Source: Desulfuromonas sp. CSMB_57
Lineage (GTDB): Bacteria; Desulfobacterota; Desulfuromonadia; Desulfuromonadales; Syntrophotaleaceae
Length of the DNA: 64,000 nucleotides
Direction: 5' to 3'
Assembly: GCF_020194955.2 (NCBI RefSeq)
Contig: NZ_JAFCIY020000022.1
Coordinates: 1-64,000, forward strand
This document shows, piece by piece, positions 1-64,000 of the stretch. The first letter of the stretch is position 1. Each line of letters opens with the position of its first letter. The position numbers and the translations under genes are program-made. The notes below the pieces were generated by a model that had not been told where the DNA came from, made no database searches, and was given only the letters and a program-made list of their open reading frames with translations.

Positions 1-1
1 A

Positions 2-1990
2 TCAGTCGGCGAAAATGGTAAAGCCCGCCTCCGAATCATCCAGGGTGACAAGCAACCGCTCCAGTTCCGATATGGACATGGATGCCATCCTGCCGAGGGT
101 GGTCGACTTCGTGGTGTCCAGATCCTGGCTGCAACGGTTGTGGGTGATGTTGTAAAACGATAACCCCTTGTCCTCTTTTAGGCCCATTTCCAACAACTTT
201 TCTGCACCCTTCTGGAGCAGAAGCAATTTGTCCCGAAGGTCGTCGGGATTGTCGGCGGTCCAGACGCCCAGGCAGATGGGGCTGGCCAGGTTCTTTACAT
301 CGCCGATAAATTCTCCGCGCAGCAGCTGGTCCGACGATTTGCCGAGGTAAGGAACAAAATCCATATGCTCGGCAAGTTTTCTATCAGTTGCAAAGAAGTG
401 TCCATTTTCCGGATCCAAAGTGAATATGATATTATAGTTCAGTGCTTGTCCGTAGCTTTTGAAAAGCATGCCCTTATATTCATCGAAGTCAAAATTTTTC
501 TTCAAAAACCTCTCATTTCTCTTGATCCTTTTCGTGATTGCCAAAAGCCAGGTCTTGATAATTTGGTTTTCGATTCGACACTTGTTCAAATCGGTTTCGA
601 GTTCCAGATGTTTTTTGGTGCCAAAGCGATAGCTCAACATATTTCTGAAAATATCTCTGACATTGTTATATTGGGCGAACTGGTATATCAGGTCATAGCT
701 AAAAATTTCCATTTGTCGCAGCTGCCAAATAAAAATAGCGACTTGGGTTCTTGGACTATTGACGCTAATGCCAATTTTTTCGGTCTTTTTTAACAACTCT
801 ATAAACGCCGACTCTTTATTTGATAAGTAAATAGTGTTGCTGGTTGTGCTTTTTTTCAGGTTGATTATCCAACGTGTGAAATGATTTTTGCGGCTTTCAA
901 CCTTTATATTGTTGGCGCCAAATGTTGAGAAAATCTGAATTGTACCCAGCCCTTCTCCTGCATTATCCTTTTTTGTAGTCTTTCCGACAAAGTCCGGAAG
1001 AAAATCTTTGTCAACTCTTAACCTTTCTTCGTTGATACCAATGCCATTGTCCTGAATGGTCAGTCGCACATAATCGTTGTTGTCCCTCAGATCAATGATG
1101 ATGATCCCTTTGCGTTCAGCTTCATCGATGGCATCAATGGAATTGGAAGCGAGGTTGATTAAGGCTCGACTGAATTTTAAATAGTTGCCGACCACAGGAG
1201 AAATTTTCGGGCCCAGGTTAATCCTTATTTCACATGGGACCTTGGCGGATTCAATAAAAGGAATTAGCCTGTCGGTGATCAGTTCCTTGATGTTGACATT
1301 ATGCGTGTCGAGTAGGCGATCTTCGTAAAGATTCAACGTGTTTAATAGGGCTGTCGTTTCCCGATTGATGTCTTCAACCACCTTGTTGTAATTGTCCACC
1401 GATAATATCGATGTCATATCGAATAAAACTTTTAAGGACTTTTTCACGTCATGACGAACCTTGCCCAATTCGTCGGCGATGGAATGCGACGTTTCTTTAA
1501 CCTTAAGGCATTTTTCACGAATGGTTTTCGCAAGGGCAGACATCTTTAAAAACTTCATCTTTTTGTTGACGATTTTTTCGTCAACCTTGAAGCCTTTATT
1601 CGAAAAAAATTCTATGGTTGATATCAGTTTCTCCCATACAAAAAGGTAAACATAAGCATCATCTGGAAGATCACTGGCAAGAGTTTCGATGAACGCCGAG
1701 CCAATGCCTTTTCCTCTGCCAAAAGGACTGGTGACCTGTTGATAAAGATGATAGCGTTGTCGAGAGGGATTTGAATAAATTAAAAAATAACCAAGTATTT
1801 CCCCCTCTTCATCCCAGACGTAACTATGGCGGTAATCGATATCCAGAGATTTTTCAAGGATGAAGGGTGATGGAACCAGGACTGTATCGATATTCAAAAA
1901 GGGAATTTTTTTGATTCGGGCTTCATCTTCTGGAAGAAGACAGCGGATATATCGAAAATCATCTCTGATATTTGACATGTTCAACACCAT
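2..1990 (-). CDS. GNAT acetyltransferase-like / histidine kinase ATPase fusion protein
   Basis: Predicted cytoplasmic signalling protein of 662 residues with two catalytic-looking modules. Residues about 10-150 resemble a GNAT acetyltransferase fold, with the acetyl-CoA loop GRGKGIG at 91-97. A helical stretch follows with RHDVKKSL (His180), similar to a kinase H-box. Then come the GHKL ATPase N-box NLASNSIDA (279-287), G1 box DNGIG (314-318) and G2 box GEGLGT (345-350). The last ~280 residues match nothing I recognise. No membrane segment or receiver domain is visible. I start at ATG 1990, 5 bases after the nuclease stop codon; ATG 1978 (behind GGTG) and ATG 2059 (inside the nuclease gene) are alternatives. 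The gene is clearly more A+T rich than its neighbours, which suggests transfer. Its biological role is unknown. Confidence 0.7.
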   Translation of the reverse strand: MVLNMSNIRDDFRYIRCLLPEDEARIKKIPFLNIDTVLVPSPFILEKSLDIDYRHSYVWDEEGEILGYFLIYSNPSRQRYHLYQQVTSPFGRGKGIGSAFIETLASDLPDDAYVYLFVWEKLISTIEFFSNKGFKVDEKIVNKKMKFLKMSALAKTIREKCLKVKETSHSIADELGKVRHDVKKSLKVLFDMTSILSVDNYNKVVEDINRETTALLNTLNLYEDRLLDTHNVNIKELITDRLIPFIESAKVPCEIRINLGPKISPVVGNYLKFSRALINLASNSIDAIDEAERKGIIIIDLRDNNDYVRLTIQDNGIGINEERLRVDKDFLPDFVGKTTKKDNAGEGLGTIQIFSTFGANNIKVESRKNHFTRWIINLKKSTTSNTIYLSNKESAFIELLKKTEKIGISVNSPRTQVAIFIWQLRQMEIFSYDLIYQFAQYNNVRDIFRNMLSYRFGTKKHLELETDLNKCRIENQIIKTWLLAITKRIKRNERFLKKNFDFDEYKGMLFKSYGQALNYNIIFTLDPENGHFFATDRKLAEHMDFVPYLGKSSDQLLRGEFIGDVKNLASPICLGVWTADNPDDLRDKLLLLQKGAEKLLEMGLKEDKGLSFYNITHNRCSQDLDTTKSTTLGRMASMSISELERLLVTLDDSEAGFTIFAD

Positions 1991-1995
1991 GTTGT

Positions 1996-2574
1996 TTATG
2001 GATGGGAGTCTATTGGGATTGGGAGAGTTTTTCCGTCCAGTGGGACGGAAGATTCCCATAATCCAACAGCCTTGCGGCGCGCCTGACGCTCAATTTGAAG
2101 GAAATCCATTTTAAGCTGAAAATCAAAATGGCGATACACAATTGCTAGGCCTTTCTCCAAAAGTACCCGGTTGGCAAGTCGACCATCCGGCATCACCACG
2201 TAGGCCAAAAGGCGCCCGTATCTGTCCCTGGCCGGCGCCTCCACGAGGAGGGAGACTTCTTGCCCCTTTATTAGCTCCTCGAGGAATTCCTTGCCAACGG
2301 CGTGCATCGGCCGGAGCCTGATCGAATCAATCCCCAGTTTGAGGAAAAATCGATCGCGATGATCCGGTTGCCTTTCCGGCGCGTCGATGCCCCGCAGGCG
2401 AACCGGACCAATGCCGGCGACGTGGATAGTGTCGGCATCGTACACCCACAACACCCGGGCGGTGAGAGTACCTGTTTCGGCGAGGCTGGTGCGGGACAAC
2501 AGCAGCAGGCCGAGCAGGATGGTGGAACACAATCTGAGGATGTTTCGGTGGTCGGCAGGCCCTAACATTTCCAT
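1996..2574 (-). CDS. Secreted thermonuclease-like (SNase) nuclease
   Basis: Staphylococcal-nuclease-fold enzyme of about 192 residues, expected to hydrolyse DNA/RNA with Ca2+ outside the cytoplasm. From ATG 2574 there is an N-terminal signal peptide with the hydrophobic core STILLGLLLLS followed by RTSLAE. The SNase domain shows the metal-binding VYDADT (45-49), the RLRGIDAPE block with the equivalents of catalytic Arg35 (R59), Asp40 (D64) and Glu43 (E67), and DRYGRLLAY with the equivalent of Arg87 (R121). ATG 2568 is an equally good start. A longer frame reaches 2670, but it would overlap larE and put 32 residues before the signal peptide, so I reject it. It lies 76 bases downstream of larE on the same strand. 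Confidence 0.88.
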   Translation of the reverse strand: MEMLGPADHRNILRLCSTILLGLLLLSRTSLAETGTLTARVLWVYDADTIHVAGIGPVRLRGIDAPERQPDHRDRFFLKLGIDSIRLRPMHAVGKEFLEELIKGQEVSLLVEAPARDRYGRLLAYVVMPDGRLANRVLLEKGLAIVYRHFDFQLKMDFLQIERQARRKAVGLWESSVPLDGKTLPIPIDSHP

Positions 2575-2650
2575 TTTCCGGCAGGGGCTATTGAGTTGAA
2601 AGTGGATTTGCAACCCTCGGCATGGTCCTTTTTCGCCAATGACGCTGGCA

Positions 2651-3496
2651 TCAGGAAAAGGATGCTTCACCCGGAGTTAGAGCTTCGGGAAGGTTTTGGC
2701 TGCCCATCCGGTAGCCAGCCAAATCCAGCGTGACAAAACGAAATCCCGCCGCATTGCAAGCAGCCAGGAGTGTTGTTCGAACCGGTTCCTTGAGCAGGCG
2801 CTGAAAGTCCCGGCGGCTTACTTCCAGGCGCACCAAATCCCCGTGATGACGTGCCCGACTGCCGATGAAGCCGTTCTTCCGCAATGCCTCTTCACAAACT
2901 TCGACCTGGTTCAAACGCTCCAGGGTGATGGGCATGCCCGCGACAATCCGGGTTGCCAGGCAAGAGTCGGCCGGCTGGTTCCAGTTTGGCAATTTCAGTG
3001 TTTTGGCGAGATGCCGGATTTCAAGTTTGGTCAACCCCGCCTCCAGCAAAGGCGACCGAATGGCCAATTCGTTCGCCGCCCGGCGGCCTGGGCGATAATC
3101 CTGGTCATCATCGCCGTTGCTGCCGTCATGCAGACTGTGGATGCCGTGTTCGCGGGCCGCCTGCAAAGCCTTGGAAAAGAGCAGGCGCTTGCAATAATAG
3201 CAGCGCTGGGCGTCATTGCGAACCACATCCTGGTTCTGCAATACGGCGCAAGGCACCAACACTTGGCGACTGCCAAGCTGTTTGGTCAGCATTTGGGAGC
3301 GTTTGCGATCAAAGCTCGGCAGCAAGGGAGAGACAACGGTAACGGCAAGCACCCGGCTGGGCCCCAGGGTATCAAGTGCGGCTTTGAGCAGCAGAGTGGA
3401 ATCGATGCCCCCGGAAAAAGCGATGGCGATCAGGTCTTCCCTGCGAAGGATATCCAATAGCGCTGAAAACTTGCCATGGGCGAGCATTGAGTCCAT
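2651..3496 (-). CDS. larE: ATP-dependent sulfur insertase of nickel-pincer cofactor synthesis (LarE family)
   Basis: LarE adenylates and thiolates the pyridinium dicarboxylate made by LarB, a step towards the Ni-pincer nucleotide of lactate racemase-type enzymes. The PP-loop SGGIDS is at 28-33. Three cysteines are placed as in the iron-sulfur type of LarE: RCYYCK (C99, C102) and DSCLATR (C179). In Lactobacillus LarE only the last one is conserved, and it is the sacrificial sulfur donor. The CxxC pair therefore suggests the [4Fe-4S]-dependent, non-sacrificial variant known from Thermotoga and methanogens; this is inference. Length 281 residues is normal. larB and larC lie 22 kb away, and no larA is present. 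Start ATG 3496 has GGAAA directly upstream; ATG 3487 is possible. Confidence 0.9.
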   Translation of the reverse strand: MDSMLAHGKFSALLDILRREDLIAIAFSGGIDSTLLLKAALDTLGPSRVLAVTVVSPLLPSFDRKRSQMLTKQLGSRQVLVPCAVLQNQDVVRNDAQRCYYCKRLLFSKALQAAREHGIHSLHDGSNGDDDQDYRPGRRAANELAIRSPLLEAGLTKLEIRHLAKTLKLPNWNQPADSCLATRIVAGMPITLERLNQVEVCEEALRKNGFIGSRARHHGDLVRLEVSRRDFQRLLKEPVRTTLLAACNAAGFRFVTLDLAGYRMGSQNLPEALTPGEASFS

Positions 3497-3648
3497 TTTC
3501 CGGAGGTGGTGCGGCAGTTCAGTCCTACAGTGATGGTGTGATGAGGTGCCGCACGGGCGGCATCAGCCTCAGGATAACAATGGTTGCGAGCCGGGGAAAG
3601 GATTATTTGCGGTGAAAGTGAGGCGGAGCGAATCCGGACTCGCGGACG

Positions 3649-3679
3649 AAAAAAGGGGCGGTTCATCGACCGCCCCTTT
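3649..3679 (-). terminator. Rho-independent terminator after dapL
   Basis: A perfect 10-bp stem, AAAGGGGCGG (3652-3661) with CCGCCCCTTT (3670-3679), starts 5 bases after the dapL stop codon. On the minus strand it is followed by six T residues. It closes the long hslV-to-dapL gene run and separates it from larE. Confidence 0.93.
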
Positions 3680-3683
3680 GGCA

Positions 3684-4916
<1,233 letters not shown>

Positions 4917-4965
4917 AGAGTTCTCCTTAATTGTCTACATAGACACCGGGATGACAGGTGCGAGT

Positions 4966-5769
4966 TTACTTCAGGCCGAGAATATCCTGCATATCGTAGA
5001 GGCCGGGCGCTTGCCCGGCGAGCCATAGTGCGGCCCGCATGGCGCCCCGGGCAAACATGTCGCGGCTCATGGCGCGATGCGTGATTTCGATGCGCTCCCC
5101 CATGCCGATGAAATAGACCGTATGCTCGCCGACGATATCTCCGCCGCGGACAGTCTGCATGCCGATTTCGTCATGGGTGCGGGCACCGCACATCCCTTCG
5201 CGATGATAGACCGCACTGGCCTGATAATCGCGGCCGAGGGCATCGGCGACGATCTCACCCATGCGCACGGCGGTGCCGCTCGGCGCGTCCTTTTTCTTGT
5301 TATGATGCAGTTCGACGATTTCGACATCGAAACCGTCCCCCAGTACCTTGGCCGCGTCCTTGAGGATCTTGAAGCAGGCATTGACGCCGACGCTCATGTT
5401 GGGTGCCAGCACCACCGGAACGGTTTGAGCGAATCCTTCAACCTGGGTCCGTTGTTCCGGGGTAAAGCCGGTGGACCCGATGACGATGGCCTTGCCCAGA
5501 CGAGCGCAGGCAGCCAGGTTTTGCAGCGATACCTCGGGGAAGGTGAAATCGATGAGGATGTCGGCTGCCTGCAAAACCCGGTCTCGATCAGCGCACACGA
5601 TTACGCCGAGAGGCCCGCAGCCCGCCAGGCTGCCGGCATCCTGGCCGAGTCGGTCATGGGTGTGGTGCTCCAGGGCGCCGGTAAGCTGCAAACCCTCGGT
5701 TTCCTGAATGGCGGCGATCAGACGGCCGCCCATACGTCCGGCTGCACCGTTGACTGCAATGCGGATCAT
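4966..5769 (-). CDS. dapB: 4-hydroxy-tetrahydrodipicolinate reductase
   Basis: Second diaminopimelate-specific step: NAD(P)H-dependent reduction of the DapA product to tetrahydrodipicolinate in the cytosol. The 267-residue protein has the nucleotide-binding GAAGRMG (8-14). It also has the catalytic and substrate block ELHHNKKKDAPSGTA (153-167), with the catalytic His pair 155-156 and Lys159. It sits between dapA (30 bases upstream) and dapL (49 bases downstream) on the same strand. The start at ATG 5769 is unambiguous because the Rossmann strand begins at residue 2. Confidence 0.97.
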   Translation of the reverse strand: MIRIAVNGAAGRMGGRLIAAIQETEGLQLTGALEHHTHDRLGQDAGSLAGCGPLGVIVCADRDRVLQAADILIDFTFPEVSLQNLAACARLGKAIVIGSTGFTPEQRTQVEGFAQTVPVVLAPNMSVGVNACFKILKDAAKVLGDGFDVEIVELHHNKKKDAPSGTAVRMGEIVADALGRDYQASAVYHREGMCGARTHDEIGMQTVRGGDIVGEHTVYFIGMGERIEITHRAMSRDMFARGAMRAALWLAGQAPGLYDMQDILGLK

Positions 5770-5799
5770 GGTTCCTCCCTATTTGTTGGTCGTCTTCCG

Positions 5800-6681
5800 C
5801 TAGCTGTCCAGCAGGCCGTGACGTTGGAGAACCTCGGTCAGTTTCGCCAGGTTTTCGGGCTGCAGGGGCACCAGCGGCAGGCGCAGATGCGGGCCGCATT
5901 TGCCCATCAGGGCCGCGGCGGTCTTGACCGGGGCGGGATTGGACTCGATGAACATGGTCTGGTGCACTTCCAGCAACTGCAGATGGATCCGGCGAGCGTC
6001 TTCCCAGCGACTTTCGCGGATGGCCACGACCATGGCCTTGACCTGAGCCGGCATGATGTTGGCGGTTACCGAAATGACCCCTTTGCCGCCGCAAGCCATC
6101 AAGGGCAGGGTGAGGAAATCGTCGCCGGAGAACACATCGATTTTGTCGCCCGCCTTGGCGATGATCTCGCTGGCCTGGGTGAGATCCCCGGAGGCTTCCT
6201 TGATGCCGATGATATGGGGAATTTCGGCCAGGCGCACCGTGGTGGCGGCGGTCATGTTCATGCCGGTGCGACCCGGGACGTTATACAGTACCTGGGGGAT
6301 GCTCACCTGCTCGGCGATGGCCTTGAAATGCTGGTAAAGGCCCTCTTGGGTGGGCTTGTTGTAATAGGGTGAAATAAGCAATACGCCGTCGGCACCGATC
6401 TGCTTGGCCTGACGGGTCAGTTCGATGGCTTCGGTGGTCGAGTTGGAACCGGTGCCGGCCAGGACCGGAACACGCTTGTTGACCTGCTCGACGCAGGCAC
6501 GAATAACCTGGCTGTGCTCCCCATGGTCGAGGGTCGCGGATTCTCCGGTCGTGCCGACCGGAACGATTACATCGGTGCCGTTCGCAATCTGAAACTCGAC
6601 GAGTTGGCGAAAGGCATCCTCGTCCCATCGCCCGTCCTCCTGGAAGGGGGTGATAATGGCAACCATGGATCCTTGAAACAT
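5800..6681 (-). CDS. dapA: 4-hydroxy-tetrahydrodipicolinate synthase
   Basis: Condenses pyruvate with aspartate semialdehyde, the entry step of the DAP/lysine branch. This is a TIM-barrel Schiff-base enzyme of 293 residues. Substrate loop GTTGES is at 43-48, the catalytic tyrosine is in YNVPGRTG (Y133), and the Schiff-base lysine is K161 in GIKEASG. It lies 72 bases after lysA, and ends 30 bases before dapB. Lysine feedback, common in this family, cannot be judged from sequence alone. Confidence 0.97.
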   Translation of the reverse strand: MFQGSMVAIITPFQEDGRWDEDAFRQLVEFQIANGTDVIVPVGTTGESATLDHGEHSQVIRACVEQVNKRVPVLAGTGSNSTTEAIELTRQAKQIGADGVLLISPYYNKPTQEGLYQHFKAIAEQVSIPQVLYNVPGRTGMNMTAATTVRLAEIPHIIGIKEASGDLTQASEIIAKAGDKIDVFSGDDFLTLPLMACGGKGVISVTANIMPAQVKAMVVAIRESRWEDARRIHLQLLEVHQTMFIESNPAPVKTAAALMGKCGPHLRLPLVPLQPENLAKLTEVLQRHGLLDS

Positions 6682-6753
6682 GATAGGGGCCTCCCGTGAA
6701 TTGAGGGCGCCGCTGCCGCCGTGACAGGCCGGCGGCAGGCGGCAAGATGGGGT

Positions 6754-8007
6754 TTACAGTCCGGCGGGTATTTGTTCGCCCCGAATCAGGTCGGCGAAGG
6801 ACTCGCGCTCGCGCACCACCAGGATCTGGTCGCCTTTGACCATGATTTCCGGGACCCGGCAACGACTGTTGTAGTTGGAACTCATGGTAAAACCATAAGC
6901 GCCGGCCGAGGTGACGGCCACCAAATCGCCCTGCCCAAAATCCGGAACTTCCCGATCCTGAGCGAGGAAATCTCCGGACTCACAGATGGGGCCGACTACA
7001 TCGGCCAGCATGGTGCCGGTGGTGGAGCGCTCCACCGCTTCGATACCCTGGTAGGAACCGTACAGGGTGGGGCGGGTCAGGTCGTTCATGGCCGCATCGA
7101 CGATGACGAAGTTCTTGGCTTCTCCATGTTTTACATACAACACCTTGGTCACCAGAATGCCGGCATTACCGGTCAGAACCCGGCCCGGCTCGAAAATCAG
7201 GGTCAGATTCAACCCGCGGGTGGCGGCGATGATGGCCTGGGCGTAGTCGGCGGGGCTGGGCGGCTCTTCGTCCTTGTAGGTAATGCCGAGTCCGCCGCCG
7301 AGATCCAGATAGCGGATGGCAAAACCCTCTTGCTGCAGAGATTCCACCAGTTCCCGGACCTTGGCGATGGCATCGACGAAAGGCGAGAGTTTGGTCAGCT
7401 GGCTGCCGATATGGCAGTCGACGCCGATGACTTCGAGGTGCGGCAGTTGTGCCGCATGCCGGTAGTCCTCCAGGGCGCGCGCAATGTTGATGCCGAACTT
7501 GGCCTTTTTCATGCCGGTGGAAATATAGGGATGGGTCTGCGGATCGACGTCCGGATTGACGCGGATGGCGATGCCCGCCTTCTTGCCCAACTGACCGGCG
7601 ACGCGGTTGATGGTCTCCAGTTCCTGGGTCGATTCGACATTGAACATCAGGATGTCCGCTTCCAGGGCGGCCGCGATTTCCTGCTCGGTTTTCCCAACGC
7701 CGGAATAGACGATCTTGCGCGGATCGCAGCCGACCTGCTGGGCGCGGAACAGTTCGCCGCCGGAGACGATATCGAATCCGGCGCCGCCGTTCACGAAGGT
7801 CTTCAGGACCGCCAGGTTGCTGTTGGATTTAATGGAATAGCAGACCAGGTGTGGTACCGAGGCGAAGGCGGCGGTGAACGTCGCCAAATGGTGGCTGAGG
7901 GTGGCGTGAGAGTAAAGATAAAACGGGGTGCCGACCTGCTCGGCAATTTTTCTGACCGCGACCTGCTCGCAGTACAGATCGTTGCCTTGGTATTGAAAGT
8001 GGTTCAT
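6754..8007 (-). CDS. lysA: Diaminopimelate decarboxylase
   Basis: Final step of lysine synthesis: PLP-dependent decarboxylation of meso-DAP. It is a fold-type III enzyme of 417 residues. The PLP lysine is K60 in CYSIKSNSN. The glycine-rich phosphate loop is LGGGLGITY, and the CESGDF motif carries the catalytic cysteine from the partner subunit. It follows the small lipoprotein gene and precedes dapA, so transcription probably continues from the arginine genes. The DAP epimerase dapF, needed to supply meso-DAP, is not in this window. Confidence 0.97.
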   Translation of the reverse strand: MNHFQYQGNDLYCEQVAVRKIAEQVGTPFYLYSHATLSHHLATFTAAFASVPHLVCYSIKSNSNLAVLKTFVNGGAGFDIVSGGELFRAQQVGCDPRKIVYSGVGKTEQEIAAALEADILMFNVESTQELETINRVAGQLGKKAGIAIRVNPDVDPQTHPYISTGMKKAKFGINIARALEDYRHAAQLPHLEVIGVDCHIGSQLTKLSPFVDAIAKVRELVESLQQEGFAIRYLDLGGGLGITYKDEEPPSPADYAQAIIAATRGLNLTLIFEPGRVLTGNAGILVTKVLYVKHGEAKNFVIVDAAMNDLTRPTLYGSYQGIEAVERSTTGTMLADVVGPICESGDFLAQDREVPDFGQGDLVAVTSAGAYGFTMSSNYNSRCRVPEIMVKGDQILVVRERESFADLIRGEQIPAGL

Positions 8008-8111
8008 GCCAATTTCTCCTGTCGTTTCAGTTCATGGAAGACTTTGATTTCAGAAGGTAATTAAGGTTTCAACGCTAACACAGCCGACCTTGAATGTCAA
8101 AATGCCGCGAT

Positions 8112-8873
8112 TCAGGGGGTGGCCACCACCGCCCGAGACAGGTTGCTTTCCACTTCCCGGTCCTGCTGGCGGACCAGGCTGCGAACGGCATACAGGTAGG
8201 TGATGCCCGGTTCCGCGTCGCGGTCTTCAAACCCGACTTCGCTCAGCGGCGCCCGGTTCAGAGGAGCCGTAACAAAGGGGCGCCCGGGACGGCGTCGGTA
8301 AACATTGTAGCCGAGCAATTCCATACCTGTCGGCAGGTTGGTCACCGGGGCCCAGGTCAGTTGCAACTGGCCGTTGAGTCCCTGCGCCTGCAGTCCTTCG
8401 GGAGCGGGAGGCACCGCGACCAGGGCAATGCGCTCCACGACGGACGCCCCGTCCTGGCCCCAGCGATTGAAAGGCACAATGCGGTACTGGTAGCCCTGGC
8501 CCGCGGTCAATCCCGTATCGGTGCTGAAGTAGCGACCGGCCATGAATTGCGTCTCCCGCAGGTACTCCAAGTCGATTTGACGCAGGACCACCGAGGTGTC
8601 ACGGCAATCGGGGCAGTCCTCCGTCGGATCATAGGTCATGCGCAGGATGCGGAAGCCGGCCAGGTCCGTCAGCAGGGATCCGTCCTGGTTGGCCCGCGGC
8701 GCCGACCAACTCAGCAGCACTTGGTCCCCCTGCTGGCGCAGCACCAGTTGTTCCGGTGCGGCAGGCAAAGGTTGGCGCTGAGGACGTACCGGTCCCTTGC
8801 GACCGCAGCCGGCGGCCAGGGGCAGGGCGAGAAGCAGCAACACGGCGATTTTCCAGCAACGCGACGGGTTCAT
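8112..8873 (-). CDS. Lipoprotein with fibronectin type III-like domains
   Basis: Predicted outer-envelope lipoprotein of 253 residues and unknown function. The signal peptide ends in a lipobox, PLAAGC (Cys23), followed by GRKGPVRP. This resembles the CGxKGPL start of the small LptM/YifL lipoproteins that also sit next to lysA in many proteobacteria. The rest looks like two fibronectin type III-like beta domains (about 38-140 and 145-245), with APxGLxAxxxxGxLxLTW-type strands. It lies 5 bases after argH and 104 bases before lysA, so it is co-transcribed with amino-acid genes. I infer a structural envelope role only; LptM-like activity is not shown. Confidence 0.8.
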   Translation of the reverse strand: MNPSRCWKIAVLLLLALPLAAGCGRKGPVRPQRQPLPAAPEQLVLRQQGDQVLLSWSAPRANQDGSLLTDLAGFRILRMTYDPTEDCPDCRDTSVVLRQIDLEYLRETQFMAGRYFSTDTGLTAGQGYQYRIVPFNRWGQDGASVVERIALVAVPPAPEGLQAQGLNGQLQLTWAPVTNLPTGMELLGYNVYRRRPGRPFVTAPLNRAPLSEVGFEDRDAEPGITYLYAVRSLVRQQDREVESNLSRAVVATP

Positions 8874-8878
8874 GGCAA

Positions 8879-10270
8879 TCAGTTCCTTGACCGGTGGGCC
8901 CGTTCCTGCCTGGCCCGCGCGATTTCCCGGGCGACCGCTTCTCTAGCCGTGCCGCCGGTGGCGCGCCGGGCGTCCACGGAAGCCTCCAGGGTGATGTGAG
9001 CGAAAATGTCCTCCTCGATGGCCGGGCTGAAGGACCGGAACTCGTCCAGGGACAGTTCTTCGATGAGTTTGTTCCGCTCCAGACAGTAGCGCACGGTTTT
9101 GCCGACGATTTCGTGGGCATCGCGAAAGGGGATGCCCTTGCGCACCACGTAATCGGCGACATCCGTCGCGGTGGAGAAGCCTTTGGCCGCCGCCAGTCGC
9201 ATGGCTTCCGCCCGGACTTTCATCTCGGCGATCATGGCGGAGAAAATTTTCAGGCTGCCCTTGACCGTGTCGATGGTATCGAACAGGGGTTCCTTGTCTT
9301 CCTGCATATCTTTGTTGTAGGCCAAGGGCAGGGCTTTCATGACGGTCAGCAGGCTCATGAGGTTGCCGTAGACCCGCCCGGTTTTGCCGCGCACCAGTTC
9401 CGGGACATCCGGATTTTTTTTCTGCGGCATGATGGAGCTGCCGGTACAGAAACCGTCCGACAGTTCTATGAAGGCGAAGTCGGCACTGGACCAGAGGATC
9501 AGTTCCTCGGCCAGGCGCGACAGGTGCATCATGATGATGGCGCCGGCGCTGCAGAACTCCAGGGCGAAATCCCGGTCTGAAACCGAGTCCAGGCTGTTGC
9601 GGGTCACGCCCGAAAATCCAAGTTGCTCGGCGACATACTCCCGATCGATGGGAAACGTGGTCCCGGCCAGGGCGCCGGCCCCCAAGGGCATGATGTTGAG
9701 CCGTTCAGCCAGGTCCCGGAGCCGCCCGGCATCGCGCTGCAGCATTTCATAGTAGGCCATCATGTGATGGGCGAAAAGAATTGGCTGGGCGGTCTGCAGG
9801 TGGGTGTAACCCGGCATGATGACGCCGAGGTTGGCCTCCGCCTGGTCGAGGAGGGCCTGCTGGACATCCGCCAGGTGGTCGGCCACGGCCCGAACTTCGT
9901 CGCGCAGGTACAGCCGCACGTCCAGCGCCACCTGATCGTTGCGGGAGCGCGCGGTATGCAGTTTGCCGCCGACGGATCCGATGCGCTCGATGAGCCGCGC
10001 TTCGATGTTCATGTGGATGTCTTCCAGGCCCACGGAAAACTCGAACCGGCCCTGCTCGATGTCAGCCAGAATGCCTTCCAACCCGGCGATGATGGTCTCT
10101 GCCTCATCCGCGGCGATGATGCCTTGCCGGGCCAGCATGCGGGCGTGGGCCATGGAACCCTGGATATCATAACGGTAGAGGCGTTGATCGAAATCGATGC
10201 TGGCGGTGAAGGCCTCGACAAAGGCATCGGTGGGTTGGGTGAAGCGGCCGGCCCAGGGCTTTTTGCTCAT
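8879..10270 (-). CDS. argH: Argininosuccinate lyase
   Basis: Last step of arginine synthesis, splitting argininosuccinate into arginine and fumarate. It belongs to the fumarase/aspartase superfamily and has 463 residues, the usual length. The signature [11 protein letters not shown] is at 277-287 with the catalytic serine loop. TARSRNDQ (107-113) and GYTHLQ, with the general-acid histidine H157, are also present. It lies 88 bases downstream of argG, with a 12-bp inverted repeat in the gap, and its stop is 5 bases from the lipoprotein start. Confidence 0.97.
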
Positions 10271-10310
10271 GATTCAACGTGCTCCGTAATGTGCGGTGGT
10301 TGCGGCGAAC

Positions 10311-10338
10311 GGCCCGGCTTTCCAATGAAAGCCGGGCC
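10311..10338 (-). repeat. 12-bp perfect hairpin between argG and argH
   Basis: GGCCCGGCTTTC (10311-10322) and GAAAGCCGGGCC (10327-10338) form a perfect 12-bp stem with a 4-base loop in the argG-argH gap. No run of T follows on either strand, so it is not a classical terminator. It could act in mRNA processing or partial termination. Confidence 0.7.
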
Positions 10339-10358
10339 GGCGATCGAGAGGGCGCGAA

Positions 10359-11582
10359 TCAGCAGCCGCGCTTTTTCATCATCTGGCTGCGAATGCGCAG
10401 ACGCAGGGCATTGAGGCGGATGAAGCCTTCGGCATCGGCCTGGTTGTAAACCTGATCCGCCTCGAAGGTAGCGACTTCCGGGTCGAACAGGCTGTCCGTA
10501 TCGGATTTGCGCCCGACCACCCGGCAGTGCCCTTTGAAGAGTTTGACCCGGGCGACGCCGTTGACGGTCTGCTGGGTTTGGTCGATGAGGGTCTGCAGGG
10601 CTTCCCGCTCCGGTGCGAACCAGTAGCCGTTGTAGACCATGGTGGCGTAGCGCGGGATCAGAGAGTCACGCAGATTGAGCACCTCGCGGTCCATGGTAAT
10701 CTGTTCCACACCGCGGTGGGCTTCCTCGAGAATGGTGCCGCCCGGGGTTTCATACACGCCCCGGCTCTTCATGCCGACAAAACGGTTTTCCATGATGTCG
10801 GCCCGACCGATGCCGTGTTTGCCGCCCAGGGCGTTGAGATGCGCCAGCAACTGGGCCGGCGACAGGGCCTCGCCGTTAATGGCTACCGGGTTGCCGCGGT
10901 GGAACTCGATCTCCACATATTCCGGCTGGTCGGGAGCCTGTTCCGGATTGACGGACAGCAGGTACATGTCTTCCGGCGGCTCGGCCCAGGGATCTTCCAG
11001 GATGCCGCCCTCAAAGGAGATATGCAGCAGGTTGCGGTCGCTGCTGTAGGGCCGGGCTTTGGTGACCGGTACCGGAATGCCATGTTTCTCGGCATAGGCG
11101 ACCAGGGACTCGCGGCTGTTCAGAGTCCATTCACGCCAGGGAGCAATGATCTTGATGTCCGGTTTGAAATGGAAATAGGTCAGCTCGAAGCGGACCTGAT
11201 CATTGCCTTTGCCGGTAGCGCCGTGGGAAACGGCATCCGCCTCTTCCGCCAAGGCGATTTCCATCTGCTTTTTGGCGATGAGCGGTCGGGCGATGGAGGT
11301 TCCCAGGAAGTAGCGGCCTTCATAGACGGCATTGGCGCGGAACATGGGAAAGACAAAATCGCGTGCGAATTCCTCGCGCAGATCTTCGACATAACATTTG
11401 CTGGCGCCGGTATTGCGGGCCTTTTCGGGGATGCCGTCGAGTTCCTTGCCTTGGCCGACATCGGCGGCAAAGCATACGACCTCGCAGCCGTATTCTTCGA
11501 TGAGCCAACGAACGATGATGGAGGTGTCCAACCCTCCGGAATAGGCCAGTATCGCCTTTTTTACAGCGCCCTTTTTCGACAT
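10359..11582 (-). CDS. argG: Argininosuccinate synthase
   Basis: Joins citrulline and aspartate with ATP to form argininosuccinate. It is an N-type ATP pyrophosphatase of 407 residues with the PP-loop AYSGGLDTS at 13-21. [12 protein letters not shown] is the conserved citrulline/aspartate-binding block, and [10 protein letters not shown] is the C-terminal signature. It lies 97 bases after the RDD-protein gene and 88 bases before argH. The start codon at 11582 follows a clear purine-rich site (AAGGAG). Confidence 0.97.
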
Positions 11583-11679
11583 GAAGTCAACTCCTTGTTC
11601 AATATGATGAATGACGCCGTGCCGGTATGCGCGGTACAGCGTAATGCGAAGGTGGTGTGAGTCCCTGCCCGACCACCGG

Positions 11680-12345
11680 TCAGATGCGGATCACGCAGCT
11701 ATCCGCCAGCTTGTCGTGGAGGCCCTGTTTGCGTTCGTCGAACACCACCATCAGGTAGCCGATGCCGAGCAGGATGCCGGACAGAAATTTGCCGGGTACT
11801 TCGCGGAGGGCGGCACGGCCATAGGTCATGTCGCTGCCGTCGCTGCGCACGACCTTGATGTAGAGCGCCATCTTGCCCGGCGTCTGCCCGCAACTGCCGG
11901 TAAACACAACATAGTAGGCCATGCCGATGGCGGAACTGAACAGCCAGGTGAGCAGCAGGCCGGGCATGGCGGCGGGCACCTGCCAGACACTGTTGAACAC
12001 ACCGCTGACTCCGCCCAACAGCACGGACAAGGTCACCTTGGCAATGCCCACCAGGATGGCATCGATCATGGCCGCCGCCACCCGCAGCCAGAACCCGGCA
12101 TAGGGCGGATGGCTGACGGTGGTCAGCCCGGGCCCTCCCTGAGAGGGATTGCGCACCTGCGAATCGGATGCCGGCGGCCTGTCCGGAGTGCCGGTCGTCG
12201 TCGCGGTATCCGGCGCCGATGGTTCCGTGGCCTGCAGACGGAACGCTTGGCCGCAGCAGGGGCAGGTGGCCCGGTTGGTGCCGGCAGGAATGCTCTCGTC
12301 CGGCACGTCTTGGCTGAAACCGCAGTGGGGGCAGGTAAGGACCAT
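11680..12345 (-). CDS. Zinc-ribbon RDD-family membrane protein
   Basis: Membrane protein of 221 residues inserted between argF and argG. The N-terminus carries a small zinc ribbon of the MJ0042 type (C5PHC8 and C28PCC31). A proline- and threonine-rich linker follows, then an RDD domain from about residue 80 with three hydrophobic segments and the typical [13 protein letters not shown] start. It ends in [18 protein letters not shown], the usual RDD tail. Function is unknown; some RDD proteins are proposed ion or compatible-solute transporters. It starts 9 bases after argF, so it is translated from the same message, but no link to arginine synthesis is evident. Confidence 0.88.
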
Positions 12346-12354
12346 GACCGTGGT

Positions 12355-13275
12355 CTACTCGCGGGCCATCAGTGTCGCCATGATGGCCTTCTGGACATGG
12401 AGACGGTTCTCGGCTTCGTCGAACACCACGGAATGATGGCTTTCGATGGCCTCGTCGGTAATTTCCTCGCCGCGGTGGGCCGGCAGGCAATGCAGGATGA
12501 TGCACTCCGGATCGGCTGCGGCAATGACCGCAGCGTTGATCTGGAACCCGGCAAAGGCCTCCATGCGCCGCGCCTGTTCCGCTTCCTGGCCCATGCTGGC
12601 CCAGACGTCGGTATTCAACACCTGCGCGCCGCGGGCCGCTTCCAGCGGGTCGTTGTGGTAACTGATGCGGGCTCCGAGCTTTGCCGCCCGCTCCATAACG
12701 GAAGCGTCCGGCCGGTAAGCTTCGGGTGTTGCCACCCGCAATTCGAATCCGAACACCGCCGCGGCATTGATCCAGCTGTTGGCCATGTTGTTGCCGTCCC
12801 CGATCCAGCAGTAGATCAGATCCCGATAATTTTCCTTGTGCTCGATAACGGTGAACAGGTCGGCCATGACCTGGCAGGGATGGTACAGGTCCGTCAGGCC
12901 GTTGATGACCGGAATGCTGGACCAGCGGGCCAGTTCCTCCACGCTTTCCTGGGAAAAGGTGCGAATCATGATGCCGTCGACGTAACGCGACATGACCCGG
13001 CCGGTGTCCTTGATGGGTTCCCCGCGGCCCATCTGGGTGGTGCCGGAGGACAGAAACAGGGCGTGGCCGCCCAACTGGTACATGCCGACTTCAAAGGACA
13101 CGCGGGTGCGGGTGGAGCTTTTTTCGAAGATCATGCCCAGGGTTTTGCCCTTGAGCAGGCGGTGCTTCTTGCCTTGTTTCTGCTTCGCCTTCAACTCGCG
13201 GGTGAGTTCGAAAATCTGTTCGAGCTCTTCCCGGCTCCAGTCGGCCAGGCACAGGAAATCCTTTTTCACGGTCAA
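12355..13275 (-). CDS. argF: Ornithine carbamoyltransferase
   Basis: Transfers the carbamoyl group from carbamoyl phosphate to ornithine, giving citrulline. It has 306 residues. The carbamoyl-phosphate loop STRTR is at 53-57, HPCQ lies in the middle, and the ornithine-binding HCLPAHRG is near residue 265. It lies 55 bases after argD. The anabolic arginine context supports ArgF rather than a catabolic ArcB role. Confidence 0.96.
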   Translation of the reverse strand: MTVKKDFLCLADWSREELEQIFELTRELKAKQKQGKKHRLLKGKTLGMIFEKSSTRTRVSFEVGMYQLGGHALFLSSGTTQMGRGEPIKDTGRVMSRYVDGIMIRTFSQESVEELARWSSIPVINGLTDLYHPCQVMADLFTVIEHKENYRDLIYCWIGDGNNMANSWINAAAVFGFELRVATPEAYRPDASVMERAAKLGARISYHNDPLEAARGAQVLNTDVWASMGQEAEQARRMEAFAGFQINAAVIAAADPECIILHCLPAHRGEEITDEAIESHHSVVFDEAENRLHVQKAIMATLMARE

Positions 13276-13330
13276 TCCTCCTGATAAAAATGATGCCGGA
13301 ACGTGGCATGTCGAATGCCACGCCGATTCA

Positions 13331-14520
<1,190 letters not shown>

Positions 14521-14521
<1 letters not shown>

Positions 14522-15420
14522 TATGCAAACCTCCCCACGGCGGTGCCGATGCCGCGATCGGTGAAAATTTCCAGCAGACAGGCATGTTCCACGCGCCCGT
14601 CGATGATGTGTGCCGTATGCACCCCTTCGCTGATGGCATCGATGCAGCAGTTGAGCTTGGGAATCATGCCGCCGAAGATGGTGCCGTCGTTGATGAGATC
14701 CGGTACGCGTTGGGTGTCGATGGTCGATATCAGCCGGCCGTCCTTGTCCTTGACCCCCTCCACGTCCGTCAGCAGGATCAGTTTCTCGGCCTTGAGGGCC
14801 CCGGCGATGCGGCCGGCCACCAGGTCGGCGTTGATGTTGTAGGTTTCCCCTCCCAGACCGACGCCGACCGGTGCGATGACCGGAATGAAACCGCTGTCCT
14901 CCAGGGTCCGGATGATTTCCGGATGGATCTGCTCGACCTCGCCGACCAGCCCGACATCGATGATCTCCGGCGTCAGGGTATCGGGGTTGAGGGCGGTCAT
15001 TTCCATCTTGCGGGCCACGATCAGGCGTCCGTCCTTGCCGCTCAGGCCGACCGCGCGGCCGTCATGTTGGTTGATGTTGGCGACGATCTCTTTGTTGACC
15101 TTGCCGCCCAGCACCATCTCCACCACATCCATGGTCGCCTGATCGGTGACGCGCATGCCCTGCACGAATCGGGACTCCTTGCCCATGGCCTTGAGCACTT
15201 CGCCGATCTGCGGCCCCCCGCCGTGGACGATGACCGGGTTGAGGCCGATATATTTGAGCAGCACCACGTCGCGGGCGAACTCCCGCTTGAGGCGCTCGTC
15301 GACCATGGCGTGACCACCGTACTTGATGACGATGGTGCGGTTGGCAAAGCGCTGGAGGTAGGGCAGCGCCTCCATCAGGATGTTGGCCTTTTTGATCAGT
15401 TCTTCCATGGGCGTAATCAT
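14521..15420 (-). CDS. argB: Acetylglutamate kinase
   Basis: Phosphorylates N-acetylglutamate, usually the arginine-controlled step of the linear or cyclic pathway. It is an amino-acid-kinase fold of 299 residues with GGHAM (35-39) and the ATP loop HGGGPQI (66-72). The extra N-terminal helix before VIKYGG (residues 1-30) is typical of hexameric, arginine-inhibited enzymes, so feedback inhibition is likely. It lies 5 bases after hslU and overlaps argD by one base. argC and argJ/argA are not in the window. Confidence 0.96.
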
Positions 15421-15425
15421 TCCTG

Positions 15426-16766
15426 TCAGAGAATATAACGGGACAGGTCCTCGTCCCGGGCAATGTCGGCCAACTGTTCGCGCACAAAGGCGACATCGAT
15501 GGCAATCCGACGCTCGCGATGTTCCGGGGCGTCGAAGGAAAGCTGTTCCAACAGTTTCTCCATGACCGTATGCAGGCGGCGCGCGCCGATGTTTTCCGTG
15601 CGGTCATTGACCTGGGTGGCGATGCAGGCCAGTTCGCGGATTGCCTCGGGGCTGAATTCGAGCTGGATGCCTTCGGTGGCCAGCAGCGCCTGGTACTGAC
15701 GGATGAGGGCGTTTTTCGGCTCCGTCAGGATCCGGAAAAATTCTTCCTCGCCGAGACTTTCCAGTTCCACCCGGATGGGAAACCGACCCTGCAGCTCCGG
15801 AATCAGATCCGAAGGTTTGGCGATGTGGAAGGCGCCGGCGGCGATGAACAGGATATGATCCGTCTTCACCGGTCCGTACTTGGTGTTGACGGTGCTGCCC
15901 TCGACGATGGGCAGGATGTCGCGCTGCACCCCCTCCCGGGAGACATCCGGGCCCTGCCGGCCCTGGCTGCCCGCCACCTTGTCGATCTCATCGATGAAGA
16001 TGATGCCGCTCTGCTCCACCCGCTCCCGGGCCAGGGTGTTGACCTTGTCCATGTCCACCAGGCGCTCGGCTTCCTGATCGATGAGGATCCGGCGCGCTTC
16101 GGCGACTTTGATGCGGCGCCGTTTGGACTGCTTGGGAAACAGGTTGCCGAACATCTCCTTGATGTTGATGCCCATCTCCTCGGTGCCCTGGGGAGTGAAA
16201 ATCTCCATCATGGGCATTTTCGTTACCTGGGTCTCGATCTCTACCGTGCGATCGTCCAGGCTGCCCAGGCGCAGCAGCTTGCGCAGTTTTTCCCGGGTGC
16301 CCCCCTCGCCGGCGGCGGCACTGCGATCGCCGGCTTCCTCCGCATGGGGCGTCGCGGGTAGCAGCAGATCCAGCAGGCGCTCTTCCGCCAAGTCTTCCGC
16401 CTTGATGCGGACCTGCTGCGCCTCTTCTTCGCGGACCATGATGATGGCCAGATCGACCAGGTCGCGGACCATGCTTTCCACATCCCGTCCGACGTAGCCG
16501 ACCTCGGTGAATTTGCTCGCCTCGACCTTGATGAAGGGCGCCTGGGCCAATTTCGCCAAGCGGCGGGCGATTTCCGTCTTACCGACCCCGGTGGGGCCGA
16601 TCATGATGATGTTTTTCGGCGCGATTTCGTCGCGCAGTTCCGGCGCCACCTGCTGGCGACGCCAGCGATTGCGCAGGGCCACCGCGACGGCGCGCTTGGC
16701 GGCTCTCTGGCCGATGATGTAGCGGTCCAGTTCGGACACGATTTCGCGGGGCGTGAAGTTGCTCAA
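15426..16766 (-). CDS. hslU: HslU ATPase subunit of the HslUV protease
   Basis: AAA+ unfoldase that feeds proteins into the HslV peptidase. It has 446 residues. Walker A GPTGVGKT is at 57-64 and Walker B IIFIDEID near 255. The I-domain insertion (about 110-245) and the C-terminal tail ending LSRYIL, which inserts between HslV subunits, are present. Its ATG overlaps the hslV stop by 4 bases. Heading an arginine/lysine operon with hslVU is, as I recall, the Geobacter arrangement. Confidence 0.97.
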
Positions 16767-17296
16767 GGCAGGCTCTCCGCAACGATCCGGTCGTTGGTAT
16801 AGATGCAGATTCCGCTGGCGATGCGCAGCGCCTCTTCGGCCAGTTCGCGCGCCGGCAGGCTGGAATGGCCGGCCAGAGCCCGGGCGGCAGCCAGGGCGAA
16901 GGGGCCGCCGGAGCCGATGGCGGCAATGCCGTCATCCGGTTCGATGACGTCGCCGGCCCCGGACAAAACCAGGGTATTCGTCGCATCGGCGACGATGAGC
17001 AGCGCCTCGAGTTTGCGCAGGATTTGGTCGGTGCGCCATTCCTTGGCCAACGCCACGGCGGCTTTGGGCAGGTTGCCGCGCGCCTCCTGCAGCTTGGCTT
17101 CGAATTTTTCAAACAAGGTGAACGCATCGGCGGTGCTGCCGGCGAAGCCCGCCAGGACCCGGCCGTCATACATGCGGCGGATCTTGCGGGCGCCATGCTT
17201 CATGACCGTGTTGCCGAGGGTCACCTGGCCATCGCCGGCCATGCCCACGGCATCGTTCCGGCGCACGCAGACGATGGTGGTGCCGCGTAGTTCCAT
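16763..17296 (-). CDS. hslV: HslV peptidase subunit of the HslUV protease
   Basis: Proteasome-like N-terminal threonine peptidase of 177 residues. The mature protein should begin at T6 in [10 protein letters not shown], so the short pro-sequence MELRG must be removed; most enterobacterial HslV lose only Met. The [13 protein letters not shown] block, GSGGPFA and the metal-site segment ICIYTNDR near the C-terminus are conserved. I start at ATG 17296 because a longer open frame reaching 18487 runs back across alaS and the cupin gene. It overlaps hslU by 4 bases and is probably the first gene of the hslV-to-dapL run. Confidence 0.95.
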
Positions 17297-17356
17297 GGCG
17301 TTGTCGCTCTCAGAAAAGGGCGGAAAAATAGGGCTTATGTTAGCACACCGGGTGGT

Positions 17357-17391
17357 AAAAAAAAATGCAAAATGCCGCCCTGGGGCGGCAT
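17357..17391 (-). terminator. Rho-independent terminator after the cupin gene
   Basis: A 9-bp stem, ATGCCGCCC (17372-17380) with GGGCGGCAT (17383-17391), is followed on the minus strand by TTTGCA and nine T residues. It closes the larB-to-cupin run just before hslV. A TGCTAACAT extended -10-like sequence lies about 20 bases further on and could start hslV transcription, but this is weak. Confidence 0.88.
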
Positions 17392-17478
17392 ATTTCGCGG
17401 AACAAAACCTGTACGTCGCCCCCGGGCGGGGGGGCGTTCCCTCACGAGGGGCGTCGAACTGCACGGAAGATGGAGCAG

Positions 17479-17823
17479 CTACTTCAACGGCGGGGAAAAG
17501 ATGGCCAGCAGTTCGACCGGTTCGTCGCCGATGTTTTTCAGGCCGTGCTGCAACCCCGGCGGTGCCACGATGCAGGAACCGGGACCGCAGCGGTGCTCCT
17601 GGCCGTCGATGGTGCACAGCGCCTCGCCCCGCAGCAGGTAGAAGGTCTCCGTCCGCCCCTCGTGACAGTGCAGCCGGATTTCGCCGCCGGCTTCCACCCG
17701 GCCGCGATGCAGGGACAGATCCGGATTGTCCCCGGCCAGGACCAGGTCGCGGAGAAAAAAACGCTCGTGTTGCGGATGGGGATACTCCGCCTGTTCCACG
17801 CTGTGGATGAGATGGCCTTTCAT
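17479..17823 (-). CDS. Small cupin-domain protein
   Basis: Single-domain cupin of 114 residues, predicted cytoplasmic. Motif 1 is seen in [16 protein letters not shown] (two His and a Glu as metal ligands) and motif 2 in [10 protein letters not shown] (third His). It resembles mannose-6-phosphate isomerase-like or cupin_2 proteins of unknown substrate. It lies 24 bases after alaS and is the last gene before a terminator. No function can be assigned from context. Confidence 0.85.
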
Positions 17824-17847
17824 GTATTGCTCCTGTTACGCTGGCGT

Positions 17848-20496
17848 TCAGTTCTGCAGGGCTTGTTCGATCAGCGCGGGAACCGCCGCCAGGGCGGCAT
17901 CCAGTTGCTCCGGACGGCTGCCGCCGGCCTGGGCGAGGTCCGGGCGTCCGCCGCCACCGCCGCCGACCATGGCGGCCAACTCTTTGATCAAAGCTCCGGC
18001 CTGCAGGCGTTTGGTCAGATCCTTGCTGACGCCCACCAACAGACCGGCCTTGCCGTCGTGGGCGCTGCCCAGCACCACGATGCCCGACGGCAGACGATCG
18101 CGCACCTGGTCGGCCAGTTCGCGCAGGGCCTTGCCGTCCAGGTTGTCGACCCGGGCGCAGACCACCGGAACGTCGGCCACCTTGACCTGCTGCCGCAGCA
18201 GGTTGCCGGCCTGATCCGCGTTCAGCCGGCCGTGCAGGGATTCCAGTTCGCGTTCCAGTTCCTTCTGACGTTCCAACAGTTTGCGCAGGCGCAGTTCCAG
18301 TTGCGGCCGGTCGGTCTTGATCAGGGCGGCCAGATGATCCAGGGTGCGCTCCTGGTCGCGTACCACTTCCAGGGCGCGGACGCCGGTCACCGCTTCGATG
18401 CGGCGCACGCCGGCGGCAATGCCCGTTTCCTGGAGAATCTTGAACAGGCCGATGTCGCCCGCAGCCCTGGCATGAGTGCCGCCGCACAATTCCATGCTGA
18501 TATCACCGACCCGCACCACCCGGACGCGGTCGCCGTACTTCTCGCCGAACAGGGCGGTGGCGCCGGCGGCGACGGCTTCCTCGTGGGACATTTCTCCGGT
18601 TTCGACGGCGGCATTTTCCCGGATGCGCAGATTGACCAGGTTTTCGACCTGCTCCAGTTCCTCGGCGCTCAGGGCGGAGAAATGGATGAAGTCGAAACGC
18701 AACCGTTCCGGCGTGACCAGGGAGCCTGCCTGCTTGACGTGATCGCCGAGCACCTCGATGAGGGCGGTCTGCAGCAGGTGAGTGGCGGTATGGTTCAGAA
18801 CCGTGGCCTGGCGCCGCTCGCCATCCACGGTCAGGGTCGCCGTGGCGCCGGTGCGCAAGGTGCCGGCGGTGATGACGCCGATATGGACCAACAATTCCGG
18901 CAGGGGTTTGCGGGTGTCGGAGACCTCAACCTGGGCCTCGGCGGTGGCGAGGGTGCCGCGATCGCCGGTCTGGCCCCCCGATTCGCCGTAAAAGGGCGTG
19001 GCCGAGGTCACGATCTCGACCCGGGCGCCGGCCGGTGCGCTGGAAACCGGTTGCCCGTCCAGGAGAATGGCGAGCACCTCGCCCTGTCCGGTCAGTTGCT
19101 CATAGCCCGAAAAGCGGGTACGACGGCCCTCTTCGACCAGTTGCCGATAGACGGCGGCTACCGCCTCCTCGCCGGAGCCCTTCCAGTGCTCGCGGGCCTT
19201 CTGGCGCTGTTCCTCCATGCAGGCCTCGAAACCGTCTTCATCGATGGTGACGTTTTCGCCGCGCAGGATGTCGGCCGTCAAATCCAGAGGGAAGCCGAAG
19301 GTGTCGTAGAGCTTGAAGGCGATGTCGCCCGGCAGGACGCCGGCGCCGGCCGCCTTGAGACGCTCGACCTCCTCGGTCAGGATGCGCAGGCCGTTGTCCA
19401 GGGTCTGGATGAAACGCTCTTCCTCGAGTTTGACGATTTTCGCCACGTAGTCGGTGCGCTGGGCCGGTTCCGGATAGGCTTCGGCCATGGATTGCAGAAC
19501 GTAGGTGGCGGTGCGGTACAGCACCGGTTCGGCGAAACCGAGCATCTTGGCGTGGCGGGCGGCCCGGCGCATGATGCGCCGCAGGACGTAGCCGCGCCCC
19601 TCGTTGCTGGGCAACACACCGTCGGCAATGAGAAAGGCGGTGGCGCGGCTGTGGTCGGCAATCACACGCATGGACATGTCGTGAGCGGCATCGTCACCGT
19701 AGCGTTTGCCCGAGAGTGTCTCCACATGGCCGATGATGCCGCGCAGCAGGTCGCAGTCGTAGTTGCTCTGCACTCCCTGCATGACGGCGGTGATGCGCTC
19801 CAGGCCCATGCCGGTGTCGATGGAGGGCTTGGGCAGCAGGGTCAGGGTGCCGTCGGCAGCGCGATCGAACTGCATGAAAACCAGGTTCCAGAGCTCCAGA
19901 AAACGGTCGCAGTCGCAGTCGCCGATCCCGCACGCGGTGCCGCAGGACATGCTGTCGCCCTGGTCGATGAGAATTTCGGAGCAGGGGCCGCAGGGGCCGG
20001 TATCGCCCATGGACCAGAAGTTATCCTTTTCACCCATGCGCACGATGCGTTCCACCGGCACGCCGATGCGATCCCGCCAGATATTGTAGGCTTCATCGTC
20101 TTCGCGAAATACGGTGACCCAGAGCCGGTCTTTGGGCAGGCCCATTTCCACGGTCAGAAATTCCCAGGCGAAGGCGATGGCCTGATCCTTGAAATAATCG
20201 CCGAAGCTGAAATTGCCGAGCATCTCGAAAAAGGTGTGGTGCCGTGCGGTCTGACCGACATTTTCCAGATCGTTGTGTTTGCCGCCGGCGCGCACGCACT
20301 TTTGGGCCGATGCGGCACGAACGTAATCGCGTTTCTCGCGACCGAGAAAAACATCCTTGAACTGGTTCATGCCGGCATTGATGAACAGAAGGGTCGGATC
20401 CTGATGGGGAATCAGCGGCGAGGAGGGTACGACGGTGTGGCCGTGTTTCTCGAAATATTGGAGAAAGCGGGTGCGGATCTGGTTTCCGGTGAGCAT
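17848..20496 (-). CDS. alaS: Alanyl-tRNA synthetase
   Basis: Charges tRNA-Ala in the cytosol. The full-length enzyme has 882 residues. A class II catalytic domain occupies the N-terminus (starts [16 protein letters not shown]). The editing domain has HTATHLL and [10 protein letters not shown], which supply its zinc/water ligands. A DHHA1 domain ends the protein in [18 protein letters not shown] 20496 is chosen because the frame upstream lies in recX and carries no family residues. It is 10 bases after recX. Confidence 0.97.
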
Positions 20497-20506
20497 GGGC
20501 CTGTTG

Positions 20507-21013
20507 TTACCTTTCTTCCTGGAAATATTGGTACAGCAAAGCGGGGGCGAAACCGCGTCGCGCCAGGTACTGAAAAACCCGCCGGCGCTGACGCTCATCG
20601 GCGGTTTGGAAGTCGAAGCCGGGAAAGCGCCGCCGGCAGATTTGCCGCAGCAGTTCCCGAGGGTCGAATTCGTCCTGCAACTCTTCCAGAACTTCGCGAG
20701 CCACGGCCTCTTCGACCTGACGGTTGCGCAGGTCCGCCAGCAGGGCCGCACCGACGGCCCGGCCGTCGTTCAGCAGCTGGCGGGCCCGCTGGCGGGCAAA
20801 GCGGCGGTCATCCAGGTAGCCGTATTCCCGGCACCGCTCCAGCGCAGCCAGAATGTCCGCTTCACTGTGCCGCTGCCGGCGCAGGCGCCCGGCCAACTCC
20901 GCTTCGCTGCGATCGCGCACCGCCAGGAGGCGCAGGGCCTGCTCCCAGGCGCCGGCCGGCGCGCCTTTAACCTGGCGCGTCGGCCGGTTGTTCGTCTTCG
21001 GCGGATTTGCCAA
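20507..21013 (-). CDS. recX: RecA regulatory protein RecX
   Basis: Helical-repeat protein of 168 residues that binds RecA filaments and usually limits their extension. The [12 protein letters not shown] and [13 protein letters not shown] segments are the conserved family landmarks. The first in-frame start that keeps the whole domain is a TTG at 21013, inside the last 47 bases of pilT, preceded by GGGACG. A start downstream of the pilT stop would lose conserved helix 1. recA is two genes upstream, with pilT between, as in Geobacter. Confidence 0.9.
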
Positions 21014-22109
21014 AATCGTCCCAGCTGAGGTCCGAGGTCGACGAGATGCCCGACGCCTTGAGTTTGAAATCGTCGGGGTTGGAGCTCTGGCGAATGGCCT
21101 CGTCGAAGGTAATCAACTCGTTGCGGTACAGGCCCATCAGGGACTGGTCGAAGGTCTGCATGCCGTAGGACACGAAGCCCTGCTGGATGGCATCCCGCAA
21201 CAGCTTGGTTTTTTCCTTGTCGTCGATGAGATCCCGGGTGCGGGCGGTGGAAATCATGACCTCCACCGCCGGGACCCGCCCTTTGCCGTCGGCTCGCGGC
21301 ACCAGGCGCTGGGAGATGACCGCCCGCAGGATGCCGGACAGCTGGGAGCGGATCTGGCGGTGCTGATGGGGTGGAAACACCGACACGATACGGTTGATGG
21401 ACTCCGGTGCATCGATGGTGTGCAGGGTGGCCAGCACCAAATGGCCGGTTTCCGCGGCGTGCAAGGCGGTTTCCACCGTTTCCAGGTCGCGCATTTCGCC
21501 GACCAGAATAACGTCCGGATCCTGGCGCAGGGCGTGTTTCAGAGCCGCCGGAAAGCTGTCCGTGTCACTGCCGACCTCGCGCTGGTTGATGATGCATTTC
21601 TTGTCGCGATGCAGAAACTCGATGGGGTCCTCGACGGTGATGATATGTTCGGTGCGCTGGCTGTTGATGAAATCGATCATGGCCGCCAGAGTGGTCGATT
21701 TCCCCGAGCCGGTGGCGCCCGTGACCAGCACCAGGCCGCGCGGTTCCATGGCGATCTTCTTGATTACCGGCGGCAGATTGAGCTCGTCCAGGCTCGGGCA
21801 GCTGAAGGGGATGACGCGGAACACCATGCTCGCCGAGCCGCGCTGGGAAAAGATGTTGACCCGGAAACGCCCCATGCCGGGGACGCCGTAAGCCATGTCG
21901 ACCTCGTGGGTCTCCTCGTACTGCTTTTGACGGCGCGGGCCCATGATGCCGTAAGCCATGTTGCGCACCGTGTCGGCATCCAGTCGGTCGGCCTTGGGCA
22001 GGGGACGCAGCACGCCGTCGATGCGGTAGACCGGCGGCAGGCCCGACTTGATATGAATATCCGACGCCTTGGCCTTGAGAGCAACGGTCAGGATTTCATT
22101 CAGTTCCAT
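20967..22109 (-). CDS. pilT: Type IV pilus retraction ATPase PilT
   Basis: Hexameric cytoplasmic motor that depolymerises type IV pili. It has 380 residues. An N-terminal PAS-like domain has ASDIHIKSGLPP. Walker A GATGSGKST is at 131-139, the Asp box and Walker B VILVGEMRD follow, and the His box ATLHT is intact. The C-terminal AIRNLIRE motif of classical PilT is replaced by TARTRDLIDD, followed by KLLRDAIQQG, and an acidic tail is added. This may mark the PilT4 subtype of the group. ATG 22109 is separated from the recA stop by one base. Confidence 0.94.
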   Translation of the reverse strand: MELNEILTVALKAKASDIHIKSGLPPVYRIDGVLRPLPKADRLDADTVRNMAYGIMGPRRQKQYEETHEVDMAYGVPGMGRFRVNIFSQRGSASMVFRVIPFSCPSLDELNLPPVIKKIAMEPRGLVLVTGATGSGKSTTLAAMIDFINSQRTEHIITVEDPIEFLHRDKKCIINQREVGSDTDSFPAALKHALRQDPDVILVGEMRDLETVETALHAAETGHLVLATLHTIDAPESINRIVSVFPPHQHRQIRSQLSGILRAVISQRLVPRADGKGRVPAVEVMISTARTRDLIDDKEKTKLLRDAIQQGFVSYGMQTFDQSLMGLYRNELITFDEAIRQSSNPDDFKLKASGISSTSDLSWDDFGKSAEDEQPADAPG

Positions 22110-22110
22110 G

Positions 22111-23136
<1,026 letters not shown>

Positions 23137-23179
23137 GGTCTCATCATCCTTTGGAGTGAAATGGGGTTGCGGCCATCCT

Positions 23180-23791
23180 TCACAGGTTTTGCCCCGGTGC
23201 GGACCCGGAGAGCATGACGGTCCGGCGCGGCAGGTGAACGGCGCCCTGCGGGGTCAGGCGGCTTTCGTACAGCACCAGGCGGTCCAGCAGCAACGAACCG
23301 GGGTAGCCGGCCGGCAAGGATTGCAGGGCCGTCATCAACTGCGGTTCGCTCTGCCGCAGTCGGGCCAGGGTCAGATGCGGCTTGAAGGGTTTATCGTCCC
23401 AGGCAAGGTCCCGTTGCCGCAATTCCCGGGTCAGGGCGGCTTGCAGGGCAGCCAGGGATTGACCGCCCTGCAGGCCGAGCCAAACCACCCGCGGCCGGTT
23501 CGGTCCGGGAAAAGCCCCCAGGCCGCCGGCGCGCACCGTCAGGGGGGCAAATGAATCTCCTATCGATAGCATAGCCTTCCCCAGCTTTTCAAGCTCTTCT
23601 TCAGGAATTTCGCCGAGGAAGGCCAAGGTCAGGTGCAGGCTTTCGGGGCGTGCCCAACGGATCGCAGGCCGGACGCGCCCCAAGGCCGCAGTCAGGTTGG
23701 CCACCCAGTCCAGAAACGGCTGCGGCAACGGCATGGCGATAAACGCCCGAATCCTTCCGGCAGAACCGTGGCCGGGGGCGCCGTCGGGCAT
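23180..23791 (-). CDS. thpR: RNA 2',3'-cyclic phosphodiesterase (2H family)
   Basis: 2H phosphoesterase of 203 residues, related to bacterial 2'-5' RNA ligase/LigT; it opens 2',3'-cyclic phosphates in vitro. The two HxTx catalytic motifs are HLTL at 53-56 and HLTL at 139-142, and the protein begins [14 protein letters not shown] 23791 overlaps the cinA stop by one base (TGATG), indicating coupling. Its physiological role is unclear throughout the family. Confidence 0.93.
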
Positions 23792-25041
23792 CAGTGGACC
23801 TCCTCTTGCACGGCGCAGAGATAGCGGCGCAGCCATTCGAGGGCCATGCTGGCGGCCATCAGGCGGATTTTATCCCGGGAACCGTTGAACCGATAACCCT
23901 GGACCTTTTCTTCGCCCGGCGCCGCCATGGCCAAAAATACCGTGCCGACGGGTTTGTCGGCGCTGCCCCCGGTCGGTCCGGCAATGCCGGTGATGGCCAG
24001 GCCGATATCGCTGCCGGCGGCTTCCCGCACCCCGTGCGCCATGGCCAGGGCACATCCCTGGCTGACCGCACCCTCCCTGGCCAGCAGGTCCGCCGGGACC
24101 AGCAGCCAGTCCTGCTTGGCCCGGTTGCTGTAGGTCACGGCCGCCCGTTCCAGAAACGCCGAGGCGCCCGGAATGTCCGTCAGCAGTTGACTGACCATCC
24201 CGCCGGTACAGGATTCCGCCAGGGCCAGGGTCAATCCGGCATCGGTCAGCATGCGTCCGACATTGCCGGCCAGGGTTTCCTGGCCGGTTCCGAACACGTA
24301 GGGAGCCAACTGCCGGCGGGCGTGCAGTTCGGCTTTGTCGAGCAGGTCTTCGGCCTCCGGGCCGCCGGCCCGCAATTTGACCAACACGAAGGGGTATTCG
24401 ACGCCGAACCCGAGGCAGACACCTGTCGGCAGGGGGTGGCCGTTAAAGCGCTCTTCGACCTTGGGCTCGGAAAGGCCGAACACCTTGAGGATGCGTTCCT
24501 GGCGCGGCGGTACGCCACCGCTCAAGGCATCAAGGCGCGGCAGGACCGTGGCCTCCAGCATGGCGGCCATTTCTACCGGGACGCCGGGCAGAAAAAACAG
24601 TTCGCAGTTGCCGCAGCGCATCTGGAAGCCGACGGCAGTGCCGAGGGGATTGGGTATCAGTTGCGCCTTTTGCGGCAGCAAGGCCTGCTTTTCATTGCGG
24701 GGATGCATCTCCTGGCGGCGCTGCCGGAAAAATTCCCGGATCTGCCGCAAGGCTTCATCGTTGAGGGCCAGGCGCCGGTCGAAGGCCTTGGCGGCGGCAC
24801 GGGCGGTAAGATCATCCTCCGTCGGGCCGAGGCCGCCGGTGACGATGATCGCCTGGCGCCGTCCGGCCAGGTCGCGCAGGGCCTGCATGATTTCTCCTTC
24901 GTCATCGCCGACGGAGCGCGCTTCGCGCAGCAGATAGCCGTGGCCGCCGAGCACCTGGGCGATGCGCATGGTGTTGGTATCGGCCATTTCACCGTTGATC
25001 AGTTCGTCGCCGGTGGTCAGGACGGCAAGGTTGAGACTCAT
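23791..25041 (-). CDS. cinA: CinA family nicotinamide-nucleotide amidase
   Basis: Two-domain protein of 416 residues. The N-terminal MoCF-like (COG1058) part has TGGLGPTEDD at 68-77. The C-terminal PncC domain has the catalytic ESCTGG at 276-281 and AITGIAGPTGG. PncC deamidates NMN to NaMN in pyridine nucleotide salvage. GGAGGGAACC precedes ATG 25041, which decides the start over frames opening at 25053 and 25089. It often precedes recA in bacteria, as here with thpR between. Confidence 0.95.
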   Translation of the reverse strand: MSLNLAVLTTGDELINGEMADTNTMRIAQVLGGHGYLLREARSVGDDEGEIMQALRDLAGRRQAIIVTGGLGPTEDDLTARAAAKAFDRRLALNDEALRQIREFFRQRRQEMHPRNEKQALLPQKAQLIPNPLGTAVGFQMRCGNCELFFLPGVPVEMAAMLEATVLPRLDALSGGVPPRQERILKVFGLSEPKVEERFNGHPLPTGVCLGFGVEYPFVLVKLRAGGPEAEDLLDKAELHARRQLAPYVFGTGQETLAGNVGRMLTDAGLTLALAESCTGGMVSQLLTDIPGASAFLERAAVTYSNRAKQDWLLVPADLLAREGAVSQGCALAMAHGVREAAGSDIGLAITGIAGPTGGSADKPVGTVFLAMAAPGEEKVQGYRFNGSRDKIRLMAASMALEWLRRYLCAVQEEVH

Positions 25042-25058
25042 GGTTCCCTCCATCAAAT

Positions 25059-25520
25059 TCAGCCGAGTGTGCCAAGGAATTGCAGCCACAGGCGCAGGGC
25101 CAGGGCGCCATACAGGCCGGCTACGACATCATCCATGACGACACCGATGCCGTTTTTCATTTGTTGATCGAAATATCGCGCCGGCGGCAGCTTGACGATG
25201 TCGAACACCCGGAAAAAGACGAAGCCGGCCAAGGCGTTGTGCCAGGAAAAGGGCAGCAGGGCGACGGTCACCAGGTAGCCGACCAGTTCATCGATGACGA
25301 TGCGGCCGTCATCGACCACGCCGAAGATGCGCCCGGCGCCATCGGCCACCCAACAGGACAGCAGCAGCAGGGCGGTCCAGGTAAGCAGGTATAGTTCCGC
25401 CGGCATGGCGGCCAACAGGGCGAAGGCGGGAATACCGGCCAGGGTGCCCCAGGTTCCTGGCGCCCGGGGCAGGTAGCCGAGGCCGCCGTTGGTGGCCAGC
25501 AACAGGATGAATCGACGCAT
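25059..25520 (-). CDS. pgpA: Phosphatidylglycerophosphatase A
   Basis: Inner-membrane phosphatase of 153 residues making phosphatidylglycerol. The family signatures are GYLPRAPGTWGT near the N-terminus, IVIDELVGYL in the middle and FRVFDIVKLPPARYFD followed by GIGVVMDDVVAG. Three to four hydrophobic segments are seen. I start at ATG 25520 because the frame upstream lies within larC. The ATG is 4 bases after the larC stop, and cinA follows after 17 bases. Confidence 0.94.
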   Translation of the reverse strand: MRRFILLLATNGGLGYLPRAPGTWGTLAGIPAFALLAAMPAELYLLTWTALLLLSCWVADGAGRIFGVVDDGRIVIDELVGYLVTVALLPFSWHNALAGFVFFRVFDIVKLPPARYFDQQMKNGIGVVMDDVVAGLYGALALRLWLQFLGTLG

Positions 25521-25524
25521 GGGT

Positions 25525-26712
25525 TCAGAGCTCCGTAACGGTCGCATCGGCCCATGCCGCTTGTTCGACCAGTTGGTAGATGCCGGTGAGGGGACGGCCG
25601 GAGGTTTTGGCCAGCCGCCGGCAGTCCTCGAATTCCGGGGCGATACGCAGCAGGGTGCCGCCATCGAAAAACAGCTTGACCCGGGCCGGGCCGAGGGGCG
25701 TCGCCACGGTGGCGGTTTTGCGTCGCAGTTTCAGGCGCAGGGTGTCCTGGCAGCGGACGCCGGTGGCACTGCTGGCGCACAGTACGAGGCGGGCCAGGGG
25801 GGCGGCCAGGGCAGGCGGCGCCAGGACGGTCAAACGTACACCGGGCCGGTTCTTTTTCATCTGCAGCGGCGCAAAGGTCACGTCCAAGGCCCCGGCCTGG
25901 AACAGATCCTCCATCAGGGCGCCCAGCCATTCGGGGTTGGCATCGTCCAGGTGGCTGTCCAGTTGGGTGATGCGATCGGTTTCGCCCTCCCAGGGGTCCG
26001 CGGTGGTGCCGAGGATGCCGCGCAACAGGTTGGGGCGATCGTCCATGTGGCGCTCGCCGGCACCGTAGCCGACCGCCTCCATGGTCATGGCCGGCAGGGG
26101 CGCAAAACGGGCGATTTCGGCGGCGATGGCGGCCCCGGTCGGGGTCACCAGTTCCACGGCGGCGGGATCGCCGACCGTCGGCAGGCCGCACAGGAGTTGC
26201 AGGGTGGCCGGCGCCGGCAGAGGCAAGATGCCATGGGCACAGCGCACCGTGCCGCGGGTCATGGGCAGCGGCGCGCACAGCACCTGTTGCGGTGCCAGGG
26301 CCTGCAGGCCGATGGCGGCGCCGACGATGTCGATGATGGCGTCCAGGGCGCCGACTTCATGAAAATGGACCGCATCCAGGTCGATACCGTGGACGGCGGC
26401 TTCCGCGGTTCCCAGGCGGCGAAAGATGCGCCGAGCCAGGTCTGCAACCGGACCGGGCAACTCGCCGGCCGCCAACATGGCATCGATATCCCGCCAGGTG
26501 CGATGCTGGTGCTGGGGTTGGCAGTGCACCCTGACCTTGGTGGCGGCGATGCCCTGCCGCTGCTCGCGGGTTGCCGTCAGGTGGTAGCCGGTCAGGGGCA
26601 GACACCGCAGTTGCGCTTCCAGATCCGCCAGCGGAACGCCGAGATCCACCAGCAATCCCAGAAACATGTCTCCCGCCATGCCGGCAAAGGTATCCAGATA
26701 CAGGGTTTTCAT
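25525..26712 (-). CDS. larC: Nickel insertion protein of Ni-pincer cofactor synthesis (LarC)
   Basis: CTP-dependent nickel-inserting cyclometallase that completes the nickel-pincer nucleotide. It has 395 residues (DUF111). The start DTFAGMAGDMFLGLLVDLG and the VHFHEVGALDAIIDIVG block with metal-binding histidines are diagnostic. The gene is one uninterrupted frame, unlike Lactobacillus plantarum, where larC is made by a programmed frameshift. It overlaps larB by 4 bases (ATGA). Confidence 0.95.
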   Translation of the reverse strand: MKTLYLDTFAGMAGDMFLGLLVDLGVPLADLEAQLRCLPLTGYHLTATREQRQGIAATKVRVHCQPQHQHRTWRDIDAMLAAGELPGPVADLARRIFRRLGTAEAAVHGIDLDAVHFHEVGALDAIIDIVGAAIGLQALAPQQVLCAPLPMTRGTVRCAHGILPLPAPATLQLLCGLPTVGDPAAVELVTPTGAAIAAEIARFAPLPAMTMEAVGYGAGERHMDDRPNLLRGILGTTADPWEGETDRITQLDSHLDDANPEWLGALMEDLFQAGALDVTFAPLQMKKNRPGVRLTVLAPPALAAPLARLVLCASSATGVRCQDTLRLKLRRKTATVATPLGPARVKLFFDGGTLLRIAPEFEDCRRLAKTSGRPLTGIYQLVEQAAWADATVTEL

Positions 26713-27467
26713 TTTTGAGCCCGGCGATTGATGCGGGTCGCGGCGAAGGCGGCCCCGAAACCGTTATCGATATTGACCACCGTGACACCGCTGGCGCAGG
26801 TATTGAGCATGGCGAACAGGGCGGTCAGGCCGCCCATGGCCGTACCATAGCCGACGGAGGTGGGCACGGCGATGACCGGCGCCGCGACCAGTCCGCCGAT
26901 GACCGAGGGCAGGGCGCCCTCCATGCCGGCAATGGCGATGATGACCGCCGCCCGCCGCAACAATTCCAAGTGCGCCAGCAACCGGTGCAGGCCGGCGACA
27001 CCGACGTCCGGCAGTTCCTCCACCGGGTTGCCGAGCAGGCGGGCGACGGTGGCCGCTTCGCGGGCGACGGGCAGATCGGAGGTTCCGGCACTGGCCACCA
27101 GGACCAGCCCCCCATGGGGCTCCGTCGCCGGCTGTTGAATCACCGAAAAGATGCGGCCGACGGGGTCGTATTCGCCGACTGGAAAGTCTTTTTGCAGTGC
27201 CGCCGCCAAATGCTCTCCAACCCGAGTAAGGATGGCGTTGCTGCCGTTGGCCAACAGGGTCCCAACAATCTCCTGCAGTTGGGTAAGGGTTTTGCCCTCG
27301 CCGAAAACGATTTCAGGAACCCCCTGTCGCAGCGCCCGGTGGTGGTCGACCAGCGCTTCGCCGGCCCTTTCGAAGGGCAGGGTAGCCAGGCGGTTCAGGC
27401 CGGCCTCGACGGTCAGATGACCGTTGCGGACCGCGGTCAGCAATTGTTGCAGATCCTCTGGGGTCAT
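26709..27467 (-). CDS. larB: Pyridinium-3,5-biscarboxylic acid mononucleotide synthase (LarB)
   Basis: First enzyme of the nickel-pincer pathway: carboxylates and hydrolyses nicotinic acid adenine dinucleotide. It has 252 residues. The C-terminal half is PurE-like, with VASAGTSDLPVAREA, GMEGALPSVIGGL and PTSVGYGTAMGG typical of the family. I use ATG 27467 after AGGAAACCC; an upstream frame to 27515 runs through the -10 region proposed below. It is the first gene of the larB-to-cupin run. Confidence 0.94.
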   Translation of the reverse strand: MTPEDLQQLLTAVRNGHLTVEAGLNRLATLPFERAGEALVDHHRALRQGVPEIVFGEGKTLTQLQEIVGTLLANGSNAILTRVGEHLAAALQKDFPVGEYDPVGRIFSVIQQPATEPHGGLVLVASAGTSDLPVAREAATVARLLGNPVEELPDVGVAGLHRLLAHLELLRRAAVIIAIAGMEGALPSVIGGLVAAPVIAVPTSVGYGTAMGGLTALFAMLNTCASGVTVVNIDNGFGAAFAATRINRRAQK

Positions 27468-27497
27468 GGGTTTCCTGTCTGTCCGGAAGAGGCTAGA

Positions 27498-27525
27498 ACC
27501 ATAACAATTCGACACCCCGATGCAA
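27498..27525 (-). promoter_or_regulatory. Candidate sigma-70 promoter of larB operon
   Basis: TTGCAT (27525-27520) and TATGGT (27503-27498) are separated by 16 bases, 31 bases upstream of the larB ATG. Each box matches the consensus at four of six positions. Confidence 0.4.
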
Positions 27526-27632
27526 AGCAGAAAAAGTCCAGGATCCGGCTCTATCCAAAAGGCCCTCCAAGGGGGCCGGCATGGCGCATTCAGCCATCAT
27601 CCGCGCCGCGGATGACGCATGGCCATTGCCGG

Positions 27633-28733
27633 TCAGAACATGGCATCGATGGCGTCGAAGTCGATGGCGGTTTCGGCCAGGGACTGCAGCAGGCTGATCT
27701 TCTCCGTGTCTTCCGGATAGATTTTCGCAACATCATTTTCAATGGCCGAAAAAACCCTGGTGCTGCTGAAGTTTTCCGCCCGCAGGTAAGGAATATTGCT
27801 GCGATCCAGGATCTGCTGGGTGACTTTGGAAATGGGATAGGAACCCGGAATCAACAACCCGGCAATCTTGTGGCGGTATTCCGGGATGTTGTAGAGCGCC
27901 GCCAGGGTGACCAGCAATTCGTTGCGGGTGCTGGTCACGATGAGCAGGGTTGCGTCATCCAGCAAATCCGCCACCCTTTGGGTCGATGCCGCGCCCAGTT
28001 GCACGTGGTGAATGATGCGCAGCTCGGCGTCCCGATCCCCCTTCAGGTAGAGATTGAACAGGCTGGCGATATGTTTCATGGTCGGGTTGGCCAGGATGGG
28101 TGAGTAATTGAACCCGGCGGCCACTTTGAAGGGCATGCCTTGAAAGGCCAGCTGCAGGTAGCGCAGGGTTTTTTCCCGTTTGTCCGGGAGCAGTTTGTTG
28201 GCCATGACCAGGCGCAGGTCGGCCCCTTCCTGGCGGCACAGGGCATAGTTGAGATGGACGTTGTCCACCACTTTGCCGATGCCCGCTCCGGAGACCATGA
28301 TCATGGGGGCGCCGAGGGTGGCTGCGACAAAAGGGTTGTTCAGTCCCAGCACCGAGCCGACGCCGCTGTGCCCGGCGCCTTCAATGATCAAAAAGTCGCA
28401 ACGCCTTTCCAGTTCGGCCGTGGCTTGGCGGATTTTCTCCAGCAGTGAAGCCGCGGATATCTTTCCGTCCAGCAGGTTGCGGGTGGTTCGCGCCTGCAGA
28501 ACCACCGGCGACATGAAGTCCAGATCCTCGTCGAGTCCGTAGATTTTCGCCATCAGAGCCGCGTCCAGATCCACCCAGCGTCCATTGTAGATGGTCGGCT
28601 TCGGACCCAGGGGCTTGATGAAGCCGACCCGCCGGTATTTTTTTCGCGCCATGTGTAACAGGGAAATGCTGGTGGTGGTCTTGCCGTTTTGCTGGCCGGT
28701 GGCGGCAACGAAGATCTTTTTGGTAGTGGCCAT
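27633..28733 (-). CDS. P-loop (BioD/CobQ-like) ATPase with DRTGG-type domain
   Basis: Cytoplasmic protein of 366 residues. The N-terminal dethiobiotin-synthetase-like P-loop domain has GQQNGKT at 13-19 and the FLIIEGAGHSGVGS segment. After residue ~215 comes a DRTGG-like domain (RVADLLDDATLLIVTSTRNE), the architecture seen in the regulatory N-terminus of some phosphotransacetylases. No catalytic phosphotransacetylase domain follows. ATG 28733 fits a strong promoter ending 36 bases upstream. It stands alone between larB and a divergent flavoprotein gene. The substrate is unknown; a nucleotide-sensing or metabolic regulatory role is inference. Confidence 0.82.
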   Translation of the reverse strand: MATTKKIFVAATGQQNGKTTTSISLLHMARKKYRRVGFIKPLGPKPTIYNGRWVDLDAALMAKIYGLDEDLDFMSPVVLQARTTRNLLDGKISAASLLEKIRQATAELERRCDFLIIEGAGHSGVGSVLGLNNPFVAATLGAPMIMVSGAGIGKVVDNVHLNYALCRQEGADLRLVMANKLLPDKREKTLRYLQLAFQGMPFKVAAGFNYSPILANPTMKHIASLFNLYLKGDRDAELRIIHHVQLGAASTQRVADLLDDATLLIVTSTRNELLVTLAALYNIPEYRHKIAGLLIPGSYPISKVTQQILDRSNIPYLRAENFSSTRVFSAIENDVAKIYPEDTEKISLLQSLAETAIDFDAIDAMF

Positions 28734-28768
28734 GGAGCCTCCCGAGGCACGTAGCAGGGGTTTGCCCA

Positions 28769-28797
28769 ATTATAGAAAAGAGTCTCTGTTATTTCAA
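28769..28797 (-). promoter_or_regulatory. Sigma-70 promoter of the P-loop/DRTGG gene
   Basis: TTGAAA (28797-28792), a 17-base spacer and a perfect TATAAT (28774-28769) lie 36 bases upstream of ATG 28733. This is one of the best promoter matches in the window and supports the chosen start. Confidence 0.7.
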
Positions 28798-28859
28798 AAG
28801 GAATAGCAGGGTGACGGCCTTGTCCTGGCCAATCGGGAATGTATCCGGCGTCGGGGATC

Positions 28860-28868
28860 TGCTAGAAT
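28860..28868 (+). promoter_or_regulatory. Extended -10 element before the flavoprotein gene
   Basis: TGCTAGAAT fits an extended -10 (TGnTATAAT) 116 bases upstream of ATG 28985. No convincing -35 is seen. The leader contains a small CTCC-GTAA-GGAG hairpin (about 28944-28955). Confidence 0.35.
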
Positions 28869-28984
28869 TGGCAAATGGCCATGTTCCCCTCGGTGTTTCA
28901 TTGCGGACAGAGCGGCAACGGGAAGGCCGTGACAGGTATATCTCCGTAAGGAGCGGATGAATCCCCCCGGCAGAAGGAGAGGTC

Positions 28985-30226
28985 ATGACAGAACCTGGTT
29001 CAACCATTCCGGCAACGTCCCATAATCAGGTGTCCGTGGCCGAAATGGTTGATGAGGACTGGGATGTGGTGGTCATCGGTGCCGGCCCTGGAGGCAGCGC
29101 CGCGGCCATTGAGCTGGCCCGCAGGGGTTGCCGGGTGCTGCTGCTCGACCGGTACAGCTTCCCGCGGGAGAAGGTGTGCGGGGATGCCTTGACCGCTCGG
29201 GCCTTGCGGGCGCTGGAACATCTGGGCATGCAAGAAGAGGTGCGCCGCCTCGGGCGTACCATCGGGACGCTGTCGGTGGTCAGTCCGGCGGGGGTTGAGG
29301 TGGAACTGCCGGAAGAATATGTCCTGCTGCGCCGCCGATTGCTCGACGATCTGCTGGCGCGCCAGGCGGTGCGCCAGGGGGCGGTGTTCGCCTGCGGGAC
29401 GGCCATCGAGGTGCGTCATGCCGGTCGCCATGCCGGGCATGAGATTCTGTTGCAAGGCGAGGCACGCATCCTGCGTGCCCGTTCCTGTCTGGTTGCCACG
29501 GGGAGCCAGGTCCGTTTGGCCCGCCGCCTGCAATTGGTGCCGCCGCAGTCGCCGAGCGGCGTGGCCATGCGCTGCTATGTCCGCTCCGGCTTGCCTCTGG
29601 AGCGGTTGGTGGTGGCTTTCGCTCGGGACATTCTGCCCGGTTATGCCTGGATATTTCCTGTGGAGCCGGGCCTGTTCAATGTCGGCTGCGGGCTGTTTCG
29701 TCCCCTGCGGCACAAGGGGCGGATCCATTTGCGTCAGGCCTTCGACCGCTTTTTGCGGAATTTTGATTTAGCCCGCCGCCTGCTGGAAACCGGCGATATC
29801 GTCAGCCCCCTGCGTGGCGCCCTGCTGTACAGTGGCTGGGAGCAGGCCCGCGCCGTGGCGCCGGGCGGTTTGCTGGGTGTCGGTGAAGTTATCGGAACCA
29901 CCTCACCCTTCACCGGCGAGGGGGTGGGGCAGGCCATGCAGTGTGGCCTGCTGGCGGGAAGACTGTTGGCGGACGCCCTCGGCACCGGCGATTTTGCCGG
30001 CCTGGAGGACTATCCCCGGCAGTTGCGGCTCCTGGCGGAGTTGCATACCGATGGCTATCTGCGCGCCGAGCGCTGGATGACCCGGCCCTGGCTGGTCGAT
30101 CTGGTGCTACTGCGCGCCCGCTGCAGCCCCAGGTTGCGCGACAAGTTGAACGCCCTGTTGCGGGATACGTCCGACCCCGCCCAAGTGTTCAGCTGGGGCG
30201 GGGTCTGGCGATCATTTTGGCGTTGA
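28985..30226 (+). CDS. FAD-dependent oxidoreductase, geranylgeranyl reductase family
   Basis: Flavoprotein of 413 residues with a Rossmann FAD site GAGPGG (32-37), the family motif FPREKVCGD (59-67) and a second FAD block GVGEVIGTTSPFTGEG. The family includes geranylgeranyl reductases and enzymes that saturate isoprenoid chains or act on menaquinone tails. The substrate cannot be fixed from sequence. It starts after GAAGGAGAGGTC. Its last 15 bases overlap the end of the convergent kamA-like gene, so no terminator separates them. Confidence 0.87.
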   Translation: MTEPGSTIPATSHNQVSVAEMVDEDWDVVVIGAGPGGSAAAIELARRGCRVLLLDRYSFPREKVCGDALTARALRALEHLGMQEEVRRLGRTIGTLSVVSPAGVEVELPEEYVLLRRRLLDDLLARQAVRQGAVFACGTAIEVRHAGRHAGHEILLQGEARILRARSCLVATGSQVRLARRLQLVPPQSPSGVAMRCYVRSGLPLERLVVAFARDILPGYAWIFPVEPGLFNVGCGLFRPLRHKGRIHLRQAFDRFLRNFDLARRLLETGDIVSPLRGALLYSGWEQARAVAPGGLLGVGEVIGTTSPFTGEGVGQAMQCGLLAGRLLADALGTGDFAGLEDYPRQLRLLAELHTDGYLRAERWMTRPWLVDLVLLRARCSPRLRDKLNALLRDTSDPAQVFSWGGVWRSFWR

Positions 30227-31429
30227 CTTCTTGCTGTGGGACAGGGCGCGCAGGGGCGCCTTGGAGGTCGGTTTGGCGTTGCCCGGATAGCCGCACTTGC
30301 CGTAGGCCGGCAGGGTTTTTTGCGCCAGCAGGGCTGCGGCTTCGCGGTAATCATCGAGCCAGTAGGCCTCGGGGTTGCGGGCGCAGACCAGCAGTCGGGC
30401 CAGGTTTTCATCGGGATTGGCCGGGCGATGGTAGCGGAAATGGACATGGTCCTTGGTCAGTCCCGCCACCTCGATCTTGCCGCTGGCATGGGACATGACA
30501 TAACGGCAGCGGCGCGCCAGGCCCGAGCATGCGACCAGCGCATTGGCAAAAATCTGATAGCCCTCTTCAACCGGCAGGGTATAGGTGGCATTGCCTTCCG
30601 TCGGACGGCATTGGAAAACGTAATAGGGGGCGATACCCAGGTAGGACAGGGTGTTGAGCAACTCGCCCAGCACCTCGGCATCATCGTTGACGCCGCGAAT
30701 CAACGGGGTCTGATTCATGACCATCACGCCGCTCTGCTGCACCAGAGCCATGGCCCGGCGGGCCGGTTCGGTCAGTTCCCGGGGATGATTGAATTGCGCC
30801 ATGAGATAAAGGCGGCTGTCTTGGTGGCTATGGGTGCGCAGAACTTCCAGCAGTTCCGGGTCGTCGAGGAAGCGGTAGGGGTTGAAAGCCGGCATCTTGC
30901 TGCCGAGGCGAATGATGCGCACATGATCGATGGCGCGCAATTGCACCAGGATTTCACGCAGTCGCCGGGTCGACAGCAGCAGCGGATCGCCGCCCGTCAC
31001 CAGCACATTGTTGATTTCCGGATGTTGGCGAATGTAGTCCAGCCCTGCCGAAATGTCCCGCGCCACCTCCTCATTGTCAGCCATGAACAAACGCTTTCGG
31101 AAGCAGAAGCGGCACAAGGCGCCGCACACGTCGCTGGCCAGCAGGACGGCGGTGTCGGGGTATTTGTGTTCCAAGCCCGGAACCCGGGCGTAGTGGTGCT
31201 CCCCTGATGCGTCCAATTGGCCCCAGGCTTCCAATTCATCTTCACAAGGAAAGACGATGCGGCGAATGGGATCTTCCGGATCGTTCCAGTCGATCAGGGA
31301 TTGATAATACTCGTTGGAGCGGAAGGCGTAGCGGCGGGTGACCGCCAGCAGGGCGGCCTGTTGTTCCTGGGGGAGTTCACGGAACTGTGGTACGTTCTCC
31401 AGCTTGGCGATGTATTTAGGTTTGTTCAT
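30212..31429 (-). CDS. KamA-family radical SAM enzyme (lysine 2,3-aminomutase-like)
   Basis: PLP- and radical-SAM-dependent aminomutase-like enzyme of 405 residues. The cluster motif is CGALCRFC (C102, C106, C109). VTGGDPLLL is the SAM-binding GGDP loop. K318 in ASGKIE aligns with the PLP lysine of lysine 2,3-aminomutase. The two aspartates that bind lysine in KAM are not kept: the first position is R275 in QCRPTEGN and the second falls near S313. The substrate is thus probably not free lysine. The closest alternatives are EF-P lysyl-lysine mutase (EpmB, usually shorter) or glutamate 2,3-aminomutase. ATG 31429 follows AAGGAGG; the frame upstream to 31729 is rejected. Confidence 0.85.
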   Translation of the reverse strand: MNKPKYIAKLENVPQFRELPQEQQAALLAVTRRYAFRSNEYYQSLIDWNDPEDPIRRIVFPCEDELEAWGQLDASGEHHYARVPGLEHKYPDTAVLLASDVCGALCRFCFRKRLFMADNEEVARDISAGLDYIRQHPEINNVLVTGGDPLLLSTRRLREILVQLRAIDHVRIIRLGSKMPAFNPYRFLDDPELLEVLRTHSHQDSRLYLMAQFNHPRELTEPARRAMALVQQSGVMVMNQTPLIRGVNDDAEVLGELLNTLSYLGIAPYYVFQCRPTEGNATYTLPVEEGYQIFANALVACSGLARRCRYVMSHASGKIEVAGLTKDHVHFRYHRPANPDENLARLLVCARNPEAYWLDDYREAAALLAQKTLPAYGKCGYPGNAKPTSKAPLRALSHSKKSTPK

Positions 31430-31722
31430 GGGGCCTCCTTGCGTCCTGCTGCATCGGCGGCGAAAAATGCAGACAGGTTTCCCGTCAACCGGATTTTTTC
31501 GGTTGCCGGAAAGGGTTGCGAAATGATGTGCCAAGGCTAAACGGTCTGCGGCAAAACAGGGATACGGTTGGTACCGGCGGGCGCGAAAAGCGCTCCTGGT
31601 GATGGCGGGAAATGCCTTTGAACATGCAAAGCCGGGCCGTTGCAAGAAGGGCCCGAATGCCGCAGTTATTTTGAACAGTATAATATGGTTTTTTTTGAAA
31701 GGCAAATTTTTGTTGGAGCAGG

Positions 31723-31748
31723 TTGACAATTTGCAATCATGCTATAGA
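31723..31748 (+). promoter_or_regulatory. Possible promoter upstream of hairpin element
   Basis: A perfect TTGACA (31723-31728) is followed after only 14 bases by TATAGA (31743-31748), which is preceded by TGC as in an extended -10. The spacing is short. The same stretch also reads GG (31721-31722)-N10-GC (31733-31734) with TTTGCA, a partial sigma-54 pattern. Either reading is uncertain. Confidence 0.3.
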
Positions 31749-31811
31749 AATAATTGAAAAATAAAATGTTTACGGAATTTTTTTGTTTTACGTAATTTAA
31801 AAAAGAATTAT

Positions 31812-31847
31812 GGGAAAAGCGAGGCTCCGAAAGGAGCCGACTTTCCC
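31812..31847. repeat. Nested hairpin with GAAA tetraloop
   Basis: GGGAAA (31812-31817) pairs with TTTCCC (31842-31847) around an internal loop (AGCGA/GAC). Inside it a 6-bp stem GGCTCC/GGAGCC is capped by GAAA (31829-31832). On the plus strand no T run follows; on the minus strand a T-rich stretch comes after about 7 bases. It is either a structured RNA element or an imperfect minus-strand terminator with no gene upstream. Confidence 0.55.
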
Positions 31848-31873
31848 TGAGATCTGGAGCAGGATGATTGGTG

Positions 31874-31906
31874 GGTTGTTTTTGGTCATTTTAGGTTGTT
31901 TTTGGT
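31874..31906 (+). repeat. 13-bp direct repeat with 20-bp period
   Basis: GGTTGTTTTTGGT occurs at 31874-31886 and again at 31894-31906. The 20-base period (two helical turns) and the position 27 bases upstream of the candidate -35 at 31933 suit a pair of activator or repressor sites. Confidence 0.5.
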
Positions 31907-31932
31907 TTTTAGGGGTTTCTGCGTTTTTTGGA

Positions 31933-31962
31933 TTGACTAAAAATAACTCCGGATGGTAGACT
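31933..31962 (+). promoter_or_regulatory. Candidate sigma-70 promoter for the M16/ABC operon
   Basis: TTGACT (31933-31938), an 18-base spacer and TAGACT (31957-31962). It would give a leader of about 450 bases before the protease ATG. A second weaker pair, TTGTGA-17-TAATCT, lies about 90-120 bases before the ATG. Confidence 0.4.
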
Positions 31963-32420
31963 CGCCGCATGTTGATAACAGGATGTTTTTGGCGCTGACC
32001 AAGCCGCTCAAAACGCCTTTACACAAGACATCATCCTCCCGGCCACAACAATCCCATAGTGGCCTTTCTCCTCCTCCTAACATATGTGAGGTCGCATTTG
32101 CGGCGCTCGGGCTGGTCTGCCACGGCAGTGCCGGCCCATTTTTTTGTCTGGTCCGCCTCCTTTCCTTTTCTTAGTGCTATCGCAAAATCGACTCGTTATT
32201 CCCTGATGCTTCGGCCGAGCGCCGTGAATTTAACGACATACCGATTCGATTCCCGACAAAACCGTCTCGACCGGGACTTTTTGCCAGGCCATTAATATGG
32301 TCTTGTGATAATTGTAAGTTGGTGCTAATCTATGTTCTGCCGAAATGCCGACGAACGGTTTGCAATAATTGGATGGTCGGAGCGGATTTGTCGTAAAGCC
32401 TCACGCGGAGTTTTCGGATA

Positions 32421-35312
32421 ATGTTCCGTATTGCTGTGCTGGTCTTGCTGTCCCTGCAGTTGCTGGCAGGTTGTATGTTGTGCCCGGCGCGTCCCATGCC
32501 GCCTATCAGGGAAGCCTGGTGGCTGGATGGACGCTGGGCCCATGAAGCAAGCTCCCTCGTCCCCCACGAAAAAGCGGTCTTCGGGCGCCTGCCCAACGGC
32601 TTTCGCTACGTGATTCTGCCCAACCGTAAACCGGAAGGCCGGGTGGCCCTGCATCTGAATGTCCAGGTCGGTTCTCTCATGGAGCAGGCGCACGAACTCG
32701 GTGTGGCGCATTTTTTGGAGCACATGGCCTTCAACGGTTCCCGGCATTTCGCGCCGGGCGAGCTGATTCCCTTTTTCCAGCACAACGGCATGGCCTTCGG
32801 CCAGGATCTGAATGCCCATACCGGGCCGCAGGAAACCGTCTACAAACTGAATATTGCCGGCGGAGACTCGGATAACTTCCATACCGCCCTGCAGTTTTTG
32901 CGGGATGTGGCTGACGGCCTCGATATCCAACCGACTCAAGTGGAAAGGGAGCGGGGCGTCATTCTGGCGGAAAAAGCCGCCCGGGATTCCATCGACAACC
33001 GGGCCGCCGGCCGTCTGCGTAAAAAGCTGTATGCCGGAACCCGCTTCAACCAGACGCCCATCGGAGAGGAACACATCATCAAGACTGTCAGTCCCGAAAC
33101 CCTTCGGGATTTTTATCGCGCCTGGTATCGGCCGGAATTGATGGTCCTGGTGGTGGTCGGGGATCTGGATCCGGCAGCAGTCGAGGAGCGCATCCGGGAA
33201 GCTTTCCAGGACTTCCAGGCGCAGGCACCTAGAAGGGCGTTGGCCTCCTGGGGCGATGTCGGGCTGAACGGAACGGTTCCCTTTCACGATTTCTACGAAG
33301 CGGAAAGCACCTTTGTCCGTTTGAGCGCCCTGCATCCCCGGGTCTGGCAGGACGATACGCCGGAATCCCGGCGGCAGTGGCTGCACAACAGCATGGCGGC
33401 GGGCATTCTGTCCCGGCGGCTGCAGCAGATGGTGGCCGACGGCCGTGCACCCTTTCTGCGGGGCGTGGTCCAAAACAGCCGGGCTTACAACCTGCTGCCC
33501 TCCCTGCATGTGGTCGGCGTCTGCCCGGCGCCGAACTGGCCGGAGACCTTCCGGGTTTTGCAGGATGAGTTGTCCCGCGTCCTGGAGCATGGCTTTCTGG
33601 CCGAGGAGGTGGAGCAGCTGCGGACCGAGTGGATGCGTGGTTTTGAAACCCGGGCCCGCAACGAAGGGAACCTGCTTCATGACCAAGTGGTGAAGGCCGT
33701 CGTTCATGGAGTGAACAGCAACCAGGTGCTCCAATCCGCCGGCCAGGCCCTCGAGTATTACCGTCCGCTGTTGCAGGAGGTCACGGCAGCGGATTTGCAT
33801 GCCGCTTTTTCGGGCATGTGGCAGACCGAACACCGGCTTGTCGCGGTAACGGGCAATGCCGACCTGGGGCCCGACGCGGACCAGAAGTTGCTCGACATGT
33901 GGCGTGACGGCCGGCAGCGTGCCATGGTCGCGCCGGTCGATCCGGACGCCGTGGGGTTTCCCTATCTGGACGTTCCGGCCGTGGCCGGCCGGGTCGCGGC
34001 GCGCCGTTCGCTACCGGTTCCGGGTACGGACTTGCTGCTGCATGAACTGGACTTCGCCAACGGCCTGCGGGTGCGCCTGTTGCCCACGCCCTTTCAGCAG
34101 GGGCGGGTTGCCCTGGACTTGCATCTCGGCGGCGGGCACAGCGGCGTGACCGACGACCAGTTCGTCGCCGCCCGCCTGGCTTTCATGACCGACGCGCAAT
34201 CCGGATTCGGCCGCCTCAGCGCCTTGGATGCCTTGCGCCTGCAACGGGCGACGGGGGCCGGCGCCGGCAGTCGGTTGGCCCGGCATGCGACCATCATTTC
34301 CAGCGAAGGGGAAACGGCCGATCTGGCGGGCATGCTGGAAGCCATGTGGACCCAGTACCGGGAGCCGGAGATAGCCCGGGAAGACCTGGAAAACCTGCTT
34401 AAGACGCTGGCCATGGCGGATCTCAAACGGGGGCGGGACGTGCCCTCGGTGGCGGAGGATGAAAGCGCCCGGTTTTTTTATGGCGATGGATTGCGCACCC
34501 GGCCCTTGACCGAAGCCATGGCCCGCGAGCAGGAGTTGACGGTCCTGCGCCGGCATTTGCAGGCCCTGCATCGGGGCGGCGATCCGGTGTTGAACGTAGT
34601 GGGGGATTTTTCTCCCGAGGAGGCGGAGGCTCTTGTTGCCCGTTTCTTCGGCGCCGAAGAGGTGACCTACCCGGCTGCCGTGCCGGCGGATTATGCCCAT
34701 GTTCCGAGTTTTCCCGCGCCGGCCCATCGGCAGAAAACCCTTCAGGTCGAGGCCGAGCTCGGTCAGGCCGAGTTGCGCCTGGCCTGGCTGCGCCGCCTGG
34801 AGGATGTCGGCGACCGCAAGGCCCTGGCCGTCCGCCGCCTGTTGGCGGCCGTCATCAGGGAGCGCCTACGGGTGCGGGTGCGGGAGGACCTGGGCATGGT
34901 GTATGCGCCGGACATGTTCTATCGCTATACGGAGGACAATGGCCATGGATTCTTCCTGGTTCGCATCGCCACCCGGCCCGACCATCTTGCCCGGTTGCGC
35001 GAGGTGGTGGAAAAGGAGGTGGCGAAGGTGGCGGCCCACGGGGTCACGGCGGAACAACTCGAGCGCCAACGCCTGCCCATGCGGCGCAACTGGGAGAAAT
35101 CCAGAACCGAGAATCGCACCTATATCCATCTGCTGAATGCCATGGCCCGCAACCAGCATCCCCACCTGCAGTGGACCGCCGAAGCGGCCGACGTTCTGGA
35201 TTCCATCACGGTGGAGGACCTCAATGGGGAGGCGCGCGTTGTTTTCAGGGATGAAAACCTGGCGGTGCTGCAGGTGACCGAACCGATCCAAGGAGAGTCC
35301 AAAGAACCATGA
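32421..35312 (+). CDS. M16 family zinc metalloprotease lipoprotein
   Basis: Large M16 (pitrilysin/insulinase-type) protease of 963 residues, predicted to be lipid-anchored in the envelope: the signal peptide ends LQLLAGC (Cys18). The inverted zinc motif is HFLEH (H97, E100, H101) with the third ligand E177 in VERERGV, 76 residues later, so the first half is catalytically intact. The second half (about 525-960) is an M16-like repeat without HxxEH, giving the two-lobed clamshell typical of enzymes that degrade unfolded peptides of limited size. Its last 4 bases overlap the ABC ATPase gene (ATGA), so the two are co-translated. A TonB-dependent receptor lies 3 genes downstream. It may digest an imported or exported peptide. 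Confidence 0.9.
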   Translation: MFRIAVLVLLSLQLLAGCMLCPARPMPPIREAWWLDGRWAHEASSLVPHEKAVFGRLPNGFRYVILPNRKPEGRVALHLNVQVGSLMEQAHELGVAHFLEHMAFNGSRHFAPGELIPFFQHNGMAFGQDLNAHTGPQETVYKLNIAGGDSDNFHTALQFLRDVADGLDIQPTQVERERGVILAEKAARDSIDNRAAGRLRKKLYAGTRFNQTPIGEEHIIKTVSPETLRDFYRAWYRPELMVLVVVGDLDPAAVEERIREAFQDFQAQAPRRALASWGDVGLNGTVPFHDFYEAESTFVRLSALHPRVWQDDTPESRRQWLHNSMAAGILSRRLQQMVADGRAPFLRGVVQNSRAYNLLPSLHVVGVCPAPNWPETFRVLQDELSRVLEHGFLAEEVEQLRTEWMRGFETRARNEGNLLHDQVVKAVVHGVNSNQVLQSAGQALEYYRPLLQEVTAADLHAAFSGMWQTEHRLVAVTGNADLGPDADQKLLDMWRDGRQRAMVAPVDPDAVGFPYLDVPAVAGRVAARRSLPVPGTDLLLHELDFANGLRVRLLPTPFQQGRVALDLHLGGGHSGVTDDQFVAARLAFMTDAQSGFGRLSALDALRLQRATGAGAGSRLARHATIISSEGETADLAGMLEAMWTQYREPEIAREDLENLLKTLAMADLKRGRDVPSVAEDESARFFYGDGLRTRPLTEAMAREQELTVLRRHLQALHRGGDPVLNVVGDFSPEEAEALVARFFGAEEVTYPAAVPADYAHVPSFPAPAHRQKTLQVEAELGQAELRLAWLRRLEDVGDRKALAVRRLLAAVIRERLRVRVREDLGMVYAPDMFYRYTEDNGHGFFLVRIATRPDHLARLREVVEKEVAKVAAHGVTAEQLERQRLPMRRNWEKSRTENRTYIHLLNAMARNQHPHLQWTAEAADVLDSITVEDLNGEARVVFRDENLAVLQVTEPIQGESKEP

Positions 35313-36196
35313 GTATGATCATCGAATGTCAAAACCTGCGGCACGCCTATGGCGAAAAGGACGTGTTGCACGACCTTTCCTTCACCGTGGAGGCGGGCGG
35401 CGTATTCGGGCTGTTGGGTAAAAACGGCGCCGGCAAAACCACCACCATCGACATTCTGATGGGGTTTTTACGCCCGACGGGCGGCCATTGCCGGGTGCTG
35501 GGGGAGGCCAGTCATGTCCTGTCGCCGCCGACGCGCCGCCGCATCGGTCTGCTGCATGAGCGGTTTATCCAATATGACTTCATGTCCGTCGCCGAACTCG
35601 AACGCTATTATGCCGCGTTTTATCCGAAGTGGGAGCGGGATATCTTCATGGAACTGGTGAGTCGGCTTCAGGTGCCGCCCGACCGCAAGCTGGCCCGCAT
35701 GTCCTGCGGCCAGCGTTCGCAGGTGGTACTGGGGCTCATCGTGGCGCAGCGGCCCGATCTGATGATCCTCGACGATTACAGCATGGGGCTCGATGTGGGC
35801 TATCGGCGGCTGTTCATCGAATTTTTGGGGGATTATGTGCAGAGGTATGGCACCACCATCCTGATCACCTCCCATGTCGTCCAGGAACTGGATCCCATCA
35901 TCGACAACCTCATCATCCTCGATCAGGGCCGCATCTGCGTATCGGGCAGCAAACAGGCCTTCATGGATAATTTCAAGTGCTTCAGTTTTGAGCGGTCCCC
36001 CGCCTCGGAAGGGCTTGCGGCGGGCGAACTGTTGGTGCGTCTGGAACACGCCCGTGAGCAAACCATCGTGCATGGCTTCCTGTCCGGGGAGAGGTTGTCC
36101 GCCCATTTACAAGACTGCGGCGTTCCGCACGAAACCCTGCAGCAAATCCCGATGAATTTTGAAGATGCCTTTATCGGCTTGACCGGAAAGTACTGA
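35309..36196 (+). CDS. ABC transporter ATP-binding protein with altered catalytic site
   Basis: Single nucleotide-binding domain of 295 residues, similar to ATPases of ABC-2 type exporters. Walker A GKNGAGKTT is at 37-45 and the switch His is H189 in ITSHV. The signature is MSCGQ (131-135) in place of LSGGQ. Walker B ends LMILDD, so the usual catalytic Glu is Asp156. These changes suggest slow or regulated ATP hydrolysis. A C-terminal extension of ~75 residues follows the ATPase core. It overlaps the protease gene by 4 bases and is 4 bases from the membrane-protein gene. Confidence 0.9.
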   Translation: MSMIIECQNLRHAYGEKDVLHDLSFTVEAGGVFGLLGKNGAGKTTTIDILMGFLRPTGGHCRVLGEASHVLSPPTRRRIGLLHERFIQYDFMSVAELERYYAAFYPKWERDIFMELVSRLQVPPDRKLARMSCGQRSQVVLGLIVAQRPDLMILDDYSMGLDVGYRRLFIEFLGDYVQRYGTTILITSHVVQELDPIIDNLIILDQGRICVSGSKQAFMDNFKCFSFERSPASEGLAAGELLVRLEHAREQTIVHGFLSGERLSAHLQDCGVPHETLQQIPMNFEDAFIGLTGKY

Positions 36197-36200
36197 CCGA

Positions 36201-38201
36201 ATGATTATGCACCCACCCCTGCATGCATTGTTGCTGAAAGAACGCATCAAATTGCGTCTCGGTGTCTGGCTCCTGCCCCTGTTGCTGCTCTATGCCGCAG
36301 CGGACAGCTTCCTCATTCTGAAGGCCATTCAGCGGTCTCACGGCAGTTTCGGTCTGATCCTGACCCTGCTGAGCAAGGAGCCGATGTTCTTCGGCGGTTT
36401 TCGGGTGCTGTTCCTGGCCGGCGCTCTGCTGGCCTTTTTGCAGATCTGGCCGGAGGTGCAGGGCAAGCGCCTGCGCCTGCTGTTTCATACTCCCGTCCAT
36501 CCCGAAGGATTGGCCGGCATGACCCTGGCCTGTGGGCTGGGGCTCATGCTGCTGACCAACCTGGGGGCCCATCTGGCCCTGGCCGGCAATCTGCTGATTT
36601 TTCGGGTGCCGGTCGACATCATCACGCCGGTGCTCCTGACCTTGGCGACCTGGAGCCTGCTCAGCCTGGTGTGCTACCTGGGGACCGCGGCGTTTTTCTA
36701 CCATGACGGTTTGGTCGTGCGCGGCTTTGTCTTGCTCTCCTGCTTTGCCATGTATGGTTTCATGGGCCGTCCGACCGGCTACGGTTTGCAGGCGCCCAGT
36801 CTCGGTTCCCATGCCCTGCTGGTACTGCTGTTCCTCGCTTTGGTCTTTTTCGCCTGCCTGCGCTTCATGAGCGCACCCGACCAGCGGCTCGGCTACCGCT
36901 GGGCCCGCGCCGCCAGTCTGCTGCTGTTCATCCTGTCCCTGTGTGCGGTACTGCCCAATCTGTACTGGCGCATGGCGGCGCCCAAGCTGGTGCGCCACAA
37001 GCTCTTCTACAGCCCGGTCCATGAACAATTCGTCATCTCAAAACAATTCCCCGACAAGGTTGTCGGCCCGGTGGGCACGGACCGCAGCCGCATCGAACTG
37101 GAAGACGGCACGCCGCTGAGCCGCAGGCAGATGTTTTTCGCCCTGCCGACCCTGCATGCGGACAGCCTGCTGAAGTGGAACGCCTTTCCGGACACCATTC
37201 AGGGCCTCCGCCTGACTCCGGAGCAGGTCCGCAACAGTTGGCAGTACCTGACCTTCCATCCGCGCGACTGGAATGCGCCGGAGCCCCGCCTGCACCTGTT
37301 GTTGGAAAGCGAACCGGAGGGGGCCAAGCTGGAGCTGCCGACGGATTTCTTCCGTCTGACCGCCGCCCGCCACGAGTTGGAGTTTATCGTTCCCCAGGCC
37401 GGCCGTGTCGACCGCGAAAAGAGCCGGCGCTTCACCGCGGCCCTGCGCGAGGCCGGCTTTGAGTATCCGGTGCAAGCATTGGCCGGCAATCCCGATCCCC
37501 GCAAGGATTATGACGAAGGCTACCTGTTGGTCGATGCCCGCAATCGCCTGTTTCAGCTCAAGATGGTCCATGGGGCGCCGGTCTGCCGTCCGGGCGGAAT
37601 TCTGGAGGCAGGACCCGTGCGGGGCCTGGTGGTGGCGGAAAGCCGGCGCCGGGAAATGCTCGGCTTCGTCATCACCGAGGGGAAGGTTTACGCTGTCATG
37701 CAGAAGGATCTGTCTTTGCACCCCATACCCGTTGCCGGCTTCGATGCCGATGTGACCAGTTTCACTCTGTGGGCCGACGCCATCGGCAAATACGTCATCA
37801 GCCAGGATGCGAGGGATAACTACGGCGGTAGTCTGGGACGGGCCATGACCCCCGACTTTGCCATCCATCGGGAATATGCGCAGCCTCTGGAGCCGGACGA
37901 TATCCGGGCGCTGCGGCGTCGGGAGCAGTTCGCCTCCCTGCTTCTCCCCTGGCGCTTGACGCAGCAGGACGGCACCCGCACCTTTGATCACCTGCGTCTG
38001 GAGCCTCCGCGGTTTGTGGGGCTGGCGGCCGGCGGCAACCTGTTTTGTCTGCTGTTGTTGGTCGCCCTCGGGCGTTGGAAAAGGACCTCTTTGCACTACT
38101 GGGAATGCGGCTTGGTCGGAGTTTTCGGGGCACCTGCCCTGGCGGTGCTTTGGCTGGAAAAGCTTCCCGTGTCAAGCACCAGGCTCGCTTTCGGTGGTTG
38201 A
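36201..38201 (+). CDS. Membrane protein, probable partner of the ABC ATPase
   Basis: Unrecognised integral membrane protein of 666 residues. I see about seven N-terminal hydrophobic segments (near 20-40, 64-83, 104-126, 137-163, 169-187, 202-222, 236-254). A large soluble region of ~350 residues follows (about 258-605), then two C-terminal segments (608-624, 636-653). The N-terminal part resembles an ABC-2 type permease in layout; the soluble part contains LSRRQMFFALP and ends RLEPPRFVG and looks beta-rich. Spacing of 4 bases to the ATPase gene argues for one transporter. Whether it exports a peptide, pulls a substrate from the envelope, or only senses is unknown. Confidence 0.8.
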   Translation: MIMHPPLHALLLKERIKLRLGVWLLPLLLLYAAADSFLILKAIQRSHGSFGLILTLLSKEPMFFGGFRVLFLAGALLAFLQIWPEVQGKRLRLLFHTPVHPEGLAGMTLACGLGLMLLTNLGAHLALAGNLLIFRVPVDIITPVLLTLATWSLLSLVCYLGTAAFFYHDGLVVRGFVLLSCFAMYGFMGRPTGYGLQAPSLGSHALLVLLFLALVFFACLRFMSAPDQRLGYRWARAASLLLFILSLCAVLPNLYWRMAAPKLVRHKLFYSPVHEQFVISKQFPDKVVGPVGTDRSRIELEDGTPLSRRQMFFALPTLHADSLLKWNAFPDTIQGLRLTPEQVRNSWQYLTFHPRDWNAPEPRLHLLLESEPEGAKLELPTDFFRLTAARHELEFIVPQAGRVDREKSRRFTAALREAGFEYPVQALAGNPDPRKDYDEGYLLVDARNRLFQLKMVHGAPVCRPGGILEAGPVRGLVVAESRRREMLGFVITEGKVYAVMQKDLSLHPIPVAGFDADVTSFTLWADAIGKYVISQDARDNYGGSLGRAMTPDFAIHREYAQPLEPDDIRALRRREQFASLLLPWRLTQQDGTRTFDHLRLEPPRFVGLAAGGNLFCLLLLVALGRWKRTSLHYWECGLVGVFGAPALAVLWLEKLPVSSTRLAFGG

Positions 38202-38330
38202 GAGGATGGACGGTATCGTCGGCAGTTCTTTCCCATTACAACAAAAAGGGCACGTTTTTCAGCGGTGTGTGGACAAATTTTACCCGGAACAGATAAATGT
38301 ATTTTTTGAAAAACGGCATTATAGATGTGA

Positions 38331-38346
38331 CCGGCATATATGCCGG
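38331..38346. promoter_or_regulatory. 16-bp perfect palindrome upstream of the TonB-dependent receptor gene
   Basis: CCGGCATATATGCCGG is fully self-complementary and lies 106 bases upstream of the receptor ATG, just after a TATAGA (38320-38325). It is a plausible operator. No recognised riboswitch sequence is seen in this 250-base gap. Confidence 0.5.
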
Positions 38347-38452
38347 GGTAGGCTCGGATCTGCCCTGGCGACTTCTTAAGGTTGTGTTTCGACCCTGAAG
38401 TCAGTATTCTGTCAGCCTTTGCAGCAGAGTGTCGGCTCCAGGGGTGGTTGGG

Positions 38453-40969
38453 ATGAAGCGTTTTCTCGTTCTGGTATTTCTGCTGGCTTCCGGTCGCCTG
38501 ACGGGGACGGCCTGGTCGTCCGACGGCGGTGTGCCGCCGGCGCTTATTGCCTTGGACGAGGCGCGTTTCGGCGATGCCGAGGAAGAGGAAGGGTCGGGCT
38601 ACCGGGTCGAGCCGGTGGTGGTGCAGGCGACGCGCATCGGTTCGGACAAAAACACCGTGGCCGGCCGGGAACTGGAGATGATGCCCTCCGCCACCGGTTC
38701 CATCACCGAGGCCCTCAAGGGCATGTCCCAGGTGCAGTTCAGCAACGAACGTCAGTCCAGCCGTACTTTGGGAGAAATCGCCCCTCCCAGGATTTCCATC
38801 TTCGGTGCCAAGCCCTACGAAAACAATTTTCTCATCGACGGCATGAACGTCACCAACACCCTCAATCCGTCGGGTTTCGACGATTCCGCCGGACCCAACG
38901 ACCTGATGGTGGGCGGCGGCGATTCGACCATCTTTTACGACACCCACCTGGTGGAGTCCATCACCGTCCATTCCAGCAATGTGCCGGCGGAATTCGGCGG
39001 CTTCCTGGGCGGGGCGGTGGACGCCAAACTGCGCGATCCGCGTGCCGACCGCTGGTATTTCACGGTGTCTGGGCGCTATACCGAAGATGGCTGGTTCAAG
39101 CTGCGCGATGTCGACCAGGAATCGGAACTGCCCGATAATCAGCCGCGCTTTTCCATCTACCAGGCCGCCGTCACTGCCGAAGGCCCGCTGACCGATAATG
39201 CCGCCATTCTGCTGTCGGCGTCTCGAAGGCAATCCCGCATTCCCCTGAAGCGGTCGTTGCGCAGCGGTTTGACTCTGGATGATGACCAGCGGCGCGGCAA
39301 TGACAACTATTTCGCCCGCCTGCTGCTGACGCCCACCGCGGCGCTGGACATCAAGCTGGACGCCACCTACGCGCCCTACGAAGAACTGCGCTGGCGCAGA
39401 AGTTGGCCGGACAGCGATTGGAAGATCGAAAATCGTTCCTGGCGTTTCGCCGGTCAGGCCGAATACCGGATGCAGCCCGGGTTGCTGGATACCAAAGTCG
39501 CCTTTGCCCGACACGGCTTCAGCCGCGACAGCGCCGGCACTCTTCGCGAGAGCCTGACGAATCTGGGAGACAGCAGCCAGAACGATCAGCGTGGCGGCGT
39601 TGGCGATGCGGACATCACCACCAAGGAGATCCAGACTGCCGCCAGTTTCAAGTCCAATCCCCTGCGTCATGGCAATGTGCGTTGGCACTATGCCTTGGGG
39701 CTGGAATTCGCTCACCGGCACACCGATTCCTGGAACGAGGCGGCAACCTCGGATACTCTGGTTCTTGCCCGTCCGGTGGCGGTGCCGCTGCCGAGCACCC
39801 TGATCAGCACCCGCACCATTGCCAATTACCCTGAAGTCACTCAGGCCCAACACATGAGCAGCTACGGGACTTATCTGCAGGGCGAGATGGTTTGGCGGCG
39901 CCTGATGCTCACCCCCGGCATGCGTGTCGATTACGACAGTTTTTCCGAAAACCTGGATGTGGCGCCGCGCTTCAAATTGGAAGTTGACGTCTTGGGCACG
40001 GGAGAATTTCGCATAATTGGCGGCGCGAATCGCTATTATGGGCAACAACTGCGGGGCTACGCCTTCAGAAGACATCGCCCATATTCCCAAAGTCAGACCA
40101 GGGTGTTATTTGGCGGCAGCGAAGTGACGACCTTTTCGAATCAGGCGGCCAAAAACTACCGCAGCGACGGTTTGGATACGCCCTATTCCGATGAACTGAT
40201 GGGCGGGGTGGCCGGAACCGTGGCCGGATTCGATTACAGTCTCGAATTTGTCCATCGCAAGCACCAGGATCAAATCATCAGCCAGACCGAGGACAATACC
40301 ACCTATTATCTGACCAATAATGGCCGCAGCAGTTTTGACGGGCTGACCTTCACCTTGGGCCGGGAGTGGCGAACCGCGGGCTTCGGGCACCATGTTTTCG
40401 CCCTGAGCGCCACCAAGTCGCGGACCCAAACCTTCAACGGCAGCTACTTCTCACAGATTTTCGTCGACAGCCTTTCCAACGGATTCCTTTACAACTACGA
40501 TAAGGTCTTCTACAACGGCTCCTACATCTCCCGCTCCGGCATTCCCGCCGAGGATTTCAATGCACCCCTGGTCCTGGCGTTGACAGTGGGCAGCAATTTC
40601 TTCGGCGATCGTCTGCGTCTGCAGTCCGTGACCCGTTGGCGCGATAATGCCAAAGGGCTGTTGGTCGACGCCCGCATCAGCGACGATACCCCCTACGGCA
40701 CCACCTCCGGTCGCAACGATCGCACCAGCAGCCAATGGATCAATGCAGACGGCGGCTATTCCGACGCCTACAAAAAGGGCAGCATTGCCGGCGGGTTGGT
40801 GACGGATCTCACCGTCGAGGTGGATGCGGTCAGGCACGGCCGCTACGGCCTGACTCTCATCGCCGAGGTTTTCAACCTGTTCAACAGCAGCATGGAAACC
40901 AGCGTCGCCGAAGGCGGCGCCCGCATCAGCGGGAGGGGTTTTTACGCCGGCCTGCGGGCCAGTTTCTGA
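38453..40969 (+). CDS. TonB-dependent outer-membrane receptor
   Basis: Ligand-gated 22-strand barrel receptor of 838 residues. The signal peptide spans about 1-22. A TonB-box-like EPVVVQATR lies near 53-61, and the plug domain (about 62-190) has PRISIFGAKPYENNFLIDGMN-type segments. The barrel ends in a C-terminal phenylalanine (LRASF), the BAM recognition signal. ATG 38453 is chosen because it directly precedes the signal peptide and follows GGTTGGG; the upstream in-frame start at 38429 adds eight residues. The substrate is unknown. It follows the M16/ABC operon after 251 bases and may have its own promoter. Confidence 0.93.
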   Translation: MKRFLVLVFLLASGRLTGTAWSSDGGVPPALIALDEARFGDAEEEEGSGYRVEPVVVQATRIGSDKNTVAGRELEMMPSATGSITEALKGMSQVQFSNERQSSRTLGEIAPPRISIFGAKPYENNFLIDGMNVTNTLNPSGFDDSAGPNDLMVGGGDSTIFYDTHLVESITVHSSNVPAEFGGFLGGAVDAKLRDPRADRWYFTVSGRYTEDGWFKLRDVDQESELPDNQPRFSIYQAAVTAEGPLTDNAAILLSASRRQSRIPLKRSLRSGLTLDDDQRRGNDNYFARLLLTPTAALDIKLDATYAPYEELRWRRSWPDSDWKIENRSWRFAGQAEYRMQPGLLDTKVAFARHGFSRDSAGTLRESLTNLGDSSQNDQRGGVGDADITTKEIQTAASFKSNPLRHGNVRWHYALGLEFAHRHTDSWNEAATSDTLVLARPVAVPLPSTLISTRTIANYPEVTQAQHMSSYGTYLQGEMVWRRLMLTPGMRVDYDSFSENLDVAPRFKLEVDVLGTGEFRIIGGANRYYGQQLRGYAFRRHRPYSQSQTRVLFGGSEVTTFSNQAAKNYRSDGLDTPYSDELMGGVAGTVAGFDYSLEFVHRKHQDQIISQTEDNTTYYLTNNGRSSFDGLTFTLGREWRTAGFGHHVFALSATKSRTQTFNGSYFSQIFVDSLSNGFLYNYDKVFYNGSYISRSGIPAEDFNAPLVLALTVGSNFFGDRLRLQSVTRWRDNAKGLLVDARISDDTPYGTTSGRNDRTSSQWINADGGYSDAYKKGSIAGGLVTDLTVEVDAVRHGRYGLTLIAEVFNLFNSSMETSVAEGGARISGRGFYAGLRASF

Positions 40970-40974
40970 GGATT

Positions 40975-41014
40975 GAAAATAAACGCCAGGTACGGCAAGT
41001 TGCCGAGCCTGGCG
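40975..41014 (-). terminator. Terminator of the RCKP rubredoxin-like gene
   Basis: CGCCAGG (40984-40990) pairs with CCTGGCG (41008-41014), with an inner CGGC/GCCG stem. On the minus strand it is followed by TTTATTTTC. It lies in the convergent gap and may also stop transcription of the receptor gene. Confidence 0.7.
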
Positions 41015-41042
41015 CAGGACGGGACGGATGCCGCAGGTCGTA

Positions 41043-41150
41043 TCAGTCCTTCTTGACGAAGCTGCCGGCCCCTTCGCACGCGGGGCATTTTTTGGGTTTG
41101 CAGCGACCCTCTTTTTCATGTCCGCACTTTTCACATTTCCAGATAGCCAT
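41043..41150 (-). CDS. RCKP-type rubredoxin-like small protein
   Basis: A 35-residue protein with four cysteines in two CxxC knuckles: WKCEKCGHEK (C6, C9) and KKCPACEG (C22, C25). It contains the sequence GRCKPKKCP that names the RCKP rubredoxin-like family. AAGGAGACCGAC precedes ATG 41150. A mononuclear iron or zinc site is likely; function is unknown, though such mini-rubredoxins are common in anaerobes. It has its own terminator. Confidence 0.88.
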   Translation of the reverse strand: MAIWKCEKCGHEKEGRCKPKKCPACEGAGSFVKKD

Positions 41151-41273
41151 GTCGGTCTCCTTGTTTGTCGGGGATATGTATAACCAAAACGGTTATGATT
41201 TTAGCCGGAACACCATCCTTGTCAAGACAAATCCGCCACGGTCCCGTATCCCGGAACCTGACGGACTCGGCCT

Positions 41274-41528
41274 TCATCGTTTCTGAAAAACTCCGATCTT
41301 GCGCAGGATGAAGATCAACAACACCGCGCCGGCCACTGCGATGAGGAAGCGCAGAATGCCCCCCGTGGCGGCGATGCCCAGCACACCCGCCAGCCAGAAG
41401 CCCAGCATGGAGCCCACCACCCCCACAGCCACGTTGGCAAGGATGCCCATCTGGGCATTGGTCTTCATAAGAATGCTCGCCAGCCAACCGACGATGCCAC
41501 CGATGATCAACGTGATGATCCAACCCAT
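41274..41528 (-). CDS. GlsB/YeaQ/YmgE family small membrane protein
   Basis: An 84-residue inner-membrane protein with three hydrophobic stretches. The glycine-rich start MGWIITLIIGGIVGWLAS is the hallmark of the transglycosylase-associated (GlsB/YmgE) stress family. GGGAGGACG precedes ATG 41528, which excludes the longer frame to 41672. A TTGACA lies upstream on the minus strand (41642-41637), so a promoter is likely there. Function is unproven in the family; it is often stress-induced. Confidence 0.9.
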   Translation of the reverse strand: MGWIITLIIGGIVGWLASILMKTNAQMGILANVAVGVVGSMLGFWLAGVLGIAATGGILRFLIAVAGAVLLIFILRKIGVFQKR

Positions 41529-41802
41529 TTTCGTCCTCCCCGTTGCCAGAAGCCGCTTGAACGAATGTCCGGGACAGATGCTTTGTGCCTGCCGCCTGCC
41601 GCCCTTCTTTTTTCCTTCTAACATCGTTGCCCTGTTTGTCAATGGCGCGGAGAGGCTCCGACCGGTGGCCACCTTGCCACCGGCATTCGGTAAGCCCGAT
41701 ATCGAGGCGGCTAAGGATGACTTTCACGCCATCCCGTCTATATTTTCAAAAGACGCCTGATTCAACCCATCCATTTCCATGGTATGTCGCCGGGAGGCTG
41801 AA

Positions 41803-42711
41803 ATGCGTACCCTCAACCTGTGGTTCCAAGGCTTCAAGGATATTCTGAATACCCAGCTCTTTGCCCTGGGGACGACCCCCGTTACCCTGTGGACCATTAT
41901 TTATCTCTTCGTATTCGTCTATCTACTCTTTTTCCTCAGCGGCAAGTTGCGCAAATGGCTGGTTGAAGAGGCGTTGGCCAAGACGCGCATGGATCTGGGG
42001 GTCAGGCAGGCAACCGGTTCCATCGTGCGCTACCTGCTGCTGGTGATCGGCCTGGTCGTGATTCTGCAGACTGCGGGCATCGATCTTACCGCTCTCAACG
42101 TGCTGGCCGGCGCGGTCGGTATCGGCCTGGGGTTCGGTCTGCAGAATATTGTCAGCAATTTCATCAGCGGGCTGATCATCCTTTTCGAGCGCCCCATCAA
42201 GGTGGGGGATCGGGTCGAGGTGGGCAATGTGGAAGGGGATGTGGTGCATATCGGCGGTCGCAGCACCACCGTGGTGACCAACGACAACATCTCCATTATC
42301 GTGCCGAATTCCAAGTTCATCGTCGAAAACGTCGTCAACTGGAGCCACAATGAGAACCTGGTGCGCTTTCGCATCCCGGTGTCCGTGGCCTACGGCAGCG
42401 ACGCGCCCCTGGTGCAAAAGCTGTTGCTGGAGGTGGCGGCGGAGAATTCGAACGTGCGCAGCGACCCGCCGCCGGCGGTGCGGTTGACGGAATTCGGCGA
42501 CAGCGGGCTGCATTTTGAGCTGCGTGCCTGGAGTTCCACCCTGGTGCATCGCAAGGGCCAGTTGGTCAGTGCCCTGAATTTTGCCATTTACGACAAGTTC
42601 GCCCAGCACGGTATCGAAATCCCCTTTTCGCAACATGATCTGCATTTCAGGGGCGGGCGGTTGGAGGTAAGGGTGGTCGAAGGTTTGGAAAAGGCCGAAG
42701 AAGGCAGGTAG
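41803..42711 (+). CDS. Small-conductance mechanosensitive channel (MscS family)
   Basis: Inner-membrane channel of 302 residues that opens under membrane tension to release osmolytes. Hydrophobic helices near 25-48 and 68-90 precede the pore helix VLAGAVGIGLGFGLQNIVSN (about 98-117), rich in Gly and Ala as in MscS TM3. The beta domain follows with GDRVEVGNVEGDV and the conserved PNSKFI. GGGAGGCTGAA precedes ATG 41803. It is divergent from the GlsB-like gene, and both fit envelope stress. Confidence 0.93.
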   Translation: MRTLNLWFQGFKDILNTQLFALGTTPVTLWTIIYLFVFVYLLFFLSGKLRKWLVEEALAKTRMDLGVRQATGSIVRYLLLVIGLVVILQTAGIDLTALNVLAGAVGIGLGFGLQNIVSNFISGLIILFERPIKVGDRVEVGNVEGDVVHIGGRSTTVVTNDNISIIVPNSKFIVENVVNWSHNENLVRFRIPVSVAYGSDAPLVQKLLLEVAAENSNVRSDPPPAVRLTEFGDSGLHFELRAWSSTLVHRKGQLVSALNFAIYDKFAQHGIEIPFSQHDLHFRGGRLEVRVVEGLEKAEEGR

Positions 42712-42740
42712 GCGCAGTCCGTCGCCGTCGGCGAGCTGCA

Positions 42741-42781
42741 AAAAAAGCCCCAATCCTTTGGAAAAACAAGGTTTGAGGCTT
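42741..42781 (-). terminator. Terminator between mscS and ssb
   Basis: Imperfect 14-bp stem (42745-42758 with 42768-42781, two mismatches), followed on the minus strand by six T residues. It ends ssb transcription and probably also blocks read-through from the convergent channel gene. Confidence 0.75.
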
Positions 42782-42811
42782 CTATTTCTACAAAATTAAA
42801 AAAGGTGTTTT

Positions 42812-43267
42812 TTAGAAGGGAATATCGTCGTCGGGGTTGAACGGCGGTTCTTCGTAGGTGGTTTCCTGAACGCGGCTTTGCTGTGGGCGTTCCTGCCGGG
42901 GTTCGCGGCGCGGCGCGCCGCCACCGCTGTTTTCGTCCCCGACCCGGCCGAGCATCTGCATCTGATCGGCGACGATTTCGGTGATATAGCGTTTGTTGCC
43001 ATCCTTGTCATCGTAGGAGCGGGTCTGGATGCGGCCTTCAATGTAGACCTGCTTGCCTTTTTGCAGGTACTTGCCGCAGATTTCCGCCAGCTGCCGCCAG
43101 GCGACGATGTTGTGCCATTCCGTCTTTTCCTGGGTCTGGCCCTCCCGATCCTTGTAGCGCTCGGTGGTGGCAAGGCTGAAGTTGGCCACGGCGGTTCCCG
43201 AGGCGGTATAACGCAACTCCGGATCTTTGCCGAGGTTGCCGACCAGAATGACTTTGTTCACCGACAT
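42812..43267 (-). CDS. ssb: Single-stranded DNA-binding protein
   Basis: OB-fold tetrameric ssDNA-binding protein of 151 residues for replication, repair and recombination. The N-terminal [21 protein letters not shown] and the TEWHNIV segment are conserved. A Gly/Arg/Gln-rich disordered linker (about 112-140) leads to the acidic partner-binding tail DDDIPF. AAGGGAGGATGTCCC precedes the ATG. It is transcribed alone towards the terminator above. Confidence 0.97.
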
Positions 43268-43501
43268 GGGACATCCTCCCTTGAAAAATTGTACCTATTC
43301 AGCAGCGTGGAGCAGGGTCTCGCGCCGCCCACTCCGAGGGCCGCATGAACCCATCCCTGGGGCTTGACGGTTGCCATCCGGGCGCCAGACACACTCGGGG
43401 AGGGCGCCCCGAGCCCCCGTGCTGAACAGTTACGAAAAATTTAAATTTTTTGCGAGTCTAGCGAAAAAGATGGGGGCTGTAAAGGGCTTTTGGAAAAAGG
43501 T
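43268..43501. other. Intergenic region between ssb and plsC
   Basis: No gene seen. It holds a GGGCGCC/GGCGCCC stem (43380-43386 with 43403-43409) without a T run, and an A+T-rich stretch (about 43431-43451) just upstream of the plsC promoter. Confidence 0.5.
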
Positions 43502-43531
43502 TTGACTCCCCTCGGGCTCCTTGCGTAAACT
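43502..43531 (+). promoter_or_regulatory. Candidate promoter of plsC-rnj
   Basis: TTGACT (43502-43507), an 18-base spacer and TAAACT (43526-43531) lie 32 bases upstream of the acyltransferase ATG. Confidence 0.5.
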
Positions 43532-43563
43532 GGCCGGATTAAAGAAATCACCGGGAGTCAATC

Positions 43564-44271
43564 ATGCTACGCACGGCCTTGTTCGTCATCACCTTTGTAC
43601 CCTGGACCCTGTTCGTCATCGCCACCGGCCTGCCTCTGTCCCTGCTCCGCGCCGACTGGCTGCACAGTTATGCCCGGTTTTGGGCCCGCATTTCCCTAAG
43701 CCTGGCCGGGGTGAGTCTGCGCATCGAGGGCCGGCAGCACCTGCCGCGGCAGGGGGCCGTGATCTACATGCCCAACCACCAGAGCAACTTCGATATCCTG
43801 GCCCTGTTCGCCGGTTTGCCCGGACAATTCCGCTGGCTGGCCAAGGAGGAACTGTTCCGCATCCCTCTGTTCGGTTTGGCCATGCGCCGTGCCGGGTATA
43901 TCGCCGTGGACCGCTCGAACCGCCGCAAAAGCGTGGAGAGCATGAAGATCGCCATCGAGCGCATCTCCCAAGGCACCTCGGTGCTTATTTTCCCGGAAGG
44001 CACCCGTTCACCCGATGGAAGTTTGGGCGCCTTCAAGACCGGTAGTTTCACCCTCGCCCTGCAGGCCCAGGTGCCCATCGTGCCGGTAGCCATTCATGGC
44101 AGCCGCGACATCATGGCGAAAAAAAGCTGCTGGATTCGGGGCGGCGCCATCCGAGTCGAAATTCTGCCGGCGGTGCCGACGGCGGGGCGTCCGACGCAGG
44201 ATCGCCAGGTGCTGCTGGAACAGGTGCGCGCCGACATGCTGGCGACCCTCGAGGGGGCGGCCGAGGCATGA
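43564..44271 (+). CDS. plsC: 1-acyl-sn-glycerol-3-phosphate acyltransferase
   Basis: Membrane-associated acyltransferase of 235 residues that makes phosphatidic acid. The catalytic HX4D motif is NHQSNFD (H72-D77), the phosphate-binding motif is FPEGTR (143-148), and the N-terminal 25 residues are hydrophobic. PlsC is the likeliest role; related lyso-acyltransferases cannot be excluded. The stop overlaps the RNase J start by 4 bases. Confidence 0.93.
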   Translation: MLRTALFVITFVPWTLFVIATGLPLSLLRADWLHSYARFWARISLSLAGVSLRIEGRQHLPRQGAVIYMPNHQSNFDILALFAGLPGQFRWLAKEELFRIPLFGLAMRRAGYIAVDRSNRRKSVESMKIAIERISQGTSVLIFPEGTRSPDGSLGAFKTGSFTLALQAQVPIVPVAIHGSRDIMAKKSCWIRGGAIRVEILPAVPTAGRPTQDRQVLLEQVRADMLATLEGAAEA

Positions 44272-45968
44272 ACCGCAGCACGGGGCCGGGCCTGAGCGCC
44301 GGGCTGGAGGAGGGTGCTCTGCGCCTGCTGGCGTTGGGCGGACTGGGCGAAATCGGCCTGAACATGATGGTGGTCGAGTACCAGCGAGAGCTGCTGCTCA
44401 TCGACTGCGGCCTCATGTTCCCCGAGGCCCATATGCCCGGCATCGATGTGGTCATTCCCGACATTACCGCCCTGCAAGGCCAGGAACATCGCCTGCGCGG
44501 CCTGGTTCTGACCCACGGCCACGAGGATCATATCGGTGCGGTTCCCTACCTGCTGGAACAACTTGGATTTCCCCCCGTTTATGGTACTCCGCTGACCTTG
44601 GGGCTGTTGCGCAGCCGACTGGCCGAACACGATCTCCTCGGCAAGGCGATTCTGAACCCGGTGGAACCGCGGCGGATTTTTCACCTGGGTGCCTTTCAGG
44701 TGGAGTTGTTTCGGGTCGCCCATTCCATCGTCGACGGTGTCGGCGTGGCCCTCCGCACCGATGCCGGCTGGGTGGTGCATACCGGCGATTTCAAACTTGA
44801 TCCGACGCCCGTCGACGGCCGGCAAACGGATCTGGAGCGCCTGGCCGAATATGGCGAGGAGGGCGTTCTGCTGTTGCTGTCCGATTCCACCAATGTCGAA
44901 AACCGTGGTCACACCCTCTCAGAACGGGAGGTGGGGACCGCCTTCGCCCAGTTGATGCCCCAGGCCCGGGGCCGGGTCATCCTCGCCGCCTTTGCCTCCA
45001 ATATCCATCGCATCCAGCAGGCGGTTGAGGCCGCCATGGCCTGCGGCCGCAAGGTCCTGATCATCGGGCGCAGCATGGAGACCAATACCGCCATCGCGCG
45101 TGATTTGGGGTATTTGCAGATTCCCGACGAGGTGCTGGTGGATGTACGCACCGCCCGGGAACTGCCCCGCCATCGGCTGGCGGTCATCACCACCGGCAGT
45201 CAGGGGGAGCCCTTGAGCACCCTGGTGCGCATGGCCATGGCCGATTTCAAGCCTCTGCCTTTGGAGCCGGGCGATACGGTCATTCTGTCGAGCAAATTCA
45301 TACCCGGCAACGAGAAAGCCATCTATCATCTCATCAACCAACTGTACCGGCGCGGCACCGAAGTCTTTTATGAGACCACCAGCGAAGTGCATGTCTCCGG
45401 GCATGCCGGGCGGGACGAATTGCAACAGGTGCTGGACCTGACGCGGCCGCGGTTTTTCGTTCCGGTGCACGGGGAATACCGCCACCTGGTCAAGCATGCG
45501 CAACTGGCTCGATCGGTGAACGTGGCGCAGGACGATGCGGTGGTTCTGGAAAACGGGGTGCCGTTGGTGGTGTCCGCGGAGGCGTTGCGCACCGAGGAAC
45601 GGGTGCCGACCGGCCGTGTTCTGGTGGATGGTCTGGGCATCGGTGATGTGGGTCCCATGGAATTGCGGGATCGCCGGCACCTGGCCAACCACGGCCTGAT
45701 CGTGGTGCTGCTGGGCATCAATGCCGCCGCCGGCGAAATTGTTTACGGTCCGGAGCTGTTGTCCCGCGGCGTCAGCGGGCCCGGAGAAAACGGCGGCCTG
45801 CTGGCGGCGGCACGCAATGCCTTGCAGAACCAGTTGCAGGATTGCAGCCCCGATCAGCGCAGCGATGCCGAGGAACTGCGGCTGCTGATGCAGCGCTGTC
45901 TGAAGCGGTTTTTCAACCGCACCGTAGAGCGGCGCCCACTCATCCTGCCCGTAGTGTTGGAGCAATAG
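44268..45968 (+). CDS. rnj: Ribonuclease J
   Basis: Metallo-beta-lactamase/beta-CASP ribonuclease of 566 residues with 5'-exo and endonuclease activity in RNA maturation and decay. The metal motif is HGHEDHIG (H83, H85, D87, H88); SDSTNVENRGHT and HVSGHAGRDE are the beta-CASP landmarks. The usual C-terminal domain is present. It is co-translated with plsC (ATGA overlap). The stop codon TAG runs directly into a heptanucleotide array. Confidence 0.95.
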   Translation: MNRSTGPGLSAGLEEGALRLLALGGLGEIGLNMMVVEYQRELLLIDCGLMFPEAHMPGIDVVIPDITALQGQEHRLRGLVLTHGHEDHIGAVPYLLEQLGFPPVYGTPLTLGLLRSRLAEHDLLGKAILNPVEPRRIFHLGAFQVELFRVAHSIVDGVGVALRTDAGWVVHTGDFKLDPTPVDGRQTDLERLAEYGEEGVLLLLSDSTNVENRGHTLSEREVGTAFAQLMPQARGRVILAAFASNIHRIQQAVEAAMACGRKVLIIGRSMETNTAIARDLGYLQIPDEVLVDVRTARELPRHRLAVITTGSQGEPLSTLVRMAMADFKPLPLEPGDTVILSSKFIPGNEKAIYHLINQLYRRGTEVFYETTSEVHVSGHAGRDELQQVLDLTRPRFFVPVHGEYRHLVKHAQLARSVNVAQDDAVVLENGVPLVVSAEALRTEERVPTGRVLVDGLGIGDVGPMELRDRRHLANHGLIVVLLGINAAAGEIVYGPELLSRGVSGPGENGGLLAAARNALQNQLQDCSPDQRSDAEELRLLMQRCLKRFFNRTVERRPLILPVVLEQ

Positions 45969-46100
45969 ACTGAAGACTGAAGGCTGAAGGCTGAGGACTG
46001 AAGACTGAAGGCTGAAGACTGAAGGCTGAAGACTGAAGACTGAAGGCTGAAGGCTGAAGGCTGAAGGCTGAAGGCTGAAGGCTGACGACTGACGACTGAC
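45968..46100. repeat. Heptanucleotide tandem array, 19 units
   Basis: Nineteen consecutive 7-base units between rnj and uppP. Unit types are GACTGAA (7), GGCTGAA (8), GGCTGAG (1), GGCTGAC (1) and GACTGAC (2). The first unit uses the last base of the rnj stop codon. Variants are clustered: GGCTGAA forms a run of five, and the GAC-ending units lie at the distal end, as expected of slippage. There is no spacer, so it is not a CRISPR. Confidence 0.95.
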
Positions 46101-46142
46101 GACCGCCCAAGGCTCCTGACGATGTGCTGATTTGGATTTTCC

Positions 46143-46170
46143 TTCAGTCTTCAGCCTTCCATCTTCAGCC
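46143..46170. repeat. Inverted copy of the heptanucleotide array, 4 units
   Basis: TTCAGTC, TTCAGCC, TTCCATC and TTCAGCC are the complement of the array 43 bases upstream. The two parts can form a long hairpin whose 3' side is followed by TGCTTTT, a possible weak terminator for rnj. Confidence 0.85.
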
Positions 46171-46200
46171 TGCTTTTAATCCCCAAGGAGTACATTTTTC

Positions 46201-46992
46201 ATGGACACGCTGAACGCCATTTTGCTCGGTATTCTACAGGGTCTTACCGAATTTCTGCCGGTTTCCTCCTCGGGGCACCTGGTCATCGCCCAGACCATGC
46301 TGCCCGGCTTCGCCCAGCCGGGCGTGGTGTTCGATGTGCTGCTGCATGCCGGCACCATGGCGGCGGTCATGGTTTATTTTCGCCGGGAATGTCTGTTGAT
46401 TGCGTCATCGCCCTTTCGTCCCGCCGCCGAATCATGTCCGGACCGGCGCTTGCTCCTGTTGTTGGCCGCGGGCAGCGTACCTACGGCCATCATCGGTCTG
46501 CTGTTCAAGGACCATGTCGAAGCCCTGTTTGACAATCTGACCGTCACCAGCCTCATGCTGCTGGTGACTGGTTTTCTGCTGTTCATTTCGGAGCGGTTTC
46601 GCGGTGACGGCCGCCGGGAGGCCGATCTGACCCTGCGCGATGCCCTGTTGGTCGGCTTGGTGCAGGGGGCGGCCCTGCTGCCGGGCATTTCCCGCTCCGG
46701 TTCAACAATTGCCGTGCTGCTGCTGCTCGGTGTGGCCGGCGAAACCGCCGCCCGTTTCTCCTTCCTGCTGGCCCTGCCGGCGGTGGCGGGAGCGACCTTG
46801 CTTTCCCTGCGCGAATTGTCTGGGTTGCCGCCCGGCACCCTGCCGGCCTACCTGGCCGGCGCCGGTGTGGCGTTTCTGGTCGGCATGATCTCCATCCATA
46901 TGCTGCTGGCGGTGGTGCGCCGCAAACGGCTGGTCGCATTTGCGCTATACTGCTGGCTGGTCGGCGGTACGTTTTTCGCTCTTTCGCTGTAA
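46201..46992 (+). CDS. uppP: Undecaprenyl-diphosphatase
   Basis: Inner-membrane enzyme of 263 residues that recycles undecaprenyl pyrophosphate, the lipid carrier of cell-wall and O-antigen units; it often confers bacitracin tolerance. The motifs LTEFLPVSSSGHL (about 15-27) and PGISRSGSTI near residue 162 hold the catalytic residues. Seven to eight membrane segments are seen. AAGGAG lies 14 bases before ATG 46201, a long spacing. Confidence 0.97.
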   Translation: MDTLNAILLGILQGLTEFLPVSSSGHLVIAQTMLPGFAQPGVVFDVLLHAGTMAAVMVYFRRECLLIASSPFRPAAESCPDRRLLLLLAAGSVPTAIIGLLFKDHVEALFDNLTVTSLMLLVTGFLLFISERFRGDGRREADLTLRDALLVGLVQGAALLPGISRSGSTIAVLLLLGVAGETAARFSFLLALPAVAGATLLSLRELSGLPPGTLPAYLAGAGVAFLVGMISIHMLLAVVRRKRLVAFALYCWLVGGTFFALSL

Positions 46993-47043
46993 TCGGAACA
47001 TCGGGGCGATGCCTTGCGAAGTCCGGAAGGCACAAGGACTGCC

Positions 47044-49332
47044 ATGAAGAAGGAAGCAAAAAAGGAAGAAAAATCCGATTTCAGAGAACGCCTCAAAACC
47101 GAAATCATCGGGGTGTTCTGGCTCGCCTGCGGCCTGTTTCTGGCCCTGGCTCTGGCTTCCTACAGCAATGCCGATCCCTCATTCAACAACAACCTGCAGC
47201 CGACTACGGTGCGTAATCTCGGCGGTTCGGTAGGCGCCCATGCCGCCGATTTGATCTGGCAGCTGTTCGGCCTGCCGGCTCTGCTGCTGCCCGTCGGCTG
47301 TTTCGTGCTGGCCTGGCGGCGGTTCACCCAGCGCGGCGGCCGGTTTGCTCCGCGCCGGCTGGCTTATTTCCTGGCCATGCTGCTGGCGCTGGACGGATTG
47401 CTGGCCTTGGTGTTGGGCGATGTTTCCTGGTTCGGCGAGCATATCGGCGAAGCCGGCGGCGCGGCGGGTCGGATGCTGACGGACCTGCTGGTAAAAGCCT
47501 TCAATCCCGTCGGCACCGCCATCCTGTTGCTGGTGCTGCTGGTGGTCTCCGCCATGGCCGCCCTGCGTCTTTCCCTGGTCCAGGTGTTGAACGGCCAGCG
47601 GCAGAGGTTGAGCATCTGGTGGCAGGAGCTCCTGGCGCAGCGTGCCGTTACTCCGGAAGAAGTGGCTGCCGGGGTCGAGAACCGGGAAGCCATCCGGCAG
47701 GTGCCGGTGATTGCGCCCCAAGCTCCGCCGAACAAGCCTCCGCAGTCGCCCGAACGCAAAAAGCGCCGCGCGGATGAAACCGAAATCCAGGAGGCCTTCG
47801 AGTTCCTGCAGGCCGGCGGCCAATACCAGAAACCGCCCCTGGCCTTGCTCGACCACGAGGGCGAAGAGGCGCTTCCCATCGATCGGCAGAAGCTGACCGC
47901 CAATGCCCGCATCCTGGAAACCAAGCTGCGGGATTTCGGCGTGCAGGGGGAGGTGACGGAGGTCAAACCCGGGCCGGTGGTGACCATGTACGAATTTTCT
48001 CCGGCGCCCGGTGTCAAGGTCAATAAAATCGCCGGTCTGGCCGATGACCTGGCCATGGCCCTGTCGGCCATCGCGATTCGCATCGTGGCGCCGATTCCGG
48101 GCCGGGGGGTGGTCGGTATCGAAATCCCCAACAGCGACCGGGAAACGGTCTATCTGAAGGAAATCATGGCTTCGGATGCCTTTCAGCGCTGCTCGGGACG
48201 GCTGCCCATGGCCCTGGGCAAGGATATCTTCGGCCATACGGTGGTGGCGGATTTGGCCAAGATGCCCCATCTGCTGGTGGCCGGCGCGACCGGCAGCGGC
48301 AAGTCGGTCTCCATCAACACCATGATCCTGTCGCTGCTCTATTACGCGGCGCCGCAGGACGTGCGCATCATCCTTATCGACCCGAAAATGCTGGAACTGT
48401 CCATCTACGAGGGCGTGCCCCACCTGCTGCTGCCGGTGGTGACCAATCCCAAGAAGGCGGCCCTGGCCTTCAACTGGGCCGTGCGGGAAATGGAACGCCG
48501 CTATCGGCTCATGGCCGACAAGGAGGTGCGCAACATCGACGGCTATAACCAGCGCATCGCCGAGGAACTGAAAAAGGGCGCGGCGGCGTCGCGCCGGGAA
48601 GCCGTGCCGGAGGATGCCGGCGAGGCCGCCCTGCCGATGGCTGAAGTGGTCGAGGATCAGGAAGAACTGGAGCATGAGCACCTGCCGCGCATCGTGGTCA
48701 TTGTCGACGAATTGGCGGATTTGATGATGGTCGCCGGGCGGGAAATCGAAGAGTCCATTGCCCGGCTGGCGCAAATGGCGCGGGCCGCCGGCATCCATCT
48801 CATTCTTGCCACCCAGCGGCCCAGTGTCGATGTCATCACCGGCCTGATCAAGGCCAACTTTCCGACCCGGGTTTCCTTCAAGGTCTTTTCCCGCATCGAC
48901 TCGCGCACCATCCTCGACCAGATGGGGGCGGAAAGCCTGCTCGGCATGGGCGACATGCTGTACCTGCCGCCCGGCACCGGCGCTCTGCAGCGCGTGCATG
49001 GCGCCTTCGTCTCGGAAACCGAGGTCAAGCGGGTGGTCGATTTTCTCGCCCGCCAAGGAAAGCCCGAGTACGATGTTTCCATTCTGGAAGCGCCGCCGGC
49101 CGCCGAGGGCGGGGGCGACGACGGCGACGAGTTGGATGAAAAATGGGACGAGGCCCTGGCCTTGGTCGCCGAAACGCGCCAGGCCTCCATCTCCATGCTG
49201 CAGCGGCGGTTGCGGGTCGGTTACAACCGGGCCGCCCGCATGATTGAAAAGATGGAGCAGGAGGGCATCGTCGGGCCTTCGGACGGCACCAGCCGGCCGC
49301 GGGAGGTATTCATCAACCGCATCGAATCATAA
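47044..49332 (+). CDS. ftsK: DNA translocase FtsK
   Basis: Septum-anchored motor of 762 residues that pumps chromosome ends and activates dimer resolution. Four N-terminal membrane segments lie within about residues 15-170. A short charged linker is followed by the beta/alpha motor with Walker A GATGSGKS near 414 and Walker B IVVIVDELADLM. The C-terminal gamma winged helix (about 690-762; SMLQRRLRVGYNRAARMIE) reads KOPS-like sequences. The short linker is as in SpoIIIE/SftA-type proteins. ATG 47044 follows AAGGACTGCC. Confidence 0.96.
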   Translation: MKKEAKKEEKSDFRERLKTEIIGVFWLACGLFLALALASYSNADPSFNNNLQPTTVRNLGGSVGAHAADLIWQLFGLPALLLPVGCFVLAWRRFTQRGGRFAPRRLAYFLAMLLALDGLLALVLGDVSWFGEHIGEAGGAAGRMLTDLLVKAFNPVGTAILLLVLLVVSAMAALRLSLVQVLNGQRQRLSIWWQELLAQRAVTPEEVAAGVENREAIRQVPVIAPQAPPNKPPQSPERKKRRADETEIQEAFEFLQAGGQYQKPPLALLDHEGEEALPIDRQKLTANARILETKLRDFGVQGEVTEVKPGPVVTMYEFSPAPGVKVNKIAGLADDLAMALSAIAIRIVAPIPGRGVVGIEIPNSDRETVYLKEIMASDAFQRCSGRLPMALGKDIFGHTVVADLAKMPHLLVAGATGSGKSVSINTMILSLLYYAAPQDVRIILIDPKMLELSIYEGVPHLLLPVVTNPKKAALAFNWAVREMERRYRLMADKEVRNIDGYNQRIAEELKKGAAASRREAVPEDAGEAALPMAEVVEDQEELEHEHLPRIVVIVDELADLMMVAGREIEESIARLAQMARAAGIHLILATQRPSVDVITGLIKANFPTRVSFKVFSRIDSRTILDQMGAESLLGMGDMLYLPPGTGALQRVHGAFVSETEVKRVVDFLARQGKPEYDVSILEAPPAAEGGGDDGDELDEKWDEALALVAETRQASISMLQRRLRVGYNRAARMIEKMEQEGIVGPSDGTSRPREVFINRIES

Positions 49333-49391
49333 CTGGGTAGCGGGTAATTCTTTGCCAGGCAGCCTGAACGGGGGCCGGAGAGGGGGCAAGG

Positions 49392-49844
49392 GTGGAATTG
49401 CTGTGGTGGCACTGGCTGACTTTCGGATTGTTGCTGATGGCCTTGGAATTGTTGTTGCCGTCCTTCACCATCTTCTGGTTCGGACTCGGTGCCGGCTGTG
49501 TCGGCCTGGCACTGGTCGCCTGGCCGGAGTTGCCCGTCTCGGGTCAATTGCTGTTGTGGGCCGTGACTTCCGTGTTTTGGACCGTACTCTGGTTTCGCTG
49601 GTGGCGGCCGCGCAGCGCGGATCGCACCAAGGCCGGCATGGCCAAGGACGCCATCATCGGTGAAACGGGCATCATCGTGCGTCCTGTCGCGCCCCCCTTG
49701 GGCAAGGGCCTGATCCGTTTCGTGGTTCCCCTGCTGGGGGCCGAGGAGTGGCCCTGCATCGCTGCCGAACCTCTGACTGTCGGCGATGAAGCGGTGGTGC
49801 TGGATATCGAGGGACACGTGCTGCGGGTGCGACGGCGCTGCTGA
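49392..49844 (+). CDS. NfeD-family membrane protein
   Basis: A 150-residue membrane protein with two to three N-terminal hydrophobic segments (about 8-70) and a C-terminal OB-fold domain (IGETGIIVRPV through VLDIEGHVLRV). It starts at GTG 49392 and lies 72 bases before a slipin gene, the classical NfeD-stomatin pair found in bacteria and archaea. Such pairs are thought to organise membrane microdomains and protein quality control. This short version lacks the serine-protease part of long NfeD. Confidence 0.9.
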   Translation: MELLWWHWLTFGLLLMALELLLPSFTIFWFGLGAGCVGLALVAWPELPVSGQLLLWAVTSVFWTVLWFRWWRPRSADRTKAGMAKDAIIGETGIIVRPVAPPLGKGLIRFVVPLLGAEEWPCIAAEPLTVGDEAVVLDIEGHVLRVRRRC

Positions 49845-49916
49845 CTTCTAAGTCTCATGGGCGGTAACGGGCCGTGAGGTGTGTTTGGTAATATCTTATT
49901 CAAAAGGAGATTGGAT

Positions 49917-50792
49917 ATGGTTCCCGTTCTTACCGGCATTCTGATGTTCCTGGTGTTGCTGACCATTTTTCTGGGGGTGCGTATCGTCCCGCAGGGCTAC
50001 AAGTATGTCGTGCAGCGCCTGGGCAAATACCATGCGACGCTCAATCCGGGGCTCAATTTCATTGTTCCCTATGTCGACAGCATCGCCTACCGGGTTTTGA
50101 CCAAGGACATTTCCCTCGATATCCCCGGTCAGGAGGTGATCACCAAGGACAATGCGGTGATCATGACCAACGCCATCGCCTTTATCACCATCGTGGATCC
50201 GCCCAAGGCCGTTTACGGCATCGACAACTACCGCATCGCCATCACCAACCTGGTGCAGACCTCCCTGCGCAGCATCGTCGGCGAAATGAACCTGGACGAC
50301 GCTCTCAGTTCCCGGGATCTGATCAAGGCACGGTTGAAGGAATCCATTTCCGATGATGTGGGTGCCTGGGGCATTGTCGTCAAGACGGTGGAAATCCAGG
50401 ACATCAAACCGTCCATGACCATGCAGTCGGCCATGGAGCAGCAGGCCGCCGCCGAGCGCACCCGGCGCGCCACCATCTCCGAGGCGGAGGGCAAGAAAAC
50501 CGCCGCCATCCTGACCGCGGAAGGCGCCAAGGAAGCGGCCATCCGCGAGGCGGAAGGCAAACTCGAGGCGTCGAAGCGTGATGCCGAGGCCAAGAAGATC
50601 CTCGCCGACGCCACCCGCGAGGCCATTGAACGGGTCACCGCCGCCATCGGCAGCAACCAGTTGCCGGCCACCTATCTGCTGGGTGAACAGTATGTCCAGG
50701 CGTTGCACAAGATGGCCGTCTCGGGCAACGCCAAAACCGTGCTGTTGCCCGCCGATCTGTTGACTGCGGTACGGGGGTTGCTGGGCAAGTAG
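49917..50792 (+). CDS. Stomatin/slipin (SPFH domain) membrane protein
   Basis: A 291-residue SPFH protein with one N-terminal membrane segment (VLTGILMFLVLLTIFLGV). The SPFH/band-7 domain follows (VPQGYKYVVQRLGKYH through the RSIVGEMNLDDALSSRD block), then an Ala/Glu-rich coiled coil (about 175-240). It resembles QmcA/YbbK and would form large oligomers facing one side of the inner membrane with its NfeD partner upstream. AAAGGAGATTGG precedes ATG 49917, which rules out the GTG at 49881. Confidence 0.93.
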   Translation: MVPVLTGILMFLVLLTIFLGVRIVPQGYKYVVQRLGKYHATLNPGLNFIVPYVDSIAYRVLTKDISLDIPGQEVITKDNAVIMTNAIAFITIVDPPKAVYGIDNYRIAITNLVQTSLRSIVGEMNLDDALSSRDLIKARLKESISDDVGAWGIVVKTVEIQDIKPSMTMQSAMEQQAAAERTRRATISEAEGKKTAAILTAEGAKEAAIREAEGKLEASKRDAEAKKILADATREAIERVTAAIGSNQLPATYLLGEQYVQALHKMAVSGNAKTVLLPADLLTAVRGLLGK

Positions 50793-50814
50793 GGGAGCGT
50801 TGGAAGAGCAACCA

Positions 50815-50859
50815 AAAAGCCGGGGGCAGCGGATTATCCGCTGCCCCCGGCTTTTCTTT
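50815..50859. terminator. Strong bidirectional terminator between slipin and mltG
   Basis: A perfect 19-bp stem, 50815-50833 with 50837-50855 and a TTA loop, is flanked by A-rich and T-rich tracts on the two sides. It serves both convergent genes. Confidence 0.95.
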
Positions 50860-50878
50860 TTGCGGCGTCTCGGCCCGG

Positions 50879-52015
50879 TCAGTCAGAGATGATGGCCGCG
50901 GAATTGTGGGCCGCCAGGACCGCCTGAGGTTCCGGCCCGGCAGGCTTGGCCGTTGAGGAGGCTTCCAGTTCGTCCGGTTCCGTTGCCTGATCGGCGGGCT
51001 TGGTGTTGCGCTGGCGCAAATTGCGCAAATAACGCTGCACAGCCTGGTTGTGCTCACGCAGGGTGCGCGAAAACTGGTGCAGGCCGTCCCCCCGGGCGAC
51101 GAAATAAAGATAATTCACCTCCGCCGGATTGGCGGCGGCGTGCAGGGCCGCGCTGCCGGGATTGGCGATGGGGCCGGGCGGCAGACCGAAATTGGTATAG
51201 GTGTTGTAGGGAGTCGGTTGCCGCAGGTGGCTGCGGGTCAGGTTGCCGCGGAAATTCTCCAGGCCGTAGATGACCGTCGGGTCGGCCTGCAGGCGCATGC
51301 CCTTGCGCAGCCGATTGTGAAACACGGCTGAAATCAATGGCATTTCCTTTTCACTGCCGGCCTCTTTTTGAATGATGGAGGCCAGGGTGATAAGTTCATG
51401 CCGGGACAGTCCCAATTCGGCGGCCTGCGCTTCGATTTCCGGGGTCAGGCGGCGATTCAGTTCGGCCACCATGAAACGAATCAGGTGGCGGCTCGACAGA
51501 TTGGGGCCGAAGGCATAGGTTTCAGGAAACAGGTAGCCTTCCAGGTTACCGGCTTCGATGCCGAGTTCCTTGACCGTCTCCTCGGTCCGGGCGGCCTGGA
51601 GAAACCCCTCATAATCCTTGTAGCCGAGGTGTTTCAGCCGTTGGCCGATCTGCTGCAGGGTCATGCCCTCCGGGATCGTCAGGCGCAGGCGATACATGTC
51701 GCCGGCCACCAGTCGATCCAGAACCCGGCCGGGCCGGGACGGCGCGGCAAAATTGTATTCGCCGGCCTGCACCCGCAGGGTGTCGCGGCGCAGCCGTGCC
51801 AGCAATTTCATGTTGAAGGAACTGCTGACGATACCGTGTGATTCCAGTTGCCGGGCGACGGTGGAAAAGGACGCTCCTTCCGGAACGACAAAAATGGTGG
51901 GCTCGTCGGGCTGAACGGGGTGCACGAGAAAGAGGCTGAAGGGCAGGCCGAAAACCGCCAGCAGCGACAGAATCGGCAGGGCAATTTTCCACCAGGGGGA
52001 AAAATGTTTTTTCAT
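50879..52015 (-). CDS. mltG: Endolytic murein transglycosylase MltG
   Basis: Membrane-anchored lytic transglycosylase of 378 residues that cuts nascent glycan strands. It has one N-terminal membrane helix (about 10-30) and a LysM-like region with VPEGASFSTVARQL. The YceG domain has the catalytic glutamate in ASIIQKEAG and the conserved NRLRKGMRLQADPTVIYG. The C-terminal ~50 residues are Pro/Ala/Glu-rich and disordered. ATG 52015 is the family start; a frame reaching 52459 runs through plsY. plsY is 74 bases upstream. Confidence 0.95.
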   Translation of the reverse strand: MKKHFSPWWKIALPILSLLAVFGLPFSLFLVHPVQPDEPTIFVVPEGASFSTVARQLESHGIVSSSFNMKLLARLRRDTLRVQAGEYNFAAPSRPGRVLDRLVAGDMYRLRLTIPEGMTLQQIGQRLKHLGYKDYEGFLQAARTEETVKELGIEAGNLEGYLFPETYAFGPNLSSRHLIRFMVAELNRRLTPEIEAQAAELGLSRHELITLASIIQKEAGSEKEMPLISAVFHNRLRKGMRLQADPTVIYGLENFRGNLTRSHLRQPTPYNTYTNFGLPPGPIANPGSAALHAAANPAEVNYLYFVARGDGLHQFSRTLREHNQAVQRYLRNLRQRNTKPADQATEPDELEASSTAKPAGPEPQAVLAAHNSAAIISD

Positions 52016-52089
52016 TGTGGATGTTCCGGGCTTTCCCGAGGACGTCACAGGCGGTCGGTCAGCACTCTGCCGGCCCCGGGCGCGGGAAG

Positions 52090-52680
52090 TCAGGCCTTGA
52101 AGCGGTTTTCGCTTCCGGCCAGCAGCCGGCTGATGTTCTGTTGGTGGCGAAAAATCACCACGGCGCTGATGAACAACGTGGCGGCCACCAGGGGCAGGCT
52201 GCGGTTGATGAAGAAAACCAGGACGGGCATTGCGGCGGCGGCGCAGATGGAGCCCAGGGAGATATAGCGCCATTTCCAGACCAACAGGCCGAAAACGGCG
52301 GCCGCCCCAAGGGCAGCCAAGGGAGAAATGACCAGAAAAATGCCCAGGGCGGTAGCCACGCCTTTGCCGCCCTTGAAGCCGAGGTAAACGGGAAAACAAT
52401 GGCCCGTAAATGCGGCCGCCGCGATTAATCCTACCTGGCCGTCGGAAAAATGCAACCACTGGGCTGCCAGTACCGGCAGCACCCCCTTGAGGACATCGCC
52501 GATCAGGGTCAGCAGGCCCAATTTGCGGCCGGCGACGCGATAGACGTTGGTCGCACCGATGTTGCCGCTGCCGACTTTGCGGATATCTTCGGATCCCGCC
52601 AGGCGGGTCAGGACCACACCGGAAGGAATGGCACCGATCAGGTAAGCGGCAATCATCGCCAGAAGCAGGGCGAGCATCAT
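52090..52680 (-). CDS. plsY: Glycerol-3-phosphate acyltransferase PlsY
   Basis: Inner-membrane enzyme of 196 residues that transfers the acyl group from acyl-phosphate to glycerol-3-phosphate, the first step of phospholipid synthesis. The three family motifs are seen: AYLIGAIPSGVVL, VGSGNIGATNVYR and FKGGKGVATALG. Five to seven hydrophobic segments are present. Two adjacent ATG codons (52680, 52677) can start it. Confidence 0.96.
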   Translation of the reverse strand: MMLALLLAMIAAYLIGAIPSGVVLTRLAGSEDIRKVGSGNIGATNVYRVAGRKLGLLTLIGDVLKGVLPVLAAQWLHFSDGQVGLIAAAAFTGHCFPVYLGFKGGKGVATALGIFLVISPLAALGAAAVFGLLVWKWRYISLGSICAAAAMPVLVFFINRSLPLVAATLFISAVVIFRHQQNISRLLAGSENRFKA

Positions 52681-52729
52681 GCCTCCAAGGACAGCAAAAG
52701 CGGCCGCAGCCGCTTCTGTTGAATGTGAA

Positions 52730-52806
52730 TGGTCGGGATGAGAGGATTCGAACCTCCGGCCCCCTGCTCCCGAAGCAGGTGCGCTACCAGGCTGCGCTAC
52801 ATCCCG
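52730..52806 (-). tRNA. tRNA-Pro (anticodon CGG)
   Basis: A 77-base cloverleaf with an encoded CCA end. The acceptor stem is CGGGATG/CATCCCG, the anticodon loop TTCGGGA sits on a CCTGC/GCAGG stem, and the T-arm GTTCGAATC is standard. It reads CCG codons, frequent in this G+C-rich genome. Confidence 0.96.
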
Positions 52807-52835
52807 ATTTGATTGGTTTCAAGCAACGAGGGCAC

Positions 52836-52864
52836 TTTTTATCACGCCCCCAAAAAAAATGCAA
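52836..52864 (-). promoter_or_regulatory. Promoter of tRNA-Pro
   Basis: TTGCAT (52864-52859), a 17-base spacer and TAAAAA (52841-52836) end 29 bases before the tRNA 5' end. Confidence 0.5.
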
Positions 52865-52912
52865 GGGCCTTTTGGGGCGGGCCGTTTTTACGTACGAAAG
52901 AGGAGGGTTTTC

Positions 52913-52945
52913 ATGATGGGCGGCGGCGCGGCAACAAAAAAATAG
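52913..52945 (+). other. Possible 10-codon leader peptide upstream of the porin gene
   Basis: ATG ATG at 52913 is preceded at 5 bases by AGGAGGG (52901-52907), a near-perfect ribosome site. It opens a frame of ten codons (MMGGGAATKK) ending in TAG. It lies 120 bases before the porin start. It may be a translated leader or chance. Confidence 0.3.
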
Positions 52946-52981
52946 CGGGACGGTAACCGGAGGCTAACAGTTCCGGGCCAG

Positions 52982-53006
52982 ACTGCCCTCACATTTTACG
53001 GGCAGT
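52982..53006. repeat. Hairpin in the porin 5' region
   Basis: ACTGCCC (52982-52988) pairs with GGGCAGT (53000-53006) across an 11-base loop, 60 bases before the porin start codon. There is no T run, so a role in mRNA stability is more likely than termination. Confidence 0.5.
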
Positions 53007-53065
53007 TCCGGAGGTGGCGCTGCCTTGATTTTATCCCATTACTATGCACGAAAGGAGAACCAACC

Positions 53066-54436
53066 GTGAAGACAGGACGTGTTTTGCTGGCCGCATTGGC
53101 CACCGTGGCCGTTGCCGCTCCGGCCATGGCCCTCAATGTGGAGTGGCATGGCGATCTCAACAACCGTTTTTCCTACAGCACTCAGGCGGATACGTCGGCG
53201 CGAACCTCCAGGGATACGGAGAAGTATGTCGGTTTCGGCGGCAACAACCATGCCCTGTCGGGAGTGACCGTTCCCGACACCAAAAAAAATCCCAACGACA
53301 GTGATTTTTTCGGCGAGATCAAGTATCGCATGAGCCTGAACGTGTCCGACGACGACAAGAAGGTCAAGGGCGTGGTCGGCTTCGAGTTCGGCAGCAGCAA
53401 ATTTGGCGATTCGAACCTGCCCTTCGGCGGGGACAAGAACAATTTCGAATTGATGTGGGCTTATACGGACATCGAGGTGCCCTTTGATCCCGCCTCGCGC
53501 CTGATTGTCGGTCTGCAGCCCGTCGGCTACAATCCCCTGTTGTGGTCGGACAATGCACCCGGTGCCAAATGGATGCGCAAGGACGGCAATTGGGCCTACA
53601 GCGCGGGCTGGTTCCGGGACGATGTGGGCAAGGGTACCGGCGGCAGCGACAAAAACAAGTACGACAATGCTTATGTGGGCGATCTGACCTACAATTTCTC
53701 CAACGGCAGCAGCCTCAACGGCTTTGTGGTTTACCTGGAGCAGGGCCAGGAGCCGCTGCGGGTATTGACCAACCTGTCCGGCGGCACCGGGGCAACGGTT
53801 ACCGCGCAGGATCAGCAACTCTGGCTGGGATTGACCGGCAAGGGTAAATGGAACAACCTGGCCGGCCAGTTGACCGGCATCTATCTGACCGGTGAATTGA
53901 AGACGCCGACGGAGAAGCTCGATCGGGAAGGTTACCTGGTGCATGGCCAGCTTGATTACAAACTGGACAAGACCACCTTCACCCTGGGCGGCATGTATGC
54001 ATCGGGCGACAAAAACAACGCCGATGGCAAGCTGAAGAACTTCGACGTCATCGATGTCGGAACCGGCATGTTCGGTTCGGTGATCATCTTCGACAACCTG
54101 GCCGATGACAACTCTTTCAGCCAGTCCCCGTATCTGTTCGACAAAGGCTATGCCCTGCTTTACGCCGGAGCGCGCCATGAGTTGTCCAAAAAGGCTTGGG
54201 TGTCGGCGCGCTATCTCTGGCACAACACGGCGGAGGATATCGTGACGGCACAGGGCAGCGGCGATGAAGTCGGCCACGAGTTCGTACTGGGTGCCGGTTA
54301 TCAGATCATGAAAGGGCTGACCGCTGAAATCAATGCCGGCTATCTGGTTGCCGGCGATGCCTGGGATGCCCTGTCCAGCACCGGCAAAGGCGACGACGTA
54401 TTCCGCACCGACGCCAATATCCGTTTCCGGTTTTAA
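53066..54436 (+). CDS. Outer-membrane porin-like beta-barrel protein
   Basis: Predicted outer-membrane barrel of 456 residues. The signal peptide (about 1-22, ending PAMA) is followed by alternating aromatic/polar strands, many turn-forming Asn/Gly/Asp and a C-terminal phenylalanine (NIRFRF), the barrel-assembly signal. It starts at GTG 53066 behind AAAGGAGAACC. It resembles the porins annotated widely in Desulfuromonadales, but I cannot name a substrate. It is single, with its own terminator. Confidence 0.85.
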   Translation: MKTGRVLLAALATVAVAAPAMALNVEWHGDLNNRFSYSTQADTSARTSRDTEKYVGFGGNNHALSGVTVPDTKKNPNDSDFFGEIKYRMSLNVSDDDKKVKGVVGFEFGSSKFGDSNLPFGGDKNNFELMWAYTDIEVPFDPASRLIVGLQPVGYNPLLWSDNAPGAKWMRKDGNWAYSAGWFRDDVGKGTGGSDKNKYDNAYVGDLTYNFSNGSSLNGFVVYLEQGQEPLRVLTNLSGGTGATVTAQDQQLWLGLTGKGKWNNLAGQLTGIYLTGELKTPTEKLDREGYLVHGQLDYKLDKTTFTLGGMYASGDKNNADGKLKNFDVIDVGTGMFGSVIIFDNLADDNSFSQSPYLFDKGYALLYAGARHELSKKAWVSARYLWHNTAEDIVTAQGSGDEVGHEFVLGAGYQIMKGLTAEINAGYLVAGDAWDALSSTGKGDDVFRTDANIRFRF

Positions 54437-54500
54437 TAAGATCCTTCCGGCTTGGTGCCCATCCCGCCATCCCTTCGCGCCAGGCTGTTTCCCGCCCGTG

Positions 54501-54531
54501 GCCGGCCGCTTCTGCGGCCGGCATTTTTTTT
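54501..54531 (+). terminator. Terminator of the porin gene
   Basis: GCCGGCCGC (54501-54509) and GCGGCCGGC (54514-54522), with a 4-base loop, are followed by A and a run of nine T residues. Confidence 0.93.
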
Positions 54532-54535
54532 TGGC

Positions 54536-54575
54536 ATGAAAAAGCAAAAGGCGGGACATAAGTCCCGCCTTTTGC
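54536..54575 (-). terminator. Terminator of the desulfoferrodoxin gene
   Basis: Perfect 14-bp stem, 54544-54557 with 54562-54575, loop ATAA; on the minus strand it is followed by TTTTTC. It lies 28 bases after the dfx stop. Confidence 0.92.
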
Positions 54576-54602
54576 ACCATAAACGGCAATAGTGACCTAT
54601 GG

Positions 54603-55055
54603 TCAGAATTTCGCCGTCCAGAGACCATGCAGGTTGCAATATTCCCGGGCAATGACCGCGGTGGTCGGAGTGCAAACCTCCGCATCCGGATGCTGGCCGG
54701 CGGCGCAGACCAGTGCTTTGGCGGTGCCGGGAGAGCCGGAAACACAGAACTTGGCTTCCGGCTTGTCGCCCGGCTTCAGATATTGGCGATAGACCTTGCC
54801 GTCCACCAACAGCTCAATCCACTCGATGTAGTGTTTTTCCTCCATGGGGTGGGCCACGCTGCCGACCTCGACCTTGAAACCGGTCATGGTTTTGTCGATG
54901 ACGGGGACGTGCTTTTCCTTGGCGGCGTCGACCGTGTTTTCGACCATCAATTTCATGGGTTCGCCACAGCAGACCAGATCCCCGGCGCCGCCATGGGTGA
55001 CCTCGACAATATTTCCGCAGGCGTCACATTTGTAGATTTCCAGTTGTTTCGGCAT
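54603..55055 (-). CDS. dfx: Desulfoferrodoxin (superoxide reductase) with a cysteine-rich insertion
   Basis: Reduces superoxide to peroxide without making oxygen, a defence typical of anaerobes. It has 150 residues. The N-terminal desulforedoxin centre (C10, C13, C29, C30) and the neelaredoxin iron site (H49, H69, H75, C140, H143) are complete, with EKHVP carrying the glutamate beside the active site. Between C104 and AREYC there are about 24 more residues than in Desulfovibrio Dfx. They include C117, H122 and C128 ([13 protein letters not shown]). GGGAGGAACC precedes ATG 55055; the longer frame is rejected. Confidence 0.94.
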
Positions 55056-55087
55056 TGGTTCCTCCCTTGATGTAAGATGCGTCTGTT

Positions 55088-55136
55088 CGTGATGGCGGTA
55101 CCCGAATTCCATCACGATTCTCCGCTATTAAGCGGA
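55088..55136 (-). repeat. Two hairpins in the dfx leader
   Basis: CGTGATGG (55088-55095)/CCATCACG (55109-55116) and TCCGCT (55121-55126)/AGCGGA (55131-55136) form two stems in the ~160-base leader between the dfx promoter and its ribosome site. Neither is followed by T residues. Confidence 0.55.
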
Positions 55137-55217
55137 ATGCCTATGTGGCAGGCCTCGAATTCGGGGGATTTTCGGCTATCAAGTCGATTTTCCTGGTCGT
55201 GAAAATCCAGTGATTTC

Positions 55218-55245
55218 AGTATAGCATGCGCTGCCCGCATGGCAA
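55218..55245 (-). promoter_or_regulatory. Promoter of dfx
   Basis: TTGCCA (55245-55240), a 16-base spacer and TATACT (55223-55218) with an upstream TGC (extended -10). It gives a leader of about 155 bases. Confidence 0.65.
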
Positions 55246-55271
55246 CGTCGTGTGCCTGTAGGAAAACGGGC

Positions 55272-55343
55272 AAAAAAAGACGCGCCGTCAGGAGGGAAAT
55301 CCGGCGCGCCAAAAGGCTGCCATGTTGGGGTTGTCTTTCTCGC
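55272..55343 (-). ncRNA. Candidate small RNA with anti-Shine-Dalgarno loop
   Basis: A self-contained transcription unit of about 72 bases: promoter at 55378-55350, predicted start near 55343, and a terminator made of GGCGCGCC (55310-55303)/GGCGCGTC (55286-55279) plus seven T residues (55278-55272). It has no credible reading frame. The 16-base terminator loop contains TTTCCCTCCTGAC, complementary to ribosome-binding sites of the AGGAGGGAAA type. Because dfx has its own promoter further down, this is not simply its leader. No known family is recognised. Confidence 0.6.
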
Positions 55344-55349
55344 AATTCA

Positions 55350-55378
55350 AATATAACTCTTTTGGTCATCTTTGGCAA
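55350..55378 (-). promoter_or_regulatory. Promoter of the candidate small RNA
   Basis: TTGCCA (55378-55373), a 17-base spacer and TATATT (55355-55350); each box matches the consensus at five of six positions. Confidence 0.65.
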
Positions 55379-55424
55379 TAAAAAATTCGCCGTTGGTAAA
55401 ACCTCATAGGATGGCGATACGGTG

Positions 55425-55430
55425 TATAAT
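55425..55430 (+). promoter_or_regulatory. -10 box of the ppcA promoter
   Basis: A perfect TATAAT 79 bases upstream of ATG 55510. The -35 region is poor, so an activator may be needed. Confidence 0.45.
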
Positions 55431-55509
55431 GGGCCAAGGCGAGTGGGCGAGGTGACCCTGCAGGCAGGCTGCGCCGGAAACAAACCCGAATTTTGGCAAG
55501 GAGCAGGAA

Positions 55510-56970
55510 ATGATTTCGATTCCCCGTTGCATGAGTACCCAGCACCCGGACAACGCTTCGGTGCCTTTTTTCGCTTCCTCGGCGGTCCTGGCCGGGGAGG
55601 ATGAAATCCGCGAGGCCTATTATGCCTATTCGCATCTGGGCTGCGATGAGCAGATGTGGGATGTGGAAGGCAAGGAAATCGATACCTACGTCGTCAAGAA
55701 GCTGTTGACCTTTTATGAGGATTTTTTCCGCCGGCAGCCCATCGGAGAAAGTCTGCGCCTGACTTTGCGGGTACCGAATCCGACCGTGGAAGTTGCCGAA
55801 GCGAAAGTGCTGCTCGAGACTCTGGAGAGCATTCCCCGCTCCTACGATGCGGCGCGCCTGTTCTATGGGCGGGACATCTCTCCCATTTACGAGGTGATCC
55901 TGCCCATGACCACCTCGGCACGCTGTGTCGACCGTATCTACCGCTACTATGTCGATTTTATCGTCGGTCGACAGCAGGCCCGTTTCCGCAATGACGACAT
56001 CACCATCTCCGAGTGGATCGGTGAATTTCGGCCCTCGACCATTCAGGTGATCCCGCTGTTCGAAGATCTCGCCAGCATGCTCAAGGCGGCCGACATCCTC
56101 GGCGAGTATCTGGCTGACAAGGAGGTCGCCGATCAGCGGGTATTCCTGGCCCGTTCCGATACGGCCATGAACTATGGCCTGGTGTCCGCCGCCCTGTCCA
56201 ATAAGATCGCCCTGGCCCGCTTTGATGAACTGTCGGCGCGCATCGGGGTGCGTCTGCATCCCATCCTCGGCATGGGGTCGGCGCCTTTCCGTGGCGGATT
56301 GTCGCCCTTGACCGTAGAGCGGGTCGGGAAGGAATACCCGAGTGTGGTGACCTTCACCATCCAATCGGCGTTCAAGTACGATTATCCTCCCCAGCAGGTG
56401 CACGCGGCCTGCGAGTATCTGAAAAACCGTGTCATCGGGCCGGCCCAGGCCATCGATGCGGAGCGGTCCCTGACCATCATCCAGGGCTACAGCGAGGCTT
56501 ATCGGCGCCGGATTGTCGAACTGGCGCCGCAGATCAACCGCATGGCCCGCAGCATTCCGGCGCGACGGGCCCGCAAGCTGCACATCGGCCTGTTCGGGTA
56601 CGCCAGGGAAATGAAAGGGGTTACCCTGCCTCGGGCCATTTCCTTTACATGTGCCCTCTATTCCCTGGGCTTGCCACCGGAACTTATCGCTTTTGAGACC
56701 CTGAATCGGGACGATCTGGCTTTCATCCGGAAGGTTTACCCCTCCTTCGACATCAAGATCATGGAGGCCCTCTGCTACGCCGACTTTGACGGCCCATTGA
56801 TGACGCCGGAACTCCGCACCGCGCTGCTGCAGGCGGGCTATGAGGCACCGCCGCACGCCGAGCATCTGGCAATCGTCGAGCGCCTGCGTCGCTGCGGCGA
56901 GCAGCTCGAACCGGCTCAGATGACCGACCTGGTATTGCACGCGGCGCGACTGCGGCGGTTTTTGGGGTAG
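55510..56970 (+). CDS. ppcA: Phosphoenolpyruvate carboxylase, archaeal type
   Basis: Carboxylates PEP to oxaloacetate to refill the TCA/aspartate branch, which feeds the lysine pathway encoded earlier in the window. At 486 residues it is about half the length of ordinary bacterial PEPC and belongs to the archaeal-type family. The N-terminal MSTQHPDN (8-15) is the hallmark; LPMTTSARCVDR and HPILGMGSAPFRGGL hold the conserved active-site residues. AAGGAGCAGGAA precedes ATG 55510. The type is scattered among archaea and a few bacteria, so past transfer is likely, though base composition matches the neighbours. Confidence 0.93.
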   Translation: MISIPRCMSTQHPDNASVPFFASSAVLAGEDEIREAYYAYSHLGCDEQMWDVEGKEIDTYVVKKLLTFYEDFFRRQPIGESLRLTLRVPNPTVEVAEAKVLLETLESIPRSYDAARLFYGRDISPIYEVILPMTTSARCVDRIYRYYVDFIVGRQQARFRNDDITISEWIGEFRPSTIQVIPLFEDLASMLKAADILGEYLADKEVADQRVFLARSDTAMNYGLVSAALSNKIALARFDELSARIGVRLHPILGMGSAPFRGGLSPLTVERVGKEYPSVVTFTIQSAFKYDYPPQQVHAACEYLKNRVIGPAQAIDAERSLTIIQGYSEAYRRRIVELAPQINRMARSIPARRARKLHIGLFGYAREMKGVTLPRAISFTCALYSLGLPPELIAFETLNRDDLAFIRKVYPSFDIKIMEALCYADFDGPLMTPELRTALLQAGYEAPPHAEHLAIVERLRRCGEQLEPAQMTDLVLHAARLRRFLG

Positions 56971-57041
56971 GGGGCGGGTCGAAGGGCCTGGCACGAAGCT
57001 CGCGATTAATTTCTCCTTGCTGGCGGCTGGTTTATGGATAT

Positions 57042-57070
57042 TTGACTTAATCCCGCAAGGCCGTTCTGAT
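57042..57070 (+). promoter_or_regulatory. Candidate promoter of the GGDEF-EAL gene
   Basis: TTGACT (57042-57047), a 17-base spacer and TCTGAT (57065-57070). Transcription would start near 57077, giving a leader of about 130 bases. Confidence 0.45.
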
Positions 57071-57106
57071 ATCATGCAGGGCTCTGACGGCTGTCTGAGT
57101 TGCTCC

Positions 57107-57184
57107 GGCGGGAAAGGACCCAGTGACCGGGGGAATTCACTTGGGTAACACCGATTTGGGGCAAGGCGCCCCTGTCTTGCCGCC
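57107..57184 (+). promoter_or_regulatory. Folded 5' leader, possible RNA switch
   Basis: GGCGG (57107-57111) can pair with CCGCC (57180-57184), closing a junction that holds two hairpins: ACCCAGTGA/TCACTTGGGT (57118-57126 with 57137-57146) and GGGGC/GCCCC (57158-57162 with 57168-57172). A competing stem GGCAAG/CTTGCC (57160-57165 with 57176-57181) excludes the last hairpin and the closing stem. The ribosome site GAGGA lies 14 bases downstream. It does not fit the c-di-GMP-I/GEMM consensus or another class I recognise. Confidence 0.4.
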
Positions 57185-57206
57185 ATTTCGCATCGGATGA
57201 GGAATC

Positions 57207-59513
57207 ATGTCCAAAACGGCCTTCGAAGGGTTGATGCACAGTGCCGCCCTGCTCATCGCCGCTGCTTTCGTCTACGACCTGCTCACGATACGGTATCAGG
57301 ATCGGGAAAGCCTGTCCGAAAAGATTCTGACCGGCTTTCTGCTCGGGGTGCTCGGCATGATCGTCATGCTGTCACCCTGGCATTACGTGCCGGGCATCAT
57401 CTTCGATACGCGATCGGTCATTCTCGGCATCGCCGGCCTGTATTTTGGCGCGATACCGACCACCGTGGCCATGCTGATGACCGCCACTTTGCGGTTTTTT
57501 CAAGGGGGTGCGGCGACCGCCCCGGGCATCGCGGTGATTTTCGCCTCCGGTCTGCTGGGCATGGCCTGGAGTCGCTTTCGTGGCCGGGACAGGGGGCTGG
57601 TGTCGGGGCCTGAACTGTACCTGTTCGGGCTTTTGGTGCATGTCGTGATGCTGGCTCTGATGTTCATCCTGCCGCGGGAGACCGCTTTCCAGGTTCTTCG
57701 CGTCATCACCCTGCCGGTACTCGCCATTTATCCTCTGGCGACCACCGTTCTCGGCCTGCTCATCAATATCCGTCAACGCCGCGAGCAGACCTCCAGGGAG
57801 CTGAAGGAAAGCGAAGAACGTCTGCGCCTGGCCTTGGCCGCCGCCCACACCGGTATCTACGATTTCAACATCAGCACCGGAGCCATTACCGTCAGCGACG
57901 AATATGCCCGGATGCTGGAGTATGAACCCGGCGAGTACCGGACCAACTTTGACGACTGGGTGACCCAGTTGCATCCCGACGACCGTGACCAGGCCCTGGC
58001 CGTCTACGGCGAATATATCCGCGGACAACGTCAGGACTATTCGCAGGAATTCCGCATGCGCACCCGCAGCGGACAGTGGAAATGGATTCATTCGGCCGGG
58101 GAGTTGCTGGAACGGGATTCCCTGGGGCAACCCCTGCGCATGCTGGGCATCCACAAGGATATCAGCGAGCAGAAAAAGAATGCCGCCCGCCTTGAATACC
58201 TGGCCACCCACGACGTGCTGACCGGTTTGGCGAATCGGGTTCTGCTGCGTGACCGCCTCGAACAGTCCATCCACTTTGCCCATCGCTCCCAACGTATTGT
58301 CGCGGTGCTGCTCATCGACCTGGACCGCTTCAAGCTCATCAACGACAGCCTCGGCCACAACATGGGGGATGAGTTGCTGAAACAGGTGGCCAGGCGGCTG
58401 TGTGAATCGGTGCGTGAAGCCGATACCGTGGCCCGCCTCGGCGGCGACGAATTCGTCATTTTGCTGGCCGAGGTCGCCGAGGAGAAGGATGTGCAGCCGG
58501 TGGCGGAAAAGATTCTGAGCCGTCTGGCCCAGCCCTGCGATCTGGGCGGCCGGGAAATCACCATCACCGGCAGTCTTGGCATCGGGGTCTATCCTCGAGA
58601 CGGAACCGACAGCGAAAACCTCATCCGCCATGCGGATATCGCCATGTACCGGGCCAAGGAGGAGGGCAACTGCTGCCGCTTCTATTCCCCGGCGATGGGA
58701 TTGCGCAGTCGCGAAACCATGGAGCTGGAGGCCGATCTGCGACGCGCCCTGGAACGTCGGGAGTTGCTGCTCTACTATCAGCCGAAGGTTGAATTGGCCA
58801 CCGGCCGCATCGTCGGCTCCGAGGCGCTGCTGCGCTGGCTGCACCCCACCCGGGGCATGATCGCGCCCGGCCGATTCATACCGCTGGCCGAGGAAACCGG
58901 CATGATTCTGCCCATCGGCGACTGGGTGTTGACGGAAGTCTGTCGGCAGATCGCCGCATGGCAGAGGGAAGGCTTGGAAGCCCTGCCGGTGGCCGTCAAT
59001 CTTTCGGCCCGGCAGTTTCGCAAGGCGGACCTGGCCGCTGCGGTGCGCCGTGTCCTTGGCGAGGCGGGGGTTGAGCCTGACCTGCTGGAACTGGAGTTGA
59101 CGGAGAGCATGATCATGCACGATCCGCCCATTGCCGCTGCCATCATGCAGCAGCTCAAAACTTTGGGGATCCGCCTGGCCCTGGATGATTTCGGTACCGG
59201 TTATTCCTCCCTCAACTACCTGCGGCGGTTTCCCGTCGACTGCCTGAAAATCGACGGTTCCTTCATTCACGACGTGCCCGGCGATCAGAGTGCCGCCGCC
59301 GTCGCCGCCAGTATCGTTGCCATCGCCAACAGCCTCGGCCTGACCTCCATCGCCGAGGGGGTGGAAACCCGGGAGCAGCTCGATTTCCTCATCAATTGCG
59401 GCTGCGGCGGCTTCCAGGGGTATCTGTTCAGCCCGCCGGTACCGGCCGAGGAGTTTGCCGTCATGCTGCGCAGCGGCAGCAGTGGCAAACGCCTGTTTTC
59501 GGAAGGAGGGTAA
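57207..59513 (+). CDS. Membrane PAS-GGDEF-EAL c-di-GMP enzyme
   Basis: Bifunctional-looking c-di-GMP signalling protein of 768 residues. The N-terminus has about six hydrophobic segments to residue ~190, resembling the 5TM-LYT sensor. A PAS domain follows (about 205-325; FRMRTRSGQWKWIHSAGE), then a GGDEF domain with intact LGGDEF near 413 and an EAL domain with SEALLRW near 538, DDFGTGYSSL and AEGVET. Both active sites look complete, so it may make and degrade c-di-GMP or be switched by its sensor. GAGGAATC precedes ATG 57207. It stands alone behind a folded leader. Confidence 0.95.
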   Translation: MSKTAFEGLMHSAALLIAAAFVYDLLTIRYQDRESLSEKILTGFLLGVLGMIVMLSPWHYVPGIIFDTRSVILGIAGLYFGAIPTTVAMLMTATLRFFQGGAATAPGIAVIFASGLLGMAWSRFRGRDRGLVSGPELYLFGLLVHVVMLALMFILPRETAFQVLRVITLPVLAIYPLATTVLGLLINIRQRREQTSRELKESEERLRLALAAAHTGIYDFNISTGAITVSDEYARMLEYEPGEYRTNFDDWVTQLHPDDRDQALAVYGEYIRGQRQDYSQEFRMRTRSGQWKWIHSAGELLERDSLGQPLRMLGIHKDISEQKKNAARLEYLATHDVLTGLANRVLLRDRLEQSIHFAHRSQRIVAVLLIDLDRFKLINDSLGHNMGDELLKQVARRLCESVREADTVARLGGDEFVILLAEVAEEKDVQPVAEKILSRLAQPCDLGGREITITGSLGIGVYPRDGTDSENLIRHADIAMYRAKEEGNCCRFYSPAMGLRSRETMELEADLRRALERRELLLYYQPKVELATGRIVGSEALLRWLHPTRGMIAPGRFIPLAEETGMILPIGDWVLTEVCRQIAAWQREGLEALPVAVNLSARQFRKADLAAAVRRVLGEAGVEPDLLELELTESMIMHDPPIAAAIMQQLKTLGIRLALDDFGTGYSSLNYLRRFPVDCLKIDGSFIHDVPGDQSAAAVAASIVAIANSLGLTSIAEGVETREQLDFLINCGCGGFQGYLFSPPVPAEEFAVMLRSGSSGKRLFSEGG

Positions 59514-59568
59514 GTCTCCTTCGGGTCAAAGGAAGGGATGAGGATGGTGGGGCCGGGGAGATGAGGAA

Positions 59569-59868
59569 TTATTCCCGGCTTCCGGAGCGAATCCGCACCA
59601 CCCGGTTGCCGTGAAACACGACGGTCTTTTGCAATCGACCCTGGCCTTGGGAATAGGACCATTCCTCCACGATGACCGACGTGCTGGTGGAGCGGTCGCG
59701 GGTACGCTCAACACCCACCACATCGCGGAAGCTCGGCTCGCCGCATTTGCTCAGGACGCTGCTCTTGGTATCGCCCGGGGTCACCAGTCGGTTGCCGCAG
59801 CGCATGCTGTTGGCTTGGGCGACGGTGGCAAACAGGGCCAGGCAAAGGGTCACGATCCATGTTTTCAT
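59569..59868 (-). CDS. DUF2845 secreted protein
   Basis: A 99-residue protein with an N-terminal signal peptide (cleavage near AQA-NS) and one DUF2845 domain: MRCGNRLVTPGDTKSSVL, then KCGEPSFRD, ending in a small beta region with FHGNRVVRI. Two cysteines could form a disulfide. The fold resembles SmpA/BamE-like small envelope proteins; function unknown. AAGGAGAGAAAGTC precedes ATG 59868. It converges on the c-di-GMP gene. Confidence 0.87.
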   Translation of the reverse strand: MKTWIVTLCLALFATVAQANSMRCGNRLVTPGDTKSSVLSKCGEPSFRDVVGVERTRDRSTSTSVIVEEWSYSQGQGRLQKTVVFHGNRVVRIRSGSRE

Positions 59869-60130
59869 GACTTTCTCTCCTTGCCAAAACGGGGTAGGGG
59901 GCGCTGCTAAGCCGCCGCTCGCTGAACTGCCGTTCATTCCATTCAGCCGAAGGTGTTGGGGTCAAAGCCAACGCCGACCCTGATGGTATGTCCTGTCTAA
60001 GGTCCTGTCAATTTTTCTAATCCGAGGTGTCTTTTCGAGGCGGTCTGACAGCGCTGTGGAGTGGGAGGACCGGTAGCCCGGGCATTGACGGGAGCGGCGG
60101 CTTTGAAACGACATGGAGCCAGAAACGACC
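59869..60130. other. Gene-free stretch between DUF2845 and tRNA-Thr
   Basis: I see no gene, repeat or clear promoter here. Downstream of the tRNA there is no second copy of the tRNA 3' end, so no attachment-site duplication is visible. Confidence 0.5.
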
Positions 60131-60163
60131 AAGGGGTTACGGATGCAATTTCCGTAACCCCTT
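60131..60163 (-). terminator. Terminator of tRNA-Thr
   Basis: A perfect 13-bp stem, AAGGGGTTACGGA (60131-60143) with TCCGTAACCCCTT (60151-60163), lies 8 bases after the tRNA. The downstream T content is low, so termination may be partial. Confidence 0.65.
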
Positions 60164-60170
60164 GATTTTG

Positions 60171-60246
<76 letters not shown>

Positions 60247-60266
60247 GAAAGCGTTTGAAGTTCATC

Positions 60267-60295
60267 TATTTAGCCCAAAACTGGCGGGATGTCAA
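60267..60295 (-). promoter_or_regulatory. Promoter of tRNA-Thr
   Basis: Perfect TTGACA (60295-60290), a 17-base spacer and TAAATA (60272-60267), ending 20 bases before the tRNA. Confidence 0.75.
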
Positions 60296-60436
60296 TCTCT
60301 TTCGGGACGGGTCATTGGACTGCGAAAACCGGTGGTTCAGGAATGAGGAGGGCAAGCCTGAGTGCCGCAAACAAAGCCTTGTCAATCATTGCCCTGCGTT
60401 TTCCAAAATAAAAAACGGTTAATTGCGGCCTCTTTG

Positions 60437-62347
60437 TCATTCTGGGCACGGCTCCAGGCCGACAACTCTGGTTTCCTTGCCTTCCTTGACGCCCTTCAAC
60501 AGCAGGGCGGCATTCAATACCACCAGCACGGAGCTGACATTATGCATCAGGGCGCCGCTTACCGGCCCGAGGATGCCGATCGCGGCAAGCGCAATGGCGC
60601 CGAAATTAAGACTCAGCGAAAGGACGATGTTCTGCTTTATCTTTTGTGAAACCGAGGTCGCCAGTGCCATGAGGTAAGGCAGCTTGGCAAGTTCATCCTT
60701 GACCAGAATGATGTCCGCGGAATCGGCCGCAATGTCGCTGCCGATACCCGCCATGGCGATACCGATACTCGCGGCCTTCAGGGCCGGCGCATCATTGATC
60801 CCGTCCCCTACCATGCAGACCCTTTCGCCCGTGCCCTCATACTCTTCAATCGCTTGCAGCTTGCCTTCCGGCAGCAGCTCGGCGCGGAATTCGTCGATGC
60901 CCACTTCCTGGGAAATCTTCCCGGCAATCGCCTGAGCATCCCCGGTCAGCAGGGTGATCCGCTTGCCAAACTCCGCCAGGCGTTGGACAATTCTTTGGGA
61001 GTCGGGCCGCAAGGTGTCCGCCAGGGTCAGGGCCCCGACGACCTTTTGGTTCATGGCCATCAGCACAACGCTGCGGCCGGAGGCATTCTGCCGGGCAACC
61101 AGGTCCGCAAAACAGGGATCCAGGGACAAGCCATGGGCGTTCAGGATGGACTTGTTTCCCAGGATGACTTCCTGCCCCCCTACCATGGCGGCGACGCCCC
61201 GACCGGGAAGGACGGCAAACTTGTCCGGCTCGCGCAAATCCATGTTCCGAGCCTTGGCGGCTTTGACGATAGCCACGCCCAGCGGGTGCTCGGAGTGCAT
61301 TTCGACGGAGGCGCACAAGTGAAGGAAGTCCTCTTCCGTCAGGGATGAACCCTCGGCCAGGAACATCTCCTTGACCTTCGGTTCGCCGTGGGTCAAGGTG
61401 CCGGTTTTGTCGAAAACGATGCGCCGGACGTGGGTCAACTGCTCCAGAGCCGCCCCCGACTTGATGATCACCCCATGTTTGGTGGCATTGCCGATGCCCG
61501 CCGCAATGGCGGTCGGGGTGGCCAGAACCAGGGCGCAAGGGCAGAAAACCACCAGCACGGTAATGGCGCGGATGACGTCGCCGGTGGCGAAGCCGACGAC
61601 GACGGAGAGCAGCAGCGCCACAACAACCAGGCAGCTGGCCCAACGGTCCATGATGCCGACGATGGGAGCCTTGTTGTTCTCGGCTTCGCTGATCATGGCG
61701 ATCATGCGGGCAATGGACGAATCTTCCCCCACCTTGGTGGCCCTCACCAGGATACTGCCGTGCATGTTGGTGGTGGCGCTGTACACCTCATCGCCCGCGG
61801 CCTTGTCCACCGGAACGGATTCTCCGGTCATGAGTGCCTGATCGACGCTGGTTGCCCCTTCGACGACCACACCATCGACAGGAATGCTTTCGCCTGCGTT
61901 GATGCGGACCATGTCGCCTGCCACGACTTCCCTGGCATCGATAAGGGCATATTCGCCTCCCCGTTGCACGCGGGCCGTGGCAGGCTTCATGTCCATCAGG
62001 GATTTCAGACCGGCCTTGGAGCGCCTTACGGTGTAATCTTCGAGGAGTTCCCCGATGGCCATGATGAACACGACTTCCCCGGCCGCAAACAGCTCCCCGA
62101 CCGCCACGCAGGCGATGACGGCAATGGAAATAAGCAGACCGGCCCGGACATTTCCGTGAAAGACAAGTTTGCGAAAGCTGTTTACGATGACCGGTGCACC
62201 TGAGATGAGAATGGCGCCCCAGGCGGGATCCAGCCCCATCAGGGTAAGGTCGGTGGCGATGCTCAACAAGAGGAAAAGGCCGGAAATCGCGGTCAGAATC
62301 ATGGTCCGTTTTTCCTCGTCTGCCCTTACTGCCTTGAGAAAACTCAT
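60437..62347 (-). CDS. P1B-type heavy-metal ATPase
   Basis: Metal-exporting P-type ATPase of 636 residues. Actuator loop TGES (about 173), the membrane metal motif CPC in FCPCALVLATP (about 266), the phosphorylated aspartate in DKTGTLT (about 311), SEHPLG and the hinge GDGINDAP (about 514) are all present. The N-terminus has no HMA domain or CxxC site. The last membrane helix reads ALMHNVSSVLVVLNA, where zinc/cadmium pumps have an Asp-containing motif and copper pumps have a Met/Ser one, so the metal is unclear. AGGAG precedes ATG 62347. It follows a MarR regulator on the same strand. Confidence 0.9.
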   Translation of the reverse strand: MSFLKAVRADEEKRTMILTAISGLFLLLSIATDLTLMGLDPAWGAILISGAPVIVNSFRKLVFHGNVRAGLLISIAVIACVAVGELFAAGEVVFIMAIGELLEDYTVRRSKAGLKSLMDMKPATARVQRGGEYALIDAREVVAGDMVRINAGESIPVDGVVVEGATSVDQALMTGESVPVDKAAGDEVYSATTNMHGSILVRATKVGEDSSIARMIAMISEAENNKAPIVGIMDRWASCLVVVALLLSVVVGFATGDVIRAITVLVVFCPCALVLATPTAIAAGIGNATKHGVIIKSGAALEQLTHVRRIVFDKTGTLTHGEPKVKEMFLAEGSSLTEEDFLHLCASVEMHSEHPLGVAIVKAAKARNMDLREPDKFAVLPGRGVAAMVGGQEVILGNKSILNAHGLSLDPCFADLVARQNASGRSVVLMAMNQKVVGALTLADTLRPDSQRIVQRLAEFGKRITLLTGDAQAIAGKISQEVGIDEFRAELLPEGKLQAIEEYEGTGERVCMVGDGINDAPALKAASIGIAMAGIGSDIAADSADIILVKDELAKLPYLMALATSVSQKIKQNIVLSLSLNFGAIALAAIGILGPVSGALMHNVSSVLVVLNAALLLKGVKEGKETRVVGLEPCPE

Positions 62348-62482
62348 AAGAGGCTCCTGTCCCGAACGGCCGGCCAGATTGCGGCGCCGGAAAATGTTAA
62401 TGGTTGTCATTTTCAATCTAGGCGCGGAGCATGACGATATCAGGAAACTTTTCTCCCCGCCTTCTCATCGTAGGAAGTTGGT

Positions 62483-62905
62483 TTAGAACTGTTGAACCAG
62501 ACGTTCCAGATACCCTTTCAGGCTGTCCAGTTCATCGTCGCCGAAGGACGCCGTGATCTCGGCGGTAAGCAGACAATGCATCTGGTGGTGCTCTTCGAAC
62601 TGTTCGCGCCCAAGTTCGGTAAGAACAATGACATAGGAACGGCGGTCCGTGGGATGAGGCTGACGGGCGACCAGGCCGTCTCTTTCCAGCCGGTCAACCA
62701 TGACGGTCAGGGTGCCGGTGGTAATGCCCATCTTTTCGGCCAGCTCTTTCATGCGCAGCCGTTCGTGGTGGCCGATAATTTCCACCGCATGCATCTGGGC
62801 CGTCGACAGGCCGCTTTTCCGGACCACTTCCTGCTCCCAGGAGGAGATTTTGTCATACAGCTCAATGAGGATTTGCGAAAGCTCAACCTGTCTCTGATCT
62901 GCCAT
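62483..62905 (-). CDS. MarR family transcriptional regulator
   Basis: A 140-residue winged-helix repressor-type protein. The recognition region KELAEKMGITTGTLTVMVDRLERDGLVAR and the wing HPTDRRSYVIVLT are typical. ATG 62905 is chosen because an in-frame ATG at 62953 lies inside the proposed promoter. It is 135 bases upstream of the metal ATPase gene and probably controls it. MarR proteins usually sense small ligands, or metals in a few cases such as AdcR and ZitR; no metal site is obvious here. Confidence 0.92.
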   Translation of the reverse strand: MADQRQVELSQILIELYDKISSWEQEVVRKSGLSTAQMHAVEIIGHHERLRMKELAEKMGITTGTLTVMVDRLERDGLVARQPHPTDRRSYVIVLTELGREQFEEHHQMHCLLTAEITASFGDDELDSLKGYLERLVQQF

Positions 62906-62937
62906 GGCGCGCCTTTTTGAAGATTTGGTTTGATTTT

Positions 62938-62972
62938 CAAGCAATCTAACCATGGTATAGCTTGAGAGTCAA
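62938..62972 (-). promoter_or_regulatory. Promoter and probable operator of the marR-ATPase genes
   Basis: TTGACT (62972-62967), a 17-base spacer and TTAGAT (62949-62944). An imperfect inverted repeat covers spacer and -10: CAAGC and GCTTG flank a central ACCATGGT within 62938-62964. This is a good position for self-repression. Confidence 0.5.
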
Positions 62973-63076
62973 ATAAAAATTGCGCCATTTTTCCAGCCAT
63001 TCCCAAAATGGTCCAGGGACCTTCTCGCCAGAGGTGGTGTCCCGTGGGCAATGGCGCAGGCGGCCCGCCGAGCGAT

Positions 63077-64000
63077 TCAATCCCCTGGCGATTCGGTCCG
63101 GTCGTTTGGCTTGCCTTGGCCAAGGACTCGGCAGATCAGCTTTCGCATCTCGTCCAGCAGCAAAACGCTGGATGCCGCCGTGGTCGCTACCAGCCAATCG
63201 GCAGCAGACAAGGCTGTGGTTCCGAATATCAGCTGGGCCATGGGCCAGTGGACGACCACACCCTGCAGCAGGACAACACCACCCAGGGCGAGCCAGAGCT
63301 TGCGGTTGCGCAGAAAGTTGGCGTTGAAAGTGGTTTGATGTTCTGCCCGAGCGTTAAAGACGTTAAAAAACTGGAACAACACAAAGGTCGTGAAAGCCAT
63401 GGTGACGGCGTAGGCCGAATCGCCCCGGTGCAGACTGCGCACAAACACCGCCAGGGTGCCGGCCATCATGATGAGGCCATAAAACATCAACCTCAGGAGG
63501 CGTCCGGCGGGAAGGATCTGGGTGCCCGGTGTGCGGGGCGGTTCCCCCATCAATCCGGGGCGGGCGGGTTCGACCCCCAGGGTCATGGCCGGCGGTCCGT
63601 CCATGATAATGTTGATCCAAAGCAGTTGAATGGCGTTGAAAGGGACCGGCAGGCCCAGCAAGGTGGCACTGAGGACCGTGAGAATGGCGGCAATGTTGGT
63701 GGACAGCTGAAAGCGTACGAACTTGAGGATGTTGTCATAGATCAGTCGCCCCTCCTCCACGGCATGGACAATCGTGGCGAAATTGTCATCCGTCAGGACC
63801 AGCGTCGCTGCCTCCTTGGCCACCGCGCTGCCGGTGATGCCCATGGCGATGCCAATGTCTGCCGCCTTGAGGGCCGGCGCATCGTTGACCCCGTCGCCGG
63901 TCATGGCCGTGATGTGGCCGTCGGCCTTGAGGGCCTTGACGATCTTCACCTTGTGCTGCGGTGCGACCCGTGCGAAAACCGCAATATGGGGCAGGGCCCG
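63077..64000 (-). CDS. Cation-transporting P-type ATPase, Ca2+/Mn2+ (PMR1/SPCA-like), 5' part missing
   Basis: C-terminal ~307 residues of a P2-type ATPase; the gene continues beyond the window edge. The frame is open to base 64000, where the coding reads ARVAPQHKVKIVKALK, then the hinge TGDGVNDAP. The M4-M6 half follows, with LLWINIIMDGPPAMTLGVEP, which resembles helix M6 of SPCA/PMR1 Ca2+/Mn2+ pumps (Asn and Asp ligands kept). About six membrane segments are present. It lies 171 bases upstream of the marR gene on the same strand. Confidence 0.92.
   Translation of the reverse strand, partial: RALPHIAVFARVAPQHKVKIVKALKADGHITAMTGDGVNDAPALKAADIGIAMGITGSAVAKEAATLVLTDDNFATIVHAVEEGRLIYDNILKFVRFQLSTNIAAILTVLSATLLGLPVPFNAIQLLWINIIMDGPPAMTLGVEPARPGLMGEPPRTPGTQILPAGRLLRLMFYGLIMMAGTLAVFVRSLHRGDSAYAVTMAFTTFVLFQFFNVFNARAEHQTTFNANFLRNRKLWLALGGVVLLQGVVVHWPMAQLIFGTTALSAADWLVATTAASSVLLLDEMRKLICRVLGQGKPNDRTESPGD

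Follow-up and report, generated by a model that had tools for sequence, protein, structure and literature searches.

A FusA-like receptor, a PqqL-like protease and a DUF4857 ABC module in Desulfuromonas sp. CSMB_57: a likely variant of protease-associated import

Genes of the locus

The window (the whole stretch of DNA analysed, 64,000 nucleotides of contig NZ_JAFCIY020000022.1 from Desulfuromonas sp. CSMB_57) contains four plus-strand ORFs (Table 1), in which an earlier sequence-only reading had seen an M16 protease, an ABC ATPase, an unusual membrane protein and a TonB receptor. The Pfam search confirmed this gene set (Peptidase_M16 1.6e-21, M16_C 1.6e-30, ABC_tran 1.2e-19, DUF4857 1.5e-67), with the Plug match of the receptor (E 7.3e-05, 23.7 bits) lying marginally below its cut-off of 23.9, and the four genes and their described features are genuine. 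The protease and ATPase ORFs share a 4-base overlap, 4 bases separate the ATPase gene from the DUF4857 gene, and 251 bases lie between the DUF4857 gene and the receptor, counted from the ATG, which is a more likely start than the GTG because the signal sequence MKRFLVLVFLLASG begins there. Genes for an MscS-type channel, an SSB (opposite strand) and RNase J lie 3' of the receptor. No TonB homologue is among the four genes, just as the sequence-only reading had it; the genome holds four TonB_C matches, which sit on other contigs, and five Plug matches.

Table 1. Features of the locus, in positions of the window
Feature	Position	Strand	Basis
PqqL-like M16 zinc protease, 963 aa, predicted lipoprotein	32421-35312	+	ORF, Pfam, PDB search
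ABC ATPase, 295 aa	35309-36196	+	ORF, Pfam
Fused membrane protein (permease part and DUF4857 part), full ORF	36201-38201	+	ORF, Pfam
Permease part, N-terminal, ABC-2 fold like NosY/CcmB	36201-36887	+	structure model; boundary set by us
DUF4857 part: one helix, mostly beta soluble domain, two C-terminal helices	36879-38201	+	Pfam, model
FusA/YddB-like TonB-dependent receptor	ORF 38429-40969 (GTG), likely start ATG 38453	+	ORF, PDB search

At the gathering thresholds of Rfam, two tRNAs were the sole matches in the 64-kb window, and no site near the four genes matched the Fur-box consensuses TGATAATNATTATCA and GATAATGATAATCATTATC even when 3 mismatches were allowed. The spacer between the DUF4857 and receptor genes carries a perfect 16-base palindrome, CCGGCATATATGCCGG (38331-38346), which could be an operator; barring copies of the same place, it has a single exact copy in the window and the fetched loci.

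For the protease, the best match in PDB was PqqL (3.7e-50, residues 46-937), followed by the M16 entry 9ldy (1.8e-45) and by 6b03 (2.9e-27) and 6brs (4.3e-27), which we take to be FusC and whose alignments cover chiefly the N-terminal part. The zinc site HFLEH is intact, with its first residue at 97 and glutamates 78 and 80 residues further on, and the signal sequence carries the lipobox LLAGC, so the earlier description as a lipoprotein with an intact zinc site stands. The protein is probably anchored to the membrane via lipid, as judged from this motif. Among the other 13 M16 proteins of Fus loci (11 from named loci plus those of L026 and L027), only the two of Desulfoluna (L033, L036) looked lipoprotein-like by eye; L030 and L041, with their over-extended starts, could not be judged, and the pattern matches of L040 and L042 resemble ordinary signal peptides. 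This FusC/PqqL-type M16 protease, with its HxxEH site, is encoded in one cluster with a receptor whose only PDB matches at E<=1 are FusA (1.3e-66) and YddB (1.1e-43), which places it in the FusA class of TonB-dependent receptors known from Fus and other protease-associated import systems. Its plug aligns closely with that of FusA, and a counterpart of the extended plug loop of FusA exists, but is shorter.

The membrane protein had been described as having nine segments and a large soluble region. This fits the models, in which a permease-like part of six helices precedes a single helix, a soluble domain of mainly beta structure and a C-terminal pair of helices. The permease and DUF4857 halves were aligned and modelled separately; a joint alignment misplaced permease rows onto the wrong half. 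The permease model (pLDDT 92.3) superposes on NosY with Z 14.9 (204 aligned of 229 residues, rmsd 3.7), on CcmB with Z 14.3 (204 of 229, rmsd 4.2) and on ABCG1 with Z 14.3. It has a fold of the NosY/CcmB kind, to which ABCG chains score about equally; since ABCG1 equals CcmB, the likeness is one of fold class and not of family, and does not fix the function. Foldseek alone gave no match for this model under E 0.18. Most members of the ABC-2 fold class are exporters or mechanical ABC proteins. The DUF4857 (PF16149) match, which spans 37002-37817, is far over its cut-off (228.2 bits vs 25), and for the model of this part (pLDDT 90.8) neither Foldseek (best E 1.1e-4, TM-scores <0.3) nor VIA-align (best Z 7.6) found a confident fold match among the families listed. 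Many of the fold rows are beta-propellers that cover only part of the domain, so that "propeller-like" would be a loose term, and a phmmer match of the DUF4857 part to a designed propeller (E 0.038) was discounted as evidence.

The ATPase is unusual, as the sequence-only reading had remarked: its signature is SCGQRSQ, and its Walker B reads LDDY, where the usual form is LDEP, with Asp 156 where the catalytic Glu normally stands. In its family the signature is S-x-G-Q-R-S-Q and the Walker B L-D-D-[YF]; the LDD occurs in all 92 ATPase ORFs (88 distinct), which had been found by a scan that relied on the signature and one other motif, Walker B not among them. Presumably the ATPase is a homodimer, in which case Asp would stand on both sites. 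ABCA3 came first in PDB (1.3e-36), and the best bacterial match by whole-chain name was NosF (8.3e-27), whose Walker B has a Glu (E154, per the PDB title) in contrast to the Asp of the window. In NCBIfam the nearest models by score are export types (PmtA, DrrA and NodI), all far under their cut-offs.

The DUF4857 module and its neighbours in other genomes

A scan with the ATPase alignment gave 279 relatives, of which 80 named loci were kept. It turned out that the ATPase is followed by a permease and DUF4857 in 76 of the 80; of the other four, three run into a contig end, and the fourth is L108, where no permease or DUF4857 gene could be recognised up to 10 kb from an ATPase of the window's family (10001-10885). 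Among the loci read, a clear fusion of the permease and DUF4857 parts is seen in the window and L007, and most of the others encode them separately, as proteins of about 222 and 420 aa. In Desulfobotulus alkaliphilus (L040, 11345-15235), one ATPase is followed by two consecutive permease-DUF4857 pairs.

Nearly all well-flanked loci (37 of the 38 among the 80 whose flanks reach 4 kb or more in front and 3 kb or more behind) contain a TonB-dependent receptor or FeoB: 13 a FusA-like receptor, 16 a generic receptor and 8 FeoB, the single locus with neither being L102. Distance served as an internal control, the neighbour HMMs having been built from clusters of the same loci and the clusters named by a Pfam scan of one representative each. 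With flanks of up to 10 kb, the nearest gene lies within 4 kb for FeoB in 18 of 18 loci, for the FusA-like receptor in 15 of 15 and for the generic receptor in 27 of 30. TonB-dependent receptors are numerous in Bacteroidota, so that FeoB and FusA are the stronger neighbour signals. By its own terms, the sequence-only reading would be refuted if the three-gene operon occurred mainly with unrelated partners. Partners other than the Fus type are indeed more numerous, but these (FeoB and other TonB-dependent receptors) are mostly of the iron-uptake type.

M16 genes are present in 14 of the 80 loci, and 11 of them are PqqL-like (at least 175 bits to a query M16; L050, L064 and L065, at 76-88 bits, were not counted). 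All 11 loci with a PqqL-like M16 also contain a FusA-like receptor, which is found in 15 of the 80 overall. The gene order of the window, M16-ATPase-permease-DUF4857-receptor, recurs in L026, L027, L035 and L066, and nine further named loci combine the PqqL-like M16, the FusA-like receptor and the module in different orders. With these loci, FusA/M16 linkage beside another kind of inner-membrane partner is extended to Desulfovibrio and Desulfoluna types, Campylobacterota and Magnetospirillum. Besides, SBP_bac_5 genes occur in eight of the loci read, with two BPD_transp_1 permeases alongside in L026, L027, L030 and L066; such an adjoining Opp/Dpp-type peptide importer fits an uptake of cleaved peptides. 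FecR genes were met in five loci, four of which are Fus loci (L031, L032, L038 and L042). In L042, from a Campylobacterales bin, the FusA-like receptor (4329-7075) is split into two open frames of 486 and 384 aa, by either a frameshift or an assembly error.

The ATPase tree follows these neighbours. For three neighbour labels (Fus, FeoB and receptor) it requires 6 changes, compared with a mean of 31.5 after shuffling, and none of 200 shuffles was as low as 6, kinship being ignored. The tree, made by a quick method, has 88 rows, 69 of them labelled and 19 left uncounted; L019, L020, L021 and L023 were omitted as the same contigs as L043, L080, L049 and L037, to judge from the lengths of the contigs and their gene layout, and the labels of the window and of L031, whose M16 is overlapped by an over-long ATPase frame, were assigned by hand. 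The window ATPase falls in a marked set of 12 rows, 10 of which are Fus-linked, and the Fus-linked rows L037, L040, L069 and L079 fall apart from the main Fus-linked group. The nearest relative of the window ATPase is that of L007, from the window's family (76% identical), which adjoins FeoB and has no receptor or M16 beside it, so partners have been exchanged or lost at least there. In the receptor tree (23 rows, without L023 and without receptors shorter than 700 aa, which are fragments or split frames in L034, L035 and L042), the window groups with two unlinked receptors, those of G039 and G048, inside a marked set of seven whose remaining four are M16-linked.

Distribution in relatives and in the phylum

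DUF4857 was found in 4 of 58 relatives. Of 395 genomes from the phylum, 12 have DUF4857, 12 have a FusA-like receptor (E<=1e-10) and 37 have the window-type M16 (E<=1e-25), 26 of these with at least 289 bits. The window's genome is included in each count, and the M16 search scored at most two candidates per genome, so misses are possible. The receptor, DUF4857 and M16 are all present in four genomes (G000, G093, G166 and G386) and linked in three of them, the M16 of G093 lying on a separate contig; receptor and DUF4857 are adjacent in all four. With kinship ignored, the co-occurrence of receptor and DUF4857 (4 shared, 12 each, 395 genomes) has a Fisher p of 0.0002, and that of either with the 26 M16 genomes a p of 0.005. 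The other 8 of the 12 genomes with the receptor, all of the window's order, are without DUF4857 and M16 at the thresholds used.

In the 13 genomes of the same family the picture is different. Ten have a match to the FusA-like receptor (two of them fragmentary, G003 and G012), and M16 was found at E<=1e-20 in none of the 13, which include no positive control, with the query that matched 37 of the 395 phylum genomes. DUF4857 occurs in three (G003, G006 and G007) with the receptor not adjoining, the contigs of G003 and G006 being short. The complete gene set is exceptional within the window's own kin. One outcome that the sequence-only reading had named as refuting it, a receptor gene unlinked in relatives, does occur in the close relatives. 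A distance of about 6 kb separates FeoB from the FusA-like receptor in G001, G002 and G007, which keeps the iron link and not the protease link. The receptor there (L177, L178 and L176, respectively) stands beside an LVIVD beta-propeller protein and a hybrid histidine kinase, a layout for which Pfam was run on L176 alone.

Comparison with known systems and a candidate role

The sequence-only reading had likened the locus to the Fus system of Pectobacterium (FusA, FusB, FusC and FusD). This resemblance holds by sequence, with the receptor pointing to FusA/YddB and the protease to PqqL, and supports a Fus-like reading: in both cases a FusA-like receptor and a two-halved M16 protease are encoded together. 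The window differs in that its genes include neither a TonB-like FusB nor a fused ABC transporter of the FusD/YddA type, in whose place stand a separate ATPase and the ABC-2 permease-DUF4857 protein, and in that its protease is closer to PqqL than to FusC and is a predicted lipoprotein. The Ydd/PqqL system of Escherichia coli (YddA, YddB and PqqL) provides the best protease match and the second receptor match; however, YddA is a FusD homologue according to passages of PMC5095587 and the ABC module of the window is of another kind, and PqqL, which passages of PMC6793856 describe as periplasmic like FusC, is there a soluble protein. The same passages call the make-up of protease-associated import clusters variable, so the absence of FusD excludes a strict Fus operon and not the wider group. 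By its predicted gene products, the locus appears Fus-like at the outer membrane and in the periplasm, and a strict Fus system is excluded, FusB and FusD being absent. Passages of PMC5095587, which define FusB, FusC and FusD, mention delta-proteobacterial homologues, and the main text of PMC6793856 has no occurrence of "ABC", "Desulfo", "Sulfurospirillum" or "oligopeptide". The new element here is the DUF4857 module occupying the place of FusD; our literature search found no paper tying DUF4857 to FusA or M16.

A DUF4857 locus of Bacteroides thetaiotaomicron, BT3625-BT3633, is raised 37- to 128-fold in low iron according to passages of PMC10434189. It shares with the window a DUF4857 protein, a hypothetical protein, an ABC ATPase and a TonB-dependent receptor, and differs in its PepSY and DUF4876 genes, its generic receptor and, as far as the gene list in those passages goes, its lack of an M16. 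The layout of L106 from Bacteroides faecalis matches that list, and the hypothetical protein BT3626 would be the permease. The module of the window also resembles NosDFY/CcmABCD, in its permease fold (NosY, CcmB) and in its ATPase (NosF), and differs in having a membrane-bound DUF4857 partner whose fold found no confident match. The known roles of NosFY and CcmAB are in metal and heme maturation in the periplasm.

We consider it likely that the locus is a variant of the Fus and Ydd/PqqL type of protease-associated import, with the ABC-2 DUF4857 module as its inner-membrane part, and by analogy with the systems known to take up ferredoxin the imported substrate would be a small, probably iron-bearing, protein. 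What the analysis shows directly is what the genes are, that their linkage recurs, to which fold class the ABC module belongs and that its ATPase groups with Fus-linked ones; direction of transport, substrate, the part of iron and the work of the module are what we infer, as follows. By homology, the FusA-like receptor would bind a small folded protein on the outside of the cell and let it through to the periplasm, powered by a TonB encoded elsewhere, and the PqqL-like lipoprotein would cut it, freeing cofactor and peptides. The ATPase, the NosY/CcmB-like permease and DUF4857 may then use ATP to act on the periplasmic side, where their most likely task is to detach iron or a cofactor or to pass it along, in analogy to NosFY/CcmAB; iron would enter through a separate carrier such as FeoB. 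Such ATP-driven iron or cofactor work in the periplasm is suggested by the FeoB, low-iron receptor and FusA/M16 neighbours together with the NosY/CcmB-like permease. The missing M16 in the 13 same-family genomes, the absence of both DUF4857 and M16, at the thresholds used, from 8 of the 12 phylum genomes with the receptor, the FeoB-linked L007, the lack of a Fur box, the likeness to ABCG1 and the DUF4857 part without a fold match count against this explanation.

It is unlikely that the module is instead an importer that replaces FusD and itself brings the iron, heme or Fe-S cofactor, once freed, into the cytoplasm, for its permease has an ABC-2 fold near NosY, CcmB and ABCG, of a class in which exporters and mechanical proteins predominate, and it also adjoins FeoB, an iron carrier in its own right. 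In favour of an importer, the module occupies the place of FusD, which passages of PMC6793856 and PMC5095587 hypothesise to import an Fe-S cluster, and in an incidental reading a FusD-like fused transporter was not noticed beside the module in L030, L031, L038, L066 and others. The ABC-2 fold and the export types among the nearest NCBIfam models, all far below cut-off, would better suit a true exporter of an M16-processed peptide or metallophore, the receptor retrieving the loaded product. This is quite improbable given a receptor of the FusA/YddB class, a protease of the PqqL class and a module that pairs with FeoB and with M16-free receptor/DUF4876/PepSY loci; no precursor gene was noticed in passing, and the RiPP-like export that the sequence-only reading had offered as its alternative belongs to this weak idea and has nothing in its favour at the locus. 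That the receptor is a chance neighbour of a three-gene operon working alone, as the 251-base gap and the M16-free receptors of close relatives, lying apart from DUF4857, might suggest, is very improbable, since the same gene set recurs in other families and phyla and the receptor and DUF4857 stand side by side in all four of the 395 genomes where they meet (Fisher p 0.0002, kinship ignored).

Beyond protease-associated import at this locus, we tentatively propose that the ATPase-permease-DUF4857 trio might form an unrecognised class of ATP-driven periplasmic iron-handling machines, with an Asp in Walker B and three iron front ends (FeoAB; receptor/DUF4876/PepSY; FusA/M16), which in FusA/M16 loci would take the place of FusD and perform cofactor release or hand-over. 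Very few systems for the uptake of whole proteins as food have been worked out in detail, and DUF4857, a domain of unknown function, is here connected with iron uptake by neighbours of several independent kinds. Its role could be tested in Bacteroides thetaiotaomicron, where the locus is iron-responsive according to passages of PMC10434189.

Two further arrangements were seen among the loci. The DUF4857 module lies with FeoB, a DUF4198 gene and a gene for a small protein (about 109 aa), and often with FeoA, in L019/L043, L039, L044, L057, L067, L081, L092, L094, L104 and L105, and no description of this recurrent iron cluster was found in the literature searched. A lipoprotein-like protein of about 1,070 aa is encoded directly 5' of the FusA-like receptor in L033, L036, L037, L040, L041 and L134-L138; it has no Pfam family at E<=0.001, and one member has a PPR match at 0.009.
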